Part shown: positions 1 to 64,000 of the stretch, one piece after another
Position numbering within the stretch: position 1 is the stretch's first letter
Layout of the letters: every line of letters starts with the position of its first letter
Source of the DNA: Nereocystis luetkeana
Lineage: Eukaryota > Sar > Phaeophyceae > Laminariales > Laminariaceae
Assembly (NCBI GenBank): GCA_031213475.1
Contig: JARUPZ010000035.1
Coordinates: 3,586,953 to 3,650,952 of the forward strand
Length of the DNA stretch: 64,000 bases
Reading direction: 5' to 3'
The notes under the pieces: model-generated
The model's database searches: none
What the model saw: only the letters and a program-made list of their open reading frames with translations
Told to the model about the DNA's origin: nothing
Position numbers and translations under genes: made by a program

Positions 1-1127
1 GACACCCAGCACACCCAGTGACCGTACCGACATACCGATTCTTCGTGCTATGTGTTATAGGAGAGGGATGCAAGTGCTGTGATCGCACTCAGGTCACACA
101 GACTATGAGGGAGACAAGAGAAAAGAGAGAAAAGCTGAAATATCACAAAGTGCTCGAGGCGCGTGAGCTAATGGAATGCCAACGTGCCGGGTACGAGAGA
201 GCCCCCAAAAAAACAAACCATTATAGAAAATGTAACATTTTTGACAAGAAAACTATCCGGGAGCATGTACACTTACTCGTGCCAGGTGTGATGCGATACA
301 CCAGCACATGGTATGATACTACCCTAGGCCTGGGTACGAATTGGTTGGCGCAGCCAGTACAGATACCGCATGCATGACGGTCCATGAAAGACCGTGAGTA
401 CGCGCGATCGACATATCTCACACAGCTCGCAATTATGAATTTCGACGAAGTCCTCGATCTCGCGGCTGATTTTCATATCATTTTCATTAACAGGTACTGC
501 TGTAGAAATCAACAGTCCCTCTTCGCCGCATCGCCCCCCCCCCCCCCCCCAGGGTGGTGAGGGGCCCCTTCCGGAGGCGTTATTTTTGCTTTCGCTTCAC
601 TTCCGATGACAATCAGGGTGAAATATGAAGTTTGGGCATGGGTTGGTAGCGGGAGACAGTAACTCGTTCATCGTGTGCAACGTCTTCGTCTCTCCCTTTC
701 TCCTCCCTCCTGTGTTTACTCGTCTCTTGATTTGTGAAGTTTGCCGCTGTATAGGATGGCGTTATGTGGGGCGTACGTAATTTTCTGCATACATGTATAC
801 TGCAAGTATATTTTTCAATCCATCGTTTTAATGTACTGGTGCTCTCAGCCAGTATGCCTGTACTGGCAGTATGTACTGTGCCAGTACCCTGCCGTAAATA
901 ATACCTGATACCTTATTTATCAGTATTCCGCGCTCCTTATGACAGGGTGGGTGGTGGTGACCCCACGGACCGCAGCATCAACAGTCGTTGCCATGTTGTC
1001 ATGACCCTTGGAAACATTTCCAGTATTAAAGTGGTCCCTCTGCAGTACCTGCCGGTTGATTCGTGTACGCGCCATAGTGCCTGTGGAACCGCTTGGGACT
1101 TATCGCATGGGATTCACCAATGTGGTA
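1..1127. other. Intergenic, no gene seen
   Basis: I find no reading frame here with protein-like composition or splice logic. The stretch holds a run of about 19 C at 531-550 and scattered short GTAC-rich palindromes such as those around 835-895. It may be spacer or part of a very long 5' intron of the VHS-GAT gene that begins to be visible at 8322. Confidence 0.5.
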
Positions 1128-1240
1128 TCACGGGAGACCATAGTTAACAGGACCTATGGTATACCAGGTACATAAAACACCTATATATTTAACCATTTTT
1201 ACTAGCAGTATTTGGTCCTGTAAGCTATGGTCCCCTGTAA
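1128..1240 (-). mobile_element. Tc1/mariner-type MITE, copy 1
   Basis: A 113 bp non-autonomous DNA element with inverted ends related to TTACGGGGGGCCATAG, flanked on both sides by the dinucleotide TA (1126-1127 and 1241-1242). It carries no coding potential. Relative to the copy at 20209 it lies in the opposite orientation, judged from its internal sequence. Confidence 0.8.
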
Positions 1241-1307
1241 TAGTGTGCGGAGTGGTGCCGGTGGCCGCTATATGTAGTGCCGGTGTTGTTGGCTTGCGCA
1301 TCCTTAA

Positions 1308-1406
1308 CCCTTTTAGGACTGCAGTCTGGTTTTGGGGACAATTGGGGACAAATTACTTGGAATTTGACCGCCTTGTCCCACGAACGGGACGGGGGTTCTA
1401 AAGGGG
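1308..1406. mobile_element. piggyBac-type palindromic MITE, copy 1
   Basis: A 99 bp nearly palindromic element. It begins CCCTTTTAGGACTGCAG and ends with the matching inverted sequence. A perfect TTAA stands on each side (1304-1307 and 1407-1410). TTAA target sites with ends that start CCC are the hallmark of the piggyBac superfamily, so this is probably a deletion derivative mobilised by such a transposase. No coding capacity is present. Confidence 0.75.
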
Positions 1407-1454
1407 TTAAGGGGGAACAACTCTGCTGTGGTATATCACCGCATGATAGCCGGT

Positions 1455-1645
1455 CACCCCGGTAGTCTAGTGGTTACCCCCGAATGGAACTTTTGCGGGG
1501 GGCCATATTAAACAGGACCTACGGTACACACAAAAACCTACATATTTAGCTAGTTTTACCTGCAAGATTCGCTTCTATTTACTGTGGTCCCCCGTAATAT
1601 TTCTTTCTTTGTAGCTTTGATCCTGGAGTTCGAATGCCACCGTGG
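1455..1645 (+). repeat. tRNA-like (SINE-like) stretch split by a MITE
   Basis: The left part contains TAGTCTAGTGG, a perfect match to the Pol III A box of tRNA genes. The right part contains GAGTTCGAATGCC, close to the B box GGTTCGANTCC. Between them sits MITE copy 2; without it the two boxes would be spaced roughly as in a tRNA gene or a tRNA-derived SINE head. A related but uninterrupted stretch lies at 36031-36110. A functional tRNA is unlikely. Confidence 0.45.
1493..1597 (-). mobile_element. Tc1/mariner-type MITE, copy 2
   Basis: A copy of about 105 bp of the TA-flanked MITE family. The right end GGTCCCCCGTAA is intact and followed by TA; the left end has drifted. It interrupts the tRNA-like stretch at 1455-1645, so it inserted after that sequence arrived. 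Confidence 0.7.
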
Positions 1646-2056
1646 CGAGATTGTGAGCTCATTTGCAAAACGTAAAAAACGAAAAAAAGGAATCAAGTGC
1701 TGTTGAGAGCGCCCAGCATGGGTAGACGCTGCGCAACTCGACGCGAGTCGACGAGGGAAGAAGGGGATGAAGACTTCTCGCGATAAAAACGCCTTCCAAG
1801 GCAAGAACCGTAGTGGGGAGGGGTGGAAGAAAGCCTACCTCGCGACCGCGAATCTGAGTTGCGACTGTTGATCTGGAGGGAGAGAGCAACGGAGGGCGAA
1901 CATAATACATGGGAGGAAAGTGAAAGATGTAAAATGGTACATGTCATACTGTAAGAGAAACCGACGCATTTTGCACATTGCATATTTACGAGTGCTGTTT
2001 GGCAGTCTGCTTTTTACCCGGTACATATTATCTGATGCGTGCATGTACTTGTAATA

Positions 2057-2088
2057 TCACGGAGACCCATAGTAAATAGGCCCGAAAC
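2057..2088 (+). mobile_element. Tc1/mariner-type MITE, one end only
   Basis: Only one terminal repeat of the MITE family is recognisable (TCACGGAGACCCATAGTA, preceded by TA). The rest of the element is missing or too diverged to see. Confidence 0.5.
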
Positions 2089-2960
2089 AAGTCCGAATCA
2101 CCCTCGTCAGTGCGTTGTATCTCAATATCTACTCGGTGAGTCGAAAATGCTGTCTGTTCAAAAAAACGCGGTGGATGATAGGCGTTCCATCGATGTTTTT
2201 TTTTTTTTGTGTGTTTTCAGGAATACATTTGGAAGCCTCTCTCTTCCCGTTTTCTGTCCTATATATCAGGGGCCACCGGGATAGTATGCTACTCAGTATA
2301 TTAAGAAATGTACGGAGTAGACTATATTATCAAATTGAAATGAAGGACATCTTGTGTACAGCGAATTAGGCAGAAGGCATGGAGCACGAGAGATGGAGAG
2401 AGTCCTCCCTCCTCGCCTCCTACAAGAATCGTTTCTGGACCCAAGAGGCACACGAGTACTTGGAGTCACTGGTGCTGGTCTGCTGGATGGTGGTCATGAT
2501 GTCATGATATCACACAGCAGTAGCGTCATGATATCATACAGCAGTAGCATACAGCATACCATTCTGTGCTAAAATCTAAAGGAGTTTTTGATCGAATGCC
2601 AATATAGAGACTGTTCCTCGTTTTTTGGCATGATGAAGTGATACCGTAATACATACCTGGTACCTGGTATACTTCGAAGTATATCGTTTGGTGTGCTGAC
2701 AGCAGTATATAGTATACCAGGTAAATATCAATAGCACGTGATATTTTGTGCGATGGCATATACTGAGTCCCAAAAGACTAAAATTTTACGTACGTATACG
2801 CACTGCTGTACATGTTATACATACAGCGGTACTACTATAGACTGTTTTTGTGTCTGTTTTTTTGTTCTGTTTCCGTCGATGTCTTCACCCCTCTTTTCTC
2901 TGTCCTTCGTATGGACTGCTCTTGGACCCCCCGAGATAGCGACGGAATCAACCTTAACCC

Positions 2961-3324
2961 TTAGGGCCGTTTTTAACCCTTTTAGGACCCCAGTCCCGTT
3001 TTGGGGACAATTGGAGACAAATTACTTGGAATTTGAGTAGCTTGTCCCCAAAACGGGACTAGAGTTCTAAAAGGGTTAACGACACTGTGAAAACTTGCCA
3101 AGCTAGCAAGTTTTTGGAAATTAATTTGGGCTTTCAAGTCTTGCTAAAAACCTGCCAAATAAAATGGCAAGTCCAAATTTCCAAAAACTTGCCAACGTAG
3201 GGCTTGGGGAATATCCGTATAAAAGCTTGTAAAAAAACTTGCTATTTTGGCAAAAACCCAAATTTCCAATAACTTGCTATTTTAGCAAGTTTTTTGCGAA
3301 AACGACTCGTTAGAAACGGCCCTT
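2961..3324. mobile_element. AT-rich foldback element with nested MITE
   Basis: The left end (TTAGGGCCGTTTTTAAC after removing the nested piggyBac-type MITE) and the right end (GTTAGAAACGGCCCTT) are inverted copies. The similarity continues inwards for roughly 60-70 bases through motifs such as AAAACTTGCCAA and AGCAAGTT. The interior is a series of CTTGCCAA/TTGGCAAG inverted segments. I know no named family for it. It has no coding capacity, and the flanking target duplication is unclear. Confidence 0.6.
2977..3075. mobile_element. piggyBac-type palindromic MITE, copy 2 (nested)
   Basis: A 99 bp element, the same length as copy 1, starting CCCTTTTAGGACCCCAGTCC and flanked by TTAA at 2973-2976 and 3076-3079. 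It sits inside the left arm of the AT-rich foldback element. Removing it with one TTAA restores that arm's match to the right arm, which proves the order of events. Confidence 0.8.
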
Positions 3325-3334
3325 GGAGAGCAAA

Positions 3335-3502
3335 AATTGCAGTCCCGTTTTGGGGGACGCACCACTCGAATTTCAAGTAGTTTTGCCCCCAAAACGGGGC
3401 TACGGTCCTGAAAGGGATATAACTTCGAGGTTTCCAGCGACTCTAATTTCAAGCAGTTTTGGCCACCCCAAAAAAGGAAGTACGCTCCTAAAAGGGATCG
3501 TA
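3335..3502. repeat. Two degenerate piggyBac-type MITE remnants
   Basis: Two successive stretches (about 3335-3418 and 3419-3502) keep pieces of the family: GCAGTCCCGTTTTGGGGGAC, then AATTTCAAGTAGTTTTG, then a GGTCCTGAAAGGG-type end. The TTAA flanks are gone. These look like older copies of the elements at 1308 and 2977. Confidence 0.5.
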
Positions 3503-3549
3503 TGACTGTGAGGTTTCCAACATTCTACGGGTGGCGCACGCGCCCAGCA

Positions 3550-3676
3550 GTACGGGGTTGCGGGCAGGATCACGTTGCGCCCGTGCCGTACCGTGCGACT
3601 GCTTTGCATTGTAAATCGGACACCATGTCACAGAATATCATCCCCCTGGTTGCAAACCTGTGGCCGTTGCTGAAAA
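3550..3676 (+). repeat. Dispersed repeat R1, copy 1
   Basis: About 125 bp shared with 9846-9975. It includes CGCCCGTGCCGTAC, AAATCGGACACCATGTCACA and a final TGGCCGTTGCTG. Function and class are unknown. Both copies lie close to short elements with CCCGTTTTGG- or CCTTTCGGGG-type palindromes. Confidence 0.6.
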
Positions 3677-3711
3677 TTGTCACTCTTGTATCGCCAATTG
3701 CCCCATCTGAA

Positions 3712-3814
3712 CCCCTGAGAGGGTAAAAACTGCAGCAGCCCCGTTTTGGAGACAAACTACCTAGAATTTGAGTGGTTTGTCCCCCAAACGGGACTGCAGT
3801 CCTTTTACAGTTAA
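3712..3814. mobile_element. piggyBac-type palindromic MITE, diverged copy
   Basis: It contains AGCCCCGTTTTGGAGACAAA near the left and CCCCCAAACGGGACTGCAGT near the right, forming a stem-loop like the 99 bp family members. A TTAA is present on the right (3811-3814) but the left flank has decayed. Confidence 0.55.
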
Positions 3815-4230
3815 GGGGGCCAGAGGGGCCCCCTTCGGGCGAAAAATAGAAAAGCACTGCAGTCTTTTGACTAATCAAATCCGTTTTTTGTTTTTGTTTT
3901 GTTTTTTTTTTTTTTTTTTTTTTTGCGGTTGCAGCACTTGTTTTATGGTATAACTTTCGACCTTTGACGACTCCCCACCGAAGACGAGTTTTCTCCAGTT
4001 GTGTTGCTCAGGCCGTCCCCCCCCCCCCCCCCCCCCTACGGCAGTTTGAGAGAGCGTAGGGGTCAAAGACAGCATTTTTGCGTCAGGCGCCGGATTGATC
4101 CGGCGCCTTTTTCATCACACACGATGGGCGGCTGTTATGAACAACCAACTCCCCTTGCCTCTGCTACCCATGGACAAATTTGAAAAATGGAAAATTTTTC
4201 GGGCTGCTATTATATTAACAATGCTGTTTT

Positions 4231-4329
4231 AGCCCTTGTAGAGCCGCAGTCCCGTTTTGGGGACAAACCAGTCATTTTTTTCAAGTAGTTTGTCCCCCAA
4301 AAACGGGACTGCGGTTCTGAAGGGGTTTA
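4231..4329. mobile_element. piggyBac-type palindromic MITE, diverged copy
   Basis: About 99 bp. The left arm holds CCGCAGTCCCGTTTTGGGGA and the right arm the inverse, ending GGTTCTGAAGGGG before TTTAA. The arms are well preserved but the terminal TTAA flanks are altered. Confidence 0.55.
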
Positions 4330-4833
4330 ACTCGGATTTTCATCGACCACGCTGGGCACTATTCATAGTTGGCAAACCTCTCTGGCTCTCCCTACTTCGA
4401 CCGTCCGTAGCATCCTACGCGGCCACAGCAATGTTGGCCGATACAAATTTCTTGCTGCTGAGCAGTTTCGTTTCGTGATGCAAACGCAGCAAAGGCTGCC
4501 CTGCCCCTCCTTTCCTTTTGCAGGTCCAAGGGCCCAAACGCCTCCTAGATACCGTCACGGAGCACGCTATTACGTTTGGTCGGCAGATGGCCTTGAGGCC
4601 TAGTAGTGGAGCTATTGCATGCCGTGTTCGGTAAAGGAGTCGTGATATACATGTCGTTATTTTTGTACCAGAAGTAGTAGTGCTACTGTAAAAAAACACG
4701 AAAAATCGTACCAGGTACCTGGTATATTTAAAAGACGCAACAAGTATGTACGTGTTTTTTTTTTGTTCTGACCGAAGGGCCCTCTTATTAGAGACACAGT
4801 ATGTCAGATCCGGGGTCACATAGCAGGCTCACG

Positions 4834-4903
4834 CCCCCCCCCCCCCCCCCCCCCCCCCCCCCCTGGCCATACGACTACGGCCATGCATGAGATCGAGTAC
4901 ATC
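4834..4903 (+). repeat. Dispersed repeat R2, copy 1, with poly-C
   Basis: A run of about 29 C is followed by a unit containing GGCCATACGACTACGGCCAT and GAGATCGAGTAC. The same unit, always beside a C or G homopolymer, recurs at 7347-7450, 7573-7737, 16508-16686 and 19691-19797, so the homopolymer seems to be part of the repeat. Confidence 0.55.
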
Positions 4904-6205
4904 TCTCCTATCGAGGGCATCCACCCCCTCCCCACGCGCTACTCGTACGGTTCGTGCCTTCATCTTTATCCCGAGAAGACTCCGGCCCTTTTGTCCCTCG
5001 TCGCGGTGTAGGTATATGTGTATACTGGTACGTATTACTATTAATAGTGGCATATCAAACTGCACCGGGATTCGCCCGGTATCCGTTATCCTCCGGGACC
5101 CGGGACCCGGGACCCCGGGGCTGGTTTGGGCCGAAAAACTTTGAACGCGTCATGAAAAAGAATGTTTTGATCGTACCAGTATGTTCTTTGTGGACGGGCT
5201 ACTCCGGTTTTGGTATGTCACTACGAACGGTACGTAGTTTTTTTGGAGGGAGGGGCGGCAATGGCCGACAAGAGATGAATAATGCACCTGATCACTCTGA
5301 AACTAACGAAAGGTACGTTTTGAGGATCATACACATGAAGCAGCAATAAGACACACCTCCACGAGCGCAGCAGTCCGATTAGCCGAACATGCATGATATA
5401 TATATATATATTATATATATATATATATATCTATACCTGCATGTATACGACCAGGTGTGTATGTATGCACGTATGTACTCGGTTTTGGCTTTCGACTTTC
5501 AACTGTTTTCGGACTCCTTTCGGCGAGGGCCAGAAGTCATGCACATATCCCCCTCACGGCCTCGCCAAAGCACGACACGGCTTGTACCGTATACATAGGA
5601 GGAGCGCGAAGCGACACATGATAAAACATACAAATGTACAAATATTACCCACAAAAACTATTATTCAATGGTACCGGTACAATTATTACAACTGCTGCTG
5701 CAAACTGATGTGCTGTACCGGTAAGTGTACGATATCACTTACGTCCATGAACTCTTGGGGGGTTTTGCTTGATTACATAGTACCAGTATAGCGTATGTAC
5801 GAGTAGAGGGAAACACGAGGGCCAAAGGTGACGATTGCAGCATCGGTCACCGCTTAGTTTGCTTGGTGTCAAGTACGTAGTCGTATATATGATGCTCATT
5901 TTTTATTTCCAACGAAGAGTCGAAAACGAGCGTTCAAACACGTCAGTATAGCGTATGATAGGCATGACAATCGTAACGCCGCCATATCGCAGTTTTACGT
6001 GAGAACAACACCCCAAAGGTATACAACATACCACGCTCTTTCTTGGTCCGATGTGTCAACATGATCATCGTAGTATCGCGATACGACAACCCAAGGTTTC
6101 ACGCTTTCATGCCCCCCACGTGTCAGGTGGTCACGTCATGTTGCTACGTCTTTTGTGTTTACATAGTGGCGTGGACCCCTCTGGGGGGTACCGAGTGCGT
6201 ACGCA
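4904..6205. other. Non-coding stretch with microsatellites
   Basis: I see no gene. The stretch contains a short TA microsatellite around 5395-5431, a GGGACCC-rich palindrome at 5095-5120 and frequent GTACCGGTAC-like palindromes around 5670-5730. Confidence 0.4.
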
Positions 6206-6415
6206 TGACAAAAACAACCAGATTGATACCCGGGTACCTGCCTGAGTATGATAAAAACAACTAGGTTCGGGGGCACCCGGGTACCTACCCAAGTATGACC
6301 AGACAACAGGTTTGGTACACGGGTACCTACCCGAGTATGATGAAAAAAAACAGGTTTAGAACCCGGGTACCTACCCGACTACTATCAGAACAACCATGCT
6401 TGGTACCCGGGTGCC
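6206..6415 (+). repeat. Tandem repeat of about 50-60 bp, four to five copies
   Basis: Successive units each contain a variant of ACCCGGGTACCTACCCGAGT followed by an A-rich linker and CAGGTTTGGTAC. Each unit has an internal palindrome centred on GGTACC. The copies differ by several substitutions, so the array is not recent. Confidence 0.7.
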
Positions 6416-7346
6416 CCGACAATGTTGCTTCTAACAACACATCCTTGATCTGTTCGGACAGCAGTATACTCGTGTACTATTTTGTGCCCGTTTGCTCGTG
6501 CTCGCTCGCGAACAATTATTCCAGAGAAAGATACGAAGCTTGTCTTTCTGTTACGAGTATTTCGAAAGAAAAATTAAAACACAACTAACCCGTAAGGTGT
6601 ATGATCGAAATTTCCTCGAAACCATACATGTACGAGTATTCCCCAGGAGTAAACGAGTATTCCCCGGGAGTAATGACACTACACTATCCGTCGTCGGCTT
6701 GGACGTCTAATTACCGCTGGGCTCCTCTATTATGCTATCAAAATCAATATTATATATCGGTACTTCACACATTATAGTTGCTGTAAATGCTGAAAGCGCG
6801 AGGGCATGGCTCGGCAAAAATCGATGCAAATGGATGAGCAGTGCAGCTCGACAGCCGAAACCCATGTACTGTAGTATCGTACCGTTATTATTATCGATGT
6901 GCGCGATGAAAGCCAAGGCGTTCATATGTTATATATGTAATATGTGTGATAAATCATGCCGGGAGGGGGGAAAGGGAAGAACGCACTTGAAGATACCCGT
7001 GTCTGCATATAGTATATGGTACCAGCTACCAGGTATGAAGTATCTGTTATCACAAATGCTAAAATATCTCGGTCTAAAGAGGCCTCGATGCGACCCAAAA
7101 TTTGCCGGTCTGCTATGATTTGACATTAGTACCCAAAACATCCTAGTATGTCTTGACAAGAGTGTTGCTTTTTTGAAAATATTAATGCCGCCAACTCGAG
7201 TCCTGGAAACCTTTTCATCATTGACAAAGGTCGGTTTGGAGTGCCGATGCTGGAAACCGCACTCTCTCAGACGGTTTTGTTCTTCGGTTGTTCGGTGGGC
7301 CCCACGCCCTTGTTTCTCCCGCCCGCGTCCTCGACCCGCCCGCCCC
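6416..7346. other. Non-coding stretch, nothing recognised
   Basis: No protein-like frame or element boundary is evident. One GGTACCAGCTACCAGGTAT palindrome lies at about 7018-7036. The first VHS exon of the gene visible from 8322 could in principle be here, but I found no candidate. Confidence 0.35.
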
Positions 7347-7450
7347 GAGGGTCTATGGTCATACGATTACGGCTAGCATGATGAGTACACCCCGGATGCG
7401 AGGGTCTATGGTCATACGACTACGGCCATGCGTGATGTCGAGTACCCCCC
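7347..7450 (-). repeat. Dispersed repeat R2, two tandem copies
   Basis: Two head-to-tail units (about 7347-7390 and 7397-7448) of GAGGGTCTATGGTCATACGA followed by a variant of ACTACGGCCATGCGTGATG. They end in a C-rich run. Confidence 0.55.
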
Positions 7451-7572
7451 CGCCCCCCCTACCCTCGTCTCTGGAAGTGTCCACACCAGAAATGAAACCA
7501 ATTAATTGATGCTGTCATCCAAATGCAAGAAAATCCGCCTCTAAAGCGGTTGTTAGTAGGATGCAGCTCACC

Positions 7573-7737
7573 GTTCATGCGACTCGCCGGACACCTCACG
7601 GCGCTTCGCGCCTGGTGCAAGCAATGTCTGCCTGGTCGGTGAAAACCCGACGTGCTCCGTCCCCGCGTTGTAGGGATGCGAGGGTCTACGGTCATACGAC
7701 TATGCACGATAATGAGTACCCCCCCCCCCCCCCCCCC
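7573..7737 (-). repeat. Dispersed repeat R2, longer copy
   Basis: This copy extends R2 with an extra 90-100 bp shared, in inverted orientation, with 16508-16686. The extra part includes GCAAGCAATGTCTGCCTGGT and GGTGAAAACCCGACGTGCTC. It ends in a C homopolymer. Family unknown. Confidence 0.55.
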
Positions 7738-7739
7738 GA

Positions 7740-8318
7740 CCCTCCAGCTCGTCATATGTTGCCAACTCTTTTGCCGCCAGTTTCGCGACCGTTTCAAGTG
7801 GCCACCGCTTTTGGCCACCATTCTCGTCATGCCCTTTGTTACCGCTCTCTTGACGTTATTGTGGCCACTGTTTTTGACCACCAATTACCCATGTCGTCCC
7901 TTTTGCCACCACTTTAGTCACCGCTTTTGTCGGTGCTTTTTTACCAATGCTTCCGGCCACCGCGCTTTTTGCCACCACTATATGTCGACCCTTCTGCCGC
8001 CGCTTTTTGTCACGGCTTTTGACCACCGCCTTTTGCCACACCGCTCTTTTTGGCACCGCTTTTGATATCGCTCTTTGCCACGTACTTTTGGTCGCCGCAT
8101 TTGCCACCTATCTTTTTGCCACCACTTTGCTCGCCAAATCATGTCGCCGCTGTTTGCCACGGGTTTTGGCCATCGCTCTCACCGCTTTTTGCCACGACTT
8201 TTCCCCGCCGCCTTTGGCCACGACGTGTGGCCATCGCTCTTCTCGTCACCACTTATGTCGAACTTTGTTTGCCGCCGCTTTTTTGTCACGTCTTTTGGCC
8301 ACCGCTCTTCTTGCCCTT
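7740..8318 (+). repeat. Degenerate minisatellite upstream of VHS exon
   Basis: Nearly 580 bp built from irregular variants of TTTGCCACCGCTTTTGGCCA. Long open frames here are a by-product of the repetition. The pyrimidine-rich end of the array runs directly into the acceptor of the first visible VHS exon (CCCTTCAG at 8314-8321) and probably supplies its polypyrimidine tract. Confidence 0.65.
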
Positions 8319-8321
8319 CAG

Positions 8322-9546
8322 GGTGTACGAGGTTATGAGGCGCATCCGCAAGTGCTTCAAGTCGGGCAGCCCCCAGGTTGTTCTGAGGGGCCTGGACCTC
8401 ACGGAAACGCTCATGCAGTCTTGCGGCGCGCACGTGAGGCGAGAGGTGTCCTCTGACAAGTTTCTCAAGACAGTCGGCAAGCTCTGCAAGGTTCGTTTTC
8501 CAAATGTTGACTGCTTTTGATCGAATGAAGCATAATCAGGATTGTTTAGGTGCAAACAATAGCTGCAGCGGAATACCGAGCAGCAGCAGCAGCAGCAGCA
8601 GTGCCGCAACGGTGTGCTTGATGCCGGACATGCTGCGCCTCGTACCCGTAGCGTCCGTACGACGCACGGGTACGTAGCAGCGTTGCGTTGCTTCTGTAGC
8701 TCCTGCGTCCGTGTGTGCCTGCATGTATGTGTGTCTGTGCGCGTCTGTGTGTTCATGTATGTGTATGTGCTGTATGTTCTGTATGAGCGTTGCCACGGCA
8801 GAGGCGCACTTTTGAGCGCGAAACATGTACCAGTGTGTTGGTTAGAAGTAATAAGCCGACTGAGTACGAGAGCAGTAGGTGATTTCATCAATGGCGAGAC
8901 CGACTCGAACTCACAGAGTAGATTTTTTGTTGGTTCGAAGGGAAAACCTACCGTACTACGCTACTGAGGGGCGACAGGCTATTAATAGTCAGCAGTGAGA
9001 TATTTCCGTCGGTTCGAAGGGATAACCTACTGTCCGCAATCAAGTATCGCGCTTCTCCGTCACACGCCAGCAGTGGAAAAAAATATATGGATGAACGCAG
9101 CGACTCTCAAGCAGACTACTACGTTGCGTCAGTGGTAGGTTATGAATCGTTAGCGGTAAGATATTTTCTTGTCTGTTTTGAAGGGATAGCCTATTGTACT
9201 ACTCCACTGCGTCAGCGGTATTATAGGCTGTCGATAAATGAGCAGTAGGTTATGCCTCCTGCAAGGTAGCCAACTGTTTCTCGCTGACGGCCGTTGTCGC
9301 CTGAGGACCTACACAAATATATTGGGGTCCGTTATTGTGCCTACTTTTTTTTTTTTTTTTTTCGTTATCTGGTACGGGTCTCTCTATTAACCCTCTTACT
9401 GGGAATATTATTAGGGGGGGGGGGAAACTCGACGATAAGAAGTGACCATTACAGCATCGGGCCCCTGCATGATTTTGGGGCATAATACAAAAGTGATGCC
9501 CCGAGTAATGAGTGCAATGCGAGGGGTCGTCCTCACCCGTGTGTTG

Positions 9547-9577
<31 letters not shown>

Positions 9578-12500
9578 CTCTGCGCGCGCTGGTCACAGAC
9601 GGTAGGGTTGACAACACCAAACCTCTAATCATTGTTTCGGTCGCTACTCCGGAGTCTCAAAAATGGTTGAACAACCAATGGGATTGTGCACCAGGCTTAC
9701 TGCTGCAGCTCAACCCCTTTCGGGGGTTGAAACCGTAACGACCAAACCATTCGGGGGTTGAAAACATAACGACCAAACCAATGGTTGGTAACCTTTCGGT
9801 GTCATCATCAACCATCTGTGTAGGAGCAGTGTGAGCGGACGGCCGTACGGGGGTACGGGTAGGATCATGTGTTGCTTGCGCCCGTGCCGTACGTACGAGT
9901 CCTTTGCACTGGAAATCGGACACCATGTCACAGAACATCACCCCCCAATGAAGCAGTGGCCGGTGCTGTAGTAAGCCAGGTTTTCTCCCTTCGGGAGTTG
10001 AAAAGTTTATCAAAAGCCGGTTGTTGAGTTACTACTGTCGTAAATAGGTGTGACATGGTATGATGAGGTATGGTTTGCACCAGGTGAAGCGTTACTACGA
10101 GCGAGGACCGTCGATAAATTTACGATAATTTTATGAGCTGCGGACGCCTATTTACCGTAGAGTACCGCAGAAATTTACGAGAAATTTATGATCTGCGGAC
10201 CCCTGTATACCGTAGCCACGCGTCGTGTATGTCTGTCTGTGTGTTTGCGTCTTCGCGTATGTGTCTGTGGGCGTGCCGGCGTGCATGCATCTATCCGTGT
10301 GTCTGTAGATTGTTTCTTGTGTGTGTATGTGTATTCTTGTGCGCATCTGTGTGTGTTTTGTGTTCTGCGTATGCTGGCGCGGAACGCCGGCGGAAGACGA
10401 CGGTGGTGGCGTTCTCGGCGGTGGCGGTGACGATGGCGATGGCGGTGGCGGTGGTGGCGTGGCGGTGGGTAGCAGTGGCGGTGGGTGGCTTCGACCGGAT
10501 GTGGGTGTCTTGGATGGCGCCCGCGGCGCTGTGGATTTTTTCCACCAGTCATGGCACTCCGAAACATACCGTACCAGATCAAGCAACGTAAATATTACCC
10601 TGGCCTTACTCGTATCATCCACAATTCTAGAGATTTTTCTTGGTGCTTTTGGATGTCGAGGCACACCAAAAACATACCAGGTACCAGATTAGGCACCCAA
10701 AAAAATACAAAGTATACCCTACATACGACGATTCTAGCAGTGTTTTTTTTTTTTTTTGTCAAATCACGGAAAGGCGCCAACCCAACCCAATCCAACCCTA
10801 TATTTGACCAAAACCTACCCCCAACCCTATCCCAGGCTGAGCTAACACCCGAGTGTGACGTCGCCTCGCGTTTTGGATTCTCCTCACAAAAGATGCAGAC
10901 ACCTCAAAAATCGTTTTACAAATATACCAAGTACCTGGTGTATTTTTTCAGTAGTTTTAACTATCATTTTTTCCGGACGGAAAATTCCCGGCAGTTTTTT
11001 TACTCTCCTCTTATTTGCCATGAAGGCCACCAATGAATCGTGGTGCCGCACTCTGAGGGGAAAATTCTCGCTCGATGCGAAAAGCGGCGCAATCGCCGTT
11101 TTCTGGCCCGTTTTGGCTAGGTCGGGTCATGTTTCGGCTTTGGGTCAGAGGTAATGTAGTAAGGATCGGTTGGAGTGGGTCTACACCCGCGCTTTCATCC
11201 CGCTCGGGAATGCTCTCTAGTTTTGATCGCAAAGAAAAAATGTCAGCAGGGAATAGCCGGATCCATGGAAGATACGTCCGGACAAGTTATGCATCTACGT
11301 CTATCATATACCAGTTTTTTTTGTTTTTTTTTTGTGTGTTTTGTTCACATCCCGTTTATCAACTTCGCCCGTCTTTTCTCTCTCCTTCCTATTGCGGGGG
11401 ACCATAGTAAATAGGACCAAATATTGTCAGTAAAAATAGTGAAACATACAGTTTTTTGTGTTACCGTAGGTCCTATTTAATCCCCCCCCCCCTCCCCACT
11501 ACGGCTCATGCCTTCATTGTTATCGCGAGAAGACTGCAGCCCTTTCCTCCCTCGTCGACGCGCGTCGGATCCTACGGACTCTCATTCTGGTGCGTTTATC
11601 TGATCCAAAAGTACGGATATTTGTTTCGCGGTGTACTTACTGGTTGGTGGGTCGGCGGAACCCTCACCCAGTGCCGTTCGCGGAATTTGAAAGTAACCCT
11701 GGGTGGGAATTGCGTCGATATATATTGTACCGCAAACCCCATGAAACGGGGTTGTTGTTGGTACGTCCCCTCCTTTTTAGTATTATAGTTATATGCCCCC
11801 GTTCCAGTTTTTTTGGGGGGTTGCCATCCGCGAGTAACGTGCGCGTATTGGTCCGATTCTAAGGCGAACGAACGACCGTATTTCGCGCTGCGTTTTATAC
11901 GAAAAATATCAAAAAGACGCCACGCCAGCCTTATAGCTGCTGCTGTGAGATCGAAAAAATCGTCCGAATTCGTGTTAGTTGCATGGAGATATTTTACTTT
12001 TTATTAGTTATCAGGACCTAAATTTGGCGTACAATCATAGGGGGATACATGGTGTTTGCGTCCGTCGGGAGTTCTGAGTACTACCAGTCTGACCCGATAT
12101 ATAGGAACAGTTGGACATGTACATATCCAATCTCAACCGTCCTTATATTTTGGGTCAGGATGGTATGCATCACGTATTACTATGTATTACCATGTACGAC
12201 TGTGTACTATTAATATTACGGTGGGCCATAGTAAAATAGGACCAAATGTTGGTAAAAAAATCGAAATATATATACCATGTAGGTTTTCGTCTGTACCGTA
12301 GGTCCTATTCAATATGGTCCCCCGTAATACCATGTTTTACTATGCCCTCCCGCAATGGCTGCTGTACCGTGACATGCAGCGCCCTTGCCCCTCAACGCTA
12401 CCAAAAAGCTGGTTGGTTGTTGCTGCTGTCTTGCACGGGTTAGATTCTATCTGTTTTTTTCTTCGGACGAAGGTGATGGTGAAAACAGCCCCCCTCTCCC

Positions 12501-15500
12501 GCCTTCTCCTCGCCTCCGCCACCGCCTCCGCCGCCACCGCCTCCGCCGCCCCCCCCCCCCCCTCCCCCCCCCCCCCCTCCCCTCCCTTCCTCCTACGAAA
12601 ACTATCGGGGACAACGTTTATCCAGTCGAGTTCGCTGCCCCTACCAACGCCGCCGCCGTCGCCGCCGCCGCCGCCACCGCCGGTTGGCTCAATGCATCGT
12701 CCCCGAGGGTCCGCTCACCTTGGAAGTCGAAATCATGGCACTGCTGGTACTCGTTGCCTCCATTTTCCTAAGGTATAGTTGTTGTTGTTGCTGTTGTTGT
12801 TTCTCACATTAGATCTCAAAATCAAGGGAGTCCGTTGTCACACAAAAGGTGCTGGATCCCCTAGGAATATCCGAAAAACCATGAAAAACAAAATGAAAAA
12901 TCGGCGAAGACGAGGAAGGCGCACGCACACTTGAAATTCAATCACTGTGCAAAAGCTGGACTGACATGGCCGCGGGTATCCACTCAACTGCGGCATAGAG
13001 TTCCCCCCCCGTTCCCACACCTAATCAACTCGTGGCTGCTGGCTTACAGCGGTTGTTGTCCGGAGTGCTGTCTGCGCCGTACGAAATGCACGGTAGTCGT
13101 GAACACAGAGAGGAACGCGCCCTGCATCTGGGGTGCTGTCAGAGTGTCGACTCGCCGACATGTAGAGAAAAAAAGAGCAATTAAATATAGAACCATGTAC
13201 GTATCAACGATCGCCACGCCTTCCCGGACTGTCTGACAAAAGGTGCAGCACGGCTAAAATGGAGCGTCCCTGAGAATTGAGGGGGGTCGTTCCCCATGAA
13301 GAGTACACAACTCGCTACCACCACAAAAGCTAGTGACGTAAATAACAGATGCTACTGCCCCGGAAAATATCCGGAAAGAAACGATGGTTGCTGCTCTCGT
13401 GATGGTGCACGCGCCGGTCGTGGGTCTCCGTGTGCCGTCCTTCTGTCGTTCTCCATTGGCCGCTCCATCGCCTAAGCCCACTCGGCCCGCTCCTTCGCAC
13501 GTGCTCTCGGTGCCCCTCCCTTCCAGTCGGTTCCCCCCTTCTCCCCCGTCCCATAGACGAAGTGCTCCTCGCAGCTTGCGATTCTGATTTCAAAAACAAA
13601 AAATATATATCTCGCAGGGTGAGGTCAATCCGTCTCTTCTCCGCTCGTTGACTTTCAGTCTCCCTGCTCCGTCGGCGTCCAATCCAGCCTCCTGCCGGCG
13701 CAGTTGGACTGCTGTGCAGTAAGTTTGGTTCATGGTGGCGCCCGCCTCCGCGCACGGAGATCCCGATCGTGCGTTTGCTGCTTAGCCGCTGCTTGCCTCA
13801 GAAGGACACGCGAATCGTAGGTGTCCGTGCCTGACGCACCACGTACGTCCCACCTTTGTTGTTACGCCCAAGCCTCGCGGCCACACGCAGCAACGAGAAC
13901 GTGTATCACTCCTTGAGGGTGAGTCCGACCTTACACCCGCCAGAAAGACCTACCCCACTCACCATAAACCTGATAGGGCATGCCTCGCAGCATGCCTTGC
14001 CGAGGCAGCGAGGGGAGCGAAGTGTAGGGGTACTGGGTGTACTGGTGTACCCGACATCGACCGATGTGCCGTCTAAAACGAGCTCAGATGAAAAAAAATC
14101 AAGAAAACGCCGCGACAAAAGTTGTGAAACCCGATATTGTGTTTTCAGGATTCGTTTCAATTCGTTCCGAATTCGCTCTTTCGTTTTCGTTTTCTGGTGT
14201 TCCCAATTTTCAATTTTCGACCCTATTTCGTACCAGGTACTATTCATCGAGAACAATATTTTTAGTTCGTTTCCCACTCTACATTTCGATTCATTTTCAA
14301 TTTTTACATACCTGCTAGTACGGGGGGCCATAGTTGACAGGGCCAAATATTGTTAGTAAAAATGGTTAAGCATATAGGTTTTTATCTATACCATAGGTCC
14401 TGTTAACTATGGCCCCCCGTAATAGTATTTGTTCTGTTCCCTTTTTTGTCTTTCTTGGTTTGATTCATTTTTTGAAGTTTGGTTCGATTTCGTTTTCTCA
14501 GAATTGTCGGCCGGCCACCCCTCAATGTGGAATCGATTGTTAACTCGGCCCTGCCTGGCATGGTGGCGACAGTGCCGGCCGCCGCAGCACCGCTCCCCGA
14601 CGAGCGCTGTGTACGAAACACCGGCCTGCATGCGGTCCCGCCAGCAGGTCGCAGCCTCCGTTGCCTTGCAGAATTCGGAGATGGTCGTGGTGTGGTGTGG
14701 TGTGGTGTGGTGTGGTGTGGTTTGGTGTGGTGTGGTGTGGTGTGGTGTGGTGTGGTGTGGTGTGGTGTAGTGGTGCGGTGTGGTGCGGTACGTTGTGTTG
14801 GGCTGCGCGGTGTTGCGCGTCCTGGGCTGGGCTGGCCTGCGCCGTGCGGTGCGGTGCGGTGCGGTGCGATGCGACCGCGCTTGGGGTTGGGTTCTGACTT
14901 GGGCTTGATTGAGCTCGGCTTTGGGCTTGGGCTTGGGCTGCTGCGCGCCGGCGCCGGTGCCGCGCCGCGCGCCAGTCCTCATAACGCTAGCCCTCATTCC
15001 TCATCACAACGGCCCTTTTCTGTCTGACGTCTTCCTGGTGTTAGATAACGAAGACGAGGCTGGACCCGGCGTGGCAGACGGTCGCGGAGCGTGCTCAGGG
15101 GCTTGTCGCGGATTGGGCGGAGGCCAGCGAGAGGATGGTGAGTGAAATGAGCCCACGAGGACGCCGGTCCGTTTTGCGGATAACGCCTCTAGCATTTTTT
15201 CGAGAACCTGGGAATTGCGAAATGTTGCCGGCAAACGTTCTCTATAGCATTTTCCTTCTGCGAATAATGCCTCTTGCATTTGCTCGAAAACATGGGAACT
15301 GTTTTTTTTGCCGGTAAGCGCTCTCTACAAATTACTTGATATCCCGGGAATTGCTAGATGTTCCCAGAAAACCTGGGAATTGCTAAATGTTACCAAGGCA
15401 CCGGTTAACATGTACCGACACGACGAGATGAAAGCGAGAGATAGTCGCGGAGGGCGCTGAGAGAGGCCAGCGAGAGGGCGTTGAGAGAACCCGATCACGC

Positions 15501-18500
15501 GTATTTTCGTTCACGGGGCGAGAGCTTTATAAGCGCTGGCGGACGACGTGTTGTACTGTTTTGCCTTGTCGACGACACGGCGCGGTGGTGATTGGTTGGA
15601 TAGTAAGATAATTGGTCGGTCGGTTAGTCGCGTCAAATGGTTGAAAACGCTTGAAAGTTATATGGTTGATTGCTTTCCGTCGGTCAACCCTTTGCTATGT
15701 ACTTGTTACAATTTCACAACTAGAAGGTACAACTTCAAGTCTGGGGTGAAAGGTTTCACTTTTCTGTTGTTGTGGTTGAAAACCTTGGGGCTTGCGCCAA
15801 TTGTTGTTGAACCGCTTGTTAGTGCGCCGCGTATTGTTGCTGCGCCGCTTGTTTTTGGCGCCGCGTGTTGTTTTCGGGGCTTATTATTGCGCCGCTAGTT
15901 GCCACGCCGCTTGTGTTGCTGCGATGCTCTTCACTGCTGGGGGGGGGGGGTTTCCCCCTAGCGGGGGCTGCTACGTACGAAAGTGACCGACCGGGATTTT
16001 TTTCCCACATCAATTTCGTTCATTTTTTGTCGTCTCGACGACCCGAAAAAAAACAAGGTTGGGACCGGCAACCGTTTCAGCCAGGCCTACGTTAACCTTC
16101 GCCGAGATGGCGTGCCGTTCAGGGGGGCCGGGGGCGGCTCAGGCGGCGGCGCCTTTAGCAGCCATGGTGGTAGCAGCATTGGCGGGTTTGGCGGAGGCGG
16201 TGCCAGCGCAGGGATGGGGAGCGGCGGCGGTGCCTTCGCCAGCTCAAGCTCAAGAGGGGCTCGCGCTTCGGCTACTAGTAGGGGGCTGCAGCCGGGAGAC
16301 GAGGGGTACGACGAAGAGGCGGACCTTGCGGCCGCTATCATGGCCAGCAGCCTCTCGGCCGCGGGTGGGGGCGGTGGTGGTCAGGGCGGTGGCGGACCGG
16401 TGGACTTGTCTGCTGCTGCTGGTGAGGGACCCCGGAATTGGTAACAGCGTTTTTCTGTTTTGTCTCGAATGGGGTGGCGTTATGGGGTGGGGGAGGGAGG
16501 GGAGGAGAGGGGACGGGGGGGGGGGGGAGGGGTGTACTCGATGTCATGCATGACCGTAGTTATATGACTATAGACCCTCGCATCCCTACAATGCCGGGAC
16601 GGAGCACGTCGGGTTTCACCGACCAGGCAGACATTGTTTGCACCAAGCGTGAAGCACCGTTAAATGTCCGGCGGCGAGTCGCATGAAGGGTGTGCTGCAT
16701 CCTATTAAGAAGCGCTTGTGAGGCGGACTAGCACACATGGGTGACAGCTTCGATGGGTTTATTTATTTTCCGGTGTCACAACTTACAGAGACAGCAATAG
16801 CAGTACTATGTAACTGCCACTTGGGTGCCTTACCATAGACGCTACGTGACGCAATCATTCCCTTGCGCGGAGTAAACGTCCTGCACCCCGCACAAATTAT
16901 CTCTCTATAACTCGATCGCCAGTTGTGACCGACCGCCAAAACAAAACAAACAAAACTGTACCCTGGTTGTCCAGCGCATGTGGTGAGCGGCATGTTTTAC
17001 AGTGTCGTTGCCAGCCGACGCCCACTCAGCCTATATATAGTACATACGGGGGGAGAGGGGGCTGTAGCCGGGACCGGACGGACTACGTTCTGCTTGCGCT
17101 TGCCGTTAGACGGCGTGTTTTGCGCTGATGGGTTTGTTTTGCTTTCATTTCTCGCCGTTTCGGTGATCGCCGGTTCAGATATCTCGCAGCTGACGCATTT
17201 GTATTGCTTTTCATACATTTTTTCCACCACCGCCCCGCCCGGTTGTTGACGAGATGCTTTGTGTGTTGTTAGAAGTGTTCGTGTGCGCGTGCGTGAGAGA
17301 GGCAGTGCAAGTGTGTGTATGTTGTGCGATAGCTGGTGTACCGGTGTGAGTTTCTGTGTGTACCTTGGTGTGCGGCTTGCTACACGGCACTACCACGATG
17401 CTGCTGCTGTGCACTTCGTACCGGCCCTTCGGGACCTTAACCTGTCTCTCATCGGTTCTTTGATGACGGAGGGGGATATTTAAGAGTGATCAGGACCCAT
17501 CATACCGTCATATACAAAGAAAAAACTTCTGGTATATATTCTGTTAATGGTATTCTACGAAGCATATTGTCCTGATCGCTATGTTCCGCCGTAGCAGTGC
17601 GTATGTTATGGCACACAGACGCACACGCCTGCGCGCTTACACAAGCACACACGCACGCACGTACGCACGTACATACACTACAAACACTACCGTACACCCT
17701 AACACCTTACTCTCCGCACTTTCCCGCACGCATTCAACCTTTAACTCGCCCCTCCCACCCCTACCCTTACCCCTCTCCCTATTCTTACCCCTACTCCTTC
17801 CCCCTACCAAGCACCCCTACCCTTGCTCCTACTATTATCTCTACCACCACCCCTATCCAAGTATCTCTAGCCCTACCCCTAACCTTACCAAGTTTCTCTA
17901 CCCCTACCCCTACTCCTGTTCTTACCCTTACCCCTACTCCTGTTCTTACCCCTCCCCCTGCCCCTATTTTATTACCCCTTCCCCTATCCTTACCACGTAT
18001 CTCTACCCCTACCCCTGTCCTCACCAACCATATCTACCCCTATACCAAGCATCTCTAGCCCTACCCCTATCCCTACCAAGTTTCTCTACCCCTACCCCTA
18101 CTCTCGTTCTTACCCCCACTCCTACCCATATTCTTACCCCGCATCCCGTTCCTATTCTTACCCCCACCCCTACTCCTATTCTGACCCATACCGCTGTCCC
18201 TATTCTCACCCCTTCCCCGATACCAAGTACCGCCACCCCTATTTTTGCACTACCCTTGCCCCTACCCCTTTTTAAAGCGGACGGTGACCTGCTAAGTATG
18301 GTCCCGCCTACGGTTGAGGCGCTGATGGACATCATGGAGGGAAGCCGGGACCTGACCGAGCTGCTAGACAACGAAGTCGCGCCTGACGTGGTGGATCAGA
18401 CGAGGGGACTCGTGGAGCAAGTGGTGAAAAAGGTGGGACGTAACTACCGCACGCAGTTGATACAGAGGGTAAGGGCGTCGTCCGTGAAGTGTCGCTTCGT

Positions 18501-20175
18501 CGTCGGTTTTCCAGACGGAGGAGTTAAACTACGGATACATGAACCCCTCCCCGCCCCCCCCCCCCCTCCCCCCCGTTGCCACATACATGTCGCGCGTTAA
18601 CGAAGGTGGAGGAGCTAGGGCGGGGAGGCAATTCGGACGAGAAAGACATGGACCGTTACCTCAAAGCACACGACGACCTCCAGACCGTGCTTCGCGTGTA
18701 CGAGGGGGTGCTGGACGGTAACGAGACCTTGCCCCTCCAGCACGGAACAGATCCAGCCCCTGCTTCTGACGGAGCAGCGGCGGTGGCGGCGGCGGTGGGT
18801 AACGGTAGCAGCGGTGGTGGTGGTGGTGGTGGTGGTGGTATTGGTGGTGGTGGTGGTGGAGGTGGTGGTGGTGGCGGTGGTGGCGGTGGTGATGGTGGCG
18901 GTGGTGGTGGTGGCGGCGACGGTGCTAGTGGTGGTGGACGTGGTGGTGGCGGTGGCGGTGGCTTTAGCAGCGAAGACGAAGAAGAGGTTGTGGAACGAGG
19001 CGCGGGAGGCGATGCTGTGAAAAAGAAGAAGCGGGGGACCAGCGGCGGGGGTCGACGCCGCCACCGGCGCTCAAGCAGGGATAGCGCGGGCAGCAGCGGG
19101 CGACGCTCCAGCAGAGATAACAGCGGGGGGGGGAGCAGCGGGAGGAGCAGCCCCGCGAAGGGGAACCTGCTGGACCTCGAGGAGAACACGCCTCTGGAGA
19201 TGGGCATGGCCGGGGAGGGGGGGATGATGGTGGCCTACAGCGCGGGACGGTTCAGCGCTAACAGCGCGAACTTGGGGGGCGGCGGTGGCAGCGTTAGCGG
19301 CGGCGGCGGCCAGGCCGTGTTCGATAGCGCGTCGAGCGCGGCGCAGGGGAGCACCACCGCGAGCAACTTTGCCAGCGACACCGGGGCGGTGTACGGGAGC
19401 AACCAGTTCAATAGCAACAACGGGGGGGCAGCCAGTGAAAGCGGCTCGGGCTTTGGTGAGAGAGATTCGCTTGTTGGATTTGTTGGTCTTTTTTTCTGTC
19501 TCCTTTTATACTTGATTGTTTTGTTGTTTTTCTTTCTTTGTTATTTACAAAGCTTTTTTTTTCCTTTGTTCTCCTTTTATTCTTTTTTTTCTTGTTTTTT
19601 CTTGTTTTCGGTTTTGTTTTTTTTTCAGTTTTTTTTTCAGTTTTTTTTTTTTTCTCTTTTTAACGTCCAGCGGCGCCACTGCGAGGCTCAGGGGGGGGGG
19701 GGGGGGTAGTCGATAGGAGAGACGTACTCGATCTCATGCACGACCGTAGTCGTGAGACACATAGACCCTCGCGTCCCTAAAATGCCGGGACGGGGGGGGG
19801 GGTAGTGAGAGGGACAAGGTTCGTTCTTGGTTTTTATTTTTACGAGGCGCTGCTGCGCGGTTTTCGGCGAAGGCGTTTAGGGAGAGGGGGGGGGGGGGGG
19901 GGGGGGGAGGCGGTGAGTGTGGAGGTTTTCGCCCCCCTTGGGGTGTGGCGGTTGAGCACACGAGCAACCCTGTGGGAGTGAGACGATTTCGTTACCAGCC
20001 CTACCGTCGGGGGGGCCAGGGGGCCAGAACGACACTAGTCGTGCACTACGTAAACGTCGTCTATTACGCGCCTGCAGGCAGGCATCCGGTTGTAGAAGAT
20101 TCCGTATTGTACGTTGTAGTAATTGTAGTATCATAGTAGTATTGGAGAAGTAGCAGTAACATTAGCAGTGTAGTG

Positions 20176-20208
<33 letters not shown>

Positions 20209-22335
20209 TTACGGGGGGCCATAGTTAACAGGACCAAATAATGTCAGTAAAAATGGTTAAACATATAGTTTTTTTTTGTATACCTTAGGTCCTGTTAACT
20301 ATGGTCCCCCGTAATAGTATAGTGTTGATATAAATAGCCCCCCTTTTCCTGCCTGTATGTGGGCGAGGTTTACGGTCCGAAACCAAGAGCAAACACCCAA
20401 CGAAAATGCTGCTATTTTGCCTGTTGCGGCGATATCGTCAACGCTTCACCCCCTTTAGGACCGCACCCACGTTTTAGGGCACGAAACTATGTGGAATTTG
20501 TGTGGGATAATGTTTGCAGCTATTACGCGACTAATCCCCGTTTCCGCCCCCTCCCTCCGTCCCTCCCTCCCTCCCTCCCCCCCCCTCCTTCCCTCCCTGC
20601 TTCTGCCGCGCTCAGCCCAAACAGACCCGTTCGCGGTGTTCGCGAGCGCGCCAGGCGCCGCCGCGCCCAACGCGCCGGGGCCGAGCGCCCAAGCCCCCCT
20701 AGGCCCCGCGCCGCGCCCTTTCGCCGGGTCTTTCGCTGGCGGCGTGCCCGAGAAACAGTCGGCCTTTATCTCGGTGACCTCGTCTAACGCTCCGAGAAGA
20801 AGACCGACTCAGCAGCCCCCTTCGGATTTCGCGTCCTGGATGTCGTCCGTCAGGGAGACGGGTCCGAGCGCGGGGGCTCCTTTCGCTCCGTCCCCCCCCT
20901 CCGGGTTCGGTGCGAACGGTCTTGGCGGCGGAGGCGGGGGGCTGGGAGGTATCGGGCGGCAGAAGTTGTTCGTCGTGAGCGAGTCGGCTTCGTTTCATTC
21001 GAGCAACGGCGGCGCCGATAGTAGTTTTGGGGGTGGTGGTAGCAGCTTTGGCGGTAGTGCTTTTGGCGGTAGCGGTTTTGGCGGTGGGGGAGGAGGGGGA
21101 GGGGGAGGTGGGGGGGGAGGAAACTCGGCAACTTCTAGCACCAACGTAGGACCCGTTTCCATTGCCGAAGGAAGTGGGGCGGCAGGAGCGGGGGGGGGCT
21201 CTAACCCGTTCGGGTTGGTGCAGCCGATCGCTACCGCGTCGGGCGGGTCAGCTTCGCAGGATTGGCAAGCAGCGGGTGGTGCCGCGCCGAGGGGAGAGGC
21301 GTCGGACCCGTTCTCCGTTGGCTCTTCCACCGCCGCAGCTCGTGGCGGTGGCGGCGTAGGTGTGGGCGCTGGAGGGCACGGGCCGGGGCTCCTGGGGGGA
21401 GGAGCGGCGGGGGCGGGGGGCGTGGGGGGTACCGACTGGTCCTTGGGCACACCATCATCGGGGGCGGGCTTCCGACCTCCATCAGGGTCAGGAAGTGGAT
21501 CGGTTACCGACCTGTTGCCGAGTCAGGGTCAGCAGCAGCAGCAGCAGCAGTTTTTGTCGACAGCGTCGTCTACGTCGTCCGTGATGCCGTCATTTTCCGG
21601 TCCCGGCCAGGGCCGGCGACAGCCGCAGGGTCAAGCGCAAGCGCAAGTGCAGCCGCAGGGTCAAGCGCAGGCATTGTTGCAGTCTCAACAAGGGCAGCAG
21701 CAGCAGCAACTGCATTCGAATCAGCAGCGGCAGCAGCAGCAGCACCACCACCAACGATCACCACCTCAGCGGCAGCAGCAGCAGCAGCAGCAGCAAAGCT
21801 TGGACCCGTTCGCCGGCGCCATCGTACCGGCCGGTGGTGATACCACCGGTGGTGGCTTCACAAATGCGACTCCATTCGGACCAGACAACGTCGACCCGTT
21901 CGCGCAGCCGATATCAGCGCCAGCCCCGATAACGGGCTCCTCCGTCCTGACGGCAGCTTCTGACGGCTTTGGGTCCGGCGCGTCGCGAAATGCGACGGGG
22001 TCGGGGGACGCTGGGGTCTTCTCTCAGGCGTCGCTGGTCCAGCCGGGCGGTGCGGGGGCCGGTAGTAATCCGTTTGATGACCCTTCTTTGGCCGTGTTTA
22101 ATGCGCAGCCGCAGCAGCAGCGGCAGCAGCAGGTTCCTCAGCAACAAGGCCTTCAGCAGCGGCAGGCTCCTCAGCAGCGAGGTCTTCACCAAACACAGCA
22201 GCATCCTCAGCAACAGGGGCAGATGTTCCCCCAACAGCAGCCGCCTCAGCAGCAGCAGCAGCAGCCGCCTCAGCAGCAGCAGCAGCAGCAGCAGCCGCGA
22301 CCGCGATCTCGACAACATCAGCAGCAACAGCCACC

Positions 22336-22369
<34 letters not shown>

Positions 22370-22483
22370 TTCCCTCAAGCACCGTTCCAGCAAGCGCCCC
22401 AGTTTCAAGCCATCAGGGAAGGACAGCAGCCCCAACTGCAGCAGCAACAACAACGGCCACCTGCAGGGGAAAGGTTCGTCTAG
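8322..22483 (+). CDS. VHS-UIM-GAT ubiquitin-sorting adaptor (TOM1/STAM class), 5' exon missing
   Basis: Six exons join in phase: 8322-8490, 15045-15137, 16058-16421, 18278-18468, 18606-19455 and 20616-22483 (TAG stop), about 1,178 residues. Exons 1-3 spell most of a VHS domain (LRGLDLTETLMQSCG, then LVADWAEASERM, then FSQAYVNLRRDGVPF). Exon 3 continues into a ubiquitin-interacting motif (EEADLAAAIMASSL). Exons 4-5 hold a GAT-like helical bundle ending in LKAHDDLQTVLRVYEGVL. The tail is Gly/Ser-rich, then Gln-rich, with SNPFG and SNPFD (EH-domain ligands) and TDPF, SDPF, LDPF and VDPF (clathrin-adaptor ligands). Known VHS-GAT proteins bind ubiquitinated cargo on early endosomes. The order VHS-UIM-GAT without FYVE or an evident SH3 lies between STAM and TOM1. 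The first VHS helix should be on an upstream exon that I could not find; intron phase there is 2. The donor after exon 1 (GTTCGT) is weak. Confidence 0.85.
8915..9245 (+). repeat. Degenerate tandem repeat
   Basis: Three diverged units each contain a variant of TTGGTTCGAAGGGATAACCT followed by ACTGT or CCGTAC (about 8935, 9010 and 9172). Short GCAGTAGGTTAT-like inverted segments lie between them. Spacing is irregular. Confidence 0.45.
9846..9975 (+). repeat. Dispersed repeat R1, copy 2
   Basis: This matches 3550-3676 in the same orientation, including CGCCCGTGCCGTAC and AAATCGGACACCATGTCACA. On both sides are short palindromes of the type CAACCCCTTTCGGGGGTTGA (9711-9730) and TCCCTTCGGGAGTTGA (9987-10002), which may be its true borders. 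Confidence 0.6.
11392..11485 (+). mobile_element. Tc1/mariner-type MITE, diverged copy
   Basis: The left end TTGCGGGGGACCATAG follows TA. The interior CCAAATATTGTCAGTAAAAA matches the family. The right terminal repeat has decayed into a C-rich run after GTAGGTCCTATTTAA. Confidence 0.65.
12216..12327 (+). mobile_element. Tc1/mariner-type MITE, full copy
   Basis: A 112 bp copy with both ends present (TTACGGTGGGCCATAG and GGTCCCCCGTAA) and TA on both sides (12214-12215, 12328-12329). It lies in the long intron of the VHS-GAT gene. Confidence 0.8.
14318..14422 (+). mobile_element. Tc1/mariner-type MITE, full copy
   Basis: A 105 bp copy. The right end GGCCCCCCGTAA is followed by TA; the left end is preceded by TA but has one altered terminal base. 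The interior contains CCAAATATTGTTAGTAAAAA, the family's most conserved internal segment. Confidence 0.8.
14683..14770 (+). repeat. (GGTGT)n pentanucleotide array
   Basis: About seventeen near-perfect GGTGT units, followed to about 14940 by looser G- and T-rich repeats. Long apparent reading frames on both strands here, for example poly-(TTPHH), come only from this array. Confidence 0.8.
15138..16057. other. Intron of the VHS-GAT gene with diverged repeats
   Basis: Contains two to three diverged units of about 90 bp at 15170-15390, each with GCGGATAACGCCTCTAGCAT or a variant and ACCTGGGAATTGC. A GCGCCGCTTGTTGTTG-type minisatellite follows at 15800-15925, then a G run at 15939-15950. The splice acceptor AAACAAG at 16051-16057 keeps phase 0. 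Confidence 0.5.
16508..16686 (+). repeat. Dispersed repeat R2, long copy (inverted)
   Basis: After a G run comes ACTCGATGTCATGCATGACC, then GACCCTCGCATCCCTACAAT and a tail matching the 7573-7737 copy in inverted orientation (CACCGACCAGGCAGACATTG). It lies in the intron between the UIM and GAT exons. Confidence 0.55.
17750..18270 (+). repeat. CCCCTA-rich tract (TAGGGG complement)
   Basis: More than 500 bp of irregular CCCCTACCCCTACTCCTGTT-like sequence. The complement is G-rich (TAGGGG), reminiscent of telomere-like repeats and able in principle to form G-quadruplexes. It ends at the acceptor of the GAT exon and acts as an extreme polypyrimidine tract. Confidence 0.7.
18805..18962 (+). repeat. 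GGT/GGC trinucleotide repeat in coding exon
   Basis: A GGT-rich run encoding a poly-glycine linker of about 50 residues between the GAT-like region and the Ser/Gly tail of the VHS-GAT protein. The reading frame is preserved through it. Confidence 0.8.
19691..19797 (+). repeat. Dispersed repeat R2 between G runs
   Basis: ACTCGATCTCATGCACGACC and AGACCCTCGCGTCCCTAAAA match the 16508 copy. It is bracketed by G homopolymers on both sides. Confidence 0.55.
20209..20314 (+). mobile_element. Tc1/mariner-type MITE, best-preserved copy
   Basis: A 106 bp element with near-perfect inverted ends (TTACGGGGGGCCATAG and CTATGGTCCCCCGTAA) and TA on both sides (20207-20208, 20315-20316). It inserted at the edge of a GTA/TAG microsatellite, where TA targets abound. 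No coding capacity. Confidence 0.85.
21525..22460 (+). repeat. CAG-rich segments encoding the poly-Gln tail
   Basis: Several CAG/CAA runs (for example 21528-21552, 22233-22298 and 22336-22368) encode glutamine blocks in the VHS-GAT protein. NPF and DPF motifs sit between the Gln blocks, so the region is probably a flexible scaffold rather than neutral filler. Confidence 0.75.
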
Positions 22484-22709
22484 GACACCCATCCATCGAT
22501 TTGTCGATCGAGGCACGCCAGGAACGCAGGGGGACCGGACGCGCAACCGCCCGCTCGGTTTTTTTTTTTTCAATTCAGCGTGGCACGGCTTGTTCGGAAG
22601 GAAGGCCGTGCTTCATGCTCGCATCTCATAGTCATCGTACCGTGTTTTCGGACGCTGTTTTTTTTTTGTCTCCCTAAGTTTTGGGTGCAAACGTTGAATG
22701 AATGATGTA

Positions 22710-23340
22710 GGTCACTGCCATGGCGCTTGCGAGCTACCGAAGCAGTTGATACCCGCCGCCGTGCGCTCGCTGGCTATTTAGAATCGACGTGGAAATGGAG
22801 GATCAGCATTGTGTGCTCTCAGCTCAACTTTGAAGTAGATCATCATGGCGCTTGGGAGCTAGCGAGGCAACTCGACGATTGTCAGGATGCACTGCTACTA
22901 CTGCTGTAGCATTTTTACAGGAAATAAGTCGAGAGTAGTCGTCTTGAAAGTGAAGTCGACGAGACCTCTCCGAGAATCGTCGGCATGAGTGCGTGCGTGT
23001 GCTTGCCAAAAACGTGGAAAACCGACGATCGCCACCATCGTGGGCGTCAGATCAAAGTAGAATGGAGTAGATAATCATGTAGAGCTTGCAAGCGAAGGAT
23101 ACAGGCACTCGGGAATCGTCAGCATGAATTAAAGCTTCCAAATTTACCAAGGAAATCGAGAATCGTCATCTTGGAAGTCAACGAGGCAATCGATTAGTCG
23201 TCACCATGCGCTCGTAAGCCAGCGAATGAGGCAACGGGATCATCGTCACGTTGCGGTTTCAGGTCAACGCTGGATCGCATCATGGAATTTGCGAGCGAAC
23301 GAAGAGTTCGGAAAGAAGACATCATGAGCTTGCAAGCTTT
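22710..23340 (+). repeat. Strongly diverged tandem repeat
   Basis: Roughly five units with a period near 125 bp share a pattern like CATGGCGCTTGCGAGC followed by AGCGAGGCAA and CGACGATTGTC (about 22718, 22842, 23074, 23203 and 23277). Divergence is high, so the array is old. Confidence 0.5.
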
Positions 23341-25374
23341 CTTTTGTCCCTTCCTTTGTTTCTCATGAGCCGTGGATTCTCGCTGCGGAAACGGCGATCG
23401 CCCAGGAAAAATGCTTCGAGTCGGTTGGACACACCAGGGTAGATCATACCTGGTGTACCACAAGCCCCCTTTGTCTGCGCGCGCTGCCATCCCGGAATGT
23501 ATTTGCGGATGGGTGGCTTTCGTTTCACTGTGTTTTTTTGCTCTGTGGTTTGTGGTTTGATTGTGCGTCGGAGACTCCATGGGGCGGTGGATTGGTTGGC
23601 GTGAGAGAGGGGGGGTGGGCTGCCGCGGGCAATGAGTAATATGGGAGCCGACCGTTTTACTTTAGTTTGATTGTGCAAATAGGTGTTCCGTCCTGTACCC
23701 TCGCGGAGTCGACCCCCCCCCTTCTCTCCCTTCCTCTTTTCCGTCGACGGGCTCTTGTGCGTTTTACCGTCGTTTCGATGGTGATGATGTTTGTTTGTTG
23801 TTGGCGCTATATGCTGTCGGGAGCCGTAGAAGACCGTGATAGGCTCTGCCCCCCCTTTGCTTTTGCTTTGCGTGTTTGGTGGTGTCGCAATCACTCGTGA
23901 CGACTTGCCTGTCTGCATGAACGGGAGGGGGGAGAGGGGGTGTTGCCGTGCAACGCTTCAAGCGTTAGTCGGGGGGGGGGGGGAGGGGGGGGGGGGGGGG
24001 GGGTTCGTTCTATTAATGTAGTTGCACAATGTATAGTTTCAACGCGCCTGCACGCATAGCTTGTTTTGTTCTGGTCCAAGTTTATTATGTGGAAAAAGAG
24101 ATAGATAATGTTGTCATAGCCAAATAATTTTTGTTTCTTTTTCTTTTGTGGTTTTAAGAAGACTAGCGGTACGGTCACGGCTCCGCCCGTGGCGCTAGTT
24201 TTGAGAAGATACAGAAGTCTACAGCGCTGGTTGGGAGGTTGTGTGTTACATACGAGGTTTGGTTAGTTCTTTTCGGCGGGGAGAGGAGGGGGGGGGGGGG
24301 GTAGCGTTCTCCGTATGTTCTGTCGCAATGTTCTCCGTATCTTTTTGTCGGACCTTGCTACGTAGCTTCTGTGGAAACGTTCTCCGCGTTTTCTGCCAAC
24401 ACATTTTTCTATTTGGTTTCGGCGTCCAGGCGCAAGCACACGCACCCCCCCCAAAGACAGACACAACAAGAAGGGCGGGTTTTATAGTTTATTGCAGATC
24501 AAGAACTATTTCTGTTCGGCTTGATGCGTCGGGTAAAACCGTCTGGATAAACTAAGATACGGTGGGTTGGGCCGTCTGCATACGCAAGACATGTTCGGGG
24601 ACTCGTGACGTCCGGTGTGGATACGGCGGGACGATCAGGAGGGCTGTGATTCCGCTGCTGCTGCTGCTGCGCTAAACCTTCCACGTTGCTAGCACCAGAT
24701 ATTTGTATATTCTCTTCCTTCATTTTGTTTTGTGTACAGAGGCAGTAAAATATCTTTGACGATGGCGTGGTGTGTGGTAAAACGTTCCTCGTGGTAACTG
24801 CCACGGACGGCAAGACACGACATATTTCGGATTGGTAGATAGCTTGAAGGAGCAGGGTTAGGATTGGCCGAAAGCCCCTGGATGACGTCACTGCAGTTCT
24901 CTGATTCGCCGACGTTTTACGAAAGAAAGTGGGAGGACGTATCGGGATCGTAGGGAAGCTGGTTCGGTGCTGGTACTATCGTACACCGGACAAACAGACA
25001 GATGTCGCAGAGAGTTTTTTCAGGGCTTTTTTGTTTTTGCTTTTCGACCATTCCAGAAAATCTGAAAATTGGTGTTTCGTATGTAGTCGCAGTGGGAACC
25101 CAACTGTTTAACAGCAGTAAGTAGTACGAAAAATCGTCGAAACGCAAGCGAAATATGGCGCGCTCGGATCGTCAGTAGAGCCTACAACTCATTCGACGCT
25201 ATGGCTGAGGTGCACTGTGCAAGAGACAGGGACTAGCGCCACCTAACGGTTGATTCGTTTTGATTGGCTTGGGGTTAGGGCTTGTTACTCTTCGTCTCGT
25301 ACACAGTGCTCCTCAACTACTTTCTCGAAACAGGTAACTACCCCCTCCGGATCGCAAGTGCTTGCTGTTGAGTA

Positions 25375-25570
25375 GTCGGTCGGTTGGTCAATTTGGTCGG
25401 TCGGTCCGGTCGTCGGTCGGTTTGGTTGGTCGGTCTGGTCGAACGGTCCGGTCGGTCTGGTCGGTTTGGTTGGTCGGTCTGGTCCTCGGTTGGTCGGTTT
25501 GGTCGAGATCCGGTTGGTCTTTTTGGTGGGTCGGTTAGTTGGTCCGATTGTCAATTCGGTGCGGTTGGTA
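25375..25570 (+). repeat. GGTCGGT/TTGGT minisatellite
   Basis: A simple array of GGTCGGT, CTGGT and TTGGT words about 195 bp long. On the minus strand it creates a spurious frame rich in Pro, Thr, Asp and Arg. Confidence 0.7.
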
Positions 25571-26437
25571 GCTGTCCGGTCCTTTGACTTACCCCCCCGC
25601 CTGTTTTCATTTGCCGCCCGTCTGCCTGCCTGCCTACCCTGCACTTGTCTTTGTATTTTGGTACGATAAGCTTGGAGCAAAACCATTTTTGTGTTTTGGT
25701 ACGATAACTCGAAGCAAACCAACCAATCGTCGAAGGACACGCCATCGTCCGCTGTGACAGAAAAACACATATATTTCCCCGTTTTTTTTTCGCTTCTGCC
25801 TAGAGCCCAAAGGTCCGCGTCGCTGTCTCCTGTTCGTATTCTTGTTGTTCGCGTGTAGCCTGTAGTATTATACTTTATTTTGATGGGTTAGTGCGTATAG
25901 CGACCAGTCGGGCCTAATAGCGACCAGTCGGGACTAATACTATCGGTGCGGTACGATCACCGGCGGTGTCATTGGCGCAACGGTGACTGAAGGTAAATGG
26001 GTGGATGACTTGTGTGCATGCGTGCATTTTGTGTGGCCGGCTTCTGGGAGTTTTGACTTTTGCGGAGTGCGTGGAAGAAAAAATGTTGTGCAGTATAGTA
26101 GGGGGTGAAGCTTTCGTGAACGATGGGGGAAGCAACTGCGCGAGATCGAAGCGCGGAAGGAGAGCGGAAAGAAGTGAGAGAATGGTGTTTGGTGCCGGCA
26201 GTTTTCCTATTCGAGCGCGGAAGGAGCGGAAAGAAGATAAACAAAGCTGTTTGGGTGTACGTACAGAACACAGCGTCAAGTCTTTATTTCAGGCATTTCA
26301 GGTGCGGCGAGGCGATCGTCAGGTTGGCGATGTTTTCGTCTTTTAAAATCTGTTCTGTTTCAGTTTGTTTTGTTTGATCTCCTTCCTCGTCGTACGCCTG
26401 ATAGACACCAAGAAAAAGGTAAACACTGTGGTGAGAT

Positions 26438-26813
26438 GGCGTCGTGGGTTAATTCGTATTTAGTGTGGGATCAATGAGGCCACCTGCTGTGACCAGCCGG
26501 AGACTCACCCGAGGTTACTAGCCCCGCGTTGATCCTTCGGCAATCAACGGGGCACCTCGTCGCAGAGAGTAGGCACCCCGGTAAAATAAGCACTAACAAA
26601 ACTGACGTCGTTGTCGACGGTATACCTGGCTACGAACGATGGGCGGGCGGGATGGTCTGTTTTCCCTCGCCTCTTTCTACTTTGCCATGCTGGTGTCGAG
26701 CGGCGGTGTCGTCCTCGGAGTGGGCTTTAACCTGCATCCCAGTACAACAACGAGGCTTTCCCGAAGAGGGGTTCGCCCTGCTGGCGTCCCCTCTTTTCCT
26801 CCTTTGAGATTAC
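26438..26813 (+). repeat. Tandemly duplicated unit, copy A
   Basis: It starts GCGTCGTGGGTTAATTCGTA and ends CTCTTTTCCTCCTTTGAGAT. The same start and end occur in copy B. The final 75 bp, with a GC-rich hairpin at 26764-26795, is nearly identical between copies, while the middle is unrelated. Confidence 0.6.
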
Positions 26814-26825
26814 AGCAGTAACATT

Positions 26826-27249
26826 GCGTCGTAGGTTAATTCGTACCTGGTATATAGTTTGGGATATAAATGAGGCCTCTCTGCCGCGGCATGATATCAC
26901 ACCCATGCTTTGTTGACTCTTGCCTTATATCAGTGTCGTCGCTTGTTCGTCTCGTATCCTTTATCCGGGTTCCGTTCCTTAACCATTATCTCAAAACGTA
27001 TAGCCTACGTCCTTCAAGGGTTCTGCTATCGTCGGTTGTCCCGTGGGAAAGCCGCGTATGATTTCCCGAACCCCTCCGACAGTGGTAAAGCATCTGCCTG
27101 GATGAAAGCCGTGTCGCGCGAACGGTTCGTACCGTTGGACGCCGACGCGGATGCTGAGCTTTAACCACTGCCTCTCAGTACAACAACGAGGCTTTCCCGA
27201 AGAGGGGTTCGCCCTGCTGGCGTCCCCTCTCTTCCTCCTTTGTGACTAC
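26826..27249 (+). repeat. Tandemly duplicated unit, copy B
   Basis: It starts GCGTCGTAGGTTAATTCGTA and ends CTCTTCCTCCTTTGTGACT. It contains a GTACCTGGTAT motif near its start that copy A lacks. The hairpin GAGGGG...CCCCTC (27200-27230) is conserved. Confidence 0.6.
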
Positions 27250-27927
27250 TACCTGGTACCTCGGATATCAAATACAGATACTATCAATAGTAAATATACG
27301 TACATGACTGATACCAGATACCGGGTATACTCGCTCAAGATGAGATGAGTGAGGAGGCAGGGTTTTGCGTTCTTATAACAAGTTGATGACCGATCAATGT
27401 CGCCTCCAGATGTAGACGAGGTATATTATAGCGCGATTCGAGAGCACTGCGGCACGTACGTGGGTAGCTTTGGTGAAGGGGAACGGTCAGGCAGGGGGTC
27501 AACCCGTCGCCTCCTACCATACCCCCCACTTTCCTGGGTTGGGTCCTCTTTTTAGATTGGCGGAGAGTAAAAAAAATTGTGTCCGTCCGCACGCTTGTCC
27601 GTAAAAAAAAACTTGATCAAGTGAAAGCGTGGTACATCGCACGGTCACCAACTTCTGGAATATACACTGCAGACACTTTATTCGACAGTAGCTCAAGGCG
27701 TGCGTAAATAAAGTACGTATCATATCAGGTACTACCTGGTACATCAAAACGAACGCTCTTTGTTACTTCTCCTTTGCTCCTCGGCCTCCCTCACTATATA
27801 AAACAGAACAAAAAACCCCTAGGAAAGAGAGCGCGGGTTCAGCCTTGCAAAAAAATCGCGCCCGGAAAAGTGCCTTGATTTGTCCTGTCGCATACATTTG
27901 GTCCCTCCACACAAAACGCAACGACTT

Positions 27928-30900
27928 CTACCCGTACCCACTCGCACTGTCGGCGACGCATTCCACGACGGCGTGTTCACGGACGCGGGGAGGGAATGCG
28001 AGGGGCAGCTTCACGGCCGACTGCCCCCAATCAACCTCGTAAGCTGTGGGACATCCCGGGGGCGGGGTTCCCATCCTCGGCGCGAGAGCATGCGCCAACG
28101 CACAACCCTCTCCCTTTGTCTCCCCCGCCCCGACTGGATACCCCCCCGATTTCGACGGACTAATGGTAGAACTTCGGGATGGCGATGATGACGATGATGA
28201 TGATGATGTTGTCACCTCAACGACGGGTGAGGATGGTGTTGGTGCTGGTGGTGATGATGTCGGTGGTATTGGCTGCGATGTCGGCGGCGGCAGTGGTGTA
28301 AATGGCGGCAGTGGTGGTGGTGGCGGCGGCGGCGGCGACGCAAGGTTAAGCTCGTGTAGTATTCTCGCTGCTACCGGCGAGATAGAGAGCTCGTCGTTGT
28401 TATCGTCATTAAGGTTGGAGTTGAGAAGCCCGGCGACCTTGTCCATCCAGAGTCGCAACCTGGCGGCACGCAGGGCGCACAAGCGAACGCGGGCAAATGA
28501 GGCCCGCGCCGCTGACTGCACCGTTACCACCGCGCGGCGGAAGGCTAGGTGGCGGCGCCATCGATGCCGTGCTCTTGTGCGATCTAGGAGCCACCGCCCA
28601 AGCTTTGAGAACAACGTACGAGAAAGGCAGAAATACAAAGGGACGGAGGCAGCATGATCGCCTCTGTGATGACTTGCGGCTCTGTAACGGCTTGCGAACA
28701 GTTTATGATGTATATCTATGAGTAACAATAGATTGAAAAGCAACAACAATGCGCCGGACTGCGTCTGACCGCGCGGGGGGGGGCAAAGCTCTCACCAGGG
28801 CGGAAGCCCAGTCACGCAGGTACTGCCGGTGTCGGAAATCTCGGTAAGCGTGTTGGATTATCCTTGCACAGGGGGCGTACTTCAGTTTCGCGGTGGTACC
28901 CTCGTCCCAACCAGAAAGCCGCGTCGGTATTGTCGCACCTGTTGAGGTCTCTACCCGCTCTGCCCCCGCCTCAGCTCGCCCGCCGGCCGAGGCCGTAGCG
29001 CGGGACAAACCATCCCGAATTTCGGCCAGCCAGGCTGGTGGGCGGTTGAAAAATGTGTCCCGCCGTCCGGGCGCCGCCGGAGCGCTGCTCGGGCGGCGGC
29101 GACGACGCCATCTGCCGTCCTCGTCGCTTTGAAGGGTTCCGCCGCAGGTGGTGCAGAGGTACAGAACTTCGGGAACTGGTTCATTTAAATCGTGCGTGTT
29201 CAGGGAGAAGAATATTGACCGGGGTCGGTACTGCTGCTGGAGCTGTATAGTGTCTGTGGCTTGGGCGAGGGGGGGCGGGGGGCTGACTGGCAGCTCGGCT
29301 GGCCAGTCGACACATCTAGACGATCCTAGTTGTGTGACCACTGGGCCGGAATTTCAGGTAAAGGAGAACATGTGAGAACGTCATCGTCATTATTTGATAC
29401 CACAGCACTATCCATATCTCTCAATGGCATGGTCATGCATATTGACTCGTTAGGCGCATTTGTCTCCGTGGACTGGCTGTCTGGGCTCCTACTTTCATAG
29501 CAGTCGTAATAATTCCTGGAATACTTCGCTACCCCGTGCCACGTACCAGGTTTGGGCTACGTATAGACCTGATAGTGCTCGCCAGCTATCATCGACAGGT
29601 TCATTATGTGTCAAGGCGCAACTAACCGAGCTACTCAGAGCAATTGTTTCAACCGTCTACTCGTCTCGGGATGAGCCTTGCACCACTCTCCCTCCTACCA
29701 CACAAACGGGGGAATCGTTTTGTTTTACGTCAGCAAGGTAAGCCATACGTATAACAACTAAATACATTGTGCGTCGTGATAAGCCGCGGTGACCAGAGAG
29801 AGGTGGACCCGTCATTGCAGTTTAACCTTTTTGCTAATAATCGTACTGAAACCAACCGGCACCAATTCGAAGTATTTTTGTTACCCAAAACATGGGCCCG
29901 GCTCTAAAGGTGTTATGAAACTGAGATATGAGTTACCCGCGCGAATGCTAGTTTAAGAAATACCTTGAGCTGATTCCGGCAGCCGCGAGTCCACTGCTTC
30001 GACGAGGTACTTCACGCCGCACGTCGCGCACCCGAGGTACACCTGGCTGTCTTCCATGAAAAACTGCTCCGCCGTGGGTAGCGTTTCGTCGAGTGCAGTC
30101 CCAGATGTCGCGGCTGCCACCGTGTCGTCTTCGCCCCAAGTGGTGAGGGTCGTACGAGTCGTAGCTTCTAGAGCTGACCAAGGGCGTGCCGTGTTGTCTT
30201 TACCCTTGCAAGCCGCTGCCGCCGTGGGTACCAGTGCCTTTGACCGCGCATCGCCGGCTTGATGTTTCCCTGCACATCTGACCGCAGCCCCCGCAGTGGA
30301 CGACGCCGGTGAAACAAGTTCCGCCGCATCATTTCTTCCGTGTGCTCCCTTCGTCAACCTTGACGATGGGGAGCGAGCATCGACCGCTTCCCCATCACCG
30401 CCGGCACAAAAACGCTTGGTGGAGTATTTTGAGCTATCAGAAGAAGCCGAGGTTATGGCGTCGTTTGAACTCCCCGTGTATACCACCCAAGGCTGATGTG
30501 CCCCTTTTTTTTGTTCGTTGTCGAGACCAGGAGGGCTGACCTCCCCGTCTGTCGCGGCTTCGGACGTTGCCACGCCGCTCTCTGTCAGCACAATTGGCGT
30601 CTCCAAGCTCGTTTCTTCAGACCCTCTCCTAACCCTTACTGTCATCATGCCCGAGGGAGGTGAGGGACCAGCCGCATTAAGCTGTGACGGCGCCGGTTCT
30701 CCCGCAGCCTTGTCCGACGTATCACTACATCCATCACTATCGGTGATGGCGGCGGTGGTGGCTACAAGTCCTTTCCACAATCTATTGGCTGCGTGCGGAG
30801 GATTGGGTACTGACCAGTCTTCCCTGCGGGGACTACCTTTGTCTGGCTGCTGCTCTTCGGACCAGGCACCGAGGGGTTTTGGGTCACCACGAGATGGGTT

Positions 30901-33900
30901 AGGCGTGTTTTCTGGCGTCACACTCCCCTTTGTCGCTGGGACAGACAGCGTCTGGGTACCGCTCCTACCAGGAATCACCGAGGACAGAGGAGGAAGAGCA
31001 GGAGGCGTCTCCTTCGTCTTGCGTCGTTGCTGGTCGATTTTCGGTGCCCGGTGACGACGCCACGCTCTTTGAATTCGGGAGGCTGCCGCATCGCGCCTTC
31101 CCGTCTGCTTCTTTTTCTCGATCAACTCCGTTCGAGACCTTCGCTCCCTGACCTGCCGACGCCGCCGAAAGGTCGTCTGAACGCTGATTATCGCGCGAAT
31201 AATTTTCGACTCGCGTTGCTGTTCTCGGAGTCCTTCGGCTTGCGCCAATCTGCGATGTTCCTGGAAGACAAAAACGGACGCACTTATTCAAAATAAATCG
31301 AATGAATCAGTACACGACACATTTTAAGCGTATGAAACGTGTATGCCGACCCAGGGTGGGTTTCTGATTTGGGGGCGGGGCACGTTCTATTCTGTCTTCA
31401 GTGTAACAGCTCCCGGATTTCTGAATCCATGTTGTCTTGGTTGATGTTCTGTGCTGTTCAGGGTATTCATTGTGAGATATGTATATAGCAACACATATTT
31501 TTGTTCAGCGCCAGGAAAGAGGAAGTTATATGCACTTGGACAGGCGCCACCGAGGATAAAAAGAGAGGGTATAAACCAATAGTTTCAAGGTTACTCGTGT
31601 CAACGATGAAGTCGCAACGACACAAATTTCGCTCTCCTTTTTTGTTATAAACCTGCAGTCACAGCAGAAGTGTGTGCTACCTACAGTACATTGTTGTAGG
31701 TATCGAGAAATTTCATGTGTCGCAAGGTTCCGCTTCCATTACACAAAAAGGCGACAGCTCTTGATAGCTAGTGTGCGTTCTTTGAACGGTTTATTATTGT
31801 AGATGCCGAGCAAACTTTGGGTGGCACGGTACCATCTCCATGAGGAGGGCGGATAGCTTGCGATAACCTACGATAGCTTGCAGCAGCTCGCAAGAGCTCG
31901 CGATAGATTGCTACAGTGCCCACTCGCCTGTGCCGCGCGAACTTTCCTCTGCACCGAAACCACCACTTCCAGCCCCCGCCGTTGCTCCTCCCGCTCAATC
32001 TCTTCCTGCTCCACTCTCATCCTAACCTCTTCACGGTTAAGCCTCTCTTGTGCCTCGCGGTTAAGCCTCTTCCTGCGTTCGATACGCTTAGCGTGGTCCC
32101 TATTTTCCCTCAGAGTCACCACCCGCCGCCTCGCCGCGCGCGATAACCACCCACACTGCAGCGTCAAGGCCGCCTTCTGCCTACACTCGTCGAGCTTTAC
32201 CCTGCGTATTTTTTGGGCCGACCACATTCTGGCGGCGCCTTGAATGCGGGCGGCGAACGTCTCTTCCCTCCTTAGCTCCGTGACGCGCGCGACCGACGCC
32301 CAGGTGTAGCTCCTGACGATGGCCTTGCAGGCGTCGTTGATAAGTCGTCGGCGCCTAGCCGGAGTTGAGCACGGGTCGTTTCTCCAGTCGCGCGTCAACT
32401 CTCCGAGGCTCCGTTTGCTGTTAACTCGCTGCTCCTTCGTGCGCGACCCGGTGGGGACGAACTCTATGTAGCGGTTTTTCAGCCCCAAGACGTGATCCCT
32501 GTCGAACAGGGTGAGCTCGCAACGGCTCCCGACGAAGCGAAGGGCGAGCGCCTGCTCCGGGGATATCAGGCGCCGCGACCCGCCAGAAAATATTTTCGCG
32601 GTTGAATCTGGCGCGCGGGGTGCTGGAGCAGTTCTCCCGGAATCGCCAGCACGAGAAGTGCCACCGTTGGAGAACGACGTCGACGAGTTTGACCTTAAAA
32701 ATTGTAGGCCATCGTCCGATGCGGGGGAACGGTAACTATTCGACGTTTCTGTGTTGATGGCCTTTGCAATGGAACTGGATATGGCTTCTGGAAAACGTTC
32801 GAAAGCGGCAAACCTGTCGAGCGTTTCATGGGTGGTGACATCCTCTGGCTTGGCCTTAGGGCTAGGGTTGCGACGAGCTCCTACTACCGCTTGCGACGGG
32901 GCTACTACCCGGGCGAGCGTAAGCACCCTCGGTTGCGACGCGGCGGCCTGCACTACTCGCATCACTTCGTCCTGGTCCATGCCGCCCACGCTCTTTCGGC
33001 TGACTTCGACGAGCAGCATGCCGGGGGCCACGCCTCCGTGTTTTGCCGCCAGGGACCCCTCAATCACGGCTAGGACACTCAACCCCGCTGTACTCGGCGT
33101 CTCCGTCCACTGGAATGCGATTCCTGCCGATTGCCCCGGTTGCACGAAGATGTCTGCCGCGTCGATCCACTCTGCCCCGGGTCGATAAGAGTCCGCTTGG
33201 ACTGATGATGGTGCTGATGATGATGGTGATGATGACTCTATCACAGGCCGATGAGGGTTTGCTTGGAATGATGAGGATGATGCTGAGGATGATGATAACG
33301 ATGATAATGATGTTCTCACTGCTGTATGCGGAGTGCTGCGAGCTCTTGCCCCTGTTGGGGTTTCCCTGAGACTTGCTTCCGTTACGGAGAGGAATTGTTG
33401 CAGCGGGGACTCGAGCCGGGTTCGTTGTTCCGTACGCCCCCCCAGCGGCGGCAAATGCGGTCCTATAGGATGCGGGGCCGAGCGAAAGAACAGTCGTTCC
33501 AAGTGTTGTCCTGTTGTATGAGGAATACGTACTAAGCAAACAGAAGCCTTACCCGTACCGTAGGTCTAGGCTTTGAAAAGGTGGTAGTGGCGCTGCCTAT
33601 ATGCATGTTCTGCGTGTGCAAACTATTCATGAGAACTACCATGATAGATGATATATTAGCAGAGGCGGGCAGATAACTGCCTACCGAAGTGGCTGAGGAT
33701 GTAGGCAAATCGAGGTAGTAAATGCGACAGTACTGTCGAAAGGCGTCTGGAGGCATTTCCGTGGTTGCGTCACACGTTGAGCGGACATAGAACAAAAAGG
33801 CCCTATACCCTTCACCCTACACCCCTACCGGTGCATCCTACAGAGAGCATGAAGTATAAATGGGCTGAAAGCGCCAGTGAGCTCCGTATCCATCCCGCTT

Positions 33901-35469
33901 CACGTATCCGACGCAAAGCTGCGAGTATGTTCGCCTCGTGCCTCTTCTGTTTGTCATACGTCGTATGTTCATTTGTCGGGTGGGCGTTCTCGCCGCACGC
34001 ATAATGCGTAACAGCAGCAAGAAGCAACAGTCTCAGCACTAAAAGTTGGTGACCGTCATCGTCGAGGCGCATGGCCGTTCGCCTTACTTGCTCTCTTTCC
34101 CAGCCATCTCCTAACTTGCCAGCGAATATTCGAATTGTATTGAGCAGCCACCGCATCCATCAGTACTTTGCAATAGATATATACAAAATGCTTCACGGCG
34201 GCTGAGAGCGAAGCATTCGCTGGAAGAGTCGAAACGCATATCTTGAATTGAGTCTGGGCTCGGGAGACCTGTGCAGAAAGGGAGTTAGAGCGCGCTTTTT
34301 CGGCCGCTCTTTTCGAGGGGCGTGCTCGCCGGCCTCCGGCGGGTCTTTTCCCGTGCGAGCTGTCTCGACATCGCGCTCCCCCGCCGAGCGCAGCGACTAC
34401 TCAAGAAGTTACCGGATCTTGCTGAGAAATCGGAGACACGGACGATCTACTTTGAAAAATCCTTCGCTTTGTCGGAGAGACGGCGAGACATGACGAGCAT
34501 CAATTAGTTTTCTCTTTCTCCTGTTTTAGGTGCGACTCGGTTCAATTAGATCGTAGTATGAGTACTGCTGTTGTATACTCCTACATGCAGTCCGTCGTGA
34601 GATATCATTTAAACGTACCTGTCTGTCCGTAAATATAAGGAGTCAGCCGCGTCGTGATGGGATGCGAGGAGTACAGCAGCACGAACGAATGATTCAACGA
34701 AAAAAACGGCAAATGGTACCTGTCAGGTACCAGTCAGTGTTTATTTTATGCTCGTTCCCGGTCTCCAGTTTGTCCGTAAATACAAAGAGAGTATGAGTAT
34801 TAAACGCGACATTCTTTACTACTGCGGACGCTGATAATATAAATATTGGCCGTGTCTGTAGCAGTAACGCGTCGCCCATTATTTGTAGCAGTCTTCTTAT
34901 ACTCGTACTGCGAATGCTTGCAGCACTAAAGTAAATACTCTCAACACTCCGAGGATACTCCGAGCATGGCCTACTGGACTGAACATCTGGTGTGCACACT
35001 GCTGGGGGCTGACCAACCCGTGTGTTGTTGTCGTGTGAGTTCGGCACAAAAAAACTGAGTGTCAAGTCCTGCCGACGACGCCACTTGTCAAGTTTTAGCA
35101 GGCGGGACACTTTGTATCCCCGGACAGGTATGCCTATTAAGCCGGCACTCGTTGGTACTCGCGTGTGTTGTTTGCGTAGAGGTAGAAAAAGAGCCGCTTT
35201 ATTCCTTTCGTGCACGGTGGAGACTGAGGCCAAGCTCTCTCTGGAAAACTCCTGGTCTTCCACCTAAGATGCACCTTCCAAGTACTACAAATACGATCCC
35301 AGTGCCTGAACCCAGGTAATTACCGAGCTTTCAATCTCATTCAAGGGAGTGTATCATAATATGATACTGAGGACTGAGGAATGAGACTGACAAATTTACA
35401 CCACCAAAAGGAGCATGACAAATAAATGCAACTGAGCATTGGAGATCAGAAAATAGTATTTGTAGTAGC

Positions 35470-35501
<32 letters not shown>

Positions 35502-38500
35502 CAGTAGTAGTAGTGGTAGTTTTGTAGTACCTGAGATTAACGGAAGATAAACAATCTGACGCATGCGGCTGGTAAATGAACAGGGTACTTCGTACGCGTG
35601 ATAAACGAGAGCTGAGAGCTGAGACCAATAGACAAAGGCTGAGAACCATGAGAGGACTAAAATTGGTACCAGGTATGTCCAATTCTTGAGCTTCACTATT
35701 TATTATTCTGTCGTCCTGAAAGACACTATTACGGGGAACCATATTTAATGGGACCAAATATTGTTAGTAAAAATCGTTAAATATATAGGTTTTTATATAT
35801 AGCACAGGTCCTATTAACTATGGTCCCCCGTAATATTACGGGGGGCCATAGTTAATAGTACCAAATAGTGTTAGTAAAAATAGCGGAATATACAGGTTTT
35901 TGTCTGTATCGTAGGCCCCATTTAATCAACCCCCCGTAATATATTTTAATTCGTATTGCCTTCATCCTGCAATACTTGACATTTCCTTCATGTATCCTTT
36001 GTCTAAAACACTTGCTATCAATAGTTGGCATCGCCCCGGTGGTCCAGTACATAGCCTCCAATACTATACTGAGGTTGAGGTCTCGAGTTCGAGCTCCGTA
36101 AATTCGTACCGGAACAACGTTATTTATTGGATTCTTTAGTACGTGTTGACAGTCCCGTATCAGGGATTTGGAACAACGCCCCTTCTACTTGCGGGTCTCA
36201 ACATATGCTCAATGATCTCTCTCAAACCTTCAACTCGCCAACTTCCCACTCACTCCCAAACGTTATGATACTGCCTTGAAAGAGGCTGAAAGCCAGGTAA
36301 TTACCTGGGTTCTGGCACTGGGATCGTATTTGTAGTTCTTTGAAGGCGTTTCTTAGGTGGAAAATCAAGGGGTTGGATTTTCCAGAGAGGCACGAGCTTG
36401 GTCTCAGTCTCCATCGTGCACGAAAGGAATAAAGCTGTTCTTCTTCTACCTCTAAGCAAACAGCACACGTCAGTACCAACAAGTACCGACTTCATAGGTG
36501 ACTTGTCCAGGGATACAAAGGGTCTCGATCTCTGATCTTAGAATGTGGCATCTTCGGTGGCTTCGTCGCCTTGCCGAAGAGAGGTGTGGGAGAAGGTTTT
36601 GAGGAGCCGCATCTTCGACTCGTCGTGTTCTAGCTTGTGGAAAGGGGGTTTCCAATGATTTTCCCGCAATTCCGCATATACTTCTCATCAGAGTGGGCTA
36701 GTGCTATGATACTGCCTTGAATGAGGTTAAAATCCCCGTAATTACCTGGGTTCAGGCACTAGAATCGTATTTGTAGTACATGGAGGCGAATCTTAGGTGG
36801 AAAACCAGGGGGTTGGATTTTCCACAGAGAGCTTTGTCTCAGTCTCCACCGTGCACGAAAGGAATAAAGCTGCTCTTCTTCTATCTCTAAGCTAACAACA
36901 CACGTGAGTACCAACGAGTACCGACTTAATAAGCAGACCTGTCCAGGGATACAAAGGGTCCCGACCTCTGATCTTAACACAAACCCTGCTCGCACCCACC
37001 GGCGAGTAGAGTGCTGTACTACAGTAGATCATCTGCTTCCTTTCTCTCTTAAACCCTTCCCAGCCTCTGTGTTCCCAATTCAACCAACTGCACTATCATG
37101 GGGTTCATAGCCCTCTGCCCCATCCCTTCTTCAATCCAGCCTACTATCAGTACCTCTCCACAAACCCCAGGTTTCCCTTTGTTCAATCTTCCACGTTTTT
37201 ACGGGGGGTGCTGGTGATGAACCATCCCCGAATAACAAATAATGTATTTACCATTATTTTGTACAACGACGGCTTTTTTGGGGGTTATCATGCAGAGCCT
37301 AAAACCCGTTTTCTTTATGTTTTTGTGTTTTTTCGGTCTCCACCACCAACCAATGACGCTGACTCTGAAGTTAACCAAACACTACATCGAAAATCCGTTT
37401 ATTTTATACTTCTTTTTTTGTCTCTACGACCAATGGCGCCTTAACGCTGTAGGCGCTAAAGTTAGCAAAACACTGTTTTTGGGGGCGAAGAGGTGTTGAT
37501 AGACCATCACCGCATCATCAAACCAATTACTGACTACGTTAATTTATTGCGGTCTCCATCACCAACAACGCCTGATACCGCCGAAGGCACTAAAGTTAAG
37601 TTATGGCCTTCTTCCTGCACCACTTGGCATTGACATGATACTGTTCGTAGTTGCGAATGGTGTTTTCATATTGACGAGCCGAAGTAATCACAAATCGGCA
37701 CTTGGGTATATTTTCCTATATATCCGGAGCATGGGTGCCGATAGGCACCCGTGCGGAGCCCTTGTGCCTAAGGAAAATCATTCCAAATATACCCAGGACG
37801 ACGACGACAGAAAGGAGGATTTTCTAGGCTCGTGAATCCTACTGGTATGGAAATGTAGGGACTTGTAAGTGCGGAGCGACTACAGAAACGAAGTACAATA
37901 TCTCAATGGAACCATTCTGAAGATAGGCAGGACAACGACGACTAACTTAGTAACTTTTTTTTCCGATATCGTAGTCCTAGTGGTATAATAGTTGCTCCTA
38001 AAGAAAACGAAGTTCTCTCAGCGATTGATTACGTATGGGTACTGTAAATATGCCGGTATCACTTTTTTTTTTTCTTCGTATAATAATCACTTTCACTTTC
38101 CAGCTTATAACTCGTAGGAGGTTTTTTGCCCCCAGCGGTCTTCTTCTGGACAAGCCGTGGTCACAGGTGTCGTCCCTTCTCCCCCCCGGCACGTGCCTTC
38201 CGTTTTTGTCGCGCATAGGGTTCACTGCACCTGCATAATTACCGGCATGAACGTATGTATGTGTAACGGCTGTGCCGTCTTTCTCTGTGCGTAAATATGG
38301 TGTAACAAACACCGGAGCGACGTACGAGTCTCCGTTAGCAAAGTACTGTTGTTACGGACCGAAATCGTCTTTGAAAAATCGTCCTGTTGGTGGTACAGTA
38401 GCACCACCCTCAGGGAAGCCACCGATCTACAGTGTATCCTACAAGAGGAATATAGAACACACCCGCGCCGTCGACGTACCGATATCACGTATAGTTTGCA

Positions 38501-38864
38501 AAGAGGAGTTTCGGATAAACATATCGAACTCGTACAACAGTAGTAGCTGATACTTTTGTTTTTGATATACACGTAGACTGCTGTACTATGTAATGTCAAT
38601 CGTGAGCGAACAACAAAAATCTGCGATCACCTCCAAGACTTCAGAATGGCGTGGATAATATGTACATACCAGGTATGAGATCATGTTCCTACCTCGCGGG
38701 TTCTCCAGGGTATCGCCATAGCCATTTCCGTTGCGGGATATCGCTTTAGGCCGGGTTACAGACGAGGCAGTTGTCACCACGTCCAGCGACTGAGAGCGAG
38801 CGAGAGGTGCAACGCAAATCGACTTTTTCCGTCGCCTGGTGCGCCGATGCCCTGCCGACTGCAT
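27928..38864 (-). CDS. PDZ protein with IQ-like motifs and CxxC knuckles
   Basis: Exons in transcript order: probable first exon 38864-38693 (ATG), then 33510 to about 31943 (or 31967), 31260-29964, 29340-28796 and 28602-27928 (stop), about 1,400 residues. Exon 2 has a PDZ domain (IAFQWTETPS, LSVLAVIEGSLAAKHGGVAP, then GMLLVEVSRKSVGGMDQDEV). It is followed by basic helical, IQ-like segments (AARIQGAARMWSAQKIRR, ALTLQCGWLSRAARRRV) and a charged coil. Exon 3 adds SVQTTFRRRRQVRERR and ASRIQRAWRRHR; exons 4-5 add ARIIQHAYRDFRHR and AVVTVQSAARASFAR. Two matching cysteine knuckles, YLGCATCG and YLCTTCG, end exon 3 and start exon 4 and might form one zinc site. IQ motifs bind calmodulin or EF-hand light chains, so a calcium-regulated scaffold is likely. 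Specific role unknown. Linkage of the first exon rests on matching phase (1 plus 2) across a 5.2 kb intron. Exons 3-5 are firm. Confidence 0.75.
29341..29963. other. Intron of the PDZ-IQ gene
   Basis: Read on the minus strand, the donor is AAG/GTATTT and the acceptor GGCCCAG, phase 1. I recognise no repeats or RNA genes within it. Confidence 0.5.
31261..31942. other. Intron of the PDZ-IQ gene
   Basis: The acceptor on the minus strand is a good TTTTTGTCTTCCAG. The donor is uncertain (GTTCGC or GTGGTG, both phase 0). The interior shows no recognisable element. Confidence 0.45.
35108..35350 (+). repeat. Dispersed 260 bp repeat R3, copy 1
   Basis: It runs from a variant of CTTTGTATCCCCGGACAGGT to TTCAAGGGAGTGTATCATAA and shares TTATTCCTTTCGTGCACGGT with the two copies at 36264 and 36703, which are inverted relative to it. 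Class unknown; no terminal inverted repeats are obvious. Confidence 0.65.
35461..35520 (+). repeat. GTA/TAG microsatellite
   Basis: About twenty GTA-type trinucleotide units with occasional interruptions, followed by TGGTAGTTTTGTAGTAC. Encodes nothing credible. Confidence 0.7.
35729..35833 (+). mobile_element. Tc1/mariner-type MITE, left of an abutting pair
   Basis: A 105 bp copy. The left end TTACGGGGAACCATAT follows TA; the right end GGTCCCCCGTAA is followed by a single TA that is also the left flank of the next copy. Confidence 0.8.
35836..35939 (+). mobile_element. Tc1/mariner-type MITE, right of an abutting pair
   Basis: A 104 bp copy starting TTACGGGGGGCCATAG and ending CAACCCCCCGTAA, then TA. 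Same orientation as its neighbour, with only the dinucleotide TA between them, as expected when one copy inserted into the flanking TA of the other. Confidence 0.8.
36031..36110 (+). repeat. tRNA-like (SINE-like) stretch
   Basis: It begins GCCCCGGTGGTCCAGTACAT and contains GAGGTCTCGAGTTCGAGCTC, related to the A- and B-box parts of 1455-1645. Box consensus is imperfect, so this is a SINE remnant or a chance likeness rather than a tRNA gene. Confidence 0.35.
36264..36536 (-). repeat. Dispersed repeat R3, copy 2
   Basis: On the plus strand it starts TATGATACTGCCTTGAAAGA and ends GGGATACAAAGGGTCTCGAT. Direct repeat of copy 3, inverted to copy 1. Contains a short AGGTAATTACCT palindrome. Confidence 0.7.
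36703..36976 (-). repeat. Dispersed repeat R3, copy 3
   Basis: Starts CTATGATACTGCCTTGAATG and ends GATACAAAGGGTCCCGACCT on the plus strand. It lies about 170 bp from copy 2 in the same orientation. The three copies differ by substitutions and small gaps. Confidence 0.7.
37335..37600 (+). repeat. Three diverged tandem units of about 110-120 bp
   Basis: Units near 37335, 37415 and 37550 share GGTCTCCACCACCAA-like starts, a TGACGCTG or CTGTAGGCGC core and CTAAAGTTAGC-like ends. An old local amplification. Confidence 0.5.
37697..37792. repeat. Foldback sequence with strong central hairpin
   Basis: The outer arms TTGGGTATATTTTCC and the inverse CCAAATATACCCAG enclose a near-perfect hairpin with stem GCATGGGTGCC and loop GATA. 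No coding content. It could be a tiny foldback transposon. Confidence 0.55.
38092..38172 (+). repeat. Dispersed repeat R4, copy 1
   Basis: Shares AACTCGTAGGAGG, CCAGCG and GCCGTGGTCACAGGTGTC with 41286-41349. The second copy directly borders the Copia-type relic. Confidence 0.5.
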
Positions 38865-39360
38865 CGCTCGGAGTTGGCCGCTCAGGTCTCCTACCAACGT
38901 GTTTCAGCCGAGCGGTCCACTTTTAATTATCGGCGGTGCGGCGCAATAGCTCGCGATTTATTTCGTCAAATAGCTATGGACGAGGCGAGGCATGAGTAAT
39001 CCACGCGCGATGTACACGGTACGCACATCGCACAGCGCTACCGCGAAGCAGCGCTACAGTGCTACAGCACACGGCAGTACTCGTACTCTCGTACTCCAAC
39101 AGCAGTAGTAGGTCTATGGAGCCTAGACATAATATCTTCGTTGCACAGCAACTGCAGTGCGCGCAAATCTCTTGGATTTTCGTCGAGGTCTGTTGGGTCA
39201 ACGGGAATTGACGTTTCAGAAACGCGGCGTATCTTCGTTTCGAACCGTCACTTCACCGAGGATCTGAGCACAGCAGATCATCTGAGTTCTCGCATATGGC
39301 GTATGCATCATACAAATCTACGAGACAATCACCAACCACGAGGCTTGTCGAGCTCGTAGC
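38865..39360. promoter_or_regulatory. Putative divergent promoter region
   Basis: About 500 bp between the putative first exon of the PDZ-IQ gene (minus) and the ATG of the FAM227-like gene (plus). No TATA box is obvious. The assignment is positional only and depends on the first-exon call at 38693-38864. Confidence 0.35.
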
Positions 39361-42300
39361 ATGGCCGCCTCTGCTGGTGCACCGCACCCGCCAATGTCCC
39401 CGGGAGAAGCCTCGGTTCACTCATCCCCCTCGCTCAAAAACCTCGGCTCGAAAGTCGTCAAGGGGCTCGGGCATATTCAGGGGAAAAGAGCAGGATCACC
39501 GCCATCAGGCAAAGACCGGCCAGATCACCAGCATGCTCACGACGCCGGAAGCATGGCGGGTGGGGTCGGCTTCGGGGGGAGCATGCTGGGGGAGGTATTG
39601 GCCTCGTACTCCATGAGCACGCTGCCGCCGTCTAAGAGGCACTCCATAAGTGCTACGTCCGCGCATTTCGAGGAGCTCGCGGCCGAAGCTGGCATTGACG
39701 TGGAAGCCGAGGAAATAAACATCGAGGATTTGAGGATGTACCGCATGGATGAGGACTGTGGGTATACGCAGGACGACGACGACAGCGATGATGGCGACGG
39801 CGACAACAGCAACAACGCGGGCGCGGGCGACAACAGGCACCACCTGCACGACGACGCGAACGCCGGGAACCAGAAGCTAGCCCACAAGGAGCGCAGCATT
39901 CTGCAGATGGTGGATGTGCTGAGCGATCGCCTAACCAGTCTCAACGCCGTCGTCATCAACCGCTACAACGGCTGCAAGTCGGACCTGGACGAAGCCACAG
40001 AGTTCCGCTCATCTCGCACCAAGAAGATGGCCATTGCAGCGGAGGGGGACTGGAGCAGCAGCACCCCGCGCAGGGGGGTCGACAAGTCGAAGCGAGGCGG
40101 TTTGTTTAGTCAGGGGGGGGAAGGCGGGGATGGTGGCGACGCCGTGGGGCCGTCGCGCATGACTTTCAGGAACGCTCCGCAGACCGACGCGGGACGAAAG
40201 CTAGCGCATCAGTTCGAGCAGGAGTACGGGGCAAAGCAGGCCAGTGCTACACACGCCACTTCTCACACTCGTACACACCATGCTCCTCTAGATTCTAAGT
40301 GACTTGGCTTGCCCCAACGTAAGGGGGCGACCCGCCGATGGGATACGTAGCAAGTTTACGCGGGCGCGTCATGTTTCGTATTGCACTCTCGGCTGGACCA
40401 TCATGCAGATACGTGCTACAGAGTACGTACAACAATACGAGTACGTACGAGTAGCGAGGATCCTTATAAAAGGGTACGGATTATGGATGGTACACGGCAC
40501 AGTAGATCGAATACCTCCGGATACCATACTCCATTCGTATGGAGTACCGCAGATCTATAGATAATACCAAGTATGTTGCAGCAGCAATGTTACAGAGGTA
40601 ACTTTGCCATTTTTAGTTCGTAATTTTCTGACTGTAACAATCGTGTCTTGTTAACCTACTGTAGGCTTCAAGTGCGACACCCAAGTTCAACAAAACTTCC
40701 TCGACCAAGCTGAAGCGAGTCGACCACTACAAGAAGAGCGAGTCTCGGAAACACGAGCGCATCCACTTCGAGCGCAAGCTGCAGTCAAACCTCGACCAGT
40801 ACGTCACCCGCGCCGTAACCGAGCTCGTGTATCGAACCCCGGAGGACGCTGCGGACGTCGGATCAGGACCTGAGAACCACGGGAATTCTCAAGACGACAC
40901 CGCCCCTCCTGCTGATGTCGGGCTACGGGAGGGCGCCCACACCCCTGGTGGCACCTCTGAGTTGATTGCGCGAGAGCGCTTTCCCATTCCGATGGAGGTA
41001 AGGACGTCACTCTTCACTATATAAGGCGTGTGTCGGCGAGATGGCGAGTGTGTACCATACAGACATTTGATGTTGAGTTTGCGAGGATGCTACAGAGTAT
41101 TATCTTCCTACTATACTACTCGTACAGTACTACAACAGTATCTGGTATATATACAGTACTACTGTACTGCTGTACTATTACAGTACTACAGTACCTGGTA
41201 TACTACAGCTCGCACTACTGCACTGCTGCAGTATCGGAGTACTGCTGCTACTACTGCCGAGCCACGAACTTTGTTTTTGAATCGCCACTTTTACTTCCCA
41301 GCTCCACTCGTAGGAGGTGTTACATCCAGCGCCGTGGTCACAGGTGTCTCTGTTCGTTTATAAAGGATAGACCACTGAGCTACTCAGTCAGCGCTGACTG
41401 AGTAGCTCAGTGGTCTATCCTTTATGAACGAACAAAAGAAGTATTTTTGGGCTCGATACGGCCTCCCGCCGATAACATCCTCCGGGGTTGATCAAGCCCC
41501 TAATCAGCGCCTGGTTTTTCCTTCATATGGTCCCCCTCCCTAGTCGTGAGTTATTTTACTCAAGTGGTTCACTCCACTTTCGACTCTCTGGTCGAATGTT
41601 CTTTTATCGTGGTTCTCTCCACCTGATTTCCCTTTTTCTACCCACGGCAGAAAAAGCGGAAATACGAAGTCTGGCGGGACTCGAACCCCGGACTTCTTTT
41701 GTTCGTTTATAAAGGATAGACCACTGAGCTACTCAAACATGGCACTCATCGAACAATGCCCATACCCCCTTATTCGCCGTCCAAGGGCAGATTCAACAAG
41801 AACCTACGATGAGACTTAAAAGGGGTCGCAGCAAGGGATTTCGTCAAAATATCCGCGTGCTGCTCTTCCGAAGCTACGAACTGAATGTCGATCTTCTTAG
41901 CACGAAGTAGCTCTCTGACAAAATGAAAACGCACGTCAATATGCTTACTCCGCGCAGAACTAAGAGGGTTCTCAGCCAACGCTATGGCCCCCTGGTTATC
42001 CTCAAAAACCCGAACACATGATCCGCTTAGCTCTGGACAAATAAACGACAACACCGCGCCCGTAAACAAAGCTTCCTTCACCCCTTCACCCAGGGCGACA
42101 TATTCTGCTTCTGCTGTCGACAACGTAACACACCTCTGCGTGCTACTTGCCCAACTGACGGCCGCACCCCCTAGGGTAATTACCGTCCCCGATACCGAGC
42201 GCCTATCGTTCGACTTACCGGCATAATCAGCATCACTATACGCTGTCAAATCCAATCCCGAACCCCGCACTAAAGTCAATCCCATAAACCTGGTCCCATG

Positions 42301-45300
42301 GAGGTAAGCCATTATCTTCAAAACTGCCTTCCAGTGCCTCTCCGTTGGGTTGTGGGAGTGGCGCGCCACAGCACGCACAGCGTTCGAGATGTCCGGCCTC
42401 GTCATGGTCGACAGCCACATCAAGCTGCCCACAGCCTCCCTGTACGGCCAGTCTCCTCCAATTTCGCCCTCCTCTCTTGGACCTAGTTCCACACCGGGGG
42501 TCGCGGGGATGTCAGAGGATGAGTTAACACCAAAACGATTCAGCATGCTCTCTATAAACGCCTTCTGCGTAATCTCCAATGTTCCCAACTCCCAGTCGCG
42601 TTTGAAAGCACAACCAGTATACCAAGTCAGTTCGCCGAGGTTATTTGTGGGGAATTTCGTAACTAGCGCGGCATGGAAATCTCTGCATGTCTCGTCCGAT
42701 CCTGCGATCACGATGTCATCTACATGGACGGCCATGATCAGTTCTACCTTGCCGTCCACAACCATGCGAAAAACACACGGGTCAGACCTACACTGCTCCA
42801 TACCGTACTCTACCACGGTTTCCACCAATAATCCGGCCCACTGCCGTCCGCTCTTCTTTAGACCATACAGTGATCTGTTCAAGCGGACGATCCTTCCTGA
42901 CATGTCACCACACCCACCGGGTAGTTTCATGTATATCTCGGCGTCGAGTTTCGCGCGAACAAAAGCTTGCGCGACGTCTAGATGAAAAATCTTCAGACCA
43001 TATTCGTTGGCAACAGTCGCCAGAATTTTAACTGACGCTGACGAAGGAGTTGGTGCAAACGTTTGAAAATAATCTACGTCCTGCACCTGGCTAAAACCCT
43101 TAGCCACAAGTCTGGCCTTTGTCTTTACTATCATACCATCCTTATCCGTCTTGTAGGTGAACACCCACTTCGCGCCTACAGGTTTCCGCCCTCGTGGCGG
43201 TGTCGCGGCTTCATATGTACCGGTCGTTTTGTGACCGTCCAACTCAATTTGCATGGCCTCGTGCCACGCCGCTTTATATCGGGAACGCTCTACATCTGCT
43301 ACGGACTGCGGGGGCGGTTCTACGTCTTCCGGGAAACGACTCGGCATGCACACGCTCAACTCCCCTTTATTCTCCACGGCAGGTCCTCCGGCCATCAAGG
43401 CCACTGCGTCCTCCGTCGTCCATGACGTACGATTCAGGATACTCCCAGGCGTCGTCCACCACTCGTACGCTGCCGCAAGCAGCGCGTCTGCGGCTCCTCT
43501 GTCCATCTTTAGCTGGTTCACAGCAGGTCCACCCTCCAGGCGTTGGCTCTGACCTCGGGTCCGGCCCTGTACTGTTAGAGGGAGCCGTCCCCAGCTGCTG
43601 AGATCGTGTGCTGGCCTGCCCGACAGGATCGCGGGAGGGCCCTCACCGCTTCCTTGGCCGGTGTCGGAGACTGATGCTGCACCCGGGTCGCTTTCGGCCC
43701 TCCCTGGCGGGACCGAGGAGGCGTCCACGGCGCCCCCTTGAGACGAACCCATCGTCTCGGCTGTTTCGGCCCTCCCCCTCGGGGCCGAGGAGGCGTCCAT
43801 GGCGCCCCCTTGAGACGAACCCATCGTCTCTGGTGTTTCGTCGCCGGCCTCGCCGGCGACAGGTACCTGATGTATGCGCTCCTGCATAAACGCGTCCAGG
43901 TCAAACCCCCACGTCACGTCGAGGTCGTTCAAGTGAGCCAGACCGTCGTCCAGCTCATTCACCACCCCCCCACCACCTCGATCCGACGTGCTCACGTCGT
44001 CCGCCTCGGACCCCCCCTTTTCCGTAGACAGGGAGTCATTCGCCTGGGCAGGTACAGGTGGTGCAGGCGACACGCATTGCCAGGTGACATTTCGCGTGAT
44101 TAGCACAGTGCGTTGCCTCGTCAATACTCGTACTGAGTCTCGGGGGTAGTTGGGTGCAGGGCCAAGGTAAAAGCACTCTTGTGCTTTCACCTGTGACTTG
44201 TTTTCCCTCTTCACCTTGCAGTAGCCAGGCTTGAGGAAAGGTAGTAATACTACCGGGGGGGGGCTACCATGCCACATCTCATGCGGCGACTTGCTCTCAG
44301 GGTTAGCTGTGGTTGCTGTGCGGTTCAAGGCGTCACACGCCCTCCAGGTGTTTGCTCTGACACCGGGTCCAGTGGTCTATCCTTTATAAACGAACAAAAG
44401 AAGTACCTTTGGGCTCGATACGACCTCCCGCCGATAACATCCTCCGGGGTTGATCAAGCCCCTAATCAGCGCCTGGTTTTTCCTTCCTATAGTCCCCCTC
44501 CCTAGTCGTGAGTTATTTTACTCAAGTGGTTCACTCCACTTCCGACTCTCTAGTCGAGTGTTCTTTTATCGTGGTTCTCTCCACCTGATTTCCCTTTTTC
44601 TACCCACGGCAGAAAAAGCGGAAATACGACGTCTGGCGGGACTCGAACCCCGGACTTCTTTTGTTCGTTTATAAAGGATAGACCACTAAGCTACTCAGTC
44701 AGCGCTGACTGAGTAGCTCAGTGGTCTGTCCTTTATAAACGATCAGTCTCCCCGTTTAAGCTTTGAAAATACGAGGTTGATCGTGCACACTCGTACAGTA
44801 GTTGGCAAGCGTTCGCCTCGAGAACCGATAACGTCAGGCTGTGTGTACTGTAGCACAAGCGCATCCACCGATTCAATAATGAAAGCAAAGGCCCTTGCTC
44901 ACCACAATGCTCCGGGGTACCTCTACCAAACAAGCTTCGTGGTCCATCCGCGATTGAGCTGGTTTGCTCGCCATGTGATCTCCCCCGTCACGCCCTTCTC
45001 CTTTCCTTTTGGGGCATACCTACCATGGACCGATTTGTGCACCCCTGTTTTCACACCGCTCTAATCATGTTCTTACCAGCTGAACGAGATGAACCCTAAG
45101 CTTCTGCTGTCCTACGCGTGTGAGCGGACCGTTCTCCCCGGTGGAACGCGTATGTTCAAGCACTTCGCGACGTCGACCGAATCCCAGCACCTCTTCGTCT
45201 ACGTCTTCTGGTTTATCCACTGCAAGTTCTTCCAGGTAACTCACAAGGGTTGACATGCAAACATGCGATTGGCAGAACAACTACCCGTTTTCAACTGCAG

Positions 45301-48300
45301 CTACAAGTGTGTGAAGCGATACGTTTGCTTGCAGCCATCACGCGCGCTTCTGTTCTCGCTAAAGGGGGCTACTATATCTGTTGCATTATCCGGCCAGCGT
45401 TGTCCGTCGGGTGTTCCCTTCGAACGAATACCATGTAGGTCCTATCCACCAGACTTAAGCATAGGCGTATGTTTGTTCACGAGCAAGTGAGCTACGTAGG
45501 GGGGGAGGGCACGACAGATTGTTTCTTTTAGTTTTTTCTTTCTTCTTTTTGTTTTCTCTTTCGATTTGTCTTCTTTGTTTTTGTTTTCTTTTTTGTTGTT
45601 TCCTTTCGTTTCTCTATTTCATAGAATGTGTATATCGTGCCTGTCGTACCTAATATGATGCCATGGCATTGCATTGCCCACTGCTGTGCTTACTGCATAC
45701 GTGGCAACGTGGTATATCTGTGGCGTAGCTTTGTGACCACTGAACTTGTATCTCTTCTAGGATTGAAGAATCGGCACGGACACTGGTTATGCTGGATGTC
45801 GAAGGGTAGAAAGAACGGTTTAATGTGAAGAACACACACATATAGTAAGCCGCTTCTTTTCCACAGTCTGACCCAAGCTTTGCAGCCGCCGAATCAACTC
45901 CGAAGAAGTGAGGAGCCAGTGCAAGGCTTAGTCAACATCGTATTGTCTTTGCCACATGCAATTACAACAGCGAAGGCTAAACCAACTGGCTAACACAGGT
46001 TAAACCTTAACACAGGTTAAGCCTTAACCCTATCGCCACTACAAAACATATAGCCTACACTAATTCCAAGTAGATGGTCCTCAAAAAGTGGGTGCTGCAA
46101 TAATGATGCTAGTCTAATTTCAAGTAGTTTTTCCCAAAACGCGGGTGCTGCAAAACTGATCTTACTCTAACATCAAGTACTTTTAGTCCCAAACGGGCGT
46201 GCCGTTTCAAGGGTTACAACTGAATTTATCGCTTCACATATGTGTATCCGTTGACCCACCGAGTGGCGGCGGATCGTGTTGACCAACAGGAAGACAGCCG
46301 GCGCGAACAAGCGCACCTGCTGCGGGCTGTTGCCGGCCGCTACGTCGGGGTCCTCGGCACGGAAGGCATGGACGAGTACAAGGACTTTTTCTTCAAGCAC
46401 TACCCTTTCCTCGTGGCAAACGCGGTGTTTTGGGGGTTCCACTACCTCTGCCCCGGGTCGCGACACCTGTACTCGAACGCGTTCAAGCGAGTCTTGTACC
46501 TCCAGTGCGCGAGAATACTCAGCGGCATCGAGGTGAGCGCGCACAGAAAAACTAGGCCACAAGCTGAGAATACAATGCACCGCGTGTAGGTTTAGGTGTT
46601 CGTGTAGCGCCTCTCCTCCCAGACGGTATCACGGCAACGGTGGTAGTCATACACAACCGCCACCACTGTTCTCTACCGGTATTTAGTCGTGTGAGGCTTA
46701 CCCTTAGATGTCGACAAAGAAAAGACTTCCATCGCTCCTGACGTGGCGAGGGACCGATGATCGCCGTGTGTTGTCGCTCTACGTCACTTAAATGTCGCTC
46801 TTCGAAGAGTGGCTGGGGGTCCCGCAATCACCAAGGGATGTCAAGCTCCTCATGACGTAATTATTATCGCTGTTTGAAGAGTGGTGGGGTGTGCCGCAAT
46901 CACCAGGGGATGTTAAGCTCCGCGTGATGTCATCCTTATCCTGTCATGCGCTGTGCCTTCAAGTGCACCACTGAAATTCGCCAAATCGCGAAGCCTGCTG
47001 TTGATTCATGGATAGTTCCGAGTGCAGCAACCCCCGCTATGAAACGGGAACAACATCGAGAGGCGAGAGTTCCCTTTTGAGTTGGTCAAGACCCCCAAGT
47101 GATGAAATTGTACAAATCTATTTCGATAGCGCCAGGGCAGGAAACCTCTCGTTGGGACGTAGCAAGAATACGCTAACCCTACTACAGAGCTCGGGGGATT
47201 TAAGCTCCCATCGTCTCGCTTCGCGAGGGTTAGAGAGGAGGCACGCCTCCGTGATAACAACCAGCTAGAGATCATGGGATCCGAAGGCCCCGGGGTTGGA
47301 ATGCGGCCGATTGTATAAGTGCCTCGAGGTTTCACGCAAATATAGGTTAGTATGGGTGTTCCGAAGCCTACGATGCCTCACACCCTGTCCTTTACACAAG
47401 CCTTATTTTCGTCACAATGGGGGCATCGGGGCCCATGATCTAGGCGCAAAGTCCACACTGCCATAAGCCTGGTCAATAAAACTCGCGGACACTTCCGTCT
47501 ACCCTCCGACGTGCTCGCAAAACCCGCGCGCACTTCCTTATCTATAGTTTTATCACGAAACTCGCTCACGCTTCCAAATTTACCCCTCTGACTCGCGCTT
47601 CATCCTCCCCAGATTACACCGTCATCTACAACCGAGATGAGAACTAAGTTATTCCCAGACGAGACAGCCGAAGCCCTGGACGAGCTAGAATATCACCCTC
47701 ACCACGTCCACACCACAGGGTCGCGGACGACAGGGGGGGGCGGCGTGGGCGGGGGGTCCGGAGCCCCTCCCCCCGCAGGAGTCCCGCCTCCATCGGGGGC
47801 CGCAATCGGCGCGGCCGATGACAGGGTTCCAGCTTCTCCTGGGATGGGAACCGGGAAAAAGGGTGGTCGGAAGGGGGGCGGTGAAGGCGCTGGCGTGGTG
47901 GACGCCGTAGGGAGCGGATCAGGCGGAGGTGACGGGGGGAGGGGGAAGAGTGGCGGCGACGGCAGCACGATGATGCAGCGGATGAACAAGACCTTTCGGC
48001 CCGATCCTCTCGGAGCGTACACGGGAGATCGGAGCACATTGAGGTTCAAGCCCAGGAGGCAAGAGGGTTCGACGATGTTGAGGCCGCGACAGCAACGTAC
48101 AGTCTTCGATGCGTCCCAGATATCTCCGATGCTGCAGGTCAGGGGGAGGTCAGCGTGTGCAAGCAAATTACGGTTCCGGTGTTGTATTACTTTATTATCG
48201 TTCTGTTGCTGATGTTGATATCGCATTCTATTAATAGTTCATTGCTAGAATCAACCTCGTGGTCACGAACAGGAGGGCCATAGGTATGTAGGACACATGA

Positions 48301-49675
48301 CCAAGCAATACCACGTTGGGTTCATCGAGCCGAGGTAGTGCTGAGGAAATATCTGCAAAGACGGTAAGGAGACCTCGCGATTCGAGCGTTCCGCAGTCGA
48401 GGACTACAGTAAGTTGAGGATAGCGCAGCGTTTGTTTTTCTTTGCAGATATCGTGGTTCATACATACCAGTACCTGATACCTGGCTCGTTCAGAGTTGTT
48501 ATGCACTGTAGTGGGCGTTCATTTGTTATAAACTTCAAGGTCAGCAAGGATGCTGTTAAGGGGTGTAATTGCTGAGTTATCTCATACCGTCATTGGTTTG
48601 CCCTGGGCGTTGGTTTTGCCAGTAAGCGCCGACGCCGAATTCTCAAGCCTTGCATGGTACCCAGTTTGGAGAGGAGGCTTGAGATCTATCGGCACGATAG
48701 GCCGTAAAGTTAGCCCCTCGTGTTTTCCTGCTAATGAACAACTATTCCGCACCTTCTGCTTCAATGCCACACCCTGAACGACACCATACTATGATATATG
48801 TACTGTAGTCTCTACCTTCTACGTAGCAGGACAAATCCTCATGTTGAGATGTGTTGAACACCACACCATATTTTGATGCTGCGTTTGTTTTGTCGCAACA
48901 AACAGGAATATCTCAGACAGAGCAGCTCAACGGCAGGGCGACGGCCCGAAAATATTGTCCGGACGGTACCGGTACCCTGGTGCCAGAGTGGCGGCTCTGA
49001 TACGTACCGACGGCATCCTTCCAGAAAAGACGTGTACGATGCACTGAAATCGGAGCACACGAAGGCTAAGAAGGAGTACGCGCGGTGAGTCAAGGCTTTT
49101 GAAGCAAGAGCGCTAGGGAGAGTTGCTTTGGAAACGTTGAGTTTACACTTTTTTTTGCGTGTTCGATATTCTGTCGGATTGATGGTATGCCCACCGAGCG
49201 AGCATTTGCCGACACGCAGGGCGCAGGGTAAGGGGCGGGGGATGGTAGAAGCGCCTACCAGGCCGCTCAAATAATATATTTCTATGTTGCAACAAAGCGG
49301 CGAGACGCTCATGAGGGCCTAAAGAAACGCGGCACTGTCGTAATCACAGGCACTATCATAGGATAATAAGTGGACATCCGGTAAGTGTCGGACACCCCAA
49401 ACTACATGTATTTTCCCCCCTGCCTCCATTCCCATCTTGACCGATCAGTATCCCACGCTACCCATTCCGGGCCCATCTACACTGCGACCCCGTTATGGAT
49501 CAGGAGTAAAGCACAGGCGGCAGAGACATTGCGACGGACCCTCCGGCACGCAGATGCGGATAGGCAGGCGATTTTCAAGAAGGGCCCACGGCAGGTGGGG
49601 CTGAAGAGCATGGACATTGTCACCGACCTGCAGCAGCACGGGGCGTTCAAGGGCTTCAAGCGACAACACCAATGA
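39361..49675 (+). CDS. FAM227-like protein (FWWh domain), seven exons
   Basis: Exons: 39361 to about 40223 (end uncertain), 40665 (or 40673)-40997, 45080-45235, 46290-46532, 47613-48137, 48906-49084 and 49504-49675 (TGA), about 820 residues. Exons 2-7 join in compatible phases. Exons 3-5 hold the FAM227 domain: the signature VYVFWFIHCKFFQ, then AHLLRAVAGRYVGVL, FFFKHYPFLVANAVFWGFHY and RILSGIE, followed by the usual C-terminal VFDASQISPMLQEYL. The N-terminal 300 residues are Ser/Asp-rich and variable, and exon 5 adds a Gly-rich insert. Human FAM227A and B are poorly characterised; the family tracks with ciliated organisms, so a flagellar role is plausible but inferred. The start is ATG at 39361 in good context. 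Intron 2 (4.1 kb) carries an antisense Copia-type relic. Confidence 0.85.
41286..41349 (+). repeat. Dispersed repeat R4, copy 2
   Basis: Matches 38092-38172 and ends exactly where the inverted stub of the Copia-type terminal repeat begins, suggesting that R4 or its neighbour was the insertion target. Confidence 0.45.
41350..41398. repeat. Inverted stub and 12 bp palindrome at left border
   Basis: An inverted copy of about 38 bp of the terminal-repeat end, then the palindrome GTCAGCGCTGAC, forming a large hairpin with the first bases of the left terminal repeat. The mirror arrangement is present at 44698-44747. Confidence 0.7.
41399..41735 (-). repeat. Terminal repeat of the Copia-type relic (left)
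   Basis: A 337 bp repeat beginning TG and ending CA, about 97 percent identical by eye to 44371-44697. Its own ends are inverted copies of about 45 bp. Read on the minus strand it carries TAGCTCAGTGG (A box) and GGTTCGAGTCC (B box) with tRNA-like spacing. Confidence 0.75.
44371..44697 (-). repeat. Terminal repeat of the Copia-type relic (right)
   Basis: Direct copy of the left repeat, slightly shorter at its inner edge. It carries the same tRNA-like A and B boxes and the inverted sub-terminal sequence. Confidence 0.75.
44698..44747. repeat. 12 bp palindrome and inverted stub at right border
   Basis: GTCAGCGCTGAC followed by TGAGTAGCTCAGTGGTCTGT and about 18 more bases, an inverted copy of the repeat end. 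It mirrors the left border, so both outer edges of the relic can form hairpins. Confidence 0.7.
45236..46289. other. Intron 3 of the FAM227-like gene
   Basis: Donor GTAACT, acceptor GACCAACAG. It has a T-rich stretch at 45520-45625 and, near 46060-46215, short CTAATTTCAAGTAGTTTT-type pieces that resemble decayed piggyBac-type MITEs. Confidence 0.6.
46533..47612. other. Intron 4 of the FAM227-like gene
   Basis: Donor GTGAGC, acceptor CCTCCCCAG. It contains the 70 bp tandem pair at 46793-46935; the rest is unremarkable. Confidence 0.6.
46793..46935 (+). repeat. Tandem pair of about 70 bp
   Basis: Two units with GAAGAGTGG, CCGCAATCACCA and GGGATGT(C/T)AAGCTCC in common, head to tail. Diverged by about one base in six by eye. 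Confidence 0.65.
48138..48905. other. Intron 5 of the FAM227-like gene
   Basis: Donor GTCAGG, acceptor CAACAAACAG, phase 0. One TACCAGTACCTGATACCTGG motif lies at 48467-48486. Nothing else recognised. Confidence 0.6.
49085..49503. other. Intron 6 of the FAM227-like gene
   Basis: Donor GTGAGT (phase 2), acceptor ATGGATCAG at 49503. The alternative acceptor at 49448 would break the frame, so the later one is preferred although its pyrimidine tract is weak. Confidence 0.5.
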
Positions 49676-49810
49676 CAGATAGATGGGTAAACATTTACCC
49701 CGTTGGTGTCACCTACCCCTCCCTTCGGACATAAAGGGTTGGTTTGGGCTCAGGGGAGAATATCCAAACGCACGCAACATTTCAGAATAGACTGCGCGGG
49801 GTGATGATAG

Positions 49811-49932
49811 ACCACGCCTTGTTCCGTAAGAGTGTTTTTTTTTGTCGATTTGGGGAGCTCGCATCGATACTAGAGCGGATTGGCTGCGAGGTCGAGATGC
49901 AACAAGGTCGCGCCTATCGACGCAACTATATA
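49811..49932 (+). repeat. Diverged direct repeat R5, copy 1
   Basis: Contains TTTTTTGTCGATTTGGGGAG and CGAGGTCG, shared with 50459-50566. Related fragments of its upstream flank (AATATCCAAACGCAC) recur near 50029, hinting at a larger decayed repeat. Confidence 0.5.
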
Positions 49933-50458
49933 GCCACGTAGCTTAAATGGGTACGTATATATCATCGTATATATCTAGCCCGCTGTACCACACGGTTCTG
50001 ATTTATAGATTGCGTCTGGAATTTGGGGTTAATATCCAAACACACCCGATGTTTCCGAACAGATGTCCGTTTGTTATAGCACGGCAACCACTTCTTGGAG
50101 ACAAGACTTCGCGGACTTAGTGTCCGATAATTTTTGCAGTCCTTAAATAGTGAATCAGGTTGTTGATTTGCCTTTTTTTATCCTCAGCCGGACTTTGGAT
50201 TCCACGTAACACCGAGGTTAAAGAACACAAACTTCTCTTTCCACCGTGGTTGTGCTTTGCGTGGTTCTGTGAGTCGTACTCCGTGCAGTCTCCGGTCCTT
50301 GGCTTCTCGCGAACAAACGGTTTACTTTTTGGCGTGGGTTATGCTAACACCCCGCGAGATAGCTGTAGCATGCCACAGCGCACACCGCCCTATCGTTGGA
50401 GAGTAAGCACGAACAGAAATACCGCCTAATAAATTAGATCATTTCTCGGGTTGACAGA

Positions 50459-50566
50459 GACCACGTATTTTTCCCCGAGACTTTTTTTCTTGTCGATATG
50501 GTAAGCTCGTACCGACACTCGAGTTGATTAGCGGCGAGGTCGTGCCTATCGAGGCAGCTACGAAAC
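50459..50566 (+). repeat. Diverged direct repeat R5, copy 2
   Basis: Second copy with CTTGTCGATATGGTAAGCTC and GCGGCGAGGTCG. No element boundaries can be fixed. Confidence 0.5.
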
Positions 50567-52390
50567 GCTCGAACCGGCCCTCGAGCAAGATTGGCCGCGG
50601 GGTCTGTAGTACTATCGCTCTAAAAATGGTCCGCCCGATTATTTTTCATTCTAGAGACTGCCCATTTTTTCTTGAGCAATTTGGGTAGTCAGCCGCTGAA
50701 ACATTTTTTTTCGCCGTGACCATGTGGGCAAGGCGAACCGGAATCCGGTTAAAAAGTGGAAATCAATCGTCGAAGTCGCATCTTCATCGATCGTCAACGT
50801 CGCATCTCCGTACCAAAGCCTAAACGTTAATAGTTTAGGCTGTATCGGTCCAATATTAACAGTCGTTTCGGCCGGTTTTTAATCTCGAGTGATCTCGAGC
50901 AAACTAAAACGAGTTGGAGAAAAGTAAAGTATGAGAAGAACAAAAAACACAGGGGGCGATATAAAAATTCCCCGTTCCTCCCATAGATGTAACACGCGAT
51001 GTCTCGCGCCACAATTTGTTTTGAAGAACTGAAAAAAACGGCCCTATGGATGGGTCCAACTTCCCCGAATCCATTGAGTGTTTGAAGGTTTGTCATGTCA
51101 ATCTTACTGTTAAAACCTAACCAGTTACCGTGCAGAATCATGTCTTTTTTTGGCTAATTTCTCCGGTGAAACTGGTTAAAACAAAATATTAAATGTGTCC
51201 GCGTATCCCACACGGCGAGGTTTATCCATCGCCGATGTCAAAGCAATAGCGAGATAACTCGTTCGACCACGTAAAACACAGAAGCCCGTTTTCAGCAATA
51301 CGCGATAGATAGTAATTTGCCTCACGAAAAAAAACAATAATCGCTGTGTACAGGCCTTTCGAAGAGGTACTTTTTGTGAAATCCAGGGGGTAAACCAATC
51401 GTTGGGAGTATTTTGACTTCTGTAATTGTCCTTATTAATAGTGTGGAAAAAAAAAGAAAAGAAAACATCGGACAGGCTACGTATACAATGGAGGGTGGGC
51501 CGAGAGGGGCTGGGGGGTACTGCGTCGAAGCTCCCCATCGGTGTACCTCTAGAAAACGAGGGCCGGCGTGCTGCTATTACAGTTGTTTATGCGTGTCGGG
51601 TCGTACCCACCGTGGTTTGGGTTGAATTGGTTTGGTTCGTATCACACAAAATTGCTGAGAAAGTGATGGTGCCGAGGACAACATCTCAGGATGCCCCCAG
51701 ACGCCACAGAACAGCTCCAGTATACTCCCTTACTTCTTCACCGCCCTATGATGCAGGCCATTACACCACGCCATGGAAGCTCTAGTTTCGAAAAAGACCT
51801 GGTACTCCGCATCCAGCGCTTTTCTAAAGACCACCGACTCCACGTGCGCACCAACTTCGATCCCAACATGAATGTAATGCACACACAGAAGGCATCAAAC
51901 CACTATACCACAAGAAACAACTACCACAAGAAGCAAACGACTGATCTGAATCACACAGCGTGACCAAAAGATCGCCAAAACTTGACACTGAGCGTTCACG
52001 TCTGACGCCAGTCTGCTGCACCAAAATGTTGCGTCCCTACACCATGGTCCGAACGCGTTTATTGGAAACATACACGAACGGGTGGCGCTATCATACCTAC
52101 CAGGTATTCTACTAACAAAATTGCCCTCCATGGTGATCAACCAACGCTCAAAAGCACGACCTACTGCTATACACAACACAACCACCTCACAACATAGTCC
52201 AAAACTACGGGGAAACAATGATAGCACACCGCCTTTGGCAGTTCTCCCAGACATGTGCCACCTAGCTCGGAAATATGAGGATCTTCTGGTCAACAATTCG
52301 AGGACGAAAACGGTCCTTACATTCTCGAGCAGAGTGGTATAAAGGCTCCAGTGCTTCTACCTCTTACTCGACACGCAGATCTGTACACGG

Positions 52391-55300
52391 CTACATTAAA
52401 TCTTCCACCAGCAAACTGTCAGTATTGCCTCCGAACGTGAACACAGCAGCCCCATCTAACGCCGAGCAAGAAGGCGCACTCCTCACTGCAGAACTAAGCA
52501 ACACCCCGGGGTTACGATCACCATGGCCGCCACCGCTGCGGAGCAGCACCTCGCTTGCTGCATGGTCAAGCGTCTGCACATGCGACCAACGCTCAAGGCT
52601 AATATTTGCATCACTCGGGTCGGGTGCCTGCGTTACCTCTGCGCGACGTTCCGCCCAGGTTGTCAACAAACCCGATTGGGCATTTGGCGGCGGCTGCGGC
52701 GGTGGCACAAGGGGCCCGCCATCCCCCACGCCAGCGGCCACCTCGGAAAGGTTGTGCGCGTGCAATGACCGAAGCATATCTGCCAAGGCCGCGGACGTGT
52801 TCTGACCCTCCAACGCCGACTCTATTCTCGCGGAAAAGGCTTCCTCTTCTTCGAACTCCCTGTCCAGGGGAGGCGACATGGGTGCGGCACCTCCGAAGCT
52901 CGGTAAAAGCTGCGTCTGCGCCACGGGAACAGGATCGATGAGGTCTGGCGGTACCGGGGGGGCTGCAACGCGGTCGGAGAAAGAGTGCGAGTAGGAATCT
53001 CCGCTGAGAGCAAGCATAATGTCGGAAACCTCTGCTTCGGTGAGCTCAGCGAAGGGACCTTCGCTTGTTTTTACGCCGTGGTTGGCATCAGCCACTCCAG
53101 CAACGCCCCGCTCCCCGTCTTCCGCCTTCGCAACAACGAGCACCGTCGGTACAGGCAATGAAGGCTCAGCCCGCGACATTGCTGTACCGTCTCCCGTCCC
53201 AGTTGGCACCAGCCTGTTCGGGTCAAGCCTTCCCTCAGCGCGCGTATCCCTGCTTGCAGGCGAGGGCCTGGTGTTACTGAAGGTTGCCAAAGGGGCAGGG
53301 CGGTGCCTCATATCGTCCCAAAGCGTCTTCAAGAAAGAACGGAAGGCGGCCTTGAGAGTGGCTAGCTCGCGCTCGGCGGCGTTACCGGCCTGTCGGCAAG
53401 TCTTGGCTTCGTTCGCCGCGGAATCGCTGGCTCGCTTGAGTTGTCTCCACTTGGCCTCGGCGTCTGCCTGCCAGCGACCACTGGACTCCTTGAAGCTCTC
53501 GAATTCCTCACGAACGAACGCTAGCTGGTCAGCGTGCCGAGGCGCGAAGGTCGTGCGGTTAGAGCAGTCACATGGATTGGTAGGGATTCATTGGTACTAG
53601 GAATGTACGCACGGGTGTGGAGGAGCCTCTGGTGGTGTTTGCCTTTTGGGGGTTTCACGCAAACATCAATCTTGGCGCGGCTGATAGTGGTCTCGGGGCG
53701 GCCAAGGCGAATGCCTAAAATGCGTTTATGATGGTGTACTAGATAAACCGGCTTTTATGTTCGACTTGTTGGGGGGTAGATACGCGTTAAAGTGATGGTG
53801 TCTACAGTACAGACGTACGACTTTGAAAACGGCGAGATGTGTGTAGGCACTATTAATAGAAGTTACTCAAAACGTCTCAGCAGGAGATATGTACCATGCC
53901 TCCCTCGCGACACAGGCCGAAGCAGAATATACCAACGTTTTTGAGAGAACTCTCGAGTTGGCCTGGAACAAAATATCACCTGCTTCTTGGTGACTCGGTA
54001 CGCATCGCCCTTCCTTGCAACCGCTGCCCGGAGCCCTCCAGCCTCCGCTTCCAACCTTTCCAGCTTCCCAGCCTGCGTTTCGATCTCGGCCGCTTGCTTA
54101 GACAGCGAACCTTGCCGTGAGCGCATGCTAGCCCGCAGTCGATCGCACTCATTCCTAAGCTCTCGCATAGTCGTCGCCGAGGCGTCGTTTCGGGTCCACG
54201 TTTCCCGCGCGACATCTCCGGAGTCAACAGCGACGGCGGCATTCTCGGCAACTCCGGTACAAGCAGACCCGGTCATTGGTGCAGTCTCCGACTTCTGCGC
54301 GTTCTCAACGTCGGCCTCCAGCGAGGAAACTTTCCCTCGGAGGGCTTTCACCGCGTTGCTCTTGACACCAACGTCCGTCAGCGCTCGGACCAGCTTCGCC
54401 TCTAGGTCAGCTGATCCCTGCCGCCACCGATCAAGGTCCTCGCCCAGAGACGCTTTGGTGGCGCGTAAGGTTACGATCGCCCGCCCCCGCCTTTCCGACT
54501 CCTCCCGGATGGAGTCCAGCTGAGCCAGTGTTTTCGACAGAACCTCCTCCGTACCCTCTCCCACCACGGCTTCACCCCCTCTGTGTGAGCTGCGGTCCCG
54601 GTCCGCCCCGAGAACAGCGCCAACCCTCACGTCGGCTAGTCGGAGTCTGTTCACTTCTCGCTTGTACGCGGACAATTGCCGTCGCAGTTCTTTTTCCCGC
54701 GACCGGCCTCTGTCTGCGCGGTCAACTGTTCTCCGCTTAGCTGCCAGGCGAAGAGAGGACGCCTCCCGCTGAGCTACGATTGCTACCTCGCTGGCAGAGA
54801 GGCCTTCATCCCTCAAGCGCTCTATCTCAGCCTCCGCATACACCAGACGAGCAGTACAGGCCACGACTGAGAGGGCACTGGTGTGGAAGCAGACAGCGGA
54901 GGTAGGGCTAAGGGCGACGAAACCACCGACAGCCGAGCTCTGTGTGCAATCATTCGCGGTTTCGCCTACGGATTCATCTTCAGGAGCGGTGGTTTCGCGC
55001 TCGAGGAGAGCGTTTGCCTCCGCCGTCTTAGCGCGGAGCTCGTGCTCGAGCCGCTGCGTCCTCCCCTTAGTTTCAAACACTTCCTCGTCGGCGGCCGCGA
55101 GCATATTCAGAAGCTCGTCAATCGAGAGTGGACTGCCCTCAACAGCAAGGTAATCGCCGCCACCCCCCAGAACTCGCTCTCTATATATCCCCCTCCCGTA
55201 CACCCTCGTCGGTTTAGGGCGCGCCATTGCCTTTACCTTTTTCCTGACCCGTCTCAGCTGGTCCTCGAGCGTCCCCACCCTCGCTTGCTGTGCCCCGATC

Positions 55301-58300
55301 GCCCGATTTATTTCCATCTTGGCCTCCCTTGCCTCCTTTACGTGGAACGCTCGGACGTCCCGAAGCTCTTGCTCTCTGCCCCGCAGCTGGTCGCGAACAC
55401 CCGCTAGAGCTTCTTCCAACAACCGCACCTGCGGTTGTTTGACACCCGCTTCCTTAATTCCTTCACCCGATGAACCCGTCGCATCCGTTGTGTCGCGGGT
55501 ACCTCGCGGTGTTGGCACATCTTCATCGCCGAGTTCTGCGGCAACGGGCTCCACAGATCCCCGTAACTTTCGATTCTCGATATTTTCGATGGCGAGCATG
55601 GTTTGCCGAGGCCCGATGGTTGTAGAAGGTGGTTGTTTGCGGGTGCCCTCTTCATGGAGGGCACGCTCGTACCTGCATGCGTGCATCAGATTGGGCGAGT
55701 CGGAACGCCAGCAGGTGGGCAGGGTTGGAGCGAATGCACGTTATCGAAAAAAAAAGTGAACCATGGCTATTTCCTGAGTTTTTCCGGGTTGTTTGATTTT
55801 CTTCCACTCCAGAAATATTGGAGTCTGGCTTGTGACCACGGAGCAGATTATGGTAATGATTTAACGTCAGAAACACAATAACGGAAGCGAGAAAAACGAA
55901 AGGAAAGGGACCGTTCGTGAGTACGAAGCGGTTGCCGATAGGGCCAGTGCTGAGCACCATCAATGTTCAGAACGCAACGTGGAAAGCGTCGAGGGTCGGT
56001 ACTCGCTCACACTCTTCTACCACTCCTACGCCCCCGACTTCAGTTAACTCTCTCGACTATAAATCTGCGGTATATATTGGAATGCCAGGTAGAGATCGAA
56101 ACTTCGTGTGGACGCGCATGCCAGATTTGTCACACGCGCACTAGCGATACGTCTCCCGCAAACGTCAGGGGTGGGTGCGAGGGGGGCCTTGCGGAGAGCA
56201 AAAACATGCACACCTATTTTTGAGAGTCGCCGTGGCTTGCCAATAACTTCGCTGTTGTCGGAGAAGCTCCGCCCGTAGACGCAACGTCTCCTCCTCCAGG
56301 TCATCTTTCCCTGCTCGCTCGGCCTGGGCGTGATGGTTTCACACGGAAATATAGGACGGCTTAAAACATGAACGAAGGCCGTACTTCTAGAACTGAATGC
56401 AAGCAAAAAGCGTGCACAATGAAGATACATGGCGTCGGGTCAGGACGACAAGCAGGGACACAATGGAAGCCCTACTGGTATCTCAATATTTCTGACCACC
56501 GATTCAAAGCACAAGGATAAAGTCTGCCTTCGTTGCTGTGGAAGCTACAAATAACCCCGTTGTATTGTCAACTAGCGTGAGGAGCGCCAACTTGGGAACT
56601 CGATAGGCGCCCGCGAATCAGATTCATGAGACAGCCCTGGACGATCATCCGGTGGCACTGCTGTTGGCAACAGGCAATACGCCCGTGCGCCCGCTACGAG
56701 GGATGGAAGGGCAGAGCGTTTCAAAATAAGTTGCTGACCGGACATCGCCACGATTGACGACGTCATAAAGCACATCCTCGTTCATGCGTTACGTATATCA
56801 GCACGCGGCCAGGCTGAACTTTTCACTACACACCGCACACTTGACCAACGACACACCTTCATACCAGCACGCAATAATCAGAGGCGGTTTCACACGACCA
56901 ACACCGCATACCGAACATTGGACGCCACCTCCACGTCGTACGGAACATCAAACGCTCTAGGCTACAAACAAAAACACCACGACATTCTCCCGCTCAGTGC
57001 TCACGTTGAACAGCCCCGCCGTCACCTCCGCTTGATCGCGCAGCCCAGCAACTTGCGTTCTCAAATCATGCACGACCTGCGCCAGCGCCCATTCAATTGC
57101 CTCCGATTTTCCACCGGGCGGACTTGACCGAACACGGCTGTCGGCCGCATCCGTTCCATCAGCGAACCCGCCGCCAGCGACGGCCTCCAAACGTGCCAGA
57201 TGGGCCTCAATTGATCGCAAACCGGTGCTGAGCCCTTGGGACACGACGGGAACTCTGTCTCCATGTTCAGCCTCCTCTCCATCTTCGGTATGAACCGATG
57301 TGAGTGATTGGCCGTGATCATGGTCCCCATGGGCCTCAACCGAGGGGGGTCGGGCAGCGACATTCCCACCATAACTTTTCACCGCAGCAAGGTCGACATT
57401 TTCCCCGCCGGACACGTTGTCACAAAATGCAGTCGGGGTGTGCATCGTTTGCGCTGCGGCCTCGACGCACCGTGGACCGTCTACCTCTCCCCCCGCACCA
57501 GTAGCCTTCCGCTCAACAACTGTACTGGGCATTAGGAACGACAACCCGCGCGTGTGGGATCCCGAAAGACTCGTGTCGCGCCTCTCCGGCTTGAGAAGTC
57601 TGCCGCACAGATGGCACTCCCCTTTCCGCCCGCCCTCGCCGTCGGCGCCAGCAGCATCGGGAAAGAGTCGGTGCGCAAGTCGTTCCGCCGAGCAGACTGC
57701 GGCGTCGCCGACGTCCCCTCGCGCTGCGGCCTCCGCCAACTCAAGCTCGAGCCGTTTCACTACTGCGGCCAAGGCCACTTCTTTGCCCGTTCGCTCTGCC
57801 GCCGAATCTGCCTTACCCTTGTCCGCTGCCAAATCGCCACCAATAGCACCGACAGCGTATGCCGTTTGCCGGGCATCCATGCTTCTGGCGAAGCTGTCGA
57901 CAAGGGATGATCGCGGCATACCGCCGTCGCCGCTTGACATGGCCAAACGTCCGGCCACTGCCTGCTCGCGTTTGAGGTCCTCGATCCTGATGTCTCGACG
58001 GCGGAGCACGTGCCGCAGATCGGCTTCGCTGGCGCTCGCTTCTTGCAATCGCCGCAAGAGGTCGGCTTGCATCACCTTCGCAGCAATCTGAAGCAGACCC
58101 GGCGAGACAAAGAGACACAGGCAAGACGGCGTAGAGAAGGCCAAAATTCGCCGCCGGGGGCACAAGTCAGAACGACGTGGCATGAAACCACCGTACATGG
58201 GTCGCTCAGGACCGTAACAAAAAGTATCCGGAACCCACCTAGGGGGTGACAGCACACTCACCATGAAACGCGCAAATTGTTGGCCCTCTTCTTTGGGATA

Positions 58301-61300
58301 GTCCCATGCGGATAGCGCGGCAGCGTTGAGCGGGCGATCTCCTTCACCTCTCCGACCCAAGGTGTTATCCGTCGCTGCTTCCCTCGCGACCTCCAACAAA
58401 CGCCCCAAATCCTTGAGCGCCGTCTCCTGGTTTTCTCGCGCTAGGGCGGCGATTTTCGCTTGTGCGTCCGCCTTCGCCGCCTCCTGCAGTTAAGTGGTCA
58501 AATATGCCGGTCGCGAGAGGTTGGGTGACGTACACCGCCTGCTTCGTTCGTTCGAAGCGAAAGTTCGATGGCACTGGCGGGATTTAGAATGAAGTCTACA
58601 GTCCAACAGGAAGGCTCTTGGCATCGTTTGTCATCACACCTTCCGCGGCTTTTCTAGGCGTGTGAATCATCGCGCCTTCGAGGAGCACCCGCAAACGTTC
58701 AATAGTCTTCAGCGAACAAGAGGAGCAGCCCACAGCAATCGCGGCTCGTTCGAGAAACTCTCGTTCGGTTTTTGGGTAGTCCGTCGAGCTTCGTTAGTCG
58801 CCCCTTCCATCGATACACTCGGCCAACAACACGAGGGAAAACCGGACATATTTTATGGAACCCACTTTTGACGTGAGCAACGCGGTTCGCCTGTAATAGA
58901 AACCACGTCGACCAAGGTTTGCAATCGAATGCCGGGACGAGATGAAATCGTCTAGCACGATGTCGTGTCATCAGATCAGATTCCCGCCTAGAACACTCGT
59001 CGGTTTAACATGTCCTCGTAAAACAATGCGAGGAAGGCGCCATCACCGGAGAGGACACCGCTGCTCTCCCGGCGTTTCGCTTAATTTCTGTCTATACAAG
59101 CACCACACAATGCGCAAAAACAGTTATCCAGTAATCACCTGCACAAGGGCCTCACGGTCGTCCTCCGCTTCCGCTCTCGCCTCTACCGCCGCCTTCAGGT
59201 CGACCGCCAAACCGTTGCACATCCTCCGCAGTGCCTCTCTCTCTTCTTCGGCTTCCACCCGCAGCGCCCGTTCCCTCTTCCCCTCCCCAGACGCATTCTC
59301 CGCATCCCCCAGACAATGTCGCAAACCCGCAGAAGGTTGGCCGCTTTCAACCATTCCACTCGCGCTGGACTCGGCACCTTTTATACCCCCTCGCGTTCCT
59401 TCCGGACTATTTCGCCAGTCTAGGGGGGGCTCCTCGGTCCTCGCCAGCACCAGTTCTCGGTTTTGCCGCTCCAACTCGGCTGTCTCCGCGCCCAGCCGTA
59501 GAATATCCGCGTGGGCGGCTCCAAGCTGCGATTTGAAAGTCTGTCGTTCTTCGACTAGCCGTTCGGCGGCATCGCGCAGGTCTCCCTCGGCCCTGCGTCG
59601 CACTGTTTCTCGCGCGGACTCCACCCTGCGGCCGGCCGTTTCTCGGGTTTCGTTCTGCTCTCTCATCCAGAAGTTTCCAGATGGTTAGGGAACACAAAAC
59701 AGCAATGTTGAATTTGTTCGCGACAATTTGTTAATCGTTACTACAGCAGTATGTAGGCAAGGATCGTTTTGGTTGCTTTCGAGTTAAGGACAAAACCTAC
59801 AAAAACATTTCAATCGTTCGATTTAAATGGTGATTTTCGCGTTATATCTGTAATAACTCAGCCGCGCATGGGCTTCGTAGCTGCTGTACCATGCCGTCCG
59901 CGCTTTACACGAGGTATCTTGTGGGTACGAGCTGGTTCAAACATATCGCCCCAAATTTCGTCAGTCACGAAAGCCGCATGTAATAGCAACATAAATGTCA
60001 CATATTCGGTATCATACTGACCGCCATGAGCGGTGGAAGAGGATGGCATAGCCACTTTTGGTTTTTAAGGACCGACGACAGGCGCTACCGCCAAAAACAC
60101 AAACCGACCAGTCACAGGCCTTCAAAGAGGTCGAGAATAGTCAGGCGTTTCCGTAGGAACATATCTTTATTTTCCCATGTTTCTGAACGAGCCGCTTCCA
60201 GATGGTCCTAGGCATGTTTGTACATAGTTTCACGCAAATATTGCGACTGCGTATGATCGAAATTAAACGCCCAAAATCGATTATATACTGAAACTAACTA
60301 ACTAACGCCGAGGCGATGTCGGAATTTGCACGCTTACCGCACAAAGGTCCAAATGTCCACGCCGTTTTCAAGTGATGAACCCTGAAGGTTTGAACATGTA
60401 CTGCTGTATATATTCCCCTACCAAACCCTTGACGAATGGTTTGTTTGCTTGTTTTTTTCGACGCCAAAATTTTGGGATCCCTTACGACCCAAAACTCCCC
60501 CCCCCGAAAACGACAACGAAATATCTATCTAAAAAACAAAAACAGGAACAGCGGCTCATAAAACACATGTACAATTTTTCAGGGTTTATCTCCCAAAAAC
60601 GGCGGGGACACTGGACTCATGAGGAATTTGGGGCTGGTATGCTTGAACCAGCCTGTAGAAAGCACAGAGACACGCAATAACGGAGGCACTAAACGAATCA
60701 CGTGCGAGCGGGGGTGAATTTGCACGTTCCGACTTGTTTTACACGCGCATACATGCAACACCCGGCGGCAAGTCTATTTTGCGCCAAATGTTACGGCGGC
60801 TACGAAACGATGCCCCTCATTACGCACCTCGTCCTCGCGCACCCGAGCAACCAACCCTTGCAGAGCCACGACCTCTCCGCGAAGTCCGGCAGCTTCGTCA
60901 CGGACTCCGAGCAGGTCGGCCGTCGCCACCAGCAGTTTTCTCTCAAGCAAATCCTTCCCCTCCTCCTCTCCTTTTCGCGCACCGGCCTCTTCGGATCTCC
61001 GACGCCGTTTCTGCGAAGCCGGCATCACGAAGTCTCCACGCCAGCGTTCGAGAATAGCACGGAGGTGGAGTGCTTCTCTGCGAACCTGCGCCAAGCGATA
61101 ATCGCCAACCCTGACACGTTCCTCGAGGGCGGCCTGTTCCGCACGGCCGGCAATAAGCGCCTGCGCCATCGCCCCTTTTCCAGAAATACCCACATTGACG
61201 GGATCTTCCTTTGCGTAACGGTCGTCGCTTAAACTGCCTCTGCGAGACAACGGCGTTGTTGTTGGAGTCGTCGCCTTGCGCGTGGTCCAGACCGCCGCGG

Positions 61301-64000
61301 CTTCGTCTGCCGCCCCCGCGCTTCCCCAGTCGAGCGACACGCCGTTGTGCAGAGACATCTACAAGCGATAGAAAGAGGCATATACCACTGGTTTAAGCAC
61401 AGGTAGCAGTTGAGAACGAGCTGCTGGTGCGGGGTTTATCGGGCTGAGGGCGAACGTTGTCGGTCCCATGTCAAGGGTGACCATCTAAGCATTGACGTCC
61501 ACGATGTTTTAGAGCGCCAAGACGCCGCAGTTTAGGCACAGCCGTTCCCACCCCCATGATTCGTCTCTAAGGGATACTCCGATTGGGTGGGACCCCAGCC
61601 AACGCCTGTGAACGTGTGAATGCTGTTCAAGTGTATTCTCATTATGGAAGCCAACTGGTCTATGAACACCTCGCAGGCAACCAACATATGAACTTCATCC
61701 CCATTCCACTCACCAAGTCATCCTGCCACCACCGCCCGAGCTCGTTCCGGATGTCCCTCCTCCACTCCGCCGCCTCCTCCGCCATCCGACTTGACACCGA
61801 CGATTTGTGCCTCTCCAACTCGTCGGAAAGCACGTCCGCGGCCGCCCGCGCGCCCGTCGCTTCGGCCTCTGCTGCCTCCGCCCGGGCAGTTGCGGCCGAC
61901 TCCCCTGCCTCGGCCGCCGATTTTGCCGCCCGCAACGACACAAGATCTTCCAGCGCAGCCGTCAATCGCTTCTCGAGAAGAGAAACTACGGCGACCGTGT
62001 ACATCGCCCGGCACATATCGCCCCCCCCGCCGCCGCCGCCAATACCGGTAACGCTGAAACCAAACCTGACGCCTCCACTACTGTCGGGTAAGGAGCTTCC
62101 CGTGGGGTTGGCGGGAAGAGTAGAATATGTCTTTGCCGGCGGGGTTATGGCGAAGGACGCGGCGGCCACCGCGGCCTCAGCTGCCGCCGTTCGAGCAGAC
62201 AAGCGCGCGGCCTCTGTCCGGACTTCTTCCAGCGTTATCTTAGCGTCGAGCGCTTCTTGCCGCGCCCCTCGTACTTCCCACTCTAGGGCGCGCGCATGGC
62301 GGACCGCACGGGAGCACTCGGCATCAAGACGCGTCGCTGTCTCCCGTAAAAACGCTGTCACGAACTGCTGTTGCTTGTAGCTGCCACCGTCGCCAAGGCC
62401 ACCATCCGTCTTGCCCTCTGGGCGGCGCCTGGCTTGAGCAGCGACGGTGGGCTTTCGCTGGTGGCGGCGCCTTTCGTCTTCCGTGGCAACCCAAGTGCAC
62501 CATTGCGCCGCAAGATCGGCAATCGCAGAGACCACTGGCGATACGAACGTGGTCTTCCTTACAACCCCCCCCCCTTCTTCCAAACCCGGGCCGTACAATT
62601 GCGAAGGAGGAGCGGCGACGAACAAGCGGTCGGCGCATTCCTTAATCCTCGTGTCGTGTTCCTTGGAAAGCCGTGCCACATCGTCTCGGTACCGCTCGCG
62701 AGATGTTTGTAGCTCGGCAGCAAGCGCATGCACCTCAGCACGAGCTGACGCTAGTCTTTGTTGAGCGTCATCGGCTCCGAGCTCCGCATCTCTAAGGGCG
62801 CCCCTGAAAACAAATTGCGCCCAAGAGACCAAGCATTAAGACGGCTCACGGATGGCATGGGCGATCAAAGCGCAGGGCCGTAGTAATTGTAGTAATTGAC
62901 ACACAGGCCGTTCGTCGGGTACTCGACAAGTCCTTCCAAACGCAAGCCAACGGTTACGCAAAAATGTCATATTTTCTCCTCCCGGCGTACCAACACGCTC
63001 ACCGGAAACCAATAAAACTCACCGCAGTTGCGATGCTTCCTCTCCTGTCTCTTGCAGTCGAGCACAACTTTCCGCGCGCATTCCACTCAACGCTTCCGCG
63101 GTCTTCCTGAGGTTTTTCTCTAGAGCGCGGTTGCGCCTGGACAGATCAGTTTCAACGACCTCCGCCGCCCTCATCTTCCTCTCCCGTACCTCCATTTCGG
63201 CGGCAAGTCGATCTGCCCGCCTTTCAGCCACCCCCCTGCGGGCCGTTGTGGACGTCAGGTGTACCGCAAGCGCTACGCAGTGTCGCGCTAGCCCTTGTGC
63301 GCCGATGTGGTTGAGAATGCCCAACCCGCCATCGACATCGACAGCGCTTTTCGCATGGGATTCGGAGAAGCCCGTTTGTTCCCTGTGCGTGTCCCGAACT
63401 GATTCCATGTGTGGATCGGCGTTGCCGCCGGGACCATTGCCTTCGTTTTTCGCCGGCGACGGCACAAAGGAAGTAGGGGCGTGAAGCGCCTCGACGGTAG
63501 AGGTCAGGACGCTCACCTGCGCGCTCTTCTCCGCAAGGAGCGAGCTAAGTCGAGCTACCTCGAGGGGAGCGCCGACGTCGCCCCCACCACCTTCCCCCCA
63601 GTCAATAGCCGCGGTGTCTTTAAGCATTGATGCTACCTCGCGTGCGTCAAAACCACCGCCCGAAAAACCTGTTTTTCCTCCATCCATGCCGCCAGTTCTG
63701 CCGTCACAGCACTCGTCTGCACCCGTGAGACGAGCCTGCCACAACCAGTATCCCGATTGAATCTGCCTGCGGAGGTCCTTGGTATTTGTGCGTAAGGCCT
63801 CGATCTCGCTGGACGCTAGGACCAGTTTCCGACGCAGCGTGGCCGCGTCGGCGTCATGATGGCCTCCGCTTGCTGGGTGGACGAGGGAGTGGCACCGGAG
63901 TTCGTCCGTCGCGTCACGCTGACAGGCATCAGCACGTCGACGCTCGTTCAGCACGTCCTGCCGTAAGCTGTCATGGGGCAAATTTAGGCGCGATGAACCC
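52391..64000 (-). CDS. Giant coiled-coil protein, 5' end beyond window
   Basis: Nine exons, in transcript order: 64000 (open)-63023, 62803-61714, 61358-60828, 59657-59139, 58483-58262, 58087-57026, 56323-56214, 55672-53980 and 53524-52391 (TAG). Every junction keeps phase, including the two phase-2 joins (63023/62803 and 56214/55672). This gives about 2,440 residues with more to come upstream. The sequence is dominated by heptad-like helices rich in Ala, Arg, Glu and Leu, for example AELLRQQRSYWQATATLKN and EEFESFKESSGRWQADAEAK, broken by Ser/Gly/Pro spacers. A lone CHLCGRLL (CxxC) motif is in the sixth listed exon. The last 250 residues are acidic and non-helical. I do not recognise the family. 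Size and composition resemble centrosomal, basal-body or Golgi coiled-coil proteins (CEP290 and golgins are such), but I see no diagnostic motif. The 59657 acceptor is the weakest junction. Confidence 0.75.
53525..53979. other. Intron of the coiled-coil gene
   Basis: Minus-strand donor GTGATA, acceptor CGCTGACCAG, phase 0. It contains a GGTTTCACGCAAACAT motif (53649-53664) also found in other introns of this window. Confidence 0.5.
55673..57025. other. Introns flanking a 110 bp exon of the coiled-coil gene
   Basis: The short exon 56323-56214 lies between two introns (55673-56213 and 56324-57025). Its phases (0 in, 2 out) are needed to connect the neighbours, which is strong support for it. 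The introns contain no recognised elements apart from one GGTTTCACACGGAAATAT motif. Confidence 0.55.
58484..60827. other. Two introns and one exon of the coiled-coil gene
   Basis: Introns 58484-59138 and 59658-60827 flank exon 59657-59139. Minus-strand donors are GTGATT and GTGCGT. The larger intron has a TTTCACGCAAATATTG motif (60228-60243) and no recognisable mobile element. Confidence 0.5.
61359..61713. other. Intron of the coiled-coil gene
   Basis: Minus-strand donor GTGAGT, acceptor CGCTTGTAG, phase 0. Nothing recognised inside. Confidence 0.5.

Follow-up and report, generated by a model that had tools for sequence, protein, structure and literature searches.

A palindrome-ended repeat with tRNA-like boxes in Nereocystis luetkeana, probably a satellite of one Copia family

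Structure of the locus

The window analysed here, a 64,000-nucleotide stretch of Nereocystis luetkeana DNA, contains a composite element of structure P-M-[Copia 2.6 kb]-M-P, all of it lying within a single 5-bp target duplication, GTCTC (Table 1). The captured Copia fragment starts where the integrase part ends, includes the reverse transcriptase and the end of pol, continues for 20 nt more and stops about 300 nt before Copia's own 3' LTR; when 12 reading frames from the window were compared with Pfam, the RVT_2 reverse transcriptase (PF07727) in this interior was alone in exceeding its cut-off.

A sequence-only reading of this DNA had described two direct repeats (here measured at 97% identity over 300 nt) with inverted ends of about 45 bp, which indeed measure 44 bp, and palindromic borders in which GTCAGCGCTGAC and an inverted stub lie outside each repeat. 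These borders were borne out, the arms being 93-98% complementary (for the 93-bp outer inverted arms of the whole element the figure is 96%). Missing from that description was the GTCTC duplication, which directly flanks the stubs on the outside, implying that the stubs are the ends of the element and that its true extent is 41351-44745. The 12-bp GTCAGCGCTGAC was itself considered as a target duplication and rejected, as it is the centre of P.

Table 1 Features of the composite element, in window coordinates.
Feature	Position	Strand	Remarks
Target-site duplication GTCTC, left	41346-41350	.	Identical five bases at 44746-44750
P, 84-bp terminal palindrome	41351-41434	.	TGTTCG...GTCAGCGCTGAC...CGAACA; found as unit ends at other loci
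Sub-parts of left P	A' 41351-41386; S 41387-41398; A 41399-41434
M, left copy, 265-bp non-coding body	41435-41699	-	B box 41687-41677, TTTTT 41655-41651, minus strand
Inner half-palindrome (A')	41700-41735	-	A box 41731-41721, minus strand; Copia joint at shared TGAGT
Captured Copia fragment	41736-44369	-	Parent element about 6 kb; RVT_2, E 1.3e-49
868-aa stop-to-stop reading frame of Copia fragment	41770-44376	-	
Truncated half-palindrome	44370-44396	.	A, bases 10-36
M, right copy	44397-44661	-	B box 44649-44639, minus strand
P, right terminal palindrome	44662-44745	.	Ends CGATCA; A box 44693-44683, minus strand
Target-site duplication GTCTC, right	44746-44750	.	

An independent repeat family

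The repeat was sought in the host genome, as had been proposed: the 465-Mb assembly contains independent P-M-P copies, with 225 matches to the A-M junction, 1,054 to the half-palindrome and at least 369 matching pieces of the 349-bp repeat (palindrome arms being counted apart). The basic unit is non-coding and 433 bp long, with the B box in M. The family also occurs as solo P (L064, L075), as direct multimers, including P-M-P-M-P arrays, and as inverted multimers, of which L008, L010 and L023 each lie within one duplication; multimers can exceed 433 bp.

The sample comprises 50 P-M loci at 49 distinct places (L016 and L018 being the same place). Thirty of the loci, the window included, are the best matches to the repeat and are biased towards the window's sequence, while the other 20 come from the exact-match list on C1 and C2, excluding those already covered together with C2:6674578-6677523 and C2:19190888. 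P-M-P insertions have TGTTCG...CGAACA ends and 5-bp target duplications. Both canonical ends are present in 26 of 55 chains, the remaining 29 (with cut-off, truncated or chimeric ends, and including the window's two halves) being left out of the duplication count. An exact 5-bp duplication surrounds 20 of these 26 units, whereas random pairing of left with right flanks gave a fraction of 0.0; two of the 26, L006 and L074, are still without one.

The likeness of the two P around one M (0.919, 29 pairs) does not discriminate them from P of different loci (0.915), so that LTR-style copying is not shown by this comparison, in which a star-like burst would look alike. Copies of M within one locus are slightly more alike than others (0.968, 14 pairs, against 0.953), and the two arms within a P show only a slight excess over shuffled pairing (0.923 against 0.913, 90 P copies), too little to indicate hairpin copying clearly. 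The ends of M contain no recognisable primer-binding site or polypurine tract. M starts AAAGAAGT whichever strand is read and terminates in ACTTCTTT, so that a purine tract is absent before either P. TGG is missing from the 13 outermost bases of M at each end, although a primer matching an internal stretch of a tRNA would escape such a check.

A tRNA-derived SINE has by definition a Pol III head, a LINE-type tail, duplications of variable length and no terminal repeats. The terminal palindromes and 5-bp duplications of P-M-P led to this class being rejected.

tRNA-like boxes

Both repeats carry on the minus strand an A box (TAGCTCAGTGG in the left, TAGCTTAGTGG in the right) and, 33 nt after it, the B box GGTTCGAGTCC, with the strand and approximate spacing that the sequence-only reading had given; of the A boxes, which it called perfect, both fit the consensus but the second is not letter-perfect. 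The A-box consensus is by itself common, with 69 matches in the window, and the two B boxes are the only strict ones on either strand across the 64 kb. When the 337-bp repeat was shuffled 20,000 times with its dinucleotides preserved, an A box at tRNA-like spacing from a strict B box was never obtained (0/20,000), and from a loose B box in 52 cases, making it very unlikely that the pair is coincidental. That it might be so had been suggested for the case in which genome-wide copies had plain TG...CA ends and 5-bp duplications without conserved boxes. Such ends and duplications are indeed seen in the genome copies, and the B box, which 41 of the 50 copies retain intact, ranks 122nd of 255 windows in conservation and so fares no better than the rest of M; yet the pairing of the boxes remains beyond chance.

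Use of a tRNA detector had likewise been proposed; neither ARAGORN nor Rfam finds a tRNA in the element, so that the tRNA-like part is limited to the promoter boxes and a piece of the T arm, and a functional tRNA was rejected. Of 9 viral contigs containing a 19-mer that spans the B box, 7 nevertheless have a called tRNA-Lys gene of which this 19-mer is an exact 3' portion; viral contigs gave no match to an exact 27-mer taken from P. ARAGORN found no tRNA gene near the repeats across the 50 P-M loci scanned, giving no sign of tRNA-gene targeting. Rfam microRNA matches at P fall below gathering scores and are due only to its hairpin shape.

The A and B boxes appear to be tRNA-derived and may drive a putative Pol III transcription of P-M. 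Of 50 copies, however, 47 have TTTTT 21 nt past the B box, where Pol III would be expected to halt early; this speaks against a full-length product of that polymerase.

Fusions with Copia

The Copia family has an LTR of its own, 244 bp in length (TGTTCGTTTGG...CTACGAACA; duplication AGGGA at L034/L062), seen at the 3' end of Copia copies and, in two cases, at the 5' end. Of 30 fetched Copia copies, 25 are free of P and M to a distance of 1.5 kb from the matched interior. P-M-P as the LTR of Copia was rejected on these grounds, and the idea of an unusual Copia LTR family falls with it; TGTTCGATGAG at 41755, tried as the start of the Copia LTR, was also rejected, the true start being 300 nt further downstream. 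The tips are nonetheless shared: the first 9 bases of P, TGTTCGTTT, are the first 9 of the Copia LTR, and its last 7, ACGAACA, are the last 7. M and Copia have only short matches (the longest exact one being 10 nt, with one of 14 in 15), so that no packaging signal is visible.

P-M is fused to this same Copia family (within 19 nt) at 10 of the 49 distinct sampled places, the Copia share of the genome being about 0.5% on what is only a rough estimate, and no other sequence was seen repeatedly to adjoin the units. Four of the chimeras each lie inside one duplication. Besides the window, these are L012 (TACGT), where 173 bp of the Copia 5' region lies between two units; L007 (TCACA), with the Copia LTR end on one side and P on the other; and L009+L036, a single place (TACAC), with P on one side and the end of the Copia 3' LTR on the other. 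The notion of a SINE-like repeat that had come to flank a Copia fragment was thus the nearer of the two original suggestions, although the repeats did not merely land on both sides, the whole being one integrated chimera with one target duplication. For the other six fused places no enclosing duplication is shown: at L006, L011, L027, L065 and L067 the far end lies beyond the fetched DNA, and L068 has no duplication at P. The joint at L065 and L067 is at Copia's LTR end, which would also fit a simple insertion of Copia into an existing P-M copy.

In addition, the Copia copy at L033 has 13 P-like bases ahead of its 5' LTR, within a duplication AGGTT. Simple insertions into Copia copies occur at L066 (5 Copia bases repeated at the borders) and L072 (5-6), and internal mosaics without insertion marks at L046 (at a 6-nt match, AGTCAG) and L068.

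Interpretation

At the level of sequence, P-M-P is independent of the Copia LTRs, inserts with 5-bp duplications, shares its tips with Copia and forms chimeras with it inside single duplications. The explanation that we consider probable is that P-M-P is a non-autonomous satellite using the reverse transcriptase and integrase of this one Copia family, and that the window locus is one template-switch chimera. P-M RNA, its putative Pol III transcription perhaps driven by the boxes, would be packaged together with Copia RNA; reverse transcription would switch templates, often at short matches and palindromes, giving multimers and inversions as well as chimeras; and joining of the P-M-P ends would fall to the Copia integrase.

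It is quite conceivable, if on balance doubtful, that P-M-P is instead a usual TRIM, in which P would be an 84-bp LTR that is incidentally palindromic, M the interior, solo P solo LTRs and the multimers TRIM tandem arrays, with a primer site using some unrecognised part of a tRNA. The TG...CA ends, the 5-bp duplications, solo P and the P-M-P-M-P arrays would all fit; Cassandra is described as making such arrays (PMC7215508), and in fungi most Helenus families, like some Copia elements, are reported to have primer sites matching the tRNA anticodon loop (PMC10886601). Against it must be set the absence of a purine tract and of TGG noted above, and the inverted multimers within one duplication, which are unexpected from LTR recombination. 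This reading overlaps with the satellite explanation. If the chimeras and multimers arose not by template switching but by DNA recombination at a recombination-prone palindrome, through extrachromosomal circles or gene conversion, one could account for the mixing of different arm types within one P and the sharing of P between units in arrays, palindromes being unstable; but the single 5-bp duplications round four chimeras and several multimers, and the mosaic joints within Copia interiors at L046 and L068, make this distinctly unlikely.

Movement of P-M-P as a MITE by a DNA transposase, with A' and half of S as its terminal inverted repeat and a merely chance resemblance to Copia, would suit its non-coding nature, its 42-bp terminal inverted repeats and its 5-bp duplications, and integrase-type DNA transposons are known (Ginger, and TDD-4/5 with 5-bp duplications; PMC2836005). 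It is hard to reconcile with units combining a Copia LTR end and a P end in one duplication (L007, L009+L036), or with fusion to one single Copia family at a fifth of the sampled places, and we regard it as very improbable. Practically untenable is the idea that the repeats are LTRs of this Copia family carrying its Pol III promoter: it would explain why, in the window, a Copia piece has them on both sides, their boxes lying on its sense strand, but, judged from the different 244-bp LTR, the Copia copies without P or M, and the boxes running opposite to Copia sense in L009, L011 and L027, it is already contradicted by the genome copies.

As to how a satellite with neither primer-binding site nor polypurine tract might be copied, we offer one tentative and rather unlikely scheme, in which the tRNA-like part would be a tRNA mimic, serving for entry into the Copia particle and for binding reverse transcriptase, while the terminal hairpin would self-prime both strands and regenerate palindromic ends acceptable to the Copia integrase, with inverted dimers and chimeras as by-products. 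The palindromic ends in any case raise a testable question, namely what primes an element that lacks the usual sites. Pol III boxes are already known from TRIM-like elements, whose helpers have been inferred from similarity of primer sites or internal sequence, with none indicated for Cassandra in that account (PMC10886601). The mixed-end chimeras in single target duplications are direct sequence evidence linking a tRNA-bearing satellite to one Copia family, within a single genome holding many apparent template-switch products.

Comparison with known elements

One close parallel is Helenus (TRIMp3; Kojima 2024, PMC10886601), whose members, non-coding and of 311-1263 bp, bear tRNA-like A and B boxes within the LTR and have a primer-binding site following the 5' LTR and a polypurine tract preceding the 3' LTR; the hosts given there are fungi, animals and Selaginella, the target duplications are of 5 bp in fungi and plants and 4 bp in animals, and the fungal elements are proposed to be moved by Copia. 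P-M-P is likewise a short non-coding retroelement with A and B boxes and 5-bp duplications, its 433 bp fall within the same range, and it too is probably moved by Copia. It differs from Helenus as described in that source in having as its terminal repeat an 84-bp palindrome with the A box only, the B box lying in the body (if P-M-P as a whole is taken as the LTR, both boxes fall inside it; if P is, the B box does not), in lacking a recognised primer-binding site or polypurine tract, and in its inverted multimers and Copia chimeras. Retrozymes, as described in PMC4918200, are also non-autonomous LTR-type elements without coding capacity, but this class was rejected, as no hammerhead ribozyme was found in the window at Rfam gathering scores, and a listing extended to E 10 showed none for the element or for one further copy. 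The complex elements of Triticeae (Sabot and Schulman 2007, PMC1950507) similarly consist of elements fused within one 5-bp duplication and ascribed to abnormal template switching, the difference being that LTR elements are fused in that report, whereas here an unrelated non-coding repeat is joined to Copia. Finally, the 5S-bearing TRIM Cassandra (PMC7215508) resembles P-M-P in its Pol III-type promoter sequence (5S there, tRNA here), its tandem alternation of terminal repeats and interiors and its strongly self-complementary transcript; its LTRs are accompanied by a primer-binding site and polypurine tract, and while its helper is called unknown in that source, the chimeras of P-M-P point to one.

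Borders, repeats and boxes of the window element

All the features named in the sequence-only reading, which had proposed either a Copia relic with LTRs carrying Pol III boxes or a SINE-like repeat flanking a Copia fragment, were found in the window sequence. The two direct repeats are 97% identical over 300 nt (the left one being 337 bp as cut in that reading); both carry the A/B box pair on the minus strand at a spacing of 33 nt, the right-copy A box being TAGCTTAGTGG, and GTCAGCGCTGAC with an inverted stub does lie outside the repeats. The inverted ends of about 45 bp hold for the left repeat (44 bp) and shrink to 34 bp in the right one, where the inner end is cut short. A target duplication directly outside the stubs (a 5-bp match at fixed borders has a chance of 1 in 1024) shows that the stubs are the ends of the element, which runs TGTTCG...CGATCA within it.

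The 64-kb window contains no other strict B box. When the repeat was shuffled 20,000 times with dinucleotide counts kept, an A box paired with a strict B box never arose, and one paired with a loose B box arose 52 times; no tRNA was recognised by ARAGORN or Rfam. As RNA, the left repeat has a much more stable fold than its shuffles (z -11.2), as follows from its complementary ends.

Coordinates of the features discussed (window positions unless a contig is named)
Feature	Position	Details
Target duplication GTCTC, left	41346-41350	adjoining stub
Target duplication GTCTC, right	44746-44750	adjoining stub
Left repeat, RNA folded	41351-41755	minus strand
Copia interior query	41756-44369	
Tandem duplication, 72 bp	43692-43835	in Copia frame; 90% identical
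Dispersed repeat, CCCCCCGTAATA-like 3' part	1547-1599, 12277-12329, 14372-14424, 20264-20316, 35783-35835, 35890-35942	six places; 60-83% of reference copy
Inverted arms, several	35103-36963 (around 35.1-37.0 kb)	74-146 bp; 84-90% complementary
Copia LTR-word matches	contig C9: 5420743, 5534399, 5648130, 5761699, 5875272	
P-M/Copia fused places		L001 (window), L006, L007, L009, L011, L012, L027, L065, L067, L068
Window chimera		single duplication GTCTC
L012 chimera		single duplication TACGT; contains 173 bp from the Copia 5' region
L007 chimera		single duplication TCACA; Copia LTR end to P
L009+L036 chimera		single duplication TACAC; P to Copia 3' LTR end

A modular family across the genome

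In the genome assembly (465 Mb in 1987 contigs, window included) at least 369 pieces match the 349-bp repeat when each palindrome arm is counted separately; this is a minimum, with 40 of 672 candidates scored. A 29-base half-palindrome gave 523 + 531 matches at up to three mismatches, one intact palindrome contributing two, and a 30-base A-M junction including the B box gave 104 + 121; backwards controls of both searches gave none. Mapping of modules in 50 loci shows a modular family built from P, a terminal palindrome of 84 bp (A'-GTCAGCGCTGAC-A), and M, a body of 265 bp, which combine into a basic P-M-P unit of 433 bp. Solo P also occurs (L064, L075), as do direct (L016), inverted (L008, L010, L023) and jumbled (L013, L074) multimers.

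Both ends, TGTTCG and CGAACA, are present in 26 of 55 chains, and 20 of these 26 units have an exact 5-bp duplication, as against a fraction of 0.0 in random flank pairing (20,000). Among the six remaining units the duplication lies after a few extra bases in L005 and L066, lies at the far end of a chimera in L009 and L012, and was not found in L006 and L074. The target region of L016 is visible without the unit in a related repeat in L019.

In another locus, 404 bp between two P-M chains (L030:1049-1452) are 96% like L017 and, by eye, are what we take to be LINE reverse transcriptase; GGCTA stands at three borders there, and a double insertion or captured target is suggested. Some arrays or Copia copies appear both in a larger and in a smaller contig, with equal match lengths and scores (C1118, C394, C1:11884480-11885516; loci L039 and L040), perhaps as haplotype duplicates in the assembly.

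The tRNA-like part

A 19-mer of M, GGTTCGAGTCCCGCCAGAC, was found in nine viral contigs, several of them near-identical; seven of the nine matches lie within tRNA-Lys genes called by ARAGORN, which makes the B box and its neighbouring bases look derived from the 3' part of a tRNA, and two lie in contigs without a called tRNA-Lys. As to the idea that the boxes are conserved, the B box is intact in 41 of 50 copies, but it ranks 122nd among 255 eleven-base windows, which is no sign of selection. In these 50 copies (some rows being without an upstream P) the forward A box is intact in 31 and its mirror copy in 42, and 47 have TTTTT 21 nt beyond the B box. The boxes point along the Copia sense in the window and opposite to it in L009, L011 and L027, so that a role as Copia promoter was rejected.

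The Copia family and its chimeras with P-M

The 40 candidates scored for the interior query, out of 455 and with the window included, are 94-100% identical over the whole query or its 3' part. P and M are absent within about 1.5 kb in 25 of 30 fetched copies, the other five being the window, L036, L046, L050 and L053. The family ends 3' in ...CTACGAACA in 26 of the 30, with one changed base in L043; the same test did not yield this end in L031 (window), L035 and L058. A 5' LTR running from TGTTCGTTTGG to the CTACGAACA end was found in L061 (244 bp) and L062, and inspection of the copy in L063 found none; the L034/L062 Copia has the target duplication AGGGA. A 30-base LTR word has 179 + 197 genome matches, several pairs being spaced about 5.84 kb. 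P and the LTR agree in their first 9 and in their last 7 bases; apart from these tips P-M and Copia share short matches only (longest exact in M, 10 nt). On one contig (C9:5296211-5875301) LTR-word matches recur at steps of about 113.6 kb, the first being 124.5 kb, which suggests a large tandem duplication.

Counting joints with a gap of up to 19 nt, 10 of the 49 distinct places have P-M fused to Copia. Four of the ten have a recorded enclosing duplication, a single one around the chimera, and the other six none; in L007 and L009+L036 the joined ends come one from each family. At L065 and L067 the joint falls at the Copia LTR end; these two may be ordinary insertions of Copia into P-M, and L053 may be Copia inserted into P. 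Two more places, L066 and L072, hold a simple insertion into a Copia copy, where interior-query bases 1264-1268 (L066) and 2177-2182 (L072) stand on both sides. Further joints occur among the loci fetched for Copia (L046, L050, L053). Some joints coincide with short matches, TGAGT in the window and AGTCAG in L046. The L033 Copia (L061:661-690 with L033) has 13 P-like bases (TGTTCGTTTTATA) ahead of its 5' LTR, inside the duplication AGGTT. In L050:205-1500 the order is Copia 3' LTR, 441 bp of Copia 5' interior, P-M pieces, which resembles a switch from a tandem Copia cDNA to P-M.

If Copia made up 0.5% of the genome, at least 10 fusions in 50 would have a probability of 7e-14, a figure to be taken as approximate, since choosing the 30 best matches biased the sample. 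Comparison of flanks gave between-locus matches, which were interpreted as dispersed repeats found away from units as well, and showed no sequence besides Copia repeatedly abutting units.

Proposed mechanism

The structure of these units is consistent with a non-autonomous element that enters Copia replication: P-M RNA would be packaged together with Copia RNA and reverse transcribed with frequent template switches, and Copia integrase would join the P-M-P ends into the genome. Integration by Copia integrase is well supported by the ends, the duplications and the mixed-end chimeras; reverse transcription we infer from the mosaics, and packaging and Pol III transcription of P-M are guesses. Template-switch complexes in single 5-bp duplications are described from Triticeae (PMC1950507).

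Comparison with known systems

Among the titles and abstract openings listed in literature searches, none described a palindrome-ended, tRNA-bearing satellite of Copia. In the main text of an Ectocarpus transposon survey (PMC12477816) ‘tRNA’, ‘LARD’ and ‘palindrom’ have 0 occurrences, and the ‘SINE’ passage concerns a LINE-dependent element. The nearest kind, judging from extracts of PMC10886601, is Helenus, short non-coding retroelements of TRIM type bearing tRNA boxes. Unlike these, P-M-P has its B box outside the terminal palindrome, and a search for a primer site and a polypurine tract found neither, so it is not filed under Helenus; P-M-P may work like Helenus.
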